Shown here: positions 1 to 43,680 of the stretch, piece after piece
Layout: each line of letters begins with the position of its first letter
How positions within the stretch are numbered: position 1 is the first letter of the stretch
Source of the DNA: Actinomycetes bacterium
GTDB taxonomy: Bacteria; Actinomycetota; Coriobacteriia; Anaerosomatales; Anaerosomataceae
NCBI GenBank assembly: GCA_021373175.1
Contig: JAJFTE010000014.1
Span: 1-43,680 of the forward strand
Reading direction: 5' to 3'
Length of the DNA stretch: 43,680 nucleotides
Program-made: the position numbers and the translations under genes
The notes under the pieces: generated by a model
Database searches by the model: none
What the model saw: the letters and a program-made list of their open reading frames with translations, nothing else
What the model was told of the DNA's origin: nothing

Positions 1-341
1 CGATCGACGCGGACATCGTCATTGATGTCAGGTTCCTGCCAAACCCGTTCTACATGCCCAGGTTGCGTGACCAGTCCGGGCTGGACAAGCCCGTGCGCGC
101 GTTCGTCCTCGGCAAGGTCGAGACCGAAGAGTTCCTGCGGCGATGGTTCGACCTGCTCGACGTGCTGCTTCCGGGGTACGTCGCCGAGGGAAAGACGCAG
201 CTCCACATCGCGCTTGGCTGCACCGGCGGCAGGCATCGCAGCGTCGTGCTTGCCGAGCAGACCGCCGAGCATCTGCGGCGTCATGGGGAGATCGTGAACG
301 TGTCGCACCGCGACATCGACAAGGACAAGGCTCGCTCGTGA
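1..341 (+). CDS. rapZ: RapZ C-terminal part (5' end outside window)
   Basis: This is the C-terminal end of a RapZ/YvcJ-family nucleotide-binding protein; the reading frame is open from base 3 and begins before the window. The visible part carries the family's conserved pieces: DVRFLPNPFY near the left edge, then a GCTGGRHRSV loop near codon 75, and a short tail after HRDIDKD. The N-terminal P-loop kinase-like domain is outside the window. In Escherichia coli RapZ governs small-RNA control of GlmS; in Gram-positives the homologue sits beside yvcK and whiA, as it does here, and its role is less settled. The stop overlaps the GTG start of yvcK (GTGA), so the two are translationally coupled. Confidence 0.93.
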   Translation, partial: IDADIVIDVRFLPNPFYMPRLRDQSGLDKPVRAFVLGKVETEEFLRRWFDLLDVLLPGYVAEGKTQLHIALGCTGGRHRSVVLAEQTAEHLRRHGEIVNVSHRDIDKDKARS

Positions 342-1264
342 AGCGCGCGGTAGCCATCGGTGGCGGGACAGGGCTCCCTGTCGTTCTGAAGTGTCTCGCT
401 GCGTCCGATTTCGACGTCACCGCGATTGTCACCGTTGCCGATGACGGCGGGTCCTCGGGCACGCTGCGTCGTGAACTGGGAGTGCTGCCGCCCGGCGACA
501 TCAGGAACTGCCTCGTGGCGCTCGCGGCTCCAGACTCGCTTCTCGCCGAAGTCTTCCAGTATCGCTTCGCGGCCGGCGAGGGACTGGCCGGGCACTCGCT
601 CGGCAATCTCATCATCGCAGCGCTGGCGGACATGCGTGGTGATTTCGCGACGGCTATCAAGGACGCCTCAAAGCTGCTTGGCGTCTGCGGCACGGTGCTT
701 CCGTCAACGCTTGCCGATGTGGTGCTGTTCGCCGAGGACGAGACGGGTGCACGGGTGACGGGGCAGGCGAACGTGGCGCACAGCACGTCCATGGTCTGCA
801 GCGTGCACCTGGAGCCTGCATCACCGCCAGCCTATCCGCCGGTGCTCGATGCGATCCGCTCGGCAGATGTCGTCGTACTCGGTCCGGGCAGCCTGTACAC
901 GAGCATCATGCCAAACCTGCTCATCAAGGGCGTCTCCGAGGCGCTCTGCGCTACTCATGCTCGCATCATCTATGTGTGCAACGTCGCGAACCAGCGGGGC
1001 GAGACCTCGGGGCTCGATGCCGCGGACCACGTGCGTGCGCTCGAGGACCACGGGTTGCGAGGCGCGATCGACGTCGTGCTCCTGCACGATACCGACGTCG
1101 CACCGAGGGCTACGGACGTCTTAGCGGTTGAGAGCGGGGCCGCTCAACGCTCGGCGATCGAGAGTCGGGGCATCACAGTCGTGGCGACGGAGCTCGCCGA
1201 CCGGCTCAACCCGATGCACCACGACGCCGCTTTGCTCTGCGCCGCGCTGAGGAGGCTCGCTTAG
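338..1264 (+). CDS. yvcK: Gluconeogenesis factor, YvcK/GlmR (CofD-like family)
   Basis: The 308-residue product belongs to the YvcK/GlmR branch of the CofD-like family, which binds UDP-sugars and links carbon flow to peptidoglycan precursor synthesis. The N-terminus shows the glycine-rich nucleotide loop GGGTG (residues 8-12) and the signature DDGGSSG (35-41), followed by PPGDIRN. GLAGHSLGNL and the later LGPGSLYTS segment are also family hallmarks. I chose the GTG at 338 because it overlaps the rapZ stop by four bases and places GGGTG at the usual distance; the frame stays open upstream to 143 but that part is antisense-like and shadows rapZ. It abuts whiA with no gap. The rapZ-yvcK-whiA order is conserved in Actinobacteria and Firmicutes. 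Confidence 0.95.
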   Translation: MKRAVAIGGGTGLPVVLKCLAASDFDVTAIVTVADDGGSSGTLRRELGVLPPGDIRNCLVALAAPDSLLAEVFQYRFAAGEGLAGHSLGNLIIAALADMRGDFATAIKDASKLLGVCGTVLPSTLADVVLFAEDETGARVTGQANVAHSTSMVCSVHLEPASPPAYPPVLDAIRSADVVVLGPGSLYTSIMPNLLIKGVSEALCATHARIIYVCNVANQRGETSGLDAADHVRALEDHGLRGAIDVVLLHDTDVAPRATDVLAVESGAAQRSAIESRGITVVATELADRLNPMHHDAALLCAALRRLA

Positions 1265-2188
1265 GTGTCGTTCACCGCCGAGGTCAAAGACGAGCTCTCG
1301 CGCGTTGAGGCGAAGCGAGCGTGCTGTCAAAGAGCGGAACTCTCGGCACTCGTGCGGGTGGAAGGCACGCTCCATTTCACCGGGAACGAGCGGTTCCGCC
1401 TTGAGGTCGCGACCGAGACGGCGCCGGTGGCGCGCAAGACTATCAAGCTGCTGCACGGTCTGTATGGCCTTGCGACCGAGCTGACGGTCCGCCGCTCGGT
1501 CCTGCACAAGTCGAACAACTACCTCATCACGGTGCCCGCGCAACCAAAGCTTGCCCAGGCGCTGCATGACCTCGGTATCCTCGACGACGCTCTCGTCCCG
1601 AACTACGGCATCCCGCGTTGGCTCGTGAAGAAGGATTGTTGCGCGATCTCGTACCTGCGCGGCGCGTTTCTCGGCGGAGGATTCGTCGCCGATCCACACG
1701 GTGACTTCCATTTCGAGCTCACGGCCGAGTCCGAACAGGTCGCCCAAGACCTGACCGCGATCATGGGTCGCTTCGACATACGGGCCCGCATGACGCAGCG
1801 GCGCGGGACGTACGCCGTCTATCTCAAGGGTGCCGAGCCGATCGTCACCTTCCTGGCGCTCGTCGGCGCGCATCATGCGCTTCTACGCACGGAAGACGTG
1901 CGCATCATCAAAGGTGTCCGCAACGATGTGAATCGTCTCGTGAACGCCGAGACCGCGAATCTGCAGAAGAGTGCGGAGGCAGCGATCAGCCAGGTTGAGG
2001 CTATACGACGCCTGGCTACGTCGAGCGGTCTTGAGAACCTGCCGCCTGCGTTGCAAGAGGTCGCCTTGCTTCGGCTTGAGTATCCCGACGCCAGCCTGAG
2101 AGAACTCGGCGAGCTTGCCGAGCCGCCCCTTTCGAAGTCCGCTGTTTACCACCGCATCCGCCGTTTGGAGGAGCTAGCTGCCCACTGA
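1265..2188 (+). CDS. whiA: WhiA family DNA-binding regulator
   Basis: The 307-residue product matches WhiA: an N-terminal region related to LAGLIDADG homing endonucleases (about residues 1-200, starting SFTAEVKDELSR and containing AYLRGAFLGGG-like sequence) and a C-terminal helix-turn-helix (about 225-305) with LRELGELAEPPLSKSAVYHRIRRL. In Streptomyces WhiA drives sporulation and division genes with WhiB; in non-sporulating bacteria it affects division and chromosome segregation. The GTG start directly follows the yvcK stop. No endonuclease activity is expected, because WhiA proteins lack the catalytic acids of the homing enzymes. About 100 bases separate it from gap. Confidence 0.95.
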   Translation: MSFTAEVKDELSRVEAKRACCQRAELSALVRVEGTLHFTGNERFRLEVATETAPVARKTIKLLHGLYGLATELTVRRSVLHKSNNYLITVPAQPKLAQALHDLGILDDALVPNYGIPRWLVKKDCCAISYLRGAFLGGGFVADPHGDFHFELTAESEQVAQDLTAIMGRFDIRARMTQRRGTYAVYLKGAEPIVTFLALVGAHHALLRTEDVRIIKGVRNDVNRLVNAETANLQKSAEAAISQVEAIRRLATSSGLENLPPALQEVALLRLEYPDASLRELGELAEPPLSKSAVYHRIRRLEELAAH

Positions 2189-2199
2189 CCGATGTGTGA

Positions 2200-3291
<1,092 letters not shown>

Positions 3292-3361
3292 TTCCAGCAA
3301 ACTGCGGCGGGCGCGGAAACGCGCCCGCTGTCATGTCCGGGACCAACATCGCGGAGGGACC

Positions 3362-4555
3362 ATGTTCTCCAAGAAGACCGTGAAGGACCTTGATGTTCGC
3401 GGCAAGCGCGTGCTCGTACGAGTCGACTTCAACGTTCCGCTGGCTGAGGGTTCCGTCACGGATGACACTCGCATCCGCGCCGCGCTGCCCACGCTGCGCT
3501 ATCTTGTCGATCACGGCGCGCGTGTCATCGTCATGAGCCACCTCGGCAGACCGAACGGGAAACCGGACGCGCAGTACAGTCTCCGGCCCGTGCAGCGCGT
3601 GCTGCAGCGCCTTCTCGGCAGGAACGTGCTCTTCGTCGAGGACATCGCGGGCCAGGAGGCGCACGATGCCGCCGACCGCATGGTGGACGGCGAGATCATC
3701 ATGCTGGAGAACGTGCGGTTTGACCCTGGCGAGAAAACGAACGATCCTGCGTTCGCTCAGGCGCTTGCCTCGCTTGCTGACATCTACGTGAACGATGCGT
3801 TCGGTGCGGCACACCGCGCGCACGCGTCAACGGCGGGGGTAGCCGCGTACCTTCCCGCAGTGGCTGGGTTGCTGCTCGCGCGCGAGGTTGAGACGCTCAC
3901 CGCCATGCTCACCGATCCCGAGCGCCCGTTCGTCGCGATTCTCGGCGGCTCGAAGGTCTCGGACAAGATCATCGTGATCGACCGCATGCTCGAGTGCGTC
4001 GACGCGCTGCTGATCGGCGGCGCGATGTGTTTCACGTTCCTCGTCGCCAAGGGCATCAACGTGGGACGGTCGCTCGTGGAGACCGAATGGATCGAACCCG
4101 CGAAGAAGCTGCTGGACAAGGCGCTTGAACGTGGTGTTGACCTCGTGCTCCCGGTCGATCTCGTCGTCGCTGACCAGATCGTCGATGATGCGGAGACGAT
4201 GATCGTCGGTCGCGAGGAGATTCCCCCGGACATGATGGGCCTGGATATCGGGCCCACGACTACGGAGCTCTTCAAAGGCGCCATCAGCACGGCACGGACG
4301 ATCTTCTGGAACGGCCCGATGGGCGTGTTCGAGATGAAGCCGTTCGAGACGGGCACACGCGAGATCGCCACGGCGGTCGCACGTAACAACCGCGCGATTT
4401 CGATCATCGGAGGCGGCGACTCGGTCGCGGCGCTCAAGAAGTTCGAACTTGAGGAGCGCGTCACGTTCGTCTCCACTGGTGGCGGCGCCTCGATGAAACT
4501 GCTCGAGGGGACTGCGCTTCCGGGCGTAGAAGCGCTCATGGACAAGAACGCGTAG
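3362..4555 (+). CDS. pgk: Phosphoglycerate kinase
   Basis: The 397-residue product is a full-length phosphoglycerate kinase, making ATP and 3-phosphoglycerate from 1,3-bisphosphoglycerate. Visible motifs in order: RVLVRVDFNVP (about 16-26), SHLGRP, LENVRF, NDAFGAAHRAHAS, GGSKVSDKI, the GPMGVFE segment and the C-terminal nucleotide-binding GGGDSVAA and STGGGASMKLLEG. The ATG at 3362 is preceded by GGAGGGA and gives the normal family length; the frame continues open to 3284 but lacks a good start there. It sits 70 bases after gap and 20 before tpiA, consistent with one transcript. Confidence 0.97.
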   Translation: MFSKKTVKDLDVRGKRVLVRVDFNVPLAEGSVTDDTRIRAALPTLRYLVDHGARVIVMSHLGRPNGKPDAQYSLRPVQRVLQRLLGRNVLFVEDIAGQEAHDAADRMVDGEIIMLENVRFDPGEKTNDPAFAQALASLADIYVNDAFGAAHRAHASTAGVAAYLPAVAGLLLAREVETLTAMLTDPERPFVAILGGSKVSDKIIVIDRMLECVDALLIGGAMCFTFLVAKGINVGRSLVETEWIEPAKKLLDKALERGVDLVLPVDLVVADQIVDDAETMIVGREEIPPDMMGLDIGPTTTELFKGAISTARTIFWNGPMGVFEMKPFETGTREIATAVARNNRAISIIGGGDSVAALKKFELEERVTFVSTGGGASMKLLEGTALPGVEALMDKNA

Positions 4556-4575
4556 CGGTCGGGAAAGGGGGCGCC

Positions 4576-5349
4576 ATGGAGCGCCGAATGCTTGTGGCGG
4601 GCAACTGGAAGATGTACACGACCTCGGGCGAGGGTGCTGTGCTCGTCCAGGACATAGCGGAGGAGCTCCGGGACGACCTGGACGACGTCGAGGTCGTCGT
4701 ATGCCCGCCGTTCACAGGTATCAAGGCGGTTTCCACGGTCATCGAACTCGACCACGTTCATATGGGACTCGGGGCGCAGGACATGTTCTGGGAGGCCGAG
4801 GGTGCGTTCACCGGCGCGATCGCGCCACGCATGCTCACCGAGTTGCGATGTACCCATGTGATCGTCGGGCACTCCGAGCGCCGCGAATTCTTCGGCGAGA
4901 CTGATGAGACCGTGAACAGGAAGGTTCGCGCGGCCTTCGACGCGGGGCTTACACCGATCATGTGCTGTGGCGAAACGCTTGCCACCCGCGATGCGCTCCG
5001 GACGGACTCGTTCGTGCACGGCCAGATCATGGCCGGGGCTGCGGGTCTTTCTGCAGACGAAGCCGCACGCCTCGTCATAGCGTACGAGCCCATTTGGGCC
5101 ATCGGTTCCGGCCGTACACCCACGCCCGAGTCCGCGAACGATGTGGCGCGCGCCATACGGGCGACGATCGGCGCAATGTACGGTCCTCCCACCGCGTTGC
5201 AACTCCGCGTGCTCTATGGCGGCTCGGTGAAACCGGAGAACGCGAAGCTGTTCTTCGCGGAGCCGGACATCGACGGCGCGCTTGTCGGCGGAGCGGCACT
5301 CAAGGCGGATTCCTTCTCGGCGATTGCTAAGGCGGCCTGCGGTACGTGA
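4576..5349 (+). CDS. tpiA: Triosephosphate isomerase
   Basis: The 257-residue product is triosephosphate isomerase, interconverting dihydroxyacetone phosphate and glyceraldehyde 3-phosphate. All catalytic residues are present: Asn10 and Lys12 in AGNWKM, His99 in VGHSERR and Glu171 in AYEPIWAIGSG, followed by the phosphate-binding YGGSVKPEN and GALVGGAAL segments. A run of GGAAAGGGGG precedes the ATG at 4576. The stop overlaps the GTG start of gpmI by four bases, so the two are coupled. Confidence 0.97.
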   Translation: MERRMLVAGNWKMYTTSGEGAVLVQDIAEELRDDLDDVEVVVCPPFTGIKAVSTVIELDHVHMGLGAQDMFWEAEGAFTGAIAPRMLTELRCTHVIVGHSERREFFGETDETVNRKVRAAFDAGLTPIMCCGETLATRDALRTDSFVHGQIMAGAAGLSADEAARLVIAYEPIWAIGSGRTPTPESANDVARAIRATIGAMYGPPTALQLRVLYGGSVKPENAKLFFAEPDIDGALVGGAALKADSFSAIAKAACGT

Positions 5350-6872
5350 CCGCGCCTGTCGCACTCGTGATCATGGACGGCTTCGGTCTTGGCGACGCCG
5401 GTCCTGGCAACGCCATCACCGAGGCGAACACGCCGAATCTCGATCGGCTGTTCGCGGCGTGCCCCTGGGCGCCGCTTGACGCCTCTGGTCTTGCGGTGGG
5501 CCTGCCGGAAGGCCAGATCGGCAATTCCGAGGTCGGTCACCTTAACATCGGCGCCGGCCGTATCGTGTACCAGGAGCTCACGCGCATCTGCAAGGCGATC
5601 GAAGACGGTTCGCTCGCCAAGAATCCGGTCTTGGAGTCGGCGATCGACGCCGCCGTTGCTGACGGTCTGGCGGTCCATTTCATGGGGCTGGTATCTGATG
5701 GTGGCGTTCACAGTCACCAGGATCACCTCTACGCGCTTGTGCGTATGGCCGCCTCACGAGGCGCGACACGCGTGTTCGTGCACGCGTTTCTTGACGGGCG
5801 CGACGTCCCCCCGAAGAGTGGTCTTGGCTTCGTGGAGCAGCTCGAGGCCGTGCTCACAGGGATCGGCGTCGGACGCATCGCGACAGTGATGGGGCGCTAC
5901 TTCGCGATGGACCGCGACACGCGTTGGGAGCGCGTCGAGAAGGCGTGGCGCGCGATCGCGCTCGGGGAAGGCGTGGCGATCGCATCGGCCGAGGCGGCTG
6001 TCTCCGCGTCGTATGCGGCTGGCGTGACCGACGAGTTCGTCGAGCCAGCGGTGGTGTTCGAGGACGGCAGACCGATAGGCGTGCCGGTAGACGGCGACGC
6101 GCTGGTGTTCTTCAACTTCCGGCCGGATCGCGCCCGCGAGATCACACGCGCCTTCGTGGACCCTGCCTTCGAGGGGTTCGCACGCCCGGTCCGGCCCGCC
6201 GTTCGGTTCGTCTGCCTTACGCAGTACGATCCAACGATCCCCGCGCCGGTAGCCTTTCTAAAGGACGTGCCGTGCTGTGTGCTTGCCGATGTGCTTGCCG
6301 AACACGGACTGCGACAGTTCCATATTGCCGAGACCGAGAAATACGCGCACGTCACCTTCTTCCTGAATGGCGGTGCTGAGCCCCCCAAACGGGGCGAGGA
6401 GCGCGTCCTCGTGCCCAGCCCGAAGGTCGCCACGTACGACCTGCAGCCCGAGATGAGTGAGCCCGAGGTGACCCGGCTGCTCACCGAGGCGATCGAGCGA
6501 CACCGCGCCGACTTCTATGTTGTGAACTACGCCAACTGCGACATGGTCGGCCACACGGGCGTGCTGGACGCCGCGATCCGGGCGGTCGAGGCGGTCGACG
6601 CGGGTGTGGGGACGGTAGCTGCGGCGATCGCCGCGCAAGGAGGGGCCGTGATCGTAACGGCCGATCACGGGAACGCCGAGCGGATGGTGGCCGCCGACGG
6701 GGGGCCGTTCACCGCTCACACCACCAACCCGGTCCCGTTCATTTGTTGCGGCGGCGACGTGACCGGCGTTCGCCGCGGAGGGATTCTGGCCGACGTGGCT
6801 CCGAGCGTCCTTGACCTGCTCGGCATCCCTGCGCCTGGCGAGTGGACAGGAACGTCGCTCCTTGAGCGATAG
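5346..6872 (+). CDS. gpmI: 2,3-bisphosphoglycerate-independent phosphoglycerate mutase
   Basis: The 508-residue product is the cofactor-independent, manganese-using phosphoglycerate mutase of the alkaline phosphatase superfamily. It begins VALVIMDGFGLG with metal ligand Asp11, and the phosphorylated serine is Ser61 in QIGNSEVGHLNIGAGR. Further motifs are FFNFRPDRAREITRA, HIAETEKYAHVTFFLNGG, NYANCDMVGHTG and the metal-binding TADHGNAE with the later AHTTNPVPF. Length matches the family (about 510). It closes the glycolytic series; a new promoter for secG starts right after its stop codon. Confidence 0.97.
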   Translation: MTAPVALVIMDGFGLGDAGPGNAITEANTPNLDRLFAACPWAPLDASGLAVGLPEGQIGNSEVGHLNIGAGRIVYQELTRICKAIEDGSLAKNPVLESAIDAAVADGLAVHFMGLVSDGGVHSHQDHLYALVRMAASRGATRVFVHAFLDGRDVPPKSGLGFVEQLEAVLTGIGVGRIATVMGRYFAMDRDTRWERVEKAWRAIALGEGVAIASAEAAVSASYAAGVTDEFVEPAVVFEDGRPIGVPVDGDALVFFNFRPDRAREITRAFVDPAFEGFARPVRPAVRFVCLTQYDPTIPAPVAFLKDVPCCVLADVLAEHGLRQFHIAETEKYAHVTFFLNGGAEPPKRGEERVLVPSPKVATYDLQPEMSEPEVTRLLTEAIERHRADFYVVNYANCDMVGHTGVLDAAIRAVEAVDAGVGTVAAAIAAQGGAVIVTADHGNAERMVAADGGPFTAHTTNPVPFICCGGDVTGVRRGGILADVAPSVLDLLGIPAPGEWTGTSLLER

Positions 6873-6901
6873 TTGAGCTGCCCGGCTTGTGTCGGTATAC
6901 T
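6873..6901 (+). promoter_or_regulatory. Housekeeping promoter for secG
   Basis: TTGAGC (6873-6878) and TATACT (6896-6901) are separated by exactly 17 bases. The -35 begins immediately after the gpmI stop codon. The secG start lies about 64 bases beyond the expected transcription start. Confidence 0.7.
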
Positions 6902-6971
6902 GTCACGGTTCGGGTGAGACATGCCGATCGTTCCGGAACACACGGCGGGACGGCCTTTTCAAGGAGTTGCT

Positions 6972-7217
6972 GTGAACGTCTTTGCATATGTCGTCATTGG
7001 TATTCACATGATATGCTCGATTGGGCTCGTCCTCTTTGTTCTACTGCATTCAGGCAAGGGCACCGGCCTGTCGTCGATGTTGGGGGGCGCCGTGCCGACG
7101 ACGTCCAGTGGAACAGGTATCATCGAGAAGAACCTCGATCGCATCACGGTGGGCTTCGCAGTCGGCTACGCCGTCTCAGCGTTGCTCCTCATGGTCATCT
7201 ACCGCCCGGGTCTCTAG
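6972..7217 (+). CDS. secG: Preprotein translocase subunit SecG
   Basis: The 81-residue product has the SecG layout: a first membrane helix (about residues 3-24, ending in FVLLHSGKGTGLSSMLGG), a conserved glycine-rich cytoplasmic loop, and a second helix (about 57-76). SecG assists SecYE in protein export across the membrane. The GTG at 6972 follows an AAGGAG ribosome-binding site by five bases; upstream in-frame codons (from 6921) would add a non-family extension. SecG directly downstream of the glycolytic genes is a common arrangement in Gram-positive bacteria. Confidence 0.93.
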   Translation: MNVFAYVVIGIHMICSIGLVLFVLLHSGKGTGLSSMLGGAVPTTSSGTGIIEKNLDRITVGFAVGYAVSALLLMVIYRPGL

Positions 7218-7494
7218 CTGATGGCGGCTCGTTCCTGAGAATTGCCGGCTCCCGCCTCTATGGCGGGCGTTGTGCTTCTTGGCCGAGTTCAACGGTTTGG
7301 CGACGCCTTTGTGCTTGCCTTTCTATGCAAAGAGCGGGAGTATTAGTCGTTCGTTTCATGTGCGAAACGAGCACTGGAAGATGGCTTGGGCCTACGGGCC
7401 GAGTTAGATCGCCAGGGAGGGATGAACACACGCGATCGCTGAACTGTTGAGCGGTTTAGGAGTGCATGTACGTGTTCCGGAGGGAGGCTGAAAG
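7218..7494 (+). other. Intergenic region before the peptide transporter genes
   Basis: This 277-base gap holds no convincing gene. It contains a possible terminator at 7251-7267 and an inverted repeat TCGTTTC-N6-GAAACGA at 7352-7371, which could be an operator or a leader-RNA hairpin for the transporter operon. TTGAGC at 7447 has no acceptable -10 partner, so the transporter promoter could not be placed. Confidence 0.4.
7251..7279 (+). terminator. Possible terminator after secG
   Basis: A six-base-pair stem CCCGCC/GGCGGG with a TCTAT loop (7251-7267) is followed by a moderately T-rich stretch (CGTTGTGCTTCTT). The stem is short, so this is tentative. Confidence 0.4.
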
Positions 7495-9213
7495 TTGTCT
7501 AGTCGAATTCGCAAGATCATGGCTGTCGCTCTGGCTCTGGTGATGGTCGCAGCGGTCGCGGGAATAGGTGGCTGCACGGCCAAGACCGATACCAGCGACA
7601 CCACCGGCGGGGTCACCAAGGGCGGCACCCTGTCGTACTACGTTGGCGAGCCTGCATACATCGATCCGTACAACACTCAGGAATCTGAGGGGACGCAGGT
7701 CGAGCAGTCTGTCTTCGATAGCCTTACCGCGTTCGATCCTCTCAATCCTACGAAGCTCGTCCCGGCGGCTGCCGAGTCCTGGGAGTCTAACGCGGACGCA
7801 ACGGTTTGGACCTTCAGGCTGAACAAGAATGGCAAGTTCTCGGACGGCACGCCTGTCACGGCGAAGGATTTCATATACGCGTGGAATCGCATCGCGAACC
7901 CGAAGACGATGAATACTTCCACCAACCAGGTCGAGGCGTCCTCGATCAGCTACCACCTCGCTGTCATCGCGGGCACAGACGATCTGGGTAACGCCGAGAA
8001 CGGCATCTCGGGTCTCAAGGCCGTCGATGACTACACGCTCGAGGTCACGCTCAAGAAGTCCTTCGGTGACTTCGGCTACCTCGTCGGTCACCCGGCTCTT
8101 GCTCCTGTGCCGCAGGCGCTCGTCGAGGGTGGCGTCAAGTACAAGGACGCTTCCGGCAAAGAACAGACCGTGGTCTACGGCGACATGCCGATCGGCAACG
8201 GCCCGTTCAAGCTCTCCGAACCCTGGAAGCGCAACCAGTACATCAAGGTCGTCCGGAACGACGCCTACCACGGCGAGAAGCCGCTCATCGATGGCATCGA
8301 CTTCCGGAGTTTCAAGGACCCGAATACCGCCTACACCGAGTTCGAAGCCGGCACGCTCGACTTCACGCAGATCGGCGAGGGTAAGATCAAGGATGCCGAG
8401 GCGAAGTACGGTGTCGCCGACAATGGCTATACCGCCAACCCCGCCAAACAGGTGCTTCTTGGTGCTGAGAACTCGATCTACTATCTCGTTGTGAACAACA
8501 CTATCAAGCCGATGGACAAGGTGGCCATGCGCAAGGCGGTGTCGCTTGCTATCAACCGACAAGCCATCTGCGATAACGTCTTCGAGGGCACCCGCGAGCC
8601 TGCGGACAACATCGTTCCTCCGGGAATCGCGGGCTATGCCCCCGGTGTCTGGCCAGACTCCAAGTATGACGTGGAGGCTGCCAAGGCTGCCCTCACGGAA
8701 GCTGGTTTCCCCGGTGGCGCGGGCGCACCCGAGATCAGCCTTTCGTACAACGCTGACGGTGGGCACCAGAAGATCATGGAGTTCGTGAAGGCCGACCTCG
8801 AGAAGATCGGGCTGAAGGTCAAGCTCGCTCCCACGCCTGACTTCGCCACGTACCTCAAGGAACTCGGTGCCGACAAGATCATGATCGGACGTCTCGGCTG
8901 GTCCGCTGACTACCCGATCATGGACAACTTCATGTTCCCGCTCTTCAAGTCCGGCGCGAGCGATAACTATTCGCGTTACAACAACCAGGCTGTCGACAAG
9001 GGCCTGGACGCCGCTCGGCAGACGCCTGACGATGCCGCTCGTCTGAAGGCATATCAGGAGGTCAACAAGATGGTCGGAGCGGACCTTCCGGTCATTCCGG
9101 TCATGTTCTACAAGCACCACCATGTCGCGTCGGCTCGCGTGCACGATCTTACCTACAGTGCCATGAACCTCGCTGACTTCACGAAGGTGTGGCTGGAGAA
9201 TGGCGGCAAGTAG
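7495..9213 (+). CDS. oppA: Peptide ABC transporter substrate-binding lipoprotein
   Basis: The 572-residue product is a family 5 extracellular solute-binding protein (OppA/DppA type), which captures peptides outside the cell and delivers them to the OppBC permease. The N-terminus is a lipoprotein signal: basic SSRIRK, a hydrophobic stretch and a lipobox GIGGC with the lipidated cysteine at residue 27. The mature part shows family features such as DPYNTQESEG, FRLNKNGKFSDGTPVTAKDF and the NGPFKLSEPWKRNQYI segment. The TTG at 7495 is preceded by a strong GGAGGGAGG seven bases away and gives a proper signal peptide. A stable hairpin separates it from oppB. Confidence 0.92.
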   Translation: MSSRIRKIMAVALALVMVAAVAGIGGCTAKTDTSDTTGGVTKGGTLSYYVGEPAYIDPYNTQESEGTQVEQSVFDSLTAFDPLNPTKLVPAAAESWESNADATVWTFRLNKNGKFSDGTPVTAKDFIYAWNRIANPKTMNTSTNQVEASSISYHLAVIAGTDDLGNAENGISGLKAVDDYTLEVTLKKSFGDFGYLVGHPALAPVPQALVEGGVKYKDASGKEQTVVYGDMPIGNGPFKLSEPWKRNQYIKVVRNDAYHGEKPLIDGIDFRSFKDPNTAYTEFEAGTLDFTQIGEGKIKDAEAKYGVADNGYTANPAKQVLLGAENSIYYLVVNNTIKPMDKVAMRKAVSLAINRQAICDNVFEGTREPADNIVPPGIAGYAPGVWPDSKYDVEAAKAALTEAGFPGGAGAPEISLSYNADGGHQKIMEFVKADLEKIGLKVKLAPTPDFATYLKELGADKIMIGRLGWSADYPIMDNFMFPLFKSGASDNYSRYNNQAVDKGLDAARQTPDDAARLKAYQEVNKMVGADLPVIPVMFYKHHHVASARVHDLTYSAMNLADFTKVWLENGGK

Positions 9214-9249
9214 GTAACTCAGGATCGTTTGATTGAGTACCGAGATAGA

Positions 9250-9278
9250 GGCAGGGCGCCCCTTATGGGCGTCCTGCC
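9250..9278 (+). terminator. Strong hairpin between oppA and oppB (attenuator or mRNA stabiliser)
   Basis: GGCAGGGCGCCC (9250-9261) and GGGCGTCCTGCC (9267-9278) pair over 12 positions with one G-U pair and a five-base loop CTTAT. No T-run follows, so it more likely blocks 3' decay or gives partial termination than full termination. In binding-protein transporter operons such hairpins let the binding protein outnumber the permease. Confidence 0.65.
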
Positions 9279-9314
9279 ACTGTCACTGAACGACCCCGGA
9301 CACAAAGGATCCCG

Positions 9315-10268
9315 ATGCTCCGCTACATTCTTAGACGGATCATGCAGTTCATCCCTGTATTTTTCGGGGTGACCCTGCTCCTGTTCTTGATCACTACCAT
9401 TCTGCCTGGCGATCCGGTCGCTCTTCGGGCGGGTGAGAAGAAGTTGCCTCCCGCCGTTTACGCAGAGATGCGTCATGCGTACGGCCTCGATAAGCCCTGG
9501 TACGCGCAGTACGTGGATTATCTCGGTAAGCTTTCCAAGGGCGATCTGGGCACATCTATAGCCAGCGGGCGCAAAGTGGTGGACATCTTCAAGGAGACGT
9601 ATCCATACACCTTGAGACTTGCGCTTGCGGCCATTGTCTTGGAAATCCTCGTCGGCATCGGTGCAGGTCTGGTCTCGGCGATCAAGCAATATACGATCTG
9701 GGACACGCTCGTGACGCTCTCGACGTCCATTCTCGTCGCGCTTCCCGTGTTCTGGCTCGGTATCGTGTTGCAGTACATCTTCGGAATCCAGCTGAACATC
9801 TTGCCGATCTCGGGGGCGAGCAGTGCCCGCTTCACCGCTTTTGCGCACCTCATCCTCCCGGCTATCACACTGGCGTCCGTTTCGACCGCGTACGCGGCCC
9901 GGATCATGAGGAGCCAGCTGCTTGAGGTCCAGAGCCAGGACTATGTTCGCACAGCGTACGCGAAGGGACTTTCTCCCTCGCGTGTGCTCTGGGGGCACGA
10001 GATGAAGAACGCCCTCATTCCTGTCGTGACGTTCATTGGTCTCGACCTGGGAGCGATGCTGTCCGGTGCCATTCTCACAGAGACCATTTTCAACTGGCCC
10101 GGCGTCGGTTTCACGATCTACCGCGCGATCGGTGCGCGCGACTTTCCGGTGGTGTTCGGTGGCGTCACGCTCGTCTTGCTGGCCGTGCTGTTCGTAAACC
10201 TGCTCGTCGATGTCTCGTATGCATTCCTCGATCCGCGGATTCGCTACGGCGCCGCGAATGAGGGGTGA
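9315..10268 (+). CDS. oppB: Peptide ABC transporter permease (OppB/DppB type)
   Basis: The 317-residue product is an integral membrane permease of the binding-protein-dependent transport family. It begins with MLRYILRRIMQFIPVFFGVT, a typical OppB N-terminal helix, followed by the LPGDPV segment and several hydrophobic helices. The cytoplasmic coupling motif (EAA loop), which contacts the ATPase, appears around YVRTAYAKGLSPSRVLWGHE (about residues 212-231). With OppC it forms the membrane channel. The ATG at 9315 follows AAAGGAT. It ends next to the start region of oppC. Confidence 0.93.
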   Translation: MLRYILRRIMQFIPVFFGVTLLLFLITTILPGDPVALRAGEKKLPPAVYAEMRHAYGLDKPWYAQYVDYLGKLSKGDLGTSIASGRKVVDIFKETYPYTLRLALAAIVLEILVGIGAGLVSAIKQYTIWDTLVTLSTSILVALPVFWLGIVLQYIFGIQLNILPISGASSARFTAFAHLILPAITLASVSTAYAARIMRSQLLEVQSQDYVRTAYAKGLSPSRVLWGHEMKNALIPVVTFIGLDLGAMLSGAILTETIFNWPGVGFTIYRAIGARDFPVVFGGVTLVLLAVLFVNLLVDVSYAFLDPRIRYGAANEG

Positions 10269-10273
10269 TCGCA

Positions 10274-11266
10274 ATGACTCGAGATAAGGACATCGTGATC
10301 GATCGCGCCGAGGGCCACGCCGTCAAAGACTATCGGTCCGGCATGCCGTCAACGCCACCGACGCAGCCCGAAGAGCAGCATGCGGCGGATGAGAACCGCA
10401 CCCTGTGGGGCGACGCATGGTACCGTCTTCGCAAGAACCGTCTCGCCATCATTGCTCTCGTGTGGCTTGTCATTGTAGCGATCGCGGCCATCACCGCGGA
10501 TGCCTGGGTACCCCAGACGTTCGGCAGCCCAACGTACTTCGACACGGCGAAGGTCGCGGCGCAACGGCTCCAGTCGCCGTCACTGGAACACCCCATGGGG
10601 ACCGACGACATCGGACGTGACGTGTTCGCCCGGGTTGTGTACGGCTCCCGTATCTCGCTTACGGTCGGTATCCTTGCAGTTGTCGTGTCACTCGTCATCG
10701 GTTTGATCCTGGGGTCGCTCTCGGCGTTCTACGGGGGATTCATCGATGCCTTCATCATGCGCGTTGCGGACATCTTTCTCGCATTTCCCTACATTCTGTT
10801 CGCCATCCTGCTCCTGTCCGTTCTTCCTGAGAACCTGCGCGGCATCGCTCCCGTCTTCCTGACCATCGGAATCCTGGGCTGGCCTTCAATCGCCCGTGTC
10901 TTTCGTTCGTCGGTCCTCTCGGTCAAGGAGAACGATTACGTCGAAGCGGGGCGCGCTCTTGGCGCTGGTGATATCCGTTTGATGCTTCGACACATTCTCC
11001 CGAATGCGGTCGCACCGATCGTGGTGTACGGCACGATGTCGGTGGGTGGCGCGATTCTCACCGAGGCGGCGTTGTCCTTCCTGGGCCTCGGCCTTCCTCC
11101 AGGATCGCCTTCGTGGGGCGGCATGATCCAGGACGGCAGGAACTATCTGACTTCGAACCCGGGTGTGGTGATCTGGCCCGGCCTTGCCATCTTGAGCACC
11201 GTGCTGGCTTTCACCCTGCTTGGTGATGGAATCCGTGACGCCCTCGACGTTAAGCTGAAGGATTAG
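10274..11266 (+). CDS. oppC: Peptide ABC transporter permease (OppC/DppC type)
   Basis: The 330-residue product is the second permease subunit. It has the OppC layout: a polar N-terminal tail, one helix (about residues 53-75), an extracellular segment with HPMGTDDIGRDVFARVVYGSR, then five more helices with the coupling motif NDYVEAGRALGAGDIRLMLRHI. The ATG at 10274 is preferred because GAGGGG lies about eight bases upstream; a GTG at 10265 that overlaps the oppB stop would add three residues and has its Shine-Dalgarno too close. It is followed two bases later by oppD. Confidence 0.92.
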   Translation: MTRDKDIVIDRAEGHAVKDYRSGMPSTPPTQPEEQHAADENRTLWGDAWYRLRKNRLAIIALVWLVIVAIAAITADAWVPQTFGSPTYFDTAKVAAQRLQSPSLEHPMGTDDIGRDVFARVVYGSRISLTVGILAVVVSLVIGLILGSLSAFYGGFIDAFIMRVADIFLAFPYILFAILLLSVLPENLRGIAPVFLTIGILGWPSIARVFRSSVLSVKENDYVEAGRALGAGDIRLMLRHILPNAVAPIVVYGTMSVGGAILTEAALSFLGLGLPPGSPSWGGMIQDGRNYLTSNPGVVIWPGLAILSTVLAFTLLGDGIRDALDVKLKD

Positions 11267-11268
11267 GG

Positions 11269-12288
11269 ATGGCTGGCGAACTGCTCAAGCTCGACGATCT
11301 GAAGATGTATTTTCATACCCGTGACGGTGTCGTGAAGGCAGTCGATGGGGTTTCGTACACACTGAATCCCGGAGAGACGCTTGGGGTTGTGGGCGAATCG
11401 GGGTCGGGTAAGTCCGTCACGGCGCTGACGATGATGCGGCTCGTGCCGATGCCGCCGGGCAAGATCGAGGGCGGCGAGGTCCTGTTCAAAGGTGAATCGC
11501 TCCTCACCATGAAGGAAGAGCAGGTCCGCGACATTCGTGGAAACCGGATCGCGATGATCTTCCAGGATCCGATGACGTCGCTCAATCCGGTGTACCGTAT
11601 CGGCCATCAGATCGCCGAGCCCCTGATGGTCCATAAGGGCATGAGTAAGGCACAGGCGCATGAGCGGGCTGTCGAGCTGCTCGAGATGGTGGGCATCCCC
11701 AACGCCGCCGACCGCGCGGGAGACTACCCCCACCAATTCTCCGGAGGAATGCGGCAGCGTGCGATGATCGCCATGGCGCTATCATGCGATCCCGATGTCC
11801 TGATCGCCGATGAGCCGACGACAGCGCTTGACGTGACGATCCAGGCTCAGATCCTTGAACTCATGCAGGCACTTCAAAAGCGGACCGGAACCGCCATCAT
11901 CATGATCACCCACGACTTGGGGGTGGTTGCAGACATGGCAAACAACATTCTGGTGATGTATGCAGGACGCCCGGTCGAGTTCGGGACGACCGATCAGGTC
12001 TTCTACCAGCCGCGTCATCCATACACGTGGGGGCTGATGGACAGTCTTCCCACGCAGAACCTGACCGAGAAGAGCGCGCTTCACCCGATCAAGGGTCAAC
12101 CACCCAGTTTATTGCATGTTCCGACTGGGTGCTCGTTCCATCCCAGATGCCCGTACGCAAAGGATGTCTGTGGCACGATGGATCCGCCGCTTGTCGATCT
12201 CGGTGGAGGTCACCTCTCCGCGTGTCTGTTCTCCGGCGATCCTGGCTTCGAGCGAAGGGTCGTCGAGTACGCGGAGGTGCCGGAATGA
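11269..12288 (+). CDS. oppD: Peptide ABC transporter ATP-binding protein (OppD/DppD type)
   Basis: The 339-residue product is an ABC ATPase that powers peptide import. Walker A is GESGSGKS (42-49), the Q-loop is in [12 protein letters not shown], the signature is FSGGMRQR (157-164), Walker B is VLIADEP (177-183) and the switch histidine lies in MITHDLG. The C-terminal oligopeptide-transporter extension carries the cysteine cluster [14 protein letters not shown], which in some relatives binds an iron-sulfur cluster. Its stop overlaps the oppF start (ATGA). Confidence 0.94.
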
Positions 12289-13325
12289 GCGATCTTCTGA
12301 GAGTCGAGCACTTGACCAAGCACTTTGCGGTGCACCAGCGCTTCTTGGGCTCGAGGGTCGGCAACTACGTCAGCGCCGTGGACGACGTGTCGTTCAACGT
12401 CAGAGAAGGAGAGACCTTAGGTCTTGTGGGCGAGTCTGGGTGCGGCAAGTCAACGACCGGCCGCTGCATCATTCGGTTGACCGAGCCTACATCCGGCTCG
12501 ATCTTCTTCGAGGATCGCAACGTTGGTGAGCTTCAGGGCAAGGATCTGAAGGCGTTTCGCAGACAAGCGCAGTTCATCTTCCAGGACCCTTATGCCTCCC
12601 TCAATCCGCGTATGACGATCGGCGAGATCATCTCTGAGCCGCTCGCGATCCATGGCGAAGGCACGCGTGCCGAGCGACAGTCGCGCGCAAAGGAGCTGCT
12701 CGATGTGGTGGGGCTCAATCCCGAGCACATCAGCCGGTATCCGCATGAGTTCTCGGGCGGGCAGCGTCAGCGCATCGGCATCGCGCGCGCGCTCGCGTTG
12801 AATCCGAAGCTGCTGATCTGCGATGAGCCTGTCTCGGCGCTCGATGTCTCGATTCAGGCGCAGGTGCTGAACCTTCTGGATCGTCTGCAAGACGAGTTCG
12901 GGCTGACGTATGTCTTCATCGCGCACGATCTGTCGGTCGTTCAGCACATCTCCGATCGTATCGCGGTCATGTACCTGGGCAAGCTCGTCGAGGTCTCTGA
13001 CTGGAAGAGCCTGTACATGCAGCCGTATCACCCGTACACGCAGTCGCTGCTTTCGGCTGTGCCTCTTCCGGATCCGGATCGCCAGCGCAATCGAGAGCGC
13101 ATCCTCCTTGAGGGTGACCCTCCGAGCCCTATCGATCCGCCGACGGGATGCCGCTTTCACACGCGTTGTCCAATTGCCCAGGAGATCTGCAGCAATAAGG
13201 AGCCCGAACTGCTCCAGGTCGCCTCGGGGCATACGGCTGCGTGCCATTTCGCCGCGCCCAACCCGGTGCCGGTCGGAGTGAAGGGCACCACAGCTGCCAC
13301 AGCTGTCGCAGCGGTTTCGGGCTAG
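12285..13325 (+). CDS. oppF: Peptide ABC transporter ATP-binding protein (OppF/DppF type)
   Basis: The 346-residue product is the partner ATPase of OppD. Walker A is GESGCGKS (49-56), followed by [19 protein letters not shown], the signature [15 protein letters not shown], Walker B LLICDEP and the FIAHDLSVV switch region. The C-terminal extension again has a four-cysteine cluster ([14 protein letters not shown] and a later ACHF). The ATG at 12285 overlaps the oppD stop; upstream in-frame codons (to 12027) shadow oppD. It is the last gene of the transporter operon; a tRNA promoter follows. Confidence 0.93.
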
Positions 13326-13351
13326 GCAGAGCCCGAAAGCATTGCTATACT
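13323..13351 (+). promoter_or_regulatory. Promoter for tRNA-Leu
   Basis: An extended -10 (TGC-TATACT, hexamer 13346-13351) lies 33 bases before the tRNA. TAGGCA (13323-13328) is a moderate -35 at 17 bases spacing and overlaps the oppF stop codon. Confidence 0.6.
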
Positions 13352-13383
13352 TCCGTTCGCTGCCCTTTGGGTTGGCTGGAAGT

Positions 13384-13469
13384 GTCGGAGTGGCGGAATG
13401 GCAGACGCGCTAGGTTGAGGGCCTAGTGTCCCCAGGGACGTGCGGGTTCAACTCCCGCCTCCGACACCA
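13384..13469 (+). tRNA. tRNA-Leu (anticodon GAG)
   Basis: An 86-base tRNA with a long variable arm, as expected for leucine. The acceptor stem pairs GTCGGAG (13384-13390) with CTCCGAC (13459-13465); the discriminator is A and CCA is encoded (13467-13469). The anticodon loop TTGAGGG places GAG at 13417-13419, flanked by stem CTAGG/CCTAG. The T arm contains GGTTCAACTC. Confidence 0.96.
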
Positions 13470-13479
13470 TGAAATGCGC

Positions 13480-13515
13480 AAGAGAGTCTCCTCGGTGGGG
13501 AGGCTCTCTTCTTGT
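13480..13515 (+). terminator. Terminator between tRNA-Leu and the convergent phosphatase gene
   Basis: AAGAGAGTCTCC (13480-13491) pairs with GGAGGCTCTCTT (13499-13510), 12 positions with one G-T wobble, and is followed by CTTGT. It lies between converging genes and could stop transcription in both directions, since the other strand reads AAGAGAG after the stem as well. Confidence 0.7.
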
Positions 13516-13523
13516 GGCACGGC

Positions 13524-15557
13524 CTATGCCGGCGGCAGCAGCGTGACCGCAACGATAGCTATGTCGTCAGTGTGCTGGTCCCCCGAAAACTTCGTGACTT
13601 CGTCCATAAGCGAATCGACGATGAGTTGTGGACCCGTGTCGCGCATCGTATCGAGCAGTGTGTGGACCCGGTCCTCGCCGAAGAATTCCTTGCCACGCCG
13701 CGCGTCCGGCAGCCCGTCGCTGAACATGACCATGGATTCCCCACGGCCAAGCGTGATCCGAAACTGCTCAAAGGTCGCATCCGGCCAAATGCCGAGCGGA
13801 CGGTTCCTGAGCGCATCGTGTCTGATACAGCCGGATGAGGTGCAAACGAACGGATCAGGATGACCGGCGCTGCACATGTCTACGACCCCGGTGTCCGTAG
13901 TGATAATGGCGTAGGCGGCGGTCGCGAAGACGCCTTCGGGGAGCAGTCGCACAAGCGCCTCATTGGCCGAAGCCAGGACCGCCGAAGGCGGCGCTCCCGG
14001 AGTGCTGAACGCATGGAGCGTCGTGCGCACGATCGAGCTCGCCGCCGCCGCCGCTATGCCTTTGCCGGCGACGTCTCCAAGCACCACCGCGATGCGCCCT
14101 TCGCCGAGCTCGAAGGCGTCGTAGAAGTCGCCACCGCTCAAAGCGAGCTCGTCAGCGGACCGGTATGCATGCCCGAATGCGACGCCCGGCAACGATTCCG
14201 GAAAGGTCAGCATCGCGCCCTGGAGCGTGTCGGCGATCTCCCGCTGCGCCGAGTAGAGCCGTGCGTTGTCGAATGCGAGAGCAAGAGAAACGGAGAGCCG
14301 CCGTGCGAACTCGCGGTCGGTATCTCGGAAGTGCCGTTCCGTGTTGCGCACATGGAACGTGAGAATCCCGAACACCCGGCCGCCGTTCATGAGCGGCACC
14401 GTGAGCAGCCCGGTGATCCCGAGGCGGGTGGCGAAGCCGGTATCCACGCGAGGATCGGCGATCGCATCGTGCACCATCAGCGGGGAACGGGACTCAGCGG
14501 CGAGGAACAGGTGCCTGCCGGAGACCGTGTCAAACAGCGAGCCGACGAAATCGGCCGGCAGGTGGTAGGCGTGCGCAACACGCCAGCCCTCCCCCTCGCG
14601 AAGACTTATGGCAGCCGAGTCGGCGTGTACTGCCTCTGCTGCGCCGACGAGGGCTCTTCGGAGGATCTCGTCGAGATCGAGCGTCGAGCTTACCGCTGCG
14701 TCGATCGTGCCGAGGGTTTCGGAGAGTTCGGCTTCGCGTCGGATCCGCGCTTCACGCTCGCTCAAGACGCGGTTCGTCTCGGCGAGCTCCCTGAACAGTA
14801 CCTCGTGCGGTTCGGTGAGCGCGCTTTGGACGATCGCCTTGTAGAGCAGGTAGACCGCGAGGATGCGCAGGTAGTGGCCGACCAGGTTCATCGCGCCGTA
14901 CGGATCGGAGTACAGCGTGAACGACAGCTCGGAGAGGATCGTGACGACGATCGACCATGACATCATCTTGAGGACGGACGGCTGGAAATGCTCGGCACGG
15001 CCTCGAAGCAGCAGGAGCGCCGCGATGAACAGCCCGCAGATCACGTACTCGGCTCCGATCTTGAACGACGTCAAGCCGTTCGGTCCGAGACACAGCGGGA
15101 AGATCCTCCACCAAAAGATCAGCGCGAAGGTCAGCGCCACCGCGAACGTCCACAACGCGGTGACGATGCGCATATCAAGCTTCTTGCCGAAGAAGCTGGG
15201 AGCGGCTACCAGTCCGAGCGCCTGGAGCCCGCGTGCGGCAATCCACAGCTGCGTAGCGGCGTCGGGTGCCGCGCCGGGTATGACGCCCATGCCTTTGTAC
15301 GTGAGCAGATGAGCGGCGTCGATGGTGCCCACCGCCAGCGATGCGACGCCGAGAAACACGAGATACTGGTTCTGGACGAATTGGCGGCTGTTCCACATCA
15401 CCATGAACACGCACGCTGACACGATGATCGCGAAAAGTTCAGCCAGACTGTGGAACAGGAGGTAACTCTCAGCGCGCGCGAAATACAGCAAGACGAGCAC
15501 CGTCACGGCCCCAAGAGCACCGGTGAGAGCGTCGTGCGGTTCGCGTCGTGTTTGCAT
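13524..15557 (-). CDS. Membrane MASE3-GAF-SpoIIE protein phosphatase
   Basis: The 677-residue product joins three parts. Residues 1-245 contain about seven or eight membrane helices with the look of the MASE3 sensor domain (for example HLLTYKGMGV and the FYSDPYGAMNLVGHYLR-like segment near 216-231). A short coiled linker leads to a GAF domain (about 290-435). The C-terminus (about 455-675) is a SpoIIE/RsbU-type PP2C phosphatase with metal-binding GGDFYD (475-480), GDVAGKG (494-500) and FSDGLPDAR. Such proteins dephosphorylate STAS-domain anti-anti-sigma factors in response to a signal. The ATG at 15557 is the first codon of the frame. Its target may be the STAS-HATPase protein at 32621, which is an inference. 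Confidence 0.88.
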   Translation of the reverse strand: MQTRREPHDALTGALGAVTVLVLLYFARAESYLLFHSLAELFAIIVSACVFMVMWNSRQFVQNQYLVFLGVASLAVGTIDAAHLLTYKGMGVIPGAAPDAATQLWIAARGLQALGLVAAPSFFGKKLDMRIVTALWTFAVALTFALIFWWRIFPLCLGPNGLTSFKIGAEYVICGLFIAALLLLRGRAEHFQPSVLKMMSWSIVVTILSELSFTLYSDPYGAMNLVGHYLRILAVYLLYKAIVQSALTEPHEVLFRELAETNRVLSEREARIRREAELSETLGTIDAAVSSTLDLDEILRRALVGAAEAVHADSAAISLREGEGWRVAHAYHLPADFVGSLFDTVSGRHLFLAAESRSPLMVHDAIADPRVDTGFATRLGITGLLTVPLMNGGRVFGILTFHVRNTERHFRDTDREFARRLSVSLALAFDNARLYSAQREIADTLQGAMLTFPESLPGVAFGHAYRSADELALSGGDFYDAFELGEGRIAVVLGDVAGKGIAAAAASSIVRTTLHAFSTPGAPPSAVLASANEALVRLLPEGVFATAAYAIITTDTGVVDMCSAGHPDPFVCTSSGCIRHDALRNRPLGIWPDATFEQFRITLGRGESMVMFSDGLPDARRGKEFFGEDRVHTLLDTMRDTGPQLIVDSLMDEVTKFSGDQHTDDIAIVAVTLLPPA

Positions 15558-15602
15558 GCGCCGATTCTACCAGGTGATTCTCGTAGTTGGCGGTGCGGCG
15601 GC

Positions 15603-15608
15603 TATACT
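15603..15608 (+). promoter_or_regulatory. -10 box (TATACT) before the radical SAM pair
   Basis: TATACT lies 25 bases before the ATG at 15633, in the divergent gap next to the phosphatase gene. No good -35 hexamer is seen at 16-18 bases, so the assignment rests on the -10 and its position. Confidence 0.45.
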
Positions 15609-15632
15609 TATTGACGTTCGCGATGACAGGGG

Positions 15633-16316
15633 ATGTCGGTGATAGATGTTGCGAGGATCAAGATCGGCTCCGGAGGGCTACCATCGTGCGATCGCTGCCA
15701 TGCAGCCGAGACTCCCGCGTACCGGCCGGCGGCGGAGGTGATCGCCGAGATTGAGAGGCTCTCAGAGGCGCAGCTCGGCGCCATCGTCATGCTGGCAGGA
15801 GCCGAGGCGTTCATGCATCCGGAACTGCCGGCGCTCATCGGAGCTGCGGTTTCCTCGGGAGCGCAACGTGTCGGCCTTCAGACCGCAGGGGCGCTCTTGT
15901 CGGTGGGCGGGAATACGCCAGGTGCACTGCATGCAGGTGTACGTCATTTTGAGATCACCTTCCTGCCGGGTGATGAAGCGGCATCGGCCGGTGAGCACGA
16001 TCGGCAGCTTGAGGGCGTTCGCGACTTGTTTGAAGCGGCCGGGCGTGCTCGCGTCAAAGTCGCGATCTCGGCACGCGTGCACATCTGTCGACACACGGTG
16101 AGCCGCTTGCCCGAAGCGGTCGCGGACCTCGTTGCGGCCGGGGTCGGTGCCGTGCACATTGCTACGGCCTGGAGTGCTGGTATGGGGCCATCAGCGCTGT
16201 CCTCAGTGACTGCCGCGTGCGACACCGGCGTCGTCAATGCCGTGTGGGTCGATGTCGTGGGCGTCGCTTTGCCATCCGGCCACGCGATGCACGAGCTTTC
16301 GACGGTGCGCACGTGA
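15633..16316 (+). CDS. Incomplete radical-SAM-like protein
   Basis: The 227-residue product looks like a short, degenerate radical SAM TIM-barrel protein. Near the N-terminus PSCDRCHAAE (Cys19 and Cys22) sits where radical SAM enzymes carry CxxxCxxC, but the first cysteine is missing, so a normal iron-sulfur cluster bound by three cysteines is not expected. Downstream it has alternating strand/helix segments such as AEVIAEIERLSEAQLGAIVMLAGAEAFMHPELPALI and HFEITFLPGD, typical of the barrel. I infer it is a partner or scaffold for the next gene, the B12-binding radical SAM enzyme, whose GTG start overlaps its stop by four bases. I do not recognise a named family. Confidence 0.6.
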   Translation: MSVIDVARIKIGSGGLPSCDRCHAAETPAYRPAAEVIAEIERLSEAQLGAIVMLAGAEAFMHPELPALIGAAVSSGAQRVGLQTAGALLSVGGNTPGALHAGVRHFEITFLPGDEAASAGEHDRQLEGVRDLFEAAGRARVKVAISARVHICRHTVSRLPEAVADLVAAGVGAVHIATAWSAGMGPSALSSVTAACDTGVVNAVWVDVVGVALPSGHAMHELSTVRT

Positions 16317-17581
16317 ACGACGTCGTCAAGGTCGCGCTTCTGGCGCTCAACGCGCCCGGCTACCAGTCGCTTGCGCTTGGCTACCTGCGCGCATACGCGC
16401 AGGCGGACGAACGCCTCAAGGGTCGAGTGGCATTCCAGACGCTTGATCTCACGACCGAGGTCGATCCGTGGTGGGCTGCATACCGGGTGCTCGAACTCGA
16501 GCCCGACGTTCTCGGTATCTCGGTCACCTGCTGGAATGCTCGTGCGGTATTCGACGTGTGCCGTGTCGTGAAAGCCGCGCAACCGTCCGTCCGCATCGTG
16601 CTGGGAGGTCCCGAGGTCGGTCCGGTGGCAGAGGAGGTGCTCGCTTGCCACGCCGAAGCGGACGTCGTCGTTCGCGGAGAAGGCGAGGTCACGTTCGCGG
16701 AGCTCTTGCGCGCGATGGTGTCGGATCGCGATGTGTCGCGCGTGGCGGGTGTGACTGCCCGTACCCTCGACGGCGGTATCGTCTCGGCGGCCGACAGGGA
16801 ACTCATCGCAACACTGGACACCATTCCGTCGCCATACCTCACCGGCGTGATGACCCCGGTCGAGGGCGCCGCGTATATCGAGACATACCGCGGCTGTCCG
16901 CACCGCTGCGCGTACTGTTTCGAGGGCAAAGGCTACGGTCGTGTCAGGTCGTTCTCGAACGCGCGCATTGAATCCGAGATCCAGGCTCTCGTCGAGACGT
17001 ACGGCGTCTGCACATTCTCCTTCATCGACCCGGTCTTCAACCTCACCGACGAGCGGCTGCGCTTTCTCTCGGCAACGCTTGCGCCGTATGCCTTGCGGGG
17101 CGTTCGTCTCCATACCGTCGAAGTGGACATCGAGCGCATCAGCGAAGATGCGGCGGCCATGCTGGTCGCCGCTGGCGTAGCGTCGGTGGAAACGGGTCCG
17201 CAGAGCGTCGGGGCTACCGCGCTCGCCGCGTGCGACAGGCATTTCGACGCCGAGCGCTTCTCGGCCGGGGTCGCCGCATTGAAACAGCAGGGCATCACGG
17301 TAGAGTGCGACCTTATCGTGGGGCTACCCGGCGACACGGTGGGTGACTTCTTCGACGGTATGGAGTTCTGCTTCGACTTGGACCCGGGAAAGGTCCAGAC
17401 ATCCACGCTGCACGTGCTCCCGGGGACGGACCTGTGGCGCCGCGCCAGCGAGCTAGGGCTGCTGTACGATCCCGAGCCGCCGCATGAGATCGTTGCGACT
17501 GCGTCCATCGGCTACACCGATCTCAGGCGCGCCGAGGTTCGCGCCGCGTGGCTCCAGCGCACGTATGAAGCGCATCTGTAG
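16313..17581 (+). CDS. B12-binding domain radical SAM enzyme
   Basis: The 422-residue product has an N-terminal cobalamin-binding Rossmann-type domain (about 1-135, with LEPDVLGISVTCWN and VLGGPEVGP) and a radical SAM domain (about 185-390). The cluster motif is complete: Cys195, Cys199 and Cys202 in YRGCPHRCAYC. Later family segments are SFIDPVFN and ECDLIVGLPGDT. No DxHxxG cobalamin ligand is evident, which is common in this class. Related enzymes perform methylations, ring rearrangements or cofactor chemistry; the substrate here is unknown. The GTG at 16313 overlaps the preceding stop; the aminotransferase follows 10 bases later, so all three are probably one operon. Confidence 0.88.
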   Translation: MNDVVKVALLALNAPGYQSLALGYLRAYAQADERLKGRVAFQTLDLTTEVDPWWAAYRVLELEPDVLGISVTCWNARAVFDVCRVVKAAQPSVRIVLGGPEVGPVAEEVLACHAEADVVVRGEGEVTFAELLRAMVSDRDVSRVAGVTARTLDGGIVSAADRELIATLDTIPSPYLTGVMTPVEGAAYIETYRGCPHRCAYCFEGKGYGRVRSFSNARIESEIQALVETYGVCTFSFIDPVFNLTDERLRFLSATLAPYALRGVRLHTVEVDIERISEDAAAMLVAAGVASVETGPQSVGATALAACDRHFDAERFSAGVAALKQQGITVECDLIVGLPGDTVGDFFDGMEFCFDLDPGKVQTSTLHVLPGTDLWRRASELGLLYDPEPPHEIVATASIGYTDLRRAEVRAAWLQRTYEAHL

Positions 17582-17591
17582 AGGAGGGTGT

Positions 17592-18749
17592 GTGGACGAG
17601 GTTTCCCGCAGAGCGCGAGCCATCCGGCCGTTCGTTGTCATGGATGTGGTGGCGCGTGCCAAAGAGCTCGAAGCGTCGGGTCGCGACATCGTTCGCATGG
17701 AGATCGGCGATCCCGACTTTTCAACCCCGGCGGTGATCAAGCACGCGGCCGAGGCAGCGATGGAGGCGGGCGACACGGGCTACACGCAGTCCGCCGGTCT
17801 TCCGGATCTGAGAGATGCCATACGCGACCACTATGCCTCAGCGTACGGCGTCACCGTCGATCCTGGGAACGTCATCGTCACGCAGGGAACGTCTCCGGCG
17901 ATGCTCCTCCTGTTCGGCGCATTGCTCGACCCCGGCGACGAGGTCATCATCTCAGACCCATGCTACCCGGCGTATCCGAACTACATCGCGTTTTTGGGAG
18001 GCGTGCCGGTTTGTGTGCGTGTCAGAGCCGAGGACGGCTTCCGTTTCCGCGTTGCCGAGGTTCGTGCCGCCATCACCCCGAGGACCAAGGCGATCATGAT
18101 CAACTCGCCGGCGAATCCGATGGGTACGGTGCTCGGCCCGGATGATCTTGCCGCGCTCGCCGCGCTTGCGGAAGAAACGGGCATCTGGGTCGCCAGCGAC
18201 GAGATTTACCATGGGCTTCAGTTCGACGGACCGTCTCGGTCGATCCTTGAGTTCACCGATCGCGCTTTCGTGCTGAACGGCTTCTCGAAGGCGTACGCCA
18301 TGACCGGCTGGAGACTGGGATACCTGATCGCACCGCCGCAGTACGTGCGCCCTGCCGAGGTGATCCAGCAGAACTTCTTCCTGTGCGCCAACCATTTCGT
18401 CCAGGTCGCGGGGACTGTCGCGCTCCTGGAGGCGCAAGGCGATGTCGCTCGCATGCGGGCCGAATACGACGTGCGGCGCAGATATCTCGTCCCGGCGCTC
18501 CGTGAGGTCGGCCTTGCGATCGACGTCGAACCGACGGGCGCGTTTTACGTGTTCGCTGACGCGAGTGCATGGGGAAAGGACTCGCTTGCGCTTACCGGGC
18601 GGCTGCTCGAGGAGGCGGGCGTAGCCGTAGCCCCCGGAGTGGACTTCGGATCCGGAGGCGAAGGGTTCCTGCGATTCAGTTATGCGACATCGCTCGATCG
18701 ACTTCACGAAGGCGTACGCAGGCTGCGTGCGTGGGTGCAAGACCTGTAG
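17592..18749 (+). CDS. Class I pyridoxal-phosphate aminotransferase
   Basis: The 385-residue product is a fold-type I aminotransferase of the aspartate aminotransferase group. It shows MEIGDPDFSTP, GYTQSAGLPDLRDAI, the NSPANPMGTVL segment with the conserved Asn, SDEIYHGL and the pyridoxal-phosphate lysine Lys233 in FSKAYAMTGWRLGY; the final arginine motif is in FLRFSYA. It transfers amino groups between an amino acid and a 2-oxo acid; specificity cannot be read from the sequence. The GTG at 17592 follows GAGGAGGG at a short spacing; the longer open frame back to 17484 overlaps the radical SAM gene and is not family-like. Confidence 0.92.
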   Translation: MDEVSRRARAIRPFVVMDVVARAKELEASGRDIVRMEIGDPDFSTPAVIKHAAEAAMEAGDTGYTQSAGLPDLRDAIRDHYASAYGVTVDPGNVIVTQGTSPAMLLLFGALLDPGDEVIISDPCYPAYPNYIAFLGGVPVCVRVRAEDGFRFRVAEVRAAITPRTKAIMINSPANPMGTVLGPDDLAALAALAEETGIWVASDEIYHGLQFDGPSRSILEFTDRAFVLNGFSKAYAMTGWRLGYLIAPPQYVRPAEVIQQNFFLCANHFVQVAGTVALLEAQGDVARMRAEYDVRRRYLVPALREVGLAIDVEPTGAFYVFADASAWGKDSLALTGRLLEEAGVAVAPGVDFGSGGEGFLRFSYATSLDRLHEGVRRLRAWVQDL

Positions 18750-18854
18750 GCAGCGAGAGCGAACTCGCTTGAGCCGATACACTATAGCGCGAAGCGGTAC
18801 GGAAGTTGCTCTTGGTCTAGAAGCCCACTATTCGAACACACCAGGGGGTACCAC

Positions 18855-19571
18855 GTGACCGAGGTCTGGAGTAAGGCGGACCTGCACATACACTCGAACC
18901 ACAGCGATGGCCTTGCGAAGATCCCTGAGATCATGGAGTACGCTTCTACGAAGACGGACCTGTCCGTCATCGCTATCACGGACCACAACACGATCGAGGG
19001 CGCGCTGTTCGCACAGTCGCTCGAAGAGATGTATGGCATAGGAGTGGTCGTCGGCGAGGAGGTTTCGTCAAAGTCCGGTCACATCATCGGACTCTGGCTC
19101 ACCGAGGCCATCCCGCCCAATCTGTCTGTCGCCGAGACGGTTTCCCGCATCAACGAGCAGGGCGGTATTGCGGTGATCGCTCACCCATTCGCCAATCGCG
19201 CATTCGGACCTTTCGGGTTACAGAGCGTTGGTCAGGCGATTCACGATGTCGCGTTTCACGCGCTCGAAGTCTACAACTCATCACCGTATCTCATCCACGC
19301 CAATCGACTGGCCGCCAAGGCGTTCGCCGGCGGCCAAGGTATTGCCGCTACCGGTGGGTCTGACGCGCACGTTCTCAAGGCCGTCGGCAACGGGTACACG
19401 CTCTTCCGCGGAACGAGCGCAGACGACCTGCGCACGAGTATCGAGAATCTCGAAACCCGTGCCGAGGCCGGCCGAGGCGGGTTGTCGATCGCGCTACGGT
19501 ATGCCTTCAGGTATCCGCAGATCCGGCGGCTTCAGTCCTGGAACTGGGAGCGCTGTAAGGCAACAAAGTAG
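18855..19571 (+). CDS. PHP-domain phosphoesterase-like protein
   Basis: The 238-residue product is a stand-alone PHP domain, a metal-dependent phosphoesterase fold. The metal-binding motifs are all visible: DLHIHSNHSDG near the N-terminus, ITDHNTIEG, VGEEVSSKSGHIIGL, VIAHPFANR and GGSDAHVLKAVG. Relatives include histidinol phosphatase-like and 3',5'-nucleotide phosphatase proteins and the domain in DNA polymerases; a specific substrate is not clear. The GTG at 18855 is preceded by AGGGGGTA, which serves as its ribosome-binding site. It converges with the chelatase-like gene, with only four bases between their ends. Confidence 0.85.
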   Translation: MTEVWSKADLHIHSNHSDGLAKIPEIMEYASTKTDLSVIAITDHNTIEGALFAQSLEEMYGIGVVVGEEVSSKSGHIIGLWLTEAIPPNLSVAETVSRINEQGGIAVIAHPFANRAFGPFGLQSVGQAIHDVAFHALEVYNSSPYLIHANRLAAKAFAGGQGIAATGGSDAHVLKAVGNGYTLFRGTSADDLRTSIENLETRAEAGRGGLSIALRYAFRYPQIRRLQSWNWERCKATK

Positions 19572-19575
19572 GGCG

Positions 19576-20790
19576 CTACCGCGCAAGCCGCTCAAGCGCG
19601 TCGCGAACCGCTTTGGCCGCAGCGTGTACAATCGACGCATCGTCGCCCCATGGCGTGAGTGTGACGACCAGCACGTCGTCTGGTAGCCGTGCGGCACTGA
19701 TGAGATGTTTCAGATCCAGGGCGCTCGCAAGCGTCAAGTACGGAAGCGTTGATGGAGCGATGACGATGCGCCGGCACCCGAGTGCGGCGAGGTGCCTCAC
19801 GCTCTCAGTGATGTCCGGGGTTTGCCACTCGATCCACGACATAAGCACATGGCATTCATCGATGCCGCGTTCCGCGAGCATCAGTCTCACTCGCTGGTTG
19901 AAGTAGTTCTCCCGTTCGCTCCAGTCCTCAGCGACGGATGTCCACACGGTCGGCTGACCTTCGCCGGCAAGTACGACGCCGACATTGGAGGGGGCGACCC
20001 CGGACGTCGTCGCAATGATGCGGTCGGCCAGGCGCCGGGCCAGCTCGTCTGAGTGCCAGATACTGGGCGCTCGGGTCAGTCGGATCGGCGACATATCGGG
20101 CAGAGCGTTGCGCTCCGCCTGCCACATCGGGAACGATCCATCAGGCCCTAGCATCAGAAGCACGACGGACCTGTAACCTCGCCCGCCAAGGTCGGCCACG
20201 ACCGCTCTGAGGTTCGGGGTGCTATCGCACCAGGCGACCTCGACCGTCTCAGCCAACCCATCGATCTCTCGCGCGATGCCGTCAGCGATCGCCGTGACGG
20301 TGGCGCGCGCTGGATTGTAACCGCCGAGCGCCCGGTATCGTGTCTTCTCGCTCAGGAACACGAAGGGTAGCGCGCTTGTCGGTAGGCGCACGGCTCCGCT
20401 CGACACGAGCCGGTCCACGACGCGGGCCGTGGACGCGATTCTGTACCGCGGAGCCTCGGCGCATGACAAGACGATGACCGCCGGCAGAACGCGCACAGGA
20501 CGCGGGTCGACCGGCGGGGTGCGGGGAGCTGGTCCCTCGGAGCGAAGAAGAGCAGCGGCAGCCACCCAGTATCCGCCGGTCATGCCCGCGGCGAGGAAGA
20601 AGACCGCGAGCCCGATGCCGTGCGTATCGCTGGCACGCGCGATGGCCGAGAACGATCGGACCGCTAGAAGCGCACTGAGCAGCGTTCCGAGCACTGCGAT
20701 AGACTCGATGCGGCGAGGAGCGACCAACAGGCCCACAAGACACGCGCCGGCACTCAAACCTCCCACAAGCAGTCCAAGCCAGAGAAGCAC
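19576..20790 (-). CDS. Membrane-anchored ferrochelatase-like protein, catalytic residues lost
   Basis: The 404-residue product has about three membrane helices (residues 1-24, 28-50 and 58-83) followed by a two-lobed domain (about 98-404) that resembles ferrochelatase. Matching landmarks are YRALGGYNPARATVTAIA (compare the family YxxIGGxSPL), a SVVLLMLGP segment (compare LxPHxS), SIWHSDELARRLADRI and a second-lobe RIVIAPSTLPYLTLASALDL (compare the VVPxxFxxDHxETLxELD region). The usual catalytic histidine (HSxP) is replaced by LAGEGQP and the glutamate motif is absent, so iron insertion is unlikely. GTG at 20790 follows AAAGGGA at seven bases; the frame extends to 21024 but would overlap trx and its promoter. 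Confidence 0.6.
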   Translation of the reverse strand: MLLWLGLLVGGLSAGACLVGLLVAPRRIESIAVLGTLLSALLAVRSFSAIARASDTHGIGLAVFFLAAGMTGGYWVAAAALLRSEGPAPRTPPVDPRPVRVLPAVIVLSCAEAPRYRIASTARVVDRLVSSGAVRLPTSALPFVFLSEKTRYRALGGYNPARATVTAIADGIAREIDGLAETVEVAWCDSTPNLRAVVADLGGRGYRSVVLLMLGPDGSFPMWQAERNALPDMSPIRLTRAPSIWHSDELARRLADRIIATTSGVAPSNVGVVLAGEGQPTVWTSVAEDWSERENYFNQRVRLMLAERGIDECHVLMSWIEWQTPDITESVRHLAALGCRRIVIAPSTLPYLTLASALDLKHLISAARLPDDVLVVTLTPWGDDASIVHAAAKAVRDALERLAR

Positions 20791-20820
20791 CTCGGGTCCC
20801 TTTCGTTTGAATGCCCTCTG

Positions 20821-20850
20821 ACAATAGCGGCACGTGCCTGTAGACCGCAA
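20821..20850 (-). promoter_or_regulatory. Promoter for the ferrochelatase-like gene
   Basis: On the minus strand TTGCGG (20850-20845) and TATTGT (20826-20821) are 18 bases apart. The palindrome GGCACGTGCC (20829-20838) lies in the spacer and could bind a regulator. Confidence 0.4.
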
Positions 20851-20867
20851 ATCGACGTGCGCGAAGA

Positions 20868-20886
20868 ATACCCATAGGGGTATACT
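20868..20886 (+). promoter_or_regulatory. CsoR/CstR-type operator overlapping the trx -10 box
   Basis: ATACCCATAGGGGTAT (20868-20883) is a palindrome with one mismatch; its last TAT begins the -10 box TATACT (20881-20886). This layout is the same as at 22224 and 28377. A second inverted repeat, ATACTG-N6-CAGTAT (20882-20899), follows and could form a leader hairpin or a second site. No good -35 is seen. Confidence 0.65.
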
Positions 20887-20918
20887 GCAACTACAGTATC
20901 CTGCGTAAGGAGCCGATG

Positions 20919-21239
20919 ATGAGTGTGGGTGTGAGAGAGATTTCCGAGGCAGAGTTCCAGGTAGAGGTCTTGGAGGCGGCAGAGCCGGTCGTCGTGGATT
21001 TCTGGGCGCCGTGGTGCGGGCCATGCCGGACGGTCGGGCCTGAGATCGAGAAGCTTGCGGCGAAGACCTCGGGCGTTCGGTTCGTGAAGGTCAATGTTGA
21101 CGAAAGCCCTGAGATCGCGATGAGGTACGGCGTGATGAGCATCCCGACCATTGCTAAGTTCGAGAGTGGTAGTCTGGTTTCGCAGGTTGTCGGAGCGCGT
21201 AGCGCCGATTCCTTAGGCCGCGAGTTCGGATTGGAGTGA
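20919..21239 (+). CDS. trxA: Thioredoxin
   Basis: The 106-residue product is a complete thioredoxin with active site WCGPC (Cys33, Cys36) in VVVDFWAPWCGPCRTVGPEIEKL-type context, followed by VKVNVDESPEIAMRYGVMSIPT with the conserved cis-proline. It reduces disulfides and, in other bacteria, persulfides in the cytoplasm. Two ATGs are possible; 20919 sits six bases after AAGGAG, while 20916 would leave only three bases, so I chose 20919. The operator that overlaps its promoter implies control by the CsoR-family repressor encoded nearby. It is the first gene of a trx / FmdB-like / DUF302 operon. Confidence 0.95.
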   Translation: MSVGVREISEAEFQVEVLEAAEPVVVDFWAPWCGPCRTVGPEIEKLAAKTSGVRFVKVNVDESPEIAMRYGVMSIPTIAKFESGSLVSQVVGARSADSLGREFGLE

Positions 21240-21246
21240 GCCGGTA

Positions 21247-21441
21247 ATGCCGACATATGCGCTGACGTGCGCGGAGTGCGGGAATCGTTTTGAGATGTTC
21301 TTGCTGCGCATCATTCGCGATGCGGACAAAGTGTGTCCCAAGTGCGGTTCATCGAGCGTCTCGACCGGTGTCGGTGGCGGGGTCCTCAGCACAAAGGCTG
21401 GCTCGGTATCGTCGTGTGGTCCCATCGGAGGATATAGCTGA
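21247..21441 (+). CDS. FmdB-type zinc ribbon protein
   Basis: The 64-residue product has the FmdB/CxxC_CXXC_SSSS pattern: CAECGNRFEMF near the N-terminus and VCPKCGSSSV about 20 residues later, giving a four-cysteine zinc ribbon, followed by a glycine/serine-rich tail. The family is widespread and of unclear function, often called putative regulatory protein. It starts seven bases after trx and so is probably cotranscribed. Confidence 0.85.
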   Translation: MPTYALTCAECGNRFEMFLLRIIRDADKVCPKCGSSSVSTGVGGGVLSTKAGSVSSCGPIGGYS

Positions 21442-21490
21442 AGCTGAGAGCCCGACCCGGTGGGTCGGATCATCCGGCGGACGGTGGCGG

Positions 21491-21862
21491 ATGAACGTCT
21501 CGTACGATCGATCTTGCCATATGACATTCAGTGATTCGGTGGAAGCCGTGGAGCGCCTTGCGCGTTCGCACGGCTTCATCGTTGAACGGAGCCACGACCT
21601 TCAAGCGACACTCGCTTCGAAGGGTTTTCGGATTCAGGCACTCAGAATCTACGAACTGCACTTCGCGGGCGAGGAGCCGCCGTTTGTCGGAGTCGATGGG
21701 GAGTTCAGGCGCTGCCGCATGCGGGTCTACGTCGAGGGCGACACCGTGTTCGTTTCCGTTATCAGGCCTATGAGCTTGCTCGAGCCGGGGGATGATCTGG
21801 CGGCATGCGCTCGGGAAGTCGAGCGGCGAGTCACGAACCTCGTGGATGAGATCGCAGGCTGA
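21491..21862 (+). CDS. DUF302-like protein
   Basis: The 123-residue product resembles the DUF302 fold: an amphipathic first helix (SVEAVERLARSHGFIVER), a central strand region with ALRIYELHF, and a C-terminal MRVYVEGDTVFVSVIRPMSLL segment followed by a last helix. DUF302 proteins are often encoded beside sulfur-oxidation, persulfide and CsoR-family genes, which fits this position. The ATG at 21491 is preceded by GGTGGCGG; the frame stays open to 21290 but that part overlaps the zinc ribbon gene. It ends two bases from the end of the convergent repressor gene. Confidence 0.65.
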   Translation: MNVSYDRSCHMTFSDSVEAVERLARSHGFIVERSHDLQATLASKGFRIQALRIYELHFAGEEPPFVGVDGEFRRCRMRVYVEGDTVFVSVIRPMSLLEPGDDLAACAREVERRVTNLVDEIAG

Positions 21863-21864
21863 GG

Positions 21865-22167
21865 CTACTGCACGCAGCTGGAGTGCTTGAGGAAGACCTT
21901 GATCGCGTCGTCGATCAGTTCGTCGCGAGACTTGACGCCGTCCTCGGCAAGACACGTCTTCATCGAGTAGCCGATGATGTGAAGACCGACCTGGTTGAGC
22001 GCTGACTTCGCCGCCATGATCTGTGTGAGCACCGCGTCGCAGTCCTGGCCGGTATCGATCATCGATTGGAGTCCGCGGATCTGCCCCTCGAGCCGCTTGA
22101 GCCTGTTGACGATCTTGCGTCGTTCTTCATCGTTGCCGATCGATTCACGGATCGGTGATGTGTCCAA
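21865..22167 (-). CDS. CsoR-family repressor, CstR-like (persulfide sensor candidate)
   Basis: The 100-residue product is a DUF156/CsoR-family repressor, all-helical, with RLKRLEGQIRGLQSMI as its helix-1 signature. Aligned by eye with copper-sensing CsoR, the first ligand cysteine is kept (Cys43) and the last is kept (Cys72), but the histidine four residues before it is a serine (Ser68). That Cys-x-Cys pattern without histidine, and the segment DCDAVLTQIMAAKSAL, resemble the persulfide sensor CstR rather than copper CsoR. I infer a thiol/persulfide sensor. The TTG at 22167 follows AGGGAA. A palindromic operator overlaps its own promoter, so it is probably autoregulated. An extra cysteine (Cys98) lies near the C-terminus. 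Confidence 0.85.
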   Translation of the reverse strand: MDTSPIRESIGNDEERRKIVNRLKRLEGQIRGLQSMIDTGQDCDAVLTQIMAAKSALNQVGLHIIGYSMKTCLAEDGVKSRDELIDDAIKVFLKHSSCVQ

Positions 22168-22220
22168 CGTGATTCCCTTGTTTCAGAAGTGGTTTGCCAT
22201 ACAATGGTGAAGTTTGGCCG

Positions 22221-22249
22221 AGTATACCCCCAGGGGGTATGGTGGGCAA
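22221..22249 (-). promoter_or_regulatory. cstR-like promoter with internal palindromic operator
   Basis: On the minus strand TTGCCC (22249-22244) and TATACT (22226-22221) are 17 bases apart. The palindrome ATACCCCCTGGGGGTAT (22240-22224 on that strand) fills the spacer and shares its last three bases with the -10 box. A repressor bound here would block RNA polymerase. It lies between the repressor gene and the divergent EamA gene and could affect both. Confidence 0.75.
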
Positions 22250-22305
22250 GCCGAGGCGTGAAGATGCCCACTATCATGAACGTTACAGAGGGGGCGCTCT
22301 AGCGT

Positions 22306-23286
22306 TTGGCTCCTACGGAATCCGAAGAAGAGCATCGCGATAGACGCGCCGGCTACGGCCTCGCAGTCCTTGCCGCCACATGCTGGGCCACCGGTGGGCT
22401 TGCCGCGAAGTGGCTCTTCACGCCGCTCACGACGACCACCGCGAGTTGGCCTCTTCCTCCCCTCGGAATCTCGATCGACCCTGTTATGTTGTCGGCTTCG
22501 CGAGCGCTCTTGGCGTTCGGGATGCTTCTGACGTACCTGATCGTCGCGCGCAGAGATGCGCTTCGCGTGCGAGTGAGGGATCTGCCATTTCTCACTGTGT
22601 TCGGTGTGGCAGGATTGGCGCTCGTGCATTTCACCTATTTCAAGACCATCTCTCTTACGAACGTGGCGACCGCCATTCTGCTTGAATACCTTGCTCCTGT
22701 GCTCGTTCTCGTCGTATCGGTCACGCTACTGAGGGACAGGTTCACGTGGTCGCTTCCTGCATCGGTCTTGCTGTCGGTCAGCGGCTGCGCGTTGGTCGTC
22801 GGCGCGGTGGGAGGCTCGGGCTTGCAGGTCTCGCCGACCGGCCTCATGTGGGGTCTTGCCTCTGCTGTCTTCTTCGCCGGATACACGCTCATGGGTCGAT
22901 GGGCGGCGCAGCGCTTCTCATCGTGGACGCTTCTCACCTACGGACTGGGAGCTGCGACGCTGTTCTGGTTCCTCGTGCTGGGTGGGCCGATGAGGATCTT
23001 CGCGACGCTTCAAGACCCTCGGACGTTCGGTGCGGTCGCGTTCATCGCTTTCACCAGCACGGTCGTACCGTTCGGGGCCTTCCTGAAAGCGCTGCAAAGC
23101 ATTCGCGCCACCGAAGCTTCGGTGACCGCGACGCTTGAGCCGGTGCTTGCGGCGGCGCTCGCCTGGGTGTTGTTCCGCGAGTCGCTAGGTGTGGCACAGA
23201 TGGTGGGTGGCGTGCTCGTCATCGCCGCTATCGTCGTCTCTCAGGTGCCGTCGACGGCACGCTTGGAGTTGCCACCGGCTGTCTAG
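22306..23286 (+). CDS. EamA/DMT-family transporter
   Basis: The 326-residue product is a drug/metabolite transporter superfamily protein with about ten membrane helices arranged as two EamA repeats. It begins with a polar stretch of about 15 residues, then helices; the first repeat contains LVHFTYFKTISLTNVATAILLEY-type sequence and the second IRATEASVTATLEPVLAAALAWVLF, the characteristic end of EamA repeats. Such proteins export or import small metabolites or amino acids; the substrate is unknown. An in-frame stop at 22300 leaves the TTG at 22306 as the upstream limit, with AGAGGGGG before it. It is divergent from the CsoR-family repressor gene. Confidence 0.87.
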   Translation: MAPTESEEEHRDRRAGYGLAVLAATCWATGGLAAKWLFTPLTTTTASWPLPPLGISIDPVMLSASRALLAFGMLLTYLIVARRDALRVRVRDLPFLTVFGVAGLALVHFTYFKTISLTNVATAILLEYLAPVLVLVVSVTLLRDRFTWSLPASVLLSVSGCALVVGAVGGSGLQVSPTGLMWGLASAVFFAGYTLMGRWAAQRFSSWTLLTYGLGAATLFWFLVLGGPMRIFATLQDPRTFGAVAFIAFTSTVVPFGAFLKALQSIRATEASVTATLEPVLAAALAWVLFRESLGVAQMVGGVLVIAAIVVSQVPSTARLELPPAV

Positions 23287-23322
23287 TTCGCGGCAGTGGT
23301 AGGAACCGTCGCGCCACAGGGA

Positions 23323-23328
23323 TATACT
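23323..23328 (+). promoter_or_regulatory. -10 box (TATACT) for the rpoN operon
   Basis: TATACT lies 62 bases before the chosen rpoN start in the gap after the transporter gene; TAGGAA (23300-23305) is a weak -35 at 17 bases. The leader contains a small hairpin GCCGCC-GCGA-GGCGGC (23353-23368). Confidence 0.5.
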
Positions 23329-23389
23329 TCTGGTACGCAGTTTGCTAATGGCGCCGCCGCGAGGCGGCACGCATGTGCCGGAGGAGCCA

Positions 23390-24784
23390 GTGGAGCTCAG
23401 CCAAAGGCCCGAACTCAGGCAGAAGGTCACCTTGTCGCCCCAGGTCTACCAGGGGCTCACTATTCTTGCCATGCCAATCGTCGAACTCCAGACCTTCGTA
23501 GAGACAGAGCTGCTTGAGAATCCGGTGTTGGAACTCGAGGAGGACGAGCCGGAGCCTGCCGAGCAGGACGACGATCGCTCAGAAGAGCCCGAGGAAGAAC
23601 GTGCTTGGGATGAGTGGCTCGACCAGTACGACGATCTCGAGCGCCTTGACTCGGGTTCGCCTCGCGATCCGAGTCAGGAAGACATCAATGCCGACGAATT
23701 CGTCGGTGGCCTGCAGACGTTCGATGACTACCTCCTCGATCAGCTTGGCATGCTCGATATCTCCGAGGATGTGGCTCGGGCGGGCCGGGCGATCATCGGT
23801 TCGCTGGACGATGACGGCCTCTTCGTGGGTGACTCCGCGGAGATCGCGAGCATCGCGCACGTCAGCTCGGCCGTCGCTGAGGCCGCGCTGGACGTGGTTC
23901 AGCAACTTGACCCCCCGGGTGTGGGCGCCCGCAACGTCCGAGAAGCCCTGAAGATCCAGGCGGTCTATCTGGGAATCGACACGCCACTGGTGATCGCGCT
24001 GATCGATCGCCATCTGGAGTCGGTCGCTTCGAACCATACGCGGAAGATCGCCCGTGCCGAACACGTGACCGAAGACGAGGTGCGCGAAGCGGTGGAGCTT
24101 TTGCGCCAGCTTAACCCGCGGCCAGCCGGGGCGTTTTCGCCGGGACGGTCTCCGTCGTACGTGATCCCCGATCTCACGTTGCGCCGCTTCGGGGATGAGT
24201 GGCTCATCATCCCTAACAACGATGCTGTCCCGGCATTGAGGGTGAGTCCGCGATATCGTCAGATGTTGCGGTCACAGTCGACCGTTGACGACGCCACACG
24301 CAAGTACCTTAAGGACAAGATCCGGTCGGCCGAGTCATTTATGCGCAATGTGGATCGCCGCAGGGATACGGTCACTCGCATCGCAGAGATCATCCTCGAG
24401 ACCCAACGCGACTTCTTCGAAGATGGCCGAGGTGATCTACGTCCGTTGCGATTGGAAGACGTGTCGAACGAGATCGGCGTTCATCTGAGCACGGTAAGCC
24501 GCGGCGTCACGGGTAAGTACATGGCGACTCCATACGGCCTGTTCGAGCTTAAGCACTTCTTCTCCGGTGGCTACCGTACCTCGAGCGGAATGGACGTGGC
24601 GGCTACGACGGTGAAGCGCCGAATCCGCGAGCTGCTTGAAGCCGAGGACACCACGCGGCCGCTGTCAGATCAGAAACTCGCTGAAGCACTGCATGCCGAA
24701 GGCGTCGATGTGGCCCGACGGACCGTGGCGAAGTACCGTGAAGAGATAGGTATCGAACCTTCGTGGGCAAGGAAACGCCGATGA
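23390..24784 (+). CDS. rpoN: RNA polymerase sigma-54 factor
   Basis: The 464-residue product is a full sigma-54. Region I (about 1-50) has QKVTLSPQVYQGLTILAMPIVELQTFVE with the LENPVLEL end; region II is strongly acidic; the core-binding domain (about 100-300) contains LDPPGVGARNVREAL; the DNA-binding part has STVSRGVTGKYMATPYGLFELKHFFS; and the RpoN box ARRTVAKYRE (442-451) is exact. It directs polymerase to -24/-12 promoters and needs an AAA+ activator. GTG at 23390 follows GGAGGAG and starts the family homology; an ATG at 23348 would add 14 residues. Its stop overlaps the start of the kinase gene (ATGA). Sigma-54 is rare in Actinobacteria. Confidence 0.96.
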   Translation: MELSQRPELRQKVTLSPQVYQGLTILAMPIVELQTFVETELLENPVLELEEDEPEPAEQDDDRSEEPEEERAWDEWLDQYDDLERLDSGSPRDPSQEDINADEFVGGLQTFDDYLLDQLGMLDISEDVARAGRAIIGSLDDDGLFVGDSAEIASIAHVSSAVAEAALDVVQQLDPPGVGARNVREALKIQAVYLGIDTPLVIALIDRHLESVASNHTRKIARAEHVTEDEVREAVELLRQLNPRPAGAFSPGRSPSYVIPDLTLRRFGDEWLIIPNNDAVPALRVSPRYRQMLRSQSTVDDATRKYLKDKIRSAESFMRNVDRRRDTVTRIAEIILETQRDFFEDGRGDLRPLRLEDVSNEIGVHLSTVSRGVTGKYMATPYGLFELKHFFSGGYRTSSGMDVAATTVKRRIRELLEAEDTTRPLSDQKLAEALHAEGVDVARRTVAKYREEIGIEPSWARKRR

Positions 24785-26325
24785 CGGCTGAGCGGTCCGC
24801 CTCTCAGCGTGAGGGCGACCACCCCGGCCTGGGTGCGCAAGGGCTTATGGCACGCAGGAGCGAGGTGCGCGATGTCGCGCTCATCGTCGCGCTTCTGGGC
24901 GCGATTACCGTCTTGCACCTGTTCACGACGACGTCGGCGCAGGCCATGCCGATGCACTTGCTCTACAGGAAGATGTTCTATCTGCCGATCATGTACGCCG
25001 GCTTCGTGTTTGGGCGGCGCGGAGGCTTTATCACGGCAGTCGCTGCGAGCCTGCTGTTCGCGCTGCATGCGACGATTTCACTGGGAGGGCTTCTCGGCGC
25101 GCACATCGACAACCTCTACGAGATCGTGATGTACCTTACGATCGGTATCATGTTTGGTTGGCTGCGAGACATGTCCGAAGTCAAGACGATGGATCTGCGG
25201 CAGCTCAGCCGACAGCTCGAGGATGCGTACCGCAAACTCGAGGAACGCGCGATCCAGCTTGTCAATATTCAGGACTACACACAGTCCATCTTGCGATCCA
25301 TCACATCGGGCGTCGTAACGGTTGGGCCGGACGGCTCTGTCGCTACGGCGAATCCCGCTGCTGAGCGCATGCTGGGCGTGCGTGAGGAGGACATCGTGCC
25401 GCGTCGGATCGGTACCCTGTTCGCCGACGATGCTGGGCTTGATGAAGGGGTCGCAAAGGTGCTCAAGGGTCGCATACCCAAGTCGGTGAGGGACATGCGG
25501 CTCGTCACACGCGCGGGCAAGGTGCTGCACGTGCAGGCATCCACCTCGAGGATGCGCGATGTGGACGGACGCATTCTGGGCGCTGTCGTCACAATCGAAG
25601 ATGTGTCCGAAGTCAAGGCTCTGACGGATCAACTGATCCGGGCTGATAGACTGGCGGCGATGGGCGAGTTGACGGCTGGCGTCGCGCACGAGGTCCGCAA
25701 TCCCCTCGGCATCATCAGGGCTTCGGTACAGCTGGTGGAGGAGTCGGGGTACGACCGCGATCGCGTGCTTGAGGCAACGAGCGTGATGAAGCAAGAGATC
25801 GACCGTCTCGACCGTGTGATCAAGGCGCTTCTGGACTTTGGGCGGCCTTCGAAGCCGTACTTGCGACTGACCGACATCGGCGAAGTCATCGAAGACGTTG
25901 TGCTGTTCACCCGACGCTTCGCCGGGCAGTCGCACGTGACTATCTCGGTGAACGACGTCAGGGAGCTCCCCCAGATCATGGCTGATCCCGACCAAATGAA
26001 GCAGGTGTTCGTGAACCTCATCTCAAATGCGGTTCAGGCGATGGAGGTCACCGGTGGCATCATCAACGTCAGCGGACGGGCCGACGATGGCTTCCTTTCG
26101 ATCATCGTGTCCGACAATGGCCCGGGAATCCCTGCCGCTGACATCAAGAAGGTGTTCGACCCGTTCTACTCGACTCGCGATGCCGGCACAGGGCTGGGCC
26201 TGACGATCGTGCACCGCATCGTCGATGAACACGACGGGCACATCGAGGTTGTCAGCACGCCAGAGCAAGGGACGAGCTTCACGGTGTCCCTGCCCGTTTA
26301 CCAGACAGGCGAGGAGGAGCGATGA
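24781..26325 (+). CDS. NtrB-like membrane sensor histidine kinase
   Basis: The 514-residue product has three membrane helices in the first 130 residues (about 31-50, 66-98 and 110-128), a short coiled coil (about 138-165), a PAS domain (about 167-280) and a histidine kinase core. The phosphorylated histidine is His303 in ELTAGVAHEVRNPLG; the ATP domain has NLISNAVQAM, DNGPGIP and GTGLGLTIVHRIV. It is expected to phosphorylate the NtrC-like activator encoded next. The ligand for the membrane part is unknown. Its ATG at 24781 overlaps the rpoN stop, and its stop overlaps the next start, so all three are coupled. Confidence 0.93.
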   Translation: MTAERSASQREGDHPGLGAQGLMARRSEVRDVALIVALLGAITVLHLFTTTSAQAMPMHLLYRKMFYLPIMYAGFVFGRRGGFITAVAASLLFALHATISLGGLLGAHIDNLYEIVMYLTIGIMFGWLRDMSEVKTMDLRQLSRQLEDAYRKLEERAIQLVNIQDYTQSILRSITSGVVTVGPDGSVATANPAAERMLGVREEDIVPRRIGTLFADDAGLDEGVAKVLKGRIPKSVRDMRLVTRAGKVLHVQASTSRMRDVDGRILGAVVTIEDVSEVKALTDQLIRADRLAAMGELTAGVAHEVRNPLGIIRASVQLVEESGYDRDRVLEATSVMKQEIDRLDRVIKALLDFGRPSKPYLRLTDIGEVIEDVVLFTRRFAGQSHVTISVNDVRELPQIMADPDQMKQVFVNLISNAVQAMEVTGGIINVSGRADDGFLSIIVSDNGPGIPAADIKKVFDPFYSTRDAGTGLGLTIVHRIVDEHDGHIEVVSTPEQGTSFTVSLPVYQTGEEER

Positions 26326-27671
26326 ACCGGCGCGTGCTGATCGCCGACGACGAGAAGAACATGCGATGGGTGCTCGCAAAGGCGCTCAGCGCCGAGGGTT
26401 ACGAGATCATCGAGGCGTCCGACGGAAAGGAGGCGCTCGCCGCCGTTGCAGAGCAGCCGCCGGATCTCATGGTCCTCGACCACAAGATGCCAGCCCCGGA
26501 CGGCATGGAGGTCTTACGGCGCCTTCGAGCCAAGGGACATGCTTTCCCGATCATCATGCTGACCGCGCACGGAAACGTCACCAGCGCCGTCGAGGCGATG
26601 AAGGCTGGCGCGAGCGAGTACTTGACAAAGCCGTTCGACCTCGAGGAACTAAAGATCAGCATCGACAAGGCGCTCAAGATGAGCGAACTGGCCACCGAAG
26701 TGAACCGGCTCCGGGAAGAGATCGACCACGACCATGACGTTTCCGGCATTGTAGCGGCGGCCCCTGCCATGCTGAGCATCTTGGAGACCACGCGCAAAGT
26801 GGCGCCGACGAGCGCGACGGTCATGATCTACGGCGAGTCGGGGACAGGCAAAGAACTCGTCGCACGAGCCCTGCACACGATGTCCAATCGCGCGAACAGG
26901 CCTTTCGTCTCGGTAAGCGCTGGCGCGCTTCCGGAGACGCTGCTCGAGAGCGAACTGTTCGGCTATGAGAAGGGCGCATTCACAGGGGCTATGCAGGCGA
27001 AGCCAGGCCGTTTCGAGCTCGCGAATGGAGGAACGATCTTCCTCGATGAGATCGGCGACATCAGTCTGGGCGTGCAGGTTAAGCTCTTGCGGGTGCTGCA
27101 GGAGCGGACGTTTGAACGTCTGGGCGGTACGCGAACCATCGAGGTCGACGTGCGGGTGGTGGCCGCGACCAACCGCGATCTGCAACAGCTCATCGCCGAT
27201 GGCACGTTCAGAGAGGACCTGTACTACCGGCTCAATGTGGTGCCCATCACCGTTCCGCCCCTGCGGCAGCGTCCGAGCGAGATCCCGTTGCTTGTTGCGC
27301 ACTTCCTCGAGAAGCAGCATGCGGGCTCGAAGCATATCTCGGCAGAGGCGATGAGCCTGCTCGTGGCGTACCAGTGGCCCGGCAACGTTCGCGAACTCGA
27401 GAACACCATCGAGCGGATCGCTATCCTTTCCAGAAACGACGAGATCGGAGTGGACGACCTGCCCTCGGAAGTCCGCGCGGGCGTGTCGATGCTCGGATCG
27501 GGAGAGCGATGCTTTGTGCTGCCAGAGAGTGGCCTGGATCTCGAGGAAGTCGAACTTGACTTCGTTAAGCAGGCGCTCGAGCGAACCGGCGGAATCATCC
27601 CAAAGGCGGCGAAACTTCTCGGGCTTACCACCAAGACGCTCGAAGCGCGCATGGAACGGTATGGACTGTAG
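26322..27671 (+). CDS. NtrC-type sigma-54 activator (response regulator)
   Basis: The 449-residue product has a receiver domain (about 1-120, phosphorylated Asp53 in LMVLDHKMP, with the switch Lys in LTKPF), an AAA+ domain (about 143-375) and a Fis-type helix-turn-helix (about 405-449). Walker A is GESGTGKE (171-178), the sigma-54-contacting loop is an exact GAFTGA (218-223), Walker B is TIFLDE (238-243). It uses ATP to open sigma-54 promoters when phosphorylated, presumably by the preceding kinase. The coupled order rpoN-kinase-activator forms a complete sigma-54 switch. An exact sigma-54 promoter lies 29 bases after its stop. Confidence 0.96.
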   Translation: MNRRVLIADDEKNMRWVLAKALSAEGYEIIEASDGKEALAAVAEQPPDLMVLDHKMPAPDGMEVLRRLRAKGHAFPIIMLTAHGNVTSAVEAMKAGASEYLTKPFDLEELKISIDKALKMSELATEVNRLREEIDHDHDVSGIVAAAPAMLSILETTRKVAPTSATVMIYGESGTGKELVARALHTMSNRANRPFVSVSAGALPETLLESELFGYEKGAFTGAMQAKPGRFELANGGTIFLDEIGDISLGVQVKLLRVLQERTFERLGGTRTIEVDVRVVAATNRDLQQLIADGTFREDLYYRLNVVPITVPPLRQRPSEIPLLVAHFLEKQHAGSKHISAEAMSLLVAYQWPGNVRELENTIERIAILSRNDEIGVDDLPSEVRAGVSMLGSGERCFVLPESGLDLEEVELDFVKQALERTGGIIPKAAKLLGLTTKTLEARMERYGL

Positions 27672-27700
27672 CTTCCTGCTCCAGCAGCCTGGCAAGCCTT

Positions 27701-27716
27701 GGCACGAGGATTGCAA
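27701..27716 (+). promoter_or_regulatory. Sigma-54 (-24/-12) promoter, exact consensus
   Basis: TGGCACG (27701-27707), four bases, then TTGCA (27712-27716) match the sigma-54 consensus TGGCACG-N4-TTGCW at every position; the GG and GC cores are ten bases apart as required. Transcription should start near 27727, about 30 bases before the ATG at 27757. It lies just after the sigma-54 activator gene, so the likely target is the zinc ribbon protein and HMA gene that follow. No clear activator-binding repeats were found upstream. Confidence 0.85.
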
Positions 27717-27756
27717 TCGTCAGCATGTCGCGAATTCAACGTAGCAGGGCGAGGGC

Positions 27757-28113
27757 ATGCATCCACGGAACGATCGGCGCACGATCATAGGGGTGGCAGG
27801 AGCTGTCGCAGCTGCCGGTGTCGTCGTCGGGCTCGTGTTCGTGGTGAATGCTGATGAGGGGTTCGCGAACTGCACCGGCACCTCGGAATTCGGTTGGCTT
27901 GCACCGTTGCTGGCCGCCTCGATCATCGCAGGGCTCGCCTGGGTGCTGCTCAGTCAGGACCCTCGCAGTCGTGACGACACTACTGCTCCACCGGTCGCAC
28001 AGTGTCCCGAATGCGGCAGGACGGTCCTTGGTCAGTGGCGCATGTGTCCCTACTGCGGAGAGATGCTTGACCAGCGACAGTCGCCCGGTTTGACTACACC
28101 GCAGGGCAAGTAG
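27757..28113 (+). CDS. Small membrane protein with C-terminal zinc ribbon
   Basis: The 118-residue product has two membrane helices (about residues 9-29 and 47-65) and a C-terminal zinc ribbon, CPECGRTVLGQWRMCPYCGE (about 87-106), on the likely cytoplasmic side with about ten following residues. I do not recognise a named family. It starts downstream of the sigma-54 promoter with GGGCGAGGGC as ribosome-binding site, and is followed 22 bases later by the HMA gene, so both are probably sigma-54 regulated. A role in metal or thiol handling is a guess from its neighbours. Confidence 0.8.
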   Translation: MHPRNDRRTIIGVAGAVAAAGVVVGLVFVVNADEGFANCTGTSEFGWLAPLLAASIIAGLAWVLLSQDPRSRDDTTAPPVAQCPECGRTVLGQWRMCPYCGEMLDQRQSPGLTTPQGK

Positions 28114-28135
28114 ACGCTAGGAATAGGAGCGCACT

Positions 28136-28360
28136 ATGGCTGAATTGGTTACGTCTCGCTTCACCACGACGGGCATGCACTGTCCTTCGTGTGCAATGCT
28201 GATTCAGATGAGCGTCGGTGAACTGGATGGCGTTCAATCTGTGGTGGCTGACAATGTGACCGGTCTGACCGAGGTCACCTATGACGCCGAGAAGGTCTCC
28301 GCGGATGCGGTCGTAGGCGAGATCGTGAAGGCTGGCTACGGCGCTGAGCTTCTCGGCTGA
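28136..28360 (+). CDS. Heavy-metal-associated (HMA) domain protein
   Basis: The 74-residue product is a single HMA domain, with metal-binding MHCPSC (about residues 14-19) in the first loop, then GVQSVVADNVTGLTEVTYD and a final helix-strand EIVKAGYGAEL. Such small proteins act as copper or other soft-metal chaperones, or in some cases thiol-containing partners of CcdA-type membrane proteins. The AGGAG at 28124-28128 precedes the ATG by seven bases. It sits between the zinc ribbon gene and ccdA. It ends 17 bases before the palindromic operator for ccdA. Confidence 0.9.
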   Translation: MAELVTSRFTTTGMHCPSCAMLIQMSVGELDGVQSVVADNVTGLTEVTYDAEKVSADAVVGEIVKAGYGAELLG

Positions 28361-28367
28361 GGCGCAG

Positions 28368-28396
28368 TGGAGTAAAATACCCCCTGGGGGTATAAT
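28368..28396 (+). promoter_or_regulatory. ccdA promoter with palindromic CsoR/CstR-type operator
   Basis: A perfect palindrome ATACCCCCTGGGGGTAT (28377-28393) shares its last three bases with a consensus -10 TATAAT (28391-28396). TGGAGT (28368-28373) is a weak -35 at 17 bases. The operator is identical to that of the CsoR-family gene at 22224-22240 read on the minus strand. Confidence 0.8.
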
Positions 28397-28405
28397 GCGT
28401 GCAGC

Positions 28406-28440
28406 GTGACCAAAGGCCGCCATGTGCGGCCTTTGGTCAC
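28406..28440 (+). promoter_or_regulatory. Perfect 15-bp hairpin in the ccdA leader
   Basis: GTGACCAAAGGCCGC (28406-28420) and GCGGCCTTTGGTCAC (28426-28440) pair at all 15 positions around a CATGT loop. It starts close to the expected transcription start. No T-run follows, so it is more likely a leader structure that stabilises the mRNA or controls translation than a terminator for the HMA operon, though that is also possible. Confidence 0.65.
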
Positions 28441-28487
28441 GCACGACACGCGGAAACAAGAACACGGCCTTGAGGATTGGACGAGAG

Positions 28488-29234
28488 GTGCCAGACGCCA
28501 CGGTGAGCTACCTTGGAGCGTTTCTTGGGGGAGTCTTGTCCTTTCTCTCGCCATGCGTGCTGCCGTTGGTACCCGGGTACTTGTCCTTTATGACCGGGCT
28601 CAGCGCCGGTGACCTGAGTAGCGGCGAGTCGGGGATCCGTCGGATTCTCGTCCCGAGCGCTTTGTTCACGCTGGGGTTCTCGATCGTCTTCATCGCCTTA
28701 GGAGCTGCCGCCGGATTCGCGAGCGGTGTGCTGCGACCGTTCATGATCCGGTACGCTCACCCCATTGGTATCGTTGCCGGGGTTGTCGTCATGCTGGTAG
28801 GCGTCTTCCTGATCGGTGTGATCAAGCTTCCAGGCCTGTACGGTGAGGCGCGGTTCGATCTGTCTAAGTCCCGACGGTTCGGTTGGGGAGCATCGTTCGC
28901 CATGGGGCTTGCCTTCGGGTTCGGGTGGACGCCGTGTGTCGGACCGATTCTGACCGTCGTGCTCGGCATGGCAGCGCGAACGGGAGATGTCGCGCAATCG
29001 GCTGCCACGCTCGCCGTGTACTCGCTGGGTCTGGCCACACCGTTCCTGCTCACAGCGGCGTTCTTCGGCAGGCTGACGGGCGCGCTGGGATGGTTCAACC
29101 GGCACTCCCTGGCGTTGTCGCGCATGGCCGGTGGGGTGCTCGTGCTGATGGGCCTGCTTATAGCGACGGGGCAACTTGGACAGATCTCGGCCTTGATCAC
29201 CAAGGCCCTGCCGTTCCTATCGCGACTCGGCTGA
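28488..29234 (+). CDS. ccdA: CcdA-type thiol-disulfide membrane protein
   Basis: The 248-residue product is a CcdA/DsbD-transmembrane-domain protein with about six helices. The two redox cysteines are present: Cys23 in FLSPCVLPLVPGYLSF and Cys150 in GFGWTPCVGPIL. It passes electrons from cytoplasmic thioredoxin across the membrane to extracytoplasmic thiol proteins, for cytochrome c maturation or metal-protein assembly. No thioredoxin-like or N-terminal DsbD domain is attached. The GTG at 28488 is the best in-frame start near the family N-terminus; the Shine-Dalgarno is weak and GTG at 28503 is possible. It has its own operator-controlled promoter, shared with the thioredoxin gene type. Confidence 0.9.
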   Translation: MPDATVSYLGAFLGGVLSFLSPCVLPLVPGYLSFMTGLSAGDLSSGESGIRRILVPSALFTLGFSIVFIALGAAAGFASGVLRPFMIRYAHPIGIVAGVVVMLVGVFLIGVIKLPGLYGEARFDLSKSRRFGWGASFAMGLAFGFGWTPCVGPILTVVLGMAARTGDVAQSAATLAVYSLGLATPFLLTAAFFGRLTGALGWFNRHSLALSRMAGGVLVLMGLLIATGQLGQISALITKALPFLSRLG

Positions 29235-29306
29235 GCCGAGCGTCGCTGGTCTGCTTCGGGCACAGGGACTACGATTGAGCGAGTAGAGCCTTTGGGGCGG
29301 TGAGCG

Positions 29307-32300
29307 ATGGCGGGTTCCCGGCTGACCAAACGCAGCCTTGCGAACAGGTACACGTTGCTGGTGGCGGTACTCGTCACGGCAACCACGCTCATCTTGGCGG
29401 CGGCGCTCGCGAGCGGCGTGTACGGGATGGCGTTGCGAGAAGAGACCGCACGGCAGCGCGCTCAAAGCGACCTGGTCGTCCGCGACGTGTCGAGCCGGTT
29501 GCAGGCCTCGTATCGTGCGCTGCGCACCTTGACTGACCAGGACGTCATCCGTAGCGGTGACAGTCTTCCGGCGGGCAAGGCGCTGGCGAGCGCGTACGTC
29601 GAGAACGCGGAGTACCTCGAAGAGGTCGCGCTGATCGACCTTGACACAACGTCGAGTGTGATGTACCCGCCGAACGCGGCACTGCCCACGCAGGACAAGC
29701 TGCGCGGAGCCGATGTCTCTCAGGGTGTCGCGTATCTATGGATCGAGCCGACGTCGACAGCACCGGGATCGCTGTGGGTGGTTATCCCTGTGCGGCTGAG
29801 CAACGGTCACGATGCGTTGCTCCTGGGAGCCGCCCGATCAGGGTTCATCGACGAGGCGCTGAAGCAAGTGACCTTTGCGGAGCAGCGACCTACCGCGTTG
29901 ATCGTTGATTCCAGCATGCGCAGCATATTCACGGCGGGCGACCCCCAGGCGTATCTGGGTTCATTGATCACGTACCAGGCCGCATCCAGTGAACCATCGC
30001 GCGGGGACGTTCGCATCGTGTCCGGGGACGGGCAGACATTCACCGGTGTGTACGCGAGCATTCCCGGGCTCGCCGGGCTGAACTGGCGTGTCGTGATCGC
30101 CGAGGCTTCAAGCACCGTCGCCAATGAGACCTGGCAGGCGCTCAAGCCTGCCGTGTTTGTTTGGAGCGGGTCGTCCGTAATCGCGCTCTTGCTTGCTCTG
30201 GCGTCGGTGACGTTCGTCGCGAGGCCGCTGCGGTTGCTCAACGAGCGAGCCCGCGCGGCGGCGGCGGGCGAGATCCTTGAGCCGCTGCCCGTGACGCGCG
30301 ATGACGAGATCGGGCACCTGATCGATTCGTTCAACTCGGTGGCGCTCAGGTTGAATCGCATGCACGACATGACGCAGCTACTGGCGAGTTCCTCGGATCT
30401 GGACGAGGTGCTCGACCGAATCCTTGTCTCGCTCTCCCACATACTCGGGGCATGCGACGCCGAGATCTTCCTTCTGGAAGACGAGGGCCGGTCACTGCGT
30501 CTCGTCCGCGGAGCGGGATTGCTGGCCGGCGCCGTCGGGACCGTCATTCCTACTTCTGGCTCACCATGGCTTGAACGGGCCATCGACTCGGGCGACATCG
30601 AACGATTCAGCGGCGATTCCGCGAGTGACGTGCTCGTTGGCCTGCATGGGCGAGCTTCTCTCGCGCCAGGTGGGCTCGCTATCCCACTTGCGAGAGGAGC
30701 GAGGATCCTCGGCATTGTTGCAATCGTCTGGGATTCGCAACGGGTCTTCACCGAGGCGGAGACAGAAGTGGCTCGCTCGTTTGCGGCTCAGGCCTCCGTG
30801 GCTCTCGATAACGCGCGATTGTTCGACGAGGAGCGGCGATCGAGACGCGACGCGGAGGCGCTTCGTCGTGTGGCGGAGATTATGGGAGTCTCGAGCACCC
30901 TGCGACAGGCGCTCTCCTCGATCGCGGCCATCGAGGCAGAGTTGCTCGGCGCGAACGCGCATTGGGTGTTCCTCGACCCTGATAATCCCGATGAGCGAAG
31001 CGATGACGCTCTGTCTGGGGGCTGGTTCGCACTCTGGCGACGGCTGCATGCTGAGCGGGGTCTTGATGAAGGCGCGCTTCCGGTATCGCTCTCTGAGAGT
31101 GACCCCGACACCGAGGTCAGCGATCTGATCGACGCATTGGGTATGCAGACGGTGGTGGTGACACCGATTTCCGTGCGTGAACGGCTCCAAGGGCTTATGG
31201 TTCTGGGGTGGTCTGGACGAGCCTACGAGTTGGATCGCCACGGCATCGACCTAGGCTCAGCGATCGGTGCGCAGGTCGCCCTCGCACTCGAGAATGCGAT
31301 GCTGTTCGATGAGGTTCGAGATCGCGCGGACGATCTTGAGATGATCTTTCGCATATCACAGGCCGTGAGCTCGTCGCTTCAGAGCAAAGTCGTCCTCAAC
31401 CGTGTGCTTGATGTGGTACAGAAGCTCCTCTCGGCTGATGCGGTCATGCTCATGGCGCTTGATCCTCAGCGAGGAGTCATGGTGGTGCCGATGGCTCGCG
31501 GTATCCTGAACCCCGAGATGCTCCAGATGGAGTTCCACTCGGGCGTGGACTTGCCCGGCGAGGTCTTCAAGAGCAAAGCGCCGGTGAGCGTCCCCGACCT
31601 TGCCGACTCCGCCTCTCGGCTTGCGGAGATTGCCGCCATGCAAGCCCTCGGTTCCGCTGTGCTGGTGCCGCTTCTCGCTCGAGGGCGGTCGATCGGGGTG
31701 CTCGCCGTGTTCTCGCGCATGACTGACGCCTTTAGCGCGCGTGACATTGCACTGCTCAGCACGTTTGCGACGCAGGCTGCCCTGGCCATTGATACGGCGA
31801 ACTTGTTCAGCCGCGAGCATCATGTCGCGACCGTGCTACAGGAAAGCATTCGCCCTGCGCAGCTGGCCTCAATCGAGGGAATCGAGGCTGCTAGCGTCTA
31901 TGTATCGGCGGAAGGGGAGTCGGAGATCGGTGGCGACTATTACGACCTGTTCGTTGCGCCGGATGGCCGTGTGGTGCTTGCCATTGGCGATGTCTGCGGC
32001 AAGGGCGTTGAGGCAGCGACCAAGACATCGATGGTCAAGTACTCGATTCGCGGCATGATAGCGGCCGGCGCATCACCCTCGGCAGTACTGACCGAACTCA
32101 ACACCGCGCTCGTGAGCGTGGGAGACCCTTCGAGTATCGTCACGCTGTGGCTCGGAATGCTTGACCTCACGACGGGCGAACTCTCATGGGCCAACGGCGG
32201 GCATCCTCCGGCGATGTTGCTGCTGCCGAGCAATGGCGAGATCGTTCGCATGGGAACCACCGGGGCGCTCCTCGGCGCGATCCGATTGGCGGAGTACGGA

Positions 32301-32540
32301 GAGTCACAGGTGGTGGTCGAGCCTGGAGGAACCATGCTCCTGTACACCGATGGGGTTACCGAGGCACGCAATGGGGACCGATTCTTCGGCGAAGGTCGAG
32401 TCAGAAGAGCGCTTCGACAGGGAGGGAGCGCAGCAGCCGTGACCCAGCGCATGTTGTCGCTCGTGCAGCGGTTCTCGCATGACGAACTGCGTGATGACGC
32501 CGCGATCCTCACCGTTCGGTTCAAGCCACCCAACCCGTAA
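29307..32540 (+). CDS. Cache-HAMP-triple GAF-SpoIIE sensor phosphatase
   Basis: The 1077-residue product is a large membrane signalling phosphatase. It has a first membrane helix (about 18-40), an extracellular double-Cache-like domain (about 41-282), a second helix (about 283-305), a HAMP linker (about 305-355), three GAF domains (about 365-510, 525-665 and 680-830) and a C-terminal SpoIIE/RsbU PP2C domain (about 850-1070) with GGDYYD, GDVCGKG and LYTDGVTEARNGDR. It is expected to dephosphorylate an anti-anti-sigma factor. The ATG at 29307 is preceded by GGGGCGGTGAG. It is next to the STAS-HATPase gene, a likely partner. Domain boundaries are estimated by eye. Confidence 0.9.
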   Translation: MAGSRLTKRSLANRYTLLVAVLVTATTLILAAALASGVYGMALREETARQRAQSDLVVRDVSSRLQASYRALRTLTDQDVIRSGDSLPAGKALASAYVENAEYLEEVALIDLDTTSSVMYPPNAALPTQDKLRGADVSQGVAYLWIEPTSTAPGSLWVVIPVRLSNGHDALLLGAARSGFIDEALKQVTFAEQRPTALIVDSSMRSIFTAGDPQAYLGSLITYQAASSEPSRGDVRIVSGDGQTFTGVYASIPGLAGLNWRVVIAEASSTVANETWQALKPAVFVWSGSSVIALLLALASVTFVARPLRLLNERARAAAAGEILEPLPVTRDDEIGHLIDSFNSVALRLNRMHDMTQLLASSSDLDEVLDRILVSLSHILGACDAEIFLLEDEGRSLRLVRGAGLLAGAVGTVIPTSGSPWLERAIDSGDIERFSGDSASDVLVGLHGRASLAPGGLAIPLARGARILGIVAIVWDSQRVFTEAETEVARSFAAQASVALDNARLFDEERRSRRDAEALRRVAEIMGVSSTLRQALSSIAAIEAELLGANAHWVFLDPDNPDERSDDALSGGWFALWRRLHAERGLDEGALPVSLSESDPDTEVSDLIDALGMQTVVVTPISVRERLQGLMVLGWSGRAYELDRHGIDLGSAIGAQVALALENAMLFDEVRDRADDLEMIFRISQAVSSSLQSKVVLNRVLDVVQKLLSADAVMLMALDPQRGVMVVPMARGILNPEMLQMEFHSGVDLPGEVFKSKAPVSVPDLADSASRLAEIAAMQALGSAVLVPLLARGRSIGVLAVFSRMTDAFSARDIALLSTFATQAALAIDTANLFSREHHVATVLQESIRPAQLASIEGIEAASVYVSAEGESEIGGDYYDLFVAPDGRVVLAIGDVCGKGVEAATKTSMVKYSIRGMIAAGASPSAVLTELNTALVSVGDPSSIVTLWLGMLDLTTGELSWANGGHPPAMLLLPSNGEIVRMGTTGALLGAIRLAEYGESQVVVEPGGTMLLYTDGVTEARNGDRFFGEGRVRRALRQGGSAAAVTQRMLSLVQRFSHDELRDDAAILTVRFKPPNP

Positions 32541-32620
32541 GGGTCCGTAATTGTTTCGCGCCTTCCACGGCTGGGAAACCATTGTGCGACATGTCACAAC
32601 ACTTTCGAGGAGAACGTGTT

Positions 32621-33403
32621 TTGGAAATCGAGCTTGAACGTCGATTTGAAGCGCGGGCTTGCATCGCTCACATGAAGGGGGATCTCGATCTTGGGACCGT
32701 CCCGCGCGTGCGGCAGAGGCTGTCTGACGAACTCGGACGAGGTTGGACGAATGTGGTCCTGGACCTGTCGGAGGTCACCTACGCCGATAGCTCGGCGTTT
32801 AGCTTGTTGGTGTGGTTGGACAGAGAGTTGGAACCGCGCGGTGGCAAGCTCGTTCTCGCTGGCGCCAACACCAATGTGGGCCGAGTTCTGGAATTGTCTG
32901 GACTCGTCGGCGCGGCACCGACGATCGCGGCGGCCGATGATGTGTCCTCAGCTCTTTCTGGGCTCGAGGTGGCCAACGGGGAGGAGCCACCGATGTGGAT
33001 AGAGAGCATGGTGCTTCCCGCGGCGGTAGACACGCTGTCTGCCGCGAGAACGCGCGTTTGTGAAGTGCTCGAACCGCTGGCGATCGCGGAGTCGAGCCTG
33101 TTCGACATCAGAGTCGCGGTTGGCGAGGCGCTCGCGAATGCGATTCGTCACGGCTCTCCGGAAGGCGATCGCGATACGGTCGCCGTTGAGGTCGGGGCAT
33201 ACCCCGACCGCGTCATCATCCGTGTCTCAGACTCAGGGAACGGCTTCGATGGCTGCGCCGCGCCGAACGAGGATCTTTACGCTTCCTCGGGGCGGGGAGT
33301 GATGTTCATGCGGGCGCTCATGGATCGTGTCGATTTTGAATCGTGCGCCGATGGAGGTACGGTTGTGACGCTCACGAAGCATGTTGCGTCCGGGCAGCGG
33401 TAG
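32621..33403 (+). CDS. STAS domain-HATPase fusion (anti-anti-sigma and anti-sigma kinase)
   Basis: The 260-residue product joins two opposite regulatory domains. Residues 1-115 form a STAS domain; the phosphorylation site is in ADSSAFSLL (Ser57/Ser58). Residues 130-260 form an RsbW/SpoIIAB-like GHKL ATPase with N-box GEALANAIRHG (Glu169, Asn173), DSGNGFD (204-210) and GRG (224-226). Normally these are separate proteins that bind each other. The TTG at 32621 is chosen because GAGGAG lies eight bases upstream and STAS homology begins there; an ATG at 32591 lacks a ribosome-binding site. It lies 80 bases after the large phosphatase, which may dephosphorylate it. Confidence 0.85.
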   Translation: MEIELERRFEARACIAHMKGDLDLGTVPRVRQRLSDELGRGWTNVVLDLSEVTYADSSAFSLLVWLDRELEPRGGKLVLAGANTNVGRVLELSGLVGAAPTIAAADDVSSALSGLEVANGEEPPMWIESMVLPAAVDTLSAARTRVCEVLEPLAIAESSLFDIRVAVGEALANAIRHGSPEGDRDTVAVEVGAYPDRVIIRVSDSGNGFDGCAAPNEDLYASSGRGVMFMRALMDRVDFESCADGGTVVTLTKHVASGQR

Positions 33404-33418
33404 CTCGCTTCTAGCGAG
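33404..33418 (+). other. Small inverted repeat after the STAS-HATPase gene
   Basis: CTCGCT-TCT-AGCGAG (33404-33418) can form a six-base-pair stem just after the stop. There is no T-run, so it is only a weak terminator candidate. Confidence 0.25.
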
Positions 33419-33437
33419 TGCGTGCCGGTTCCGGAAC

Positions 33438-33443
33438 TAGTAT
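33438..33443 (+). promoter_or_regulatory. Possible -10 box (TAGTAT) before the nitroreductase operon
   Basis: TAGTAT lies 67 bases before the nitroreductase start in a short gap after an inverted repeat. No good -35 is seen. Confidence 0.3.
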
Positions 33444-33509
33444 GCTGTTGAGCGGTGGATGCCGGTGTACTGCGCTCGGCATTCACGTGGTTTCTACGGA
33501 GGTGCGCTG

Positions 33510-34079
33510 ATGGAGCTGTCCGACTCGCTTCGCCGCCGCCACTCGACTCGCCTGTACAAGGAGGAGCCAGTGAGCGACGACGAGATTTTGATGCTGTGCG
33601 ATGCGGCGACGTTCGCTCCATCTCCGATGAACAGCCAGCCATGGCACTTCCACGTGGCAACGGGTACCGCACGTCGGGCGGTCGGTGAGATCATGGCGCT
33701 CACGACCCAGTATCTCGAGGAGTATATCGATGTGCTGGGGACCGAGGGCGTCGATCGCGCAGCACGATTCTACGGTGATCTCGGAAAGGCTCCGGTGGCC
33801 ATAGCGGTGTCAGTGCCGGTTCTCGATGATCCCGCAGAACACGATAAGGTGCTTATCGGTGTCGGCGCGGCTGTCGAGAACTTCATGCTCGCCGCCCTGG
33901 ACTCCGGTCTTGGCTGCTGCAATATCTCCGCTCCTCGTTGGGTGGTCGACCGGCTCGTGGAGGCATTCCGGATACCCGAGGGGCGCATGCTGGCAACGCT
34001 TGTGATCGTCGGTCATCCTGATGAGGAGCCGGTGCCGCACGATCGCAAGCACGACGTGGTGACCTTCGTCGGCAGATGA
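33510..34079 (+). CDS. Nitroreductase-family FMN protein
   Basis: The 189-residue product is a nitroreductase-fold flavoprotein. It begins LSDSLRRRHSTRLYKEEPV, the FMN-binding arginine region, and has APSPMNSQPWHF and GVGAAVENFMLAALDSGLG, then a C-terminal LATLVIVGHPDE. Such enzymes reduce nitro groups, quinones or other acceptors with NAD(P)H; the substrate is unknown. GGAGGTG precedes the ATG at 33510. Its stop overlaps the HAD gene start (ATGA), and the two lead into the UbiD/UbiA/UbiX set, so a role in quinone-related redox chemistry is possible but inferred. Confidence 0.9.
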   Translation: MELSDSLRRRHSTRLYKEEPVSDDEILMLCDAATFAPSPMNSQPWHFHVATGTARRAVGEIMALTTQYLEEYIDVLGTEGVDRAARFYGDLGKAPVAIAVSVPVLDDPAEHDKVLIGVGAAVENFMLAALDSGLGCCNISAPRWVVDRLVEAFRIPEGRMLATLVIVGHPDEEPVPHDRKHDVVTFVGR

Positions 34080-34783
34080 CGCTCAGGGCGGTCTTCTTCG
34101 ATGTGGGCAACACTCTTCTCGCTCCGTTTCCGAGCGTCTCTGAAGTGTGCCGACAAGTGCTCGCTGAAGCGGGTCATGTTCATGACCTCTCGGCCATTGA
34201 CGCGCTCATGCCGCTCGTCGACGAATACTACGAGGATCGGTATCGAGCCGATGACACCTTTTGGACCAATGAGGAAGAAGCGTCTTCGGTATGGGTTGGG
34301 ATGTACTCGCTCATGTGCCGGCGTCTTGGCATTGAGGATGATGCTGTGCTGCTTGCGAAGCGGGTCTACGATGAGTTTGGGAAGGCCGAGCGGTGGGCGA
34401 CTTTTCCGGACGTCATCCCAGCTCTCGATCGTCTTCGCGCGCGTGGGATGCTGCTTGGGGTGATCTCCAATTGGGATGGACGCCTGTCGAGGTTGCTTGT
34501 TGAACTGGGCATCGAAGAACGCATGGACGCAGTGATCTGTTCCGCTGATGTCGGCCTCCGAAAGCCCGATCCCCGGATTTTCGAGTTGGCGTGTTCTCGG
34601 CTGGGAGTGGCTCCAGCGGAAGCCGCGCACGTCGGCGACCATCACTACGCTGATGTGCTCGGTGCACGTGCCGTGGGTTTGCGGCCCGTGCTGATCGACC
34701 GGACCGGACGACCTGCCCTGCCCATAGGACCGGCGCCGATCACGGATTTCGAATCGCTCGAGATGGTTCTCGGGCTGAGCTAG
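34076..34783 (+). CDS. HAD-family hydrolase
   Basis: The 235-residue product is a haloacid dehalogenase-superfamily hydrolase, with motif I FFDVGNTLL (nucleophile Asp9), motif II VISNWDG (Ser/Asn), a KPDPRIFELA lysine motif III and GDHHYADVLGARAVGL as motif IV. The second aspartate of the usual DxD is glycine, as in the HDHD3-like branch, which includes phosphatases. A cap domain lies between about residues 20 and 95. Its start overlaps the nitroreductase stop and it is followed by ubiD after 10 bases. The substrate is unknown; a role near menaquinone synthesis is only positional. Confidence 0.87.
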   Translation: MTLRAVFFDVGNTLLAPFPSVSEVCRQVLAEAGHVHDLSAIDALMPLVDEYYEDRYRADDTFWTNEEEASSVWVGMYSLMCRRLGIEDDAVLLAKRVYDEFGKAERWATFPDVIPALDRLRARGMLLGVISNWDGRLSRLLVELGIEERMDAVICSADVGLRKPDPRIFELACSRLGVAPAEAAHVGDHHYADVLGARAVGLRPVLIDRTGRPALPIGPAPITDFESLEMVLGLS

Positions 34784-34793
34784 GGGAGGACCA

Positions 34794-36278
34794 ATGGCGG
34801 TCAAGGATCTTCGGGAGTTCATCACCCTGCTCGAAACGCACGGAGCGTTGCGGCGCGTCTCGACCGAATTAGATCCGGTGCTGGAGATCGGCGAGGTGAC
34901 CGATCGCGTGAGCAAGCAGTTCGGACCAGCGTTGGTCTTTGAGCACCCGATTGACAGGGAGTCCGGCCGACGGTACTCCATGCCGGTCGCGATCAACCTG
35001 ATGGGCACGTATGACCGGATGGCATGGGCGATGGGCGTGGACGGCGACACGGGATCATGGAAGGACCTCGACGCGGTCGCGAGGCGGGTAATGGATACGT
35101 TGCCACTCGACATGCCCGCATCGATGAAAGGCAAACTCGATGTTCTGGTGGGTCTGAAGGATCTCGCCTCTGCGGGCCCCAAGAAGATCAGGAAGGCACC
35201 ATGCCAGGAGGTTGTCATTCGCGGTGACGACGTCGACCTTGGGATGTTGCCTGTGCTCAAGACGTGGCCCGATGACGGTGGCCGATTCATCACCCTTCCG
35301 CTCGTTGTGACGGCGGACCTCAAGGGCAAGCTGAACATCGGCATGTACCGCATGCAAATCTTTGACAGGAACACGACCGGCATGCACATCCATGAGCACC
35401 ATGACGGAGCCAAGAACATGCGCGAGCAGTTCTCGGCGGGCGTGAAGCGGGTGCCGGTTTCCGTCGCGCTCGGTGCCGATCCGGTCACGATTTTCTGCGC
35501 TACTGCTCCTGTGCCGCCCATGATCGATGAGTACCTGTTCAGCGGCATCCTGCGTGGCGAGAGCGTTGAAGTCGTGAAGTGCCTGACGAACGACCTCCTC
35601 GTGCCGGCGCACGCCGAGATCGTGTTGGAGGGATATGTCGAACAGGGCGAGCAGCGCCGGGAAGGGCCGTTCGGTGATCATACCGGCTACTACTCGCTTG
35701 CGGATGATTTCCCTGTCTTTCACGTTGAGGTGATGACGATGCGCAAGGACGCCATCTACCCTGCGACTATCGTTGGGCGGCCGCCCATGGAGGACTGCTA
35801 CCTCGGCAAGGCGACCGAGCGGCTGTTCTTGCCGGTCATTAAGGCGATGATGCCCGAGGTCGTAGACTACGACCTGCCGCTCGAAGGGGTGTTCCACAAC
35901 TGCGCGATCTTCCAGATCAAGAAGGAGTTTGCGGGGCAAGCGTTCCGGGTGATGAATTTTGCGTGGTCGATGGGTCAGCTGATGTTCACGAAGTTCGTGA
36001 TCGTCGTCGACGAGGACGTTGATTGTCACGATTACTCGCAAGTGGCGTGGCGGTGTTTCAACAACGTGGACCCCAGCCGCGACGTCCTCGTCACGAAGGG
36101 GCCGCTCGATCGCCTCGACCACAGCAGCAATTACCGGTCTTTCGGCTACAAGATGGGAATCGATGCGACGCGACCGCTGCCTAACGAGGGCCACGATCGC
36201 GCATGGCCCGACGCGCTCGAGATGTCGCCCGAGGTGAAGGCACGTATCGACGCCGTATGGGGGAGTCTGGGGCTGTGA
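34794..36278 (+). CDS. ubiD: UbiD-family decarboxylase
   Basis: The 494-residue product is a prenylated-FMN-dependent UbiD decarboxylase. Family markers include DLREFITLLETHGALRRV at the N-terminus, then CQEVVIRGDDVDL, the EGPFGDHTGYYS catalytic segment and the PATIVGRPPMEDCYLGKATERL region. It removes a carboxyl group from an aromatic or prenylated aromatic acid; with ubiA and ubiX next to it the most likely job is in menaquinone synthesis, possibly the futalosine route. GGGGAGGA precedes the ATG at 34794. Its stop overlaps the ubiA GTG by four bases. Confidence 0.95.
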   Translation: MAVKDLREFITLLETHGALRRVSTELDPVLEIGEVTDRVSKQFGPALVFEHPIDRESGRRYSMPVAINLMGTYDRMAWAMGVDGDTGSWKDLDAVARRVMDTLPLDMPASMKGKLDVLVGLKDLASAGPKKIRKAPCQEVVIRGDDVDLGMLPVLKTWPDDGGRFITLPLVVTADLKGKLNIGMYRMQIFDRNTTGMHIHEHHDGAKNMREQFSAGVKRVPVSVALGADPVTIFCATAPVPPMIDEYLFSGILRGESVEVVKCLTNDLLVPAHAEIVLEGYVEQGEQRREGPFGDHTGYYSLADDFPVFHVEVMTMRKDAIYPATIVGRPPMEDCYLGKATERLFLPVIKAMMPEVVDYDLPLEGVFHNCAIFQIKKEFAGQAFRVMNFAWSMGQLMFTKFVIVVDEDVDCHDYSQVAWRCFNNVDPSRDVLVTKGPLDRLDHSSNYRSFGYKMGIDATRPLPNEGHDRAWPDALEMSPEVKARIDAVWGSLGL

Positions 36279-37213
36279 GCGTGGTGCTTCAGAAGGTCAG
36301 GACGCTGCTCGAGCTTGTCAAGTTCGAGCACTCGGTGTTCGCATTGCCCTACGCCTATATCGGCGCGCTGTACGGTGCCGCCACGGTTGAGTTCGCCGTG
36401 CCGGCGATCTACCCTGTCCCCGCGCCTCGACCGACGCCGTGGGTTACGCTGCTGAAATGGCCCACGCTGAGCGCGCTTGTCTGGATCACCGTCGCCATGG
36501 TGGGCGCCCGGGCATTCGCGTTCGTCCTCAATCGTGCCATCGACAAGGAGATCGACGCTAGGAACCCTCGCACCGTGGGGCGTGCGGTGCCTGCCGGACG
36601 TATCAAGGCATGGGAACTATGGCTGTTCGCCAGCGTCATGCTGGTGGCGTACCTTTACGCTGCGTTGCGGCTGGCTCCACTCACACAGGTACTGTGGCCG
36701 ATTCCCCTGGTCGCATTCGTGGTCTATCCCTACACGAAGCGATTCACACCGATGTGCCACTACTGGCTCGGCATCTGCCTTGGGCTTGCGCCGGTAGCGG
36801 GGTGGATCGCCGTCGGGGCGCCAATCAGCGCTGCCGCTCCCTGGGTGCTCGGCGTGGCGGTCGCTTTGTGGACGGCTGGGTTCGACATGATATACGCAAC
36901 GCAAGACGTCGAATGTGATGTGCGTGACCATCTTCACAGCATGCCTGCCGATCTAGGTGTTGCAGCCGCTCTCGTTCAGACACGTATCACGCATGTCGCG
37001 ACCGTGTTGCTGCTCCTGGTAGCGGGTGTTCTTGTCGGCGCCGGATGGTCCTGGTATGTCGGGATCGGTGTGGCAGCGGCACTGCTGTGGTATGAGAACA
37101 GCATCGTGCACGCCGACGACCTGTCGCGCGTGGATGCAGCATTCTTCACGGTGAACGGTGTCATCGCCGTGGTCGTCTTCGCCGGTGCACTCGCAGATCG
37201 ACTCCTCGGCTAG
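36275..37213 (+). CDS. ubiA: UbiA-family prenyltransferase
   Basis: The 312-residue product is an integral membrane prenyltransferase with about nine helices. The first metal-diphosphate motif is NRAIDKEID (Asn86, Asp90, Asp94) and the second is YATQDVECDVRD. It attaches a prenyl chain to an aromatic ring in quinone synthesis. It has a longer hydrophilic loop after the first helix (about 45-58, proline-rich). The GTG at 36275 overlaps the ubiD stop, with GGGGGAG about nine bases upstream. UbiX follows 10 bases later. Confidence 0.93.
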   Translation: MSVVLQKVRTLLELVKFEHSVFALPYAYIGALYGAATVEFAVPAIYPVPAPRPTPWVTLLKWPTLSALVWITVAMVGARAFAFVLNRAIDKEIDARNPRTVGRAVPAGRIKAWELWLFASVMLVAYLYAALRLAPLTQVLWPIPLVAFVVYPYTKRFTPMCHYWLGICLGLAPVAGWIAVGAPISAAAPWVLGVAVALWTAGFDMIYATQDVECDVRDHLHSMPADLGVAAALVQTRITHVATVLLLLVAGVLVGAGWSWYVGIGVAAALLWYENSIVHADDLSRVDAAFFTVNGVIAVVVFAGALADRLLG

Positions 37214-37223
37214 GAGAAACGAC

Positions 37224-37820
37224 ATGAAGCACTACGTCATCGTGATCACAGGGGCTTCGGGCTCGGTCTACGGCCTCCGGGCCGTGGAACAGCTTCTTGT
37301 ATCGGGTCATGCGGTGTCTCTTATTGCGACGCCGACCGGAGCGGACGTCATGGCCTACGAGACGGGGCTGAGGTTGCCTGACACGGCTGCGAAGGAGACC
37401 GTTCTAAGATTTCTGGACTTGTCACCCGATGCTCCACTGCGGGTAGTCGCGGACAGCGATCTGTTCGATGCCGTGGCAAGCGGCTCCAGCGCCGTAGACG
37501 GCGTCATCGTCATTCCCGCCTCTATGGGGTTCATCGGCTCGGTGTCATCGGGTCTCGGCGCAGATCTTGCCGAGCGTGCGGCCGATGTTGCGCTCAAGGA
37601 ACACCGGCCGTTGCTTGTCGTGCCGAGGGAGACGCCGCTCAGTCTCGTTCACCTGCGCAACCTTACCGCCTTAGCCGAGGCTGGCGCGATCATCGTGCCA
37701 GCGATGCCGGCGTTCTACCAGCGCCCCGAGACGCTCGACGACATGGTGAATTTCGTTGTGGGTAAGGCGTTGGATGTTCTCGGCGTGGAGCATGATCTCT
37801 TCCCGCGCTGGCGTGAGTAG
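37224..37820 (+). CDS. ubiX: Flavin prenyltransferase UbiX
   Basis: The 198-residue product is UbiX, which makes prenylated FMN, the cofactor for UbiD. The flavin-binding start is VIVITGASGSVYG (10-17 for GASGSVYG); later motifs are the VIPASMG and RETPLSLVHLRNL segments and VPAMPAFYQRPETLDDMVNF. The ATG at 37224 is preceded by AGGAG. The ubiD-ubiA-ubiX order is the tail of the operon that starts with the nitroreductase gene. Confidence 0.95.
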   Translation: MKHYVIVITGASGSVYGLRAVEQLLVSGHAVSLIATPTGADVMAYETGLRLPDTAAKETVLRFLDLSPDAPLRVVADSDLFDAVASGSSAVDGVIVIPASMGFIGSVSSGLGADLAERAADVALKEHRPLLVVPRETPLSLVHLRNLTALAEAGAIIVPAMPAFYQRPETLDDMVNFVVGKALDVLGVEHDLFPRWRE

Positions 37821-37922
37821 CCGCGAAAGCTTGACGCCCGTGCGAACTCAGGCGCAGAATCGTGTACGTAGCGGGGTCGTATCACACCACAGTCGTAGCA
37901 GTAGTCGTAGAAGGAGACAGCC

Positions 37923-38075
37923 ATGACCCTGGCACAGGCGCGAAAGCGCTATCCTCTCGTTCCCCGGGAGATCCTCAAGTGGGCGATCGACAATATCGCT
38001 AACCCGGAGGATCTTGCACGCGGCCTGTATCGTCTCGAGCAGGCCAAGCAGATTCAGGTGAAGTACGGCGTCTGA
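37923..38075 (+). CDS. Small 50-residue protein, function unknown
   Basis: A 50-codon frame starts at an ATG with a strong AGAAGGAG six bases upstream and ends at TGA 38073. The product is mixed-charge with predicted helices: TLAQARKRYP, then VPREILKWAIDNIANPEDLARGLYRL and a basic end QIQVKYGV. No cysteines, signal or membrane helix. It lies 100 bases after ubiX. Codon use and the ribosome-binding site support it being real; I do not recognise a family. Just upstream AGTCGTAG occurs twice, at 37891 and 37903. Confidence 0.65.
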   Translation: MTLAQARKRYPLVPREILKWAIDNIANPEDLARGLYRLEQAKQIQVKYGV

Positions 38076-38108
38076 TTCCCGACGTCCAGCGCACCATCCC
38101 TTGCCCCG

Positions 38109-38161
38109 GCGTGCGACCGCGCGAGACGCCCCCTTCGCCTCGCGTGACCCCTGTCGCACGC
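38109..38161 (+). other. Nested hairpin downstream of the small gene
   Basis: GCGTGCGAC (38109-38117) pairs with GTCGCACGC (38153-38161), and inside it CGCGCGAG (38118-38125) pairs with CTCGCGTG (38139-38146) with one G-T wobble; a six-base bulge lies on one side. The 17 pairs form a compact structure in the convergent gap after the small gene. No T-run follows, so it may be a stable RNA element or mRNA end. Confidence 0.45.
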
Positions 38162-38193
38162 GACCCCGCCAGAGTGCGTGCCCGCGCGCTCGG

Positions 38194-38236
38194 ACGGAAA
38201 CGAAACGGCCCGCCCGCATGTCGCGGACGGGCCGTT
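38194..38236 (-). terminator. Terminator for the minus-strand tRNA genes
   Basis: AACGGCCCG (38204-38212) pairs with CGGGCCGTT (38228-38236), then after one mismatch CCGC pairs with GCGG around a five-base loop. Read on the minus strand the stem is followed by TTCGTTTCC, a T-rich tail, as in an intrinsic terminator. It ends the tRNA-Gly/tRNA-Cys transcript. Confidence 0.8.
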
Positions 38237-38244
38237 GCCGTTGC

Positions 38245-38318
38245 TGGAGGCGACGCCCGGATTCGAACCGGGGATAAAGGCTTTGCAGGCCTCTGCCTTG
38301 CCACTTGGCGACGTCGCC
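38245..38318 (-). tRNA. tRNA-Cys (anticodon GCA)
   Basis: A 74-base tRNA on the minus strand. The acceptor GGCGACG (38318-38312) pairs with CGTCGCC (38255-38249); the discriminator is U and CCA is encoded (38247-38245). The anticodon GCA lies at 38286-38284. The T arm has GGTTCGAATCC. Confidence 0.96.
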
Positions 38319-38409
38319 GTATTTGGGAGACGGAACCTCCCGGCTCAACGGAGAAGGTCGGCCCCGAGCGGCTTGTATGAGCCTCGGACCAACCTTCCGG
38401 GGTGTGCTA

Positions 38410-38485
38410 TGGAGCGGACGACCGGATTCGAACCGGCGACCCCAACCTTGGCAAGGTTGTGCTCTACCAACTGAGCCACGTCCGC
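38410..38485 (-). tRNA. tRNA-Gly (anticodon GCC)
   Basis: A 76-base tRNA on the minus strand. The acceptor GCGGACG (38485-38479) pairs with CGTCCGC (38420-38414); the discriminator is U, CCA encoded. The anticodon GCC is at 38452-38450, within stem AACCT/AGGTT. It is 91 bases upstream of tRNA-Cys on the same transcript. Confidence 0.96.
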
Positions 38486-38496
38486 GCGCAAGGGGT

Positions 38497-38525
38497 AGTC
38501 TACCAACGGGCTGGCGGGGTGGCAA
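38497..38525 (-). promoter_or_regulatory. Promoter for tRNA-Gly and tRNA-Cys
   Basis: On the minus strand TTGCCA (38525-38520) and TAGACT (38502-38497) are exactly 17 bases apart, ending 11 bases before the tRNA-Gly gene. Confidence 0.75.
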
Positions 38526-38573
38526 GGGCGAATTCCGGAGACGCAAGACGGGTCTAGCGCCTGCGCACGATAC

Positions 38574-38582
38574 TGCTACAAT
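38574..38582 (+). promoter_or_regulatory. Extended -10 promoter for tRNA-Val
   Basis: TGC-TACAAT (hexamer 38577-38582) is an extended -10 box 28 bases before tRNA-Val. The -35 region is weak, as for the tRNA-Leu promoter, which also uses TGC before its -10. Confidence 0.65.
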
Positions 38583-38610
38583 AGTCGTCGCTGTTCTTTG
38601 GGCAGCATAT

Positions 38611-38685
38611 GGGCGCTTAGCTCAGGGGGAGAGCACTTCCTTGACGCGGAAGGGGTCAGAGGTTCAAATCCTCTAGCGCCCACCA
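38611..38685 (+). tRNA. tRNA-Val (anticodon GAC)
   Basis: A 75-base tRNA. The acceptor GGGCGCT (38611-38617) pairs with AGCGCCC (38675-38681); the discriminator is A and CCA is encoded. The anticodon GAC is at 38643-38645 in loop TTGACGC, stem CTTCC/GGAAG. The T arm has GGTTCAAATCC. Confidence 0.96.
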
Positions 38686-38695
38686 TGAAGTACCG

Positions 38696-38728
38696 AGAGT
38701 CCTGACCACAGGTCGGGACTCTTTGTTT
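38696..38728 (+). terminator. Terminator after tRNA-Val
   Basis: AGAGTCCTGACC (38696-38707) pairs with GGTCGGGACTCT (38711-38722) over 12 positions with one wobble, a three-base loop, followed by TTGTTT. Confidence 0.85.
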
Positions 38729-38777
38729 AGGTGTTTAGGCGACGTTTATCTGCTGGCTACGCGCGTCTGCGACCCGC

Positions 38778-38783
38778 TATACT
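38778..38783 (+). promoter_or_regulatory. -10 box (TATACT) for the L,D-transpeptidase gene
   Basis: TATACT lies 33 bases before the ATG at 38816. TGGCTA (38754-38759) is a poor -35 at 18 bases. Confidence 0.5.
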
Positions 38784-38815
38784 CTGACGGGGTCGTCATT
38801 TGAAGGGACACTTCT

Positions 38816-40528
38816 ATGAGGTCAGCTGTCCGGCGGGGTATCCTTGCGTTGGCGGTCGTCGCTCTTGTCCTGCCCGCTGCCGCAGCGAGTGCTGCGCCCT
38901 GGCCGGCAGGCGCCGTCCATGTGGCGCTTGACGCGAGACGCGTCGCCGGGCCGAATCGGTACGACACCTCCGTCGCTATAGCCCGAGACGGCTACCCGGC
39001 GTGGGCGGACGTGGCACATGTCGTGATTGCGTCCGGCGAGACCAGAGCTCTGGCCGATGCGGTCTCGGCGAGTGGCCTCGTGTGGGCCTACGATGCTCCG
39101 CTGCTCCTGGTACAACGCTCGGGTCTGCCTCAGGTGGTGCGAACGGCACTGCAGGAGATCCGTTCGGCGAACGGCACGGTTACGGTCACGATCGTCGGCG
39201 GCACTGCCGCCGTCAGCACGGCCTGTGCGAACCAGATCGCCGGAATCGTTGGACAGGGATCGATAGTGCGGCCTCTTGTGGGCGCAGACCGGTACACCAC
39301 GGCCGCTGGCGTCGTCGCACTCATGCGAACGGCGGCGAGCGAAACATCAAGAACCATGCCGCCGGTGGCGCTGATTGCAAACGGATCAGATGCGTCGGGG
39401 TTCTACGACGCACTCGCGCTGTCGGCGGTTTCGGCGAAGACCGGTGCGCCCGTCCTCTTCGTGAAGAAGAACGCTGTTCCTGCCGCTACGCGATCGATGC
39501 TCAGTAGGCTTGCGCCCGAGCAGGTCATCGTCGCCGGCAGTACTGCCGCTGTGGATGCGGCCGTCTTTGCCACGGTACGTGGCACAGCGCGTCCAGCCGG
39601 GGTCGACCGTTACGGCACCGCAGTGGCGGTGGCACGGCTTGCGCGAACGAGAGGTTGGCTCGGATCGACGGAGGTTGGGGTTGCCGGATCCGTGATCGAT
39701 GCGGCGAGCGCAGCGAGCATCGCGGGCCGGTCTGGCGCGCCGATCTTGTTCACAGAGAGCTGGCGGCTGAGCAAGGCGCCGTCTGTGTATCTCGCGGAGC
39801 TTGGCTCGGCTGTCGCATCGGCGACGGTGTTCGGCGGGCCAGCTGCGTTGAGTGACGCGACGTTGGCTCAGATCGAGGGCGCGCCGGCGGCGCCAGGTCT
39901 CGTTGCACCGGCAAGCGGTGGGTACGTCGGGAAGTACGCCTACGTGAAGATCCAGACGGGTGTCAACACAACCCAAGTGGATCTGTACGCGGGATCGAGT
40001 CTCGTTGCCACGGCTGCGGTCGACGGCTTCGACATGGCGGACTTCGGAAAGCGTGCCATGCCCGCTTCAGGAGTCACGTTCCGCGTGGTTGCGACGAACC
40101 CCGATGGTGGGCACAGCGCGCGCACGACGTCGTATAAGCGTCTCTCGTACCCGGGGAGCACGTCTATCGTCATCGACAAGTCGGACTTCAAACTCTATTG
40201 GGTCAAAGACGATGTGTTGATCAAGGCATATCCGATAGCCACTGGCAGGGCCAGCATGGAGACGCCTCCTGCCATATGGAAGATCATGGCGAAGTACAAG
40301 ACGGACCCCGCTAGCGTGTACGGCCCGAGGAAGATGCGATTGTTCCGGCGGGTGGTCTCGGGCGGCAGCGTGAGGTACGTGTACACCGCCTATGGCATTC
40401 ACGGAACGAACCAGCCCTGGGTCATCGGTACCAAGGCGTCACACGGCTGTATCAGGATGTACAACGCTGATGTGCTCGAACTCTGGCCTCAGGTTCCCCT
40501 TGGCACGGTCGTGCAGACTCGGGAGTGA
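38816..40528 (+). CDS. Secreted L,D-transpeptidase with cell-wall-binding type 2 repeats
   Basis: The 570-residue product has a signal peptide (RRGILALAVVALVLP core, cleaved near ASA-A at residue 26), then three repeats with the look of cell-wall-binding type 2 (about 40-330; each has an NRYDTSVAIAR- or DRYGTAVAVAR-like start and an IVGG/VFGG strand), then a spacer, and a C-terminal YkuD L,D-transpeptidase (about 425-570). The catalytic cysteine is Cys545 in ASHGCIRM, preceded by the family histidine in GIHGTNQPW. It likely crosslinks peptidoglycan or attaches proteins to it while bound to wall polymers. It is monocistronic. Confidence 0.9.
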   Translation: MRSAVRRGILALAVVALVLPAAAASAAPWPAGAVHVALDARRVAGPNRYDTSVAIARDGYPAWADVAHVVIASGETRALADAVSASGLVWAYDAPLLLVQRSGLPQVVRTALQEIRSANGTVTVTIVGGTAAVSTACANQIAGIVGQGSIVRPLVGADRYTTAAGVVALMRTAASETSRTMPPVALIANGSDASGFYDALALSAVSAKTGAPVLFVKKNAVPAATRSMLSRLAPEQVIVAGSTAAVDAAVFATVRGTARPAGVDRYGTAVAVARLARTRGWLGSTEVGVAGSVIDAASAASIAGRSGAPILFTESWRLSKAPSVYLAELGSAVASATVFGGPAALSDATLAQIEGAPAAPGLVAPASGGYVGKYAYVKIQTGVNTTQVDLYAGSSLVATAAVDGFDMADFGKRAMPASGVTFRVVATNPDGGHSARTTSYKRLSYPGSTSIVIDKSDFKLYWVKDDVLIKAYPIATGRASMETPPAIWKIMAKYKTDPASVYGPRKMRLFRRVVSGGSVRYVYTAYGIHGTNQPWVIGTKASHGCIRMYNADVLELWPQVPLGTVVQTRE

Positions 40529-40590
40529 GGAATCTCATGCATCTATGGTTCGAGTGCCTGCTTGTCGTTTCTTGTGCACGAGGGAGCGGC

Positions 40591-41514
40591 TTAGGCGCGC
40601 CCGTCTGAGACCGGGAAGCTGTCGACCGGGAGCGAACCCCCCGGTATGACGACAGTAGCCGCTCCGGGCAGTACGCGCGCGGTCAGCGGCGTGTTCTGGG
40701 CGATGATCTCGCCGTCGGACTGTATCGGTAGCCGCGGTTCGGACACCACTTCGACCTCGCGTGCGCTGTGGATCTCGAGTCCTGGTCGCTCGGCATGCTC
40801 TCCGAGCCTGTCGAGCAGCGCCGCCCAGATAGCCGGGAGGAGTCCTGCGACCGAGTGCGGCTTCACGATCACGACTTCAAGCATCCCGTCTTGAGCATCA
40901 CTGCCGTGTGTGACCGAGAGGTCGAACTGTATGCGTGCAAGATTGACGAGGACGACCGCTATGCCCTCGGTCATGACTTGGCGACCGTCGAGGCGAAGCA
41001 CGAATGACGCCACAGTCGGCAGCAGGGTTTGAGCGGCGGCGAGGAAGTACGCGCCTTCGCCCAGGAGCGGCTTGAGGTCGCGTGCGCGGTCCATCAAGGC
41101 CGCGTCGAACCCAGCACCCGCCATCACAAGAAACCCGACGCCGCCGTTATGGTCGAGTTCGCCAATATCGAGAGACGCCGGAATCCCTTCTGCGGTCAGC
41201 TCGGCGAGCTTGTACGGGTCTTGCGGAATCCCCACGTTGTGAGCGAACAGGTTCGCGGTGCCTGAAGGGTATGGGACGAGCGGGATGCCGGTGTTGCGCA
41301 TGGCATATGCCACCGATGAGATCGTCCCGTCGCCGCCTACTGCAACGACGCGGTCGTAAGCGTCGACGTCCCGCAGCAGGCGAGCCAGCTGGACGTCCTC
41401 ACGCATGAACCGGACCGTCACTTCCGAGCCACGTCGACCGAGTTCGGCGACGTAATCGTACAGCGGAGGCTCGCCGATGCCGGAGCGAGGATTCACGAGC
41501 ATGAGTATGTTCAT
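40591..41514 (-). CDS. Diacylglycerol kinase-family lipid kinase
   Basis: The 307-residue product belongs to the DAGK catalytic family (DgkB/YegS-like). It starts MNILMLVNPRSG, has the nucleotide motif GGDGT (60-64) and the PYPSGTANLFAHNVGIP segment, with the second lobe ending SDGEIIAQNTPLTARVLPG. It phosphorylates diacylglycerol or a related lipid at the membrane. The ATG at 41514 follows GGGGTGA at about eight bases; a longer frame to 41553 lacks a ribosome-binding site. It converges with the L,D-transpeptidase gene across about 60 bases with no obvious terminator, and diverges from rnd. Confidence 0.9.
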   Translation of the reverse strand: MNILMLVNPRSGIGEPPLYDYVAELGRRGSEVTVRFMREDVQLARLLRDVDAYDRVVAVGGDGTISSVAYAMRNTGIPLVPYPSGTANLFAHNVGIPQDPYKLAELTAEGIPASLDIGELDHNGGVGFLVMAGAGFDAALMDRARDLKPLLGEGAYFLAAAQTLLPTVASFVLRLDGRQVMTEGIAVVLVNLARIQFDLSVTHGSDAQDGMLEVVIVKPHSVAGLLPAIWAALLDRLGEHAERPGLEIHSAREVEVVSEPRLPIQSDGEIIAQNTPLTARVLPGAATVVIPGGSLPVDSFPVSDGRA

Positions 41515-41609
41515 CTCGGCGGTCACCCCGCGAGCGACGGCGATGGGATACACTCGATAACCGAGATTCTACGGCATCGGCGCCTCGTGCGCGCCCAGAA
41601 GGAGGCAGT

Positions 41610-42773
41610 GTGTACGTTCGCGATGATGAGGGTCTGCGCGCGCTCGTCGAGAGCATGCGAGGTGCCGACGTTATCGCGGTAGACACCGAGTTCATGCGCG
41701 AACGGACATACTACGCCCGTCTGTGTCTGATCCAGGTGGCGACCGATGACGTGGCTGCCATCGTCGATCCGCTCGAGGGGCTCGATTTGGAGCCGCTCTT
41801 TGCAGTGTTCAGAGACCCGGCGATCACAAAGGTCTTTCATGCGGGTTCCCAGGACCTCGAGATCCTCGTGCGGTTGATGGGCGAGGCTCCTGCGCCGGTC
41901 TTTGACACGCAGGTAGCGGCTACGCTCGCCGGACTGCCGGCTCAGGTCGGCTATCAGCCGCTGATCAAGTCGTTGCTTGGCGTCGATCTCGCAAAGGCTC
42001 ATACGTTCACCGATTGGGCGAAGCGGCCGCTGTCCGCCGAGCAGATTCGCTATGCCCTCGACGATGTCGTCTATATGCCGAAGGCATACCGTCTGCTCCA
42101 GCAGCAGCTTGCCGCCGCCGGCCGTCTCGGCTGGCTTGCCGACGACTTCGAGCGAATGGCGGACCCGGCGACCTATGCCGTCATCCCCAACGAACAGTAC
42201 CGGCGCGTGAAGCGCGCATCGTCGCTGGACAGACGGTCGCTGGCGGTGCTTCGAGAGGTCGCGGCATGGCGGGAGGTCGAGGCGCAGACCCGTGACGTTC
42301 CCAAGCGCTGGCTCGTCAGCGATGAGAGCCTCCTGGAGCTGGCGCGGCGTGCACCGGAATCTGCCGCGATGCTCAGAGGCGTTCGCGGGCTGAACGAGCA
42401 GGTCGTGAGACGCAGCGGCGAGGCGATACTCGCGGCTGTGCGCAAGGGCAAGGCGGCACCTGACGACGAGCTTCCGCGCTTCGAGAAGCGCAAGCGGCTC
42501 GAAGGAGAGGTCGACGAGCTGGCGGATGCGATGTCAGCGCTCGTGCGCGTACGCGCAAAGCAACACGGTGTGGCTCCCACGCTGCTTGCCACCCGCGCCG
42601 ACTTGGAGCGCTTCGCAGGAGGCGAGCGTGAGGCCAGCGCGCTGAGCGTCGGTTGGCGCCACACACTCGTCGGGGCTGACCTTGAGGCGCTGCTCGAAGG
42701 TCGCATCGGCCTGAGCGTTCGTGGCGGCCGCGTGGTGATCGGCGCTCCTGCTGAGCCGTTTGGAGACGACTGA
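41610..42773 (+). CDS. rnd: Ribonuclease D
   Basis: The 387-residue product is RNase D, a 3'-5' exoribonuclease that trims tRNA and other RNAs. The DEDDy exonuclease part (about 1-200) shows DTEFMRERTYYA (metal ligands Asp25 and Glu27), FHAGSQDLEIL, FDTQVAATLAG and YALDDVVYM with the catalytic tyrosine. An HRDC domain (about 210-290) and a second C-terminal helical domain follow. The GTG at 41610 is preceded by AAGGAGG. The stop overlaps the xseA start (TGATG). Confidence 0.92.
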   Translation: MYVRDDEGLRALVESMRGADVIAVDTEFMRERTYYARLCLIQVATDDVAAIVDPLEGLDLEPLFAVFRDPAITKVFHAGSQDLEILVRLMGEAPAPVFDTQVAATLAGLPAQVGYQPLIKSLLGVDLAKAHTFTDWAKRPLSAEQIRYALDDVVYMPKAYRLLQQQLAAAGRLGWLADDFERMADPATYAVIPNEQYRRVKRASSLDRRSLAVLREVAAWREVEAQTRDVPKRWLVSDESLLELARRAPESAAMLRGVRGLNEQVVRRSGEAILAAVRKGKAAPDDELPRFEKRKRLEGEVDELADAMSALVRVRAKQHGVAPTLLATRADLERFAGGEREASALSVGWRHTLVGADLEALLEGRIGLSVRGGRVVIGAPAEPFGDD

Positions 42774-43680
42774 TGTCACCCGCTGAGATCACTTCCGTTA
42801 GCGTCACCGAGGCGCTCCATCGTGCAAAGAGCGTCCTTGAGACGATCGCGCTGACGATCGTTGGAGAGGTCTCGGAATGCACGGTCAAGCCGGGCTATAG
42901 GGCGGTGTATTTCACTTTACGCGATGATATCTCCGTGCTGCCGTGTCTTATGTGGCGCGACAGCTACGATGCTTGCGGGTTCGCACTCAGGCCGGGCATG
43001 CTGGTGGAGGTCTACGGGATCTTCACCGCCTACGCCGCAAAGGGCAGGATGCAGTTCCAGGTGCGCCGTCTGACGGCAGCCGGCGAGGGCGTGCTCAGGA
43101 TGCAGGTCGCCGCGCTTGCCCGTAGGCTTGAAGCCGAAGGGCTCATGCGAGCCGAGCGCAAGCGGCCGCTGCCGGCGTTTCCCGCGAAGATAGCGCTCGT
43201 GACGTCTCCACGCGGTAAGGCGGTGCACGACGTCATCCGGACGCTTCAGCGCCGGTATCCAGTGGCCGAACTCTTCATCGCGGGCGTCCAGGTTGAGGGG
43301 GAGGGCGCTGTCGCCGCCATCGTCGAGGGATTGCGGGTTGCGGCGAATCATCCGGGTGTGGAGGTCGTCATCCTCGCCCGGGGTGGCGGCTCGTACGAGG
43401 ACATGATGCCGTTCAATGCCGAGGAGGTCGCTCGCGCTGTGGCTGCCTCGCCGGTTCCTGTCGTCACGGGAATCGGCCATGAGCCGGACGATACCATCGC
43501 CGACATGGTCGCCGACTTCCGTGCCTCGACTCCCACAGCCGCGGCTGAAGCGGCAGCGCCGGCGATGATTGAGATCGCAGCCCGGGTGGATGCGGCGGCG
43601 GCGCTTCTCGGCCGCGCGCTCTCGCGCTCGGTGAGCGCGCAGGCGCACGGACTTGGGCTGATCGCGAACAAGCCGCTTTT
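42773..43680 (+). CDS. xseA: Exonuclease VII large subunit (3' end outside window)
   Basis: The reading frame runs open from the ATG at 42773 to the right edge, giving about 302 residues of XseA, the large subunit of exonuclease VII. The N-terminal OB-fold (about 1-105) has VSVTEALHRAKSVLE and YRAVYFTLRDD; the catalytic part contains IALVTSPRGKAVHD, VILARGGGSYEDMMPFN and the conserved TGIGHEPDDTIADMVADFRASTPTAAAE. Later helices (coiled coil) are cut off. Overlap with rnd by one base couples the two. Confidence 0.95.
   Translation, partial: MSPAEITSVSVTEALHRAKSVLETIALTIVGEVSECTVKPGYRAVYFTLRDDISVLPCLMWRDSYDACGFALRPGMLVEVYGIFTAYAAKGRMQFQVRRLTAAGEGVLRMQVAALARRLEAEGLMRAERKRPLPAFPAKIALVTSPRGKAVHDVIRTLQRRYPVAELFIAGVQVEGEGAVAAIVEGLRVAANHPGVEVVILARGGGSYEDMMPFNAEEVARAVAASPVPVVTGIGHEPDDTIADMVADFRASTPTAAAEAAAPAMIEIAARVDAAAALLGRALSRSVSAQAHGLGLIANKPL

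Follow-up and report, generated by a model that had tools for sequence, protein, structure and literature searches.

The window (the whole stretch of DNA that was analysed, 43,680 nucleotides) contains a locus whose genes are arranged in the order csoR-family repressor gene (minus strand), EamA transporter gene, rpoN, PAS histidine kinase gene, sigma-54 activator gene, ZR, HMA, ccdA and SpoIIE-type phosphatase gene. A -24/-12 promoter element (P2) lies between the activator gene and ZR, and another (P1) precedes rpoN. The coordinates of these features, and of two small RNAs encoded elsewhere in the genome, are shown in Table 1.

Table 1. Features of the sigma-54 locus and positions of the two unlinked RNA copies
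Feature	Position	Strand	Remarks
CsoR/CstR-family repressor gene	21865..22167	-	
CsoR-type operator before csoR	22225..22239	.	
P1	23331..23346	+	-24/-12 element TGGTACG-CAGT-TTGCT before rpoN; conserved
rpoN (sigma-54)	23390..24784	+	AID, CBD and DBD domains
Membrane PAS histidine kinase gene	24763..26325	+	AtoS-like; overlaps the activator gene
Sigma-54 activator gene	26322..27671	+	receiver, AAA+ with GAFTGA, Fis-type HTH
P2	27700..27715	+	-24/-12 sigma-54 promoter element TGGCACG-AGGA-TTGCA (TGGCACGAGGATTGCA)
P2 predicted transcription start	~27726	+	sequence-based prediction
ZR	27757..28113	+	118-aa protein; two predicted TM segments, then CPxCG...CPxCG zinc ribbon
HMA	28136..28360	+	74-aa heavy-metal-associated domain protein; GMHCPSC motif
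CsoR-type operator	28378..28392	.	TACCCCCTGGGGGTA; runs into TATAAT; likely separate ccdA promoter
Perfect 17-bp inverted repeat	28404..28442	+	follows the CsoR-type box; hairpin, either terminator-like or in a 5' leader
ccdA	28488..29234	+	ccdA/DsbD_TM electron-transfer membrane protein; probable GTG start 28488, by comparison with relatives
RNA copy 1	C38:35259-35353	+	R1 match, this genome
RNA copy 2	C26:18022-18117	-	R1 match, this genome

For RpoN, PF00309, PF04963 and PF04552 all scored above cut-off, and TIGR02395 gave 399 bits against a cut-off of 277. The GTG that follows GGAGGA was taken as the rpoN start because it lies downstream of P1. The activator, which also carries Walker motifs, matched PF00158 with 244 bits; the four other matches in this genome were weak (~32 bits or less), and we therefore regard it as the only true sigma-54 activator of the genome. 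Among 61 genomes of the order Anaerosomatales/OPB41 (class Coriobacteriia), rpoN was present in 59, in single copy but for one genome with two, and exactly one strong sigma-54 activator was found in most.

ZR belongs to no named family: Zn_ribbon_3 scored 25.6 bits, just under its cut-off of 27, and there was no NCBIfam match. A relative was found in 56 of the 61 order genomes; C83, C86, C97 and C100 were invariant and C39 nearly so. For one genome (G009) an in-frame TGA was reported in the ZR match; the ORF after P2 there encodes an ordinary 106-aa protein in which the four cysteines are all kept. HMA matched PF00403 with 51.3 bits (cut-off 24.8) and failed the CopZ models (43.2 bits against a curated cut-off of 91). 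Since HMA and ccdA are separated by a CsoR-type operator with TATAAT and by the inverted repeat, ccdA is probably a unit of its own, and its placement inside the sigma-54 operon is doubtful.

The P2 element and its conservation

A preliminary description of this DNA had placed an exact sigma-54 element directly after the activator gene. The sequence matches the consensus in full, at a position one base before the one given (27701-27716). As had been stated, exactly 10 bases lie between the core dinucleotides, GG at 27701-27702 and GC at 27713-27714. The element begins 28 nt after the activator stop and ends 41 nt before the ATG of the next ORF, in agreement with the ~40 bases claimed. The exact pattern TGGCACGN4TTGCA occurs once in the 2.15-Mb genome, at P2, and the reversed-pattern control gave no match. 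With two mismatches allowed, the window held 21 matches against 17 expected, which is chance level, so that it is the exact match, together with conservation, that gives P2 its significance.

Conservation was examined across the order. TGGCAYRN4TTGCA was present in 58 of the 61 genomes, usually once or twice in each (102 matches against 39 for the reversed control, hand-summed over the 61 genomes), and its commonest place was directly 3' of the activator gene. When the loci of relatives were aligned, the motif columns were fixed and the flanking columns unconserved. Because the choice of loci partly fixes the motif columns, a weight-matrix scan of 40 loci was considered a fairer test. The matrix was made by hand from the known consensus, with a threshold score of at least 12 for P2. 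With no motif presupposed in the scoring, 38 of the 40 loci, which represent ~32 genera, had a -24/-12 element in the 160 nt that follow the activator gene. In the control, random 170-nt windows drawn from these loci and including some that cover true sites, 82 of 4000 also scored as positive. The distance from P2 to the start codon was ~55 nt in many loci, with start codons picked by rule. HMA was found 3' of the activator gene in 38 of the 40 loci and ccdA in 36.

The two loci lacking P2 (G040 and G051) had no ZR match either. G051 also lacked HMA and an RNA match, and P1 was weak there; G040 lacked an RNA match and kept HMA. The preliminary description had asked for conservation of the element ahead of the orthologous gene pair, which the 38 loci demonstrate, and had named loss of the motif beside retained flanking genes as grounds for refutation. 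The latter was not seen for ZR, although HMA does persist in G040. It was also conceivable that P2 is a chance match in GC-rich DNA, as the chance-level frequency of the looser motif in the window might suggest. The exact match is unique in the genome, and 38 of 40 loci, from ~32 genera, have an element in the corresponding position between unconserved flanks; this explanation is therefore hardly credible and was rejected. By all available sequence tests, P2 is a genuine promoter, and the earlier proposal that the adjacent rpoN-kinase-activator system acts on it to drive the genes for the two-TM zinc-ribbon protein and HMA is well supported by the conservation of the arrangement in 38 of 40 loci.

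Predicted autoregulation and the putative wider regulon

An element of the P1 type (TGGTAY-N5-TTGCW) was found ahead of rpoN in 38 of the 40 loci at a score of at least 10. Judged from sequence, it would make the rpoN-kinase-activator operon an autoregulated unit with feedback. A TATACT box lies just upstream of P1 in the window, which suggests a coupled sigma-70 promoter, so that P1 may activate, repress or do both. Conceivably, sigma-54 polymerase at P1, and possibly at P2, would mainly be a roadblock over a sigma-70 start, with RpoN keeping its own operon repressed as long as the activator is unphosphorylated. A TATACT/CATAAT box just 5' of P1, in the window and in many relatives of the same family, would place the sigma-70 start inside the element. 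We nevertheless consider such a roadblock unlikely, as the box is not at that position in other families, the rpoN start lies at a distance from P1 that also suits a sigma-54 start, and no comparable box was noticed upstream of P2. No convincing enhancer site for the activator emerged from synonymous-site conservation in the activator gene or from tests for enriched palindromes and k-mers in the regions preceding P1, P2 and the RNA promoters. Upstream of P2, coding sequence suffices to account for the conservation of inverted repeats; the palindromes there are activator coding sequence.

The complete list of strict TGGYAYN5TTGCW sites in this genome comprises P1, P2, the two RNA promoters, a site before a SHOCT gene and two others (C105 and C108). 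A regulon of one promoter was dropped as an idea; many matches outside the locus precede the RNA family described below. The target picture of the preliminary description thus holds for ZR-HMA and was incomplete, as elements also stand before rpoN, where they are conserved, and before the two unlinked small RNAs. Since the regulon can be listed nearly in full for one genome, a complete sigma-54 circuit becomes directly testable.

The SHOCT site, a P2-type element (C26:15969, minus strand; L134 near 9653-10016), lies upstream of a gene for a 72-aa SHOCT-domain membrane protein, a possible target seen in this genome only; this assignment is without conservation support. In some relatives, P2-type elements precede small secreted Cys/Met/His proteins (L209, L210, L224, L225, L227 and L229), of which the one tested matched no Pfam family and the L224 copy has an in-frame stop, and proteins with several CxxCH motifs that resemble multiheme cytochromes (L215 and L238). 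In L213, L214 and L240 the element lies before hemA, and the conserved intervening leader looks structured; no Rfam match was found for it in L213 and L240.

A sigma-54 system is itself unexpected in this phylum. Actinobacteria have been reported to be without a sigma-54 system (PMC3162934), and Actinomycetota to be effectively without functional RpoN, GC content being suggested as the reason: high GC is proposed to make sigma-54 promoters hard to distinguish from random sequence (PMC12316311). The claim that functional RpoN is absent is wrong for this order, and both it and the GC explanation need revising, because the genomes of the order are GC-rich and yet combine a complete rpoN with a single activator and near-perfect promoters. 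The sigma-54 DNA-binding domain scored above cut-off in 98 of 398 Coriobacteriia and in 18 of 396 Actinomycetota sampled. Strong rpoN matches were also seen in Actinomycetota families outside the class: G424, G616, G655, G681, G721, G750 (f48) and G677 (f96). A search of the open-access literature for OPB41 together with sigma54 found no paper.

A C-rich small RNA family behind -24/-12 elements

The RNAs of this family are ~95 nt long and have two hairpins, the loops of which are rich in C. Ten copies served to build a covariance model (R1), which found the RNA in 58 of the 61 order genomes, mostly with two copies apiece. Under stricter filters, it was present in 66 of 69 order genomes and in none of 329 other Coriobacteriia. 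One genome (G036) kept P1 and P2 with the RNA undetected.

An upstream element scoring at least 12, or close to it, was found for 86 of 89 RNA copies, and the strong elements start 27-31 nt before the first base of the RNA. The threshold was reached by 75 of the 78 copies outside the model-building set and by none of 89 shuffled upstream regions. For both RNAs of this genome the element starts 27-29 nt before the 5' end, which leaves a gap of 11-13 nt. The structure is supported by covariation: 27 of 29 pairs change on both sides, and none of 500 shuffles reached any of the measures. The alignment is fitted to the R1 model; slid controls nevertheless fall far below. CCTCC occurs in 81 of the 89 copies and CCTCCCCCC in 78. 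The RNA copies adjoin pstB (one of them convergent) and other unrelated genes.

Comparison with Rfam gave only sub-threshold matches, to 6C RNA and alpha-r14, and the family is apparently previously undescribed. It fits the description of 6C RNA in having a pair of stem-loops whose loops contain about six C, and assignment to that family (RF01066) was rejected at a best score of 30.9 bits against a gathering threshold of 47. Assignment to alpha-r14 (RF02344) was likewise rejected, with two hairpins instead of three and at most 30.2 bits against 58.8. A family with strong covariation that is tied to a known transcriptional switch could reveal how C-rich RNAs are employed in Actinobacteria.

Proposed circuit and comparison with known systems

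Taken together, we consider it probable, on the sequence evidence, that P2 is an output promoter of a dedicated, autoregulated sigma-54 switch whose other outputs would be P1, for feedback, and the two unlinked RNAs. In such a circuit, the membrane PAS kinase would sense an envelope or soft-metal/thiol signal and phosphorylate the neighbouring activator, which would then remodel RNA polymerase-sigma-54 at a handful of promoters expected to fire in vivo. P1 would yield the rpoN-kinase-activator operon, P2 the zinc-ribbon membrane protein and the putative metal chaperone HMA (in relatives also CopA and cupredoxins), and the two unlinked promoters the ~95-nt RNAs. The C-rich loops of the latter may pair with G-rich Shine-Dalgarno regions of their targets and repress translation, a mode of action that we propose by analogy with 6C/B11 (PMC10470900) and NfeR1 (PMC10746234). 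For the order as a whole we lean, with some reserve, towards a minimal sigma-54 circuit, with a single activator and some six promoters, through which a membrane sensor would control a soft-metal/thiol operon and twin anti-Shine-Dalgarno C-rich RNAs.

The nature of the signal is less clear. From the domains of ZR and HMA and from the operons of relatives we infer a soft-metal function of the pair. In the P2 operons of the 40 loci, CopA was found in 4, a DsbD_2-cupredoxin in 5 and a cupredoxin in 6, which suggests copper or soft-metal handling; the ZR-HMA operon of the window has neither cupredoxin nor CopA genes. The copper reading is not secured, because CopA occurs in the operon in only 4 of 40 loci and the His that serves as copper ligand is missing from the local CsoR. 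In an alignment to 4m1p this repressor has Ser at that position and keeps both Cys, which leaves the Cys-His-Cys set of copper ligands incomplete. Almost every locus has the CsoR-type operator TACCCCC...GGGGGTA near csoR, and the window has one before ccdA too.

The circuit may also serve something wider than metals, since the RNA copies adjoin pstB and other unrelated genes. It could thus be real and respond to general envelope, redox/persulfide or phosphate stress, with ZR, HMA and CcdA acting in thiol/disulfide homeostasis. The Ser-for-His exchange beside two retained Cys is as in persulfide sensors, the locus holds ccdA and a thioredoxin, one RNA copy is convergent to pstB, and some relatives have P2-type sites ahead of genes for cytochrome-like proteins and for secreted Cys/Met proteins. 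Weighed against HMA, found behind the activator gene in 38 of the 40 loci, and against CopA or cupredoxin genes in the operons of several families, a signal other than metal appears possible, at somewhat less than even prospects.

The preliminary description had also called metal handling under sigma-54 unusual. This was overstated, as the CorSR copper operon of Myxococcus (PMC3707914) and ZraSR are precedents. Metal control by sigma-54 is not new, because copper genes under sigma-54 are known in Myxococcus (PMC3707914); the surprising part is sigma-54 in Actinomycetota at all, together with the small RNAs. In Myxococcus xanthus, the CorSR kinase and sigma-54 response regulator adjoin the sigma-54 promoters of the curA cupredoxin/CopA operon (PMC3707914). 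The locus described here resembles it in having a kinase and a sigma-54 response regulator beside sigma-54 promoters, with cupredoxin or CopA in the operons of some relatives only. It differs in that rpoN lies inside the operon, the phylum is another one, the multicopper oxidase and lipoproteins of CorSR were not seen, and CorSR is without small RNAs. Myxococcus moreover has many sigma-54 activators, compared with one here. The ZraSR system of the enterobacterial zinc/envelope response is a metal-linked membrane kinase with a sigma-54 response regulator, an architecture shared by the present system. ZraSR is autoregulated (PMC12316311), as is predicted here. The activator itself was rejected as ZraR (396.6 bits against a cut-off of 760), and no ZraP was found among the locus genes examined.

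Sigma-54 activators that act by way of small RNAs are known from Vibrio, where LuxO drives several similar Qrr RNAs. No likeness between the RNAs is claimed; those described here have C-rich loops and come from a different phylum. Borrelia and Chlamydia have one sigma-54 activator each (PMC3162934) and are similar in combining one rpoN, one activator and few targets, whereas in the present system a single, apparently autoregulated operon beside its target contains rpoN together with the kinase and activator genes, with small RNA outputs in addition.

For the RNAs, NfeR1/alpha-r14 is an anti-Shine-Dalgarno RNA that is repressed by NtrC and has no sigma-54 signature (PMC10746234). It shares CCUCC-type anti-Shine-Dalgarno loops and a tie to an NtrC-type regulator with the present family and differs in its third hairpin. 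The 6C RNAs share two hairpins, C runs in the loops and occurrence in Actinobacteria, but the RNA described here has a longer, two-part first stem and a sigma-54 promoter. To our knowledge, mycobacteria do not have sigma-54. In their B11/6C RNA, either loop suffices to repress a target with a G tract in its leader (PMC10470900). If the proposed circuit is correct, the RNAs of this order would correspond, under sigma-54 control, to the 6C RNA that other Actinobacteria have, within a phylum stated to possess no working sigma-54.
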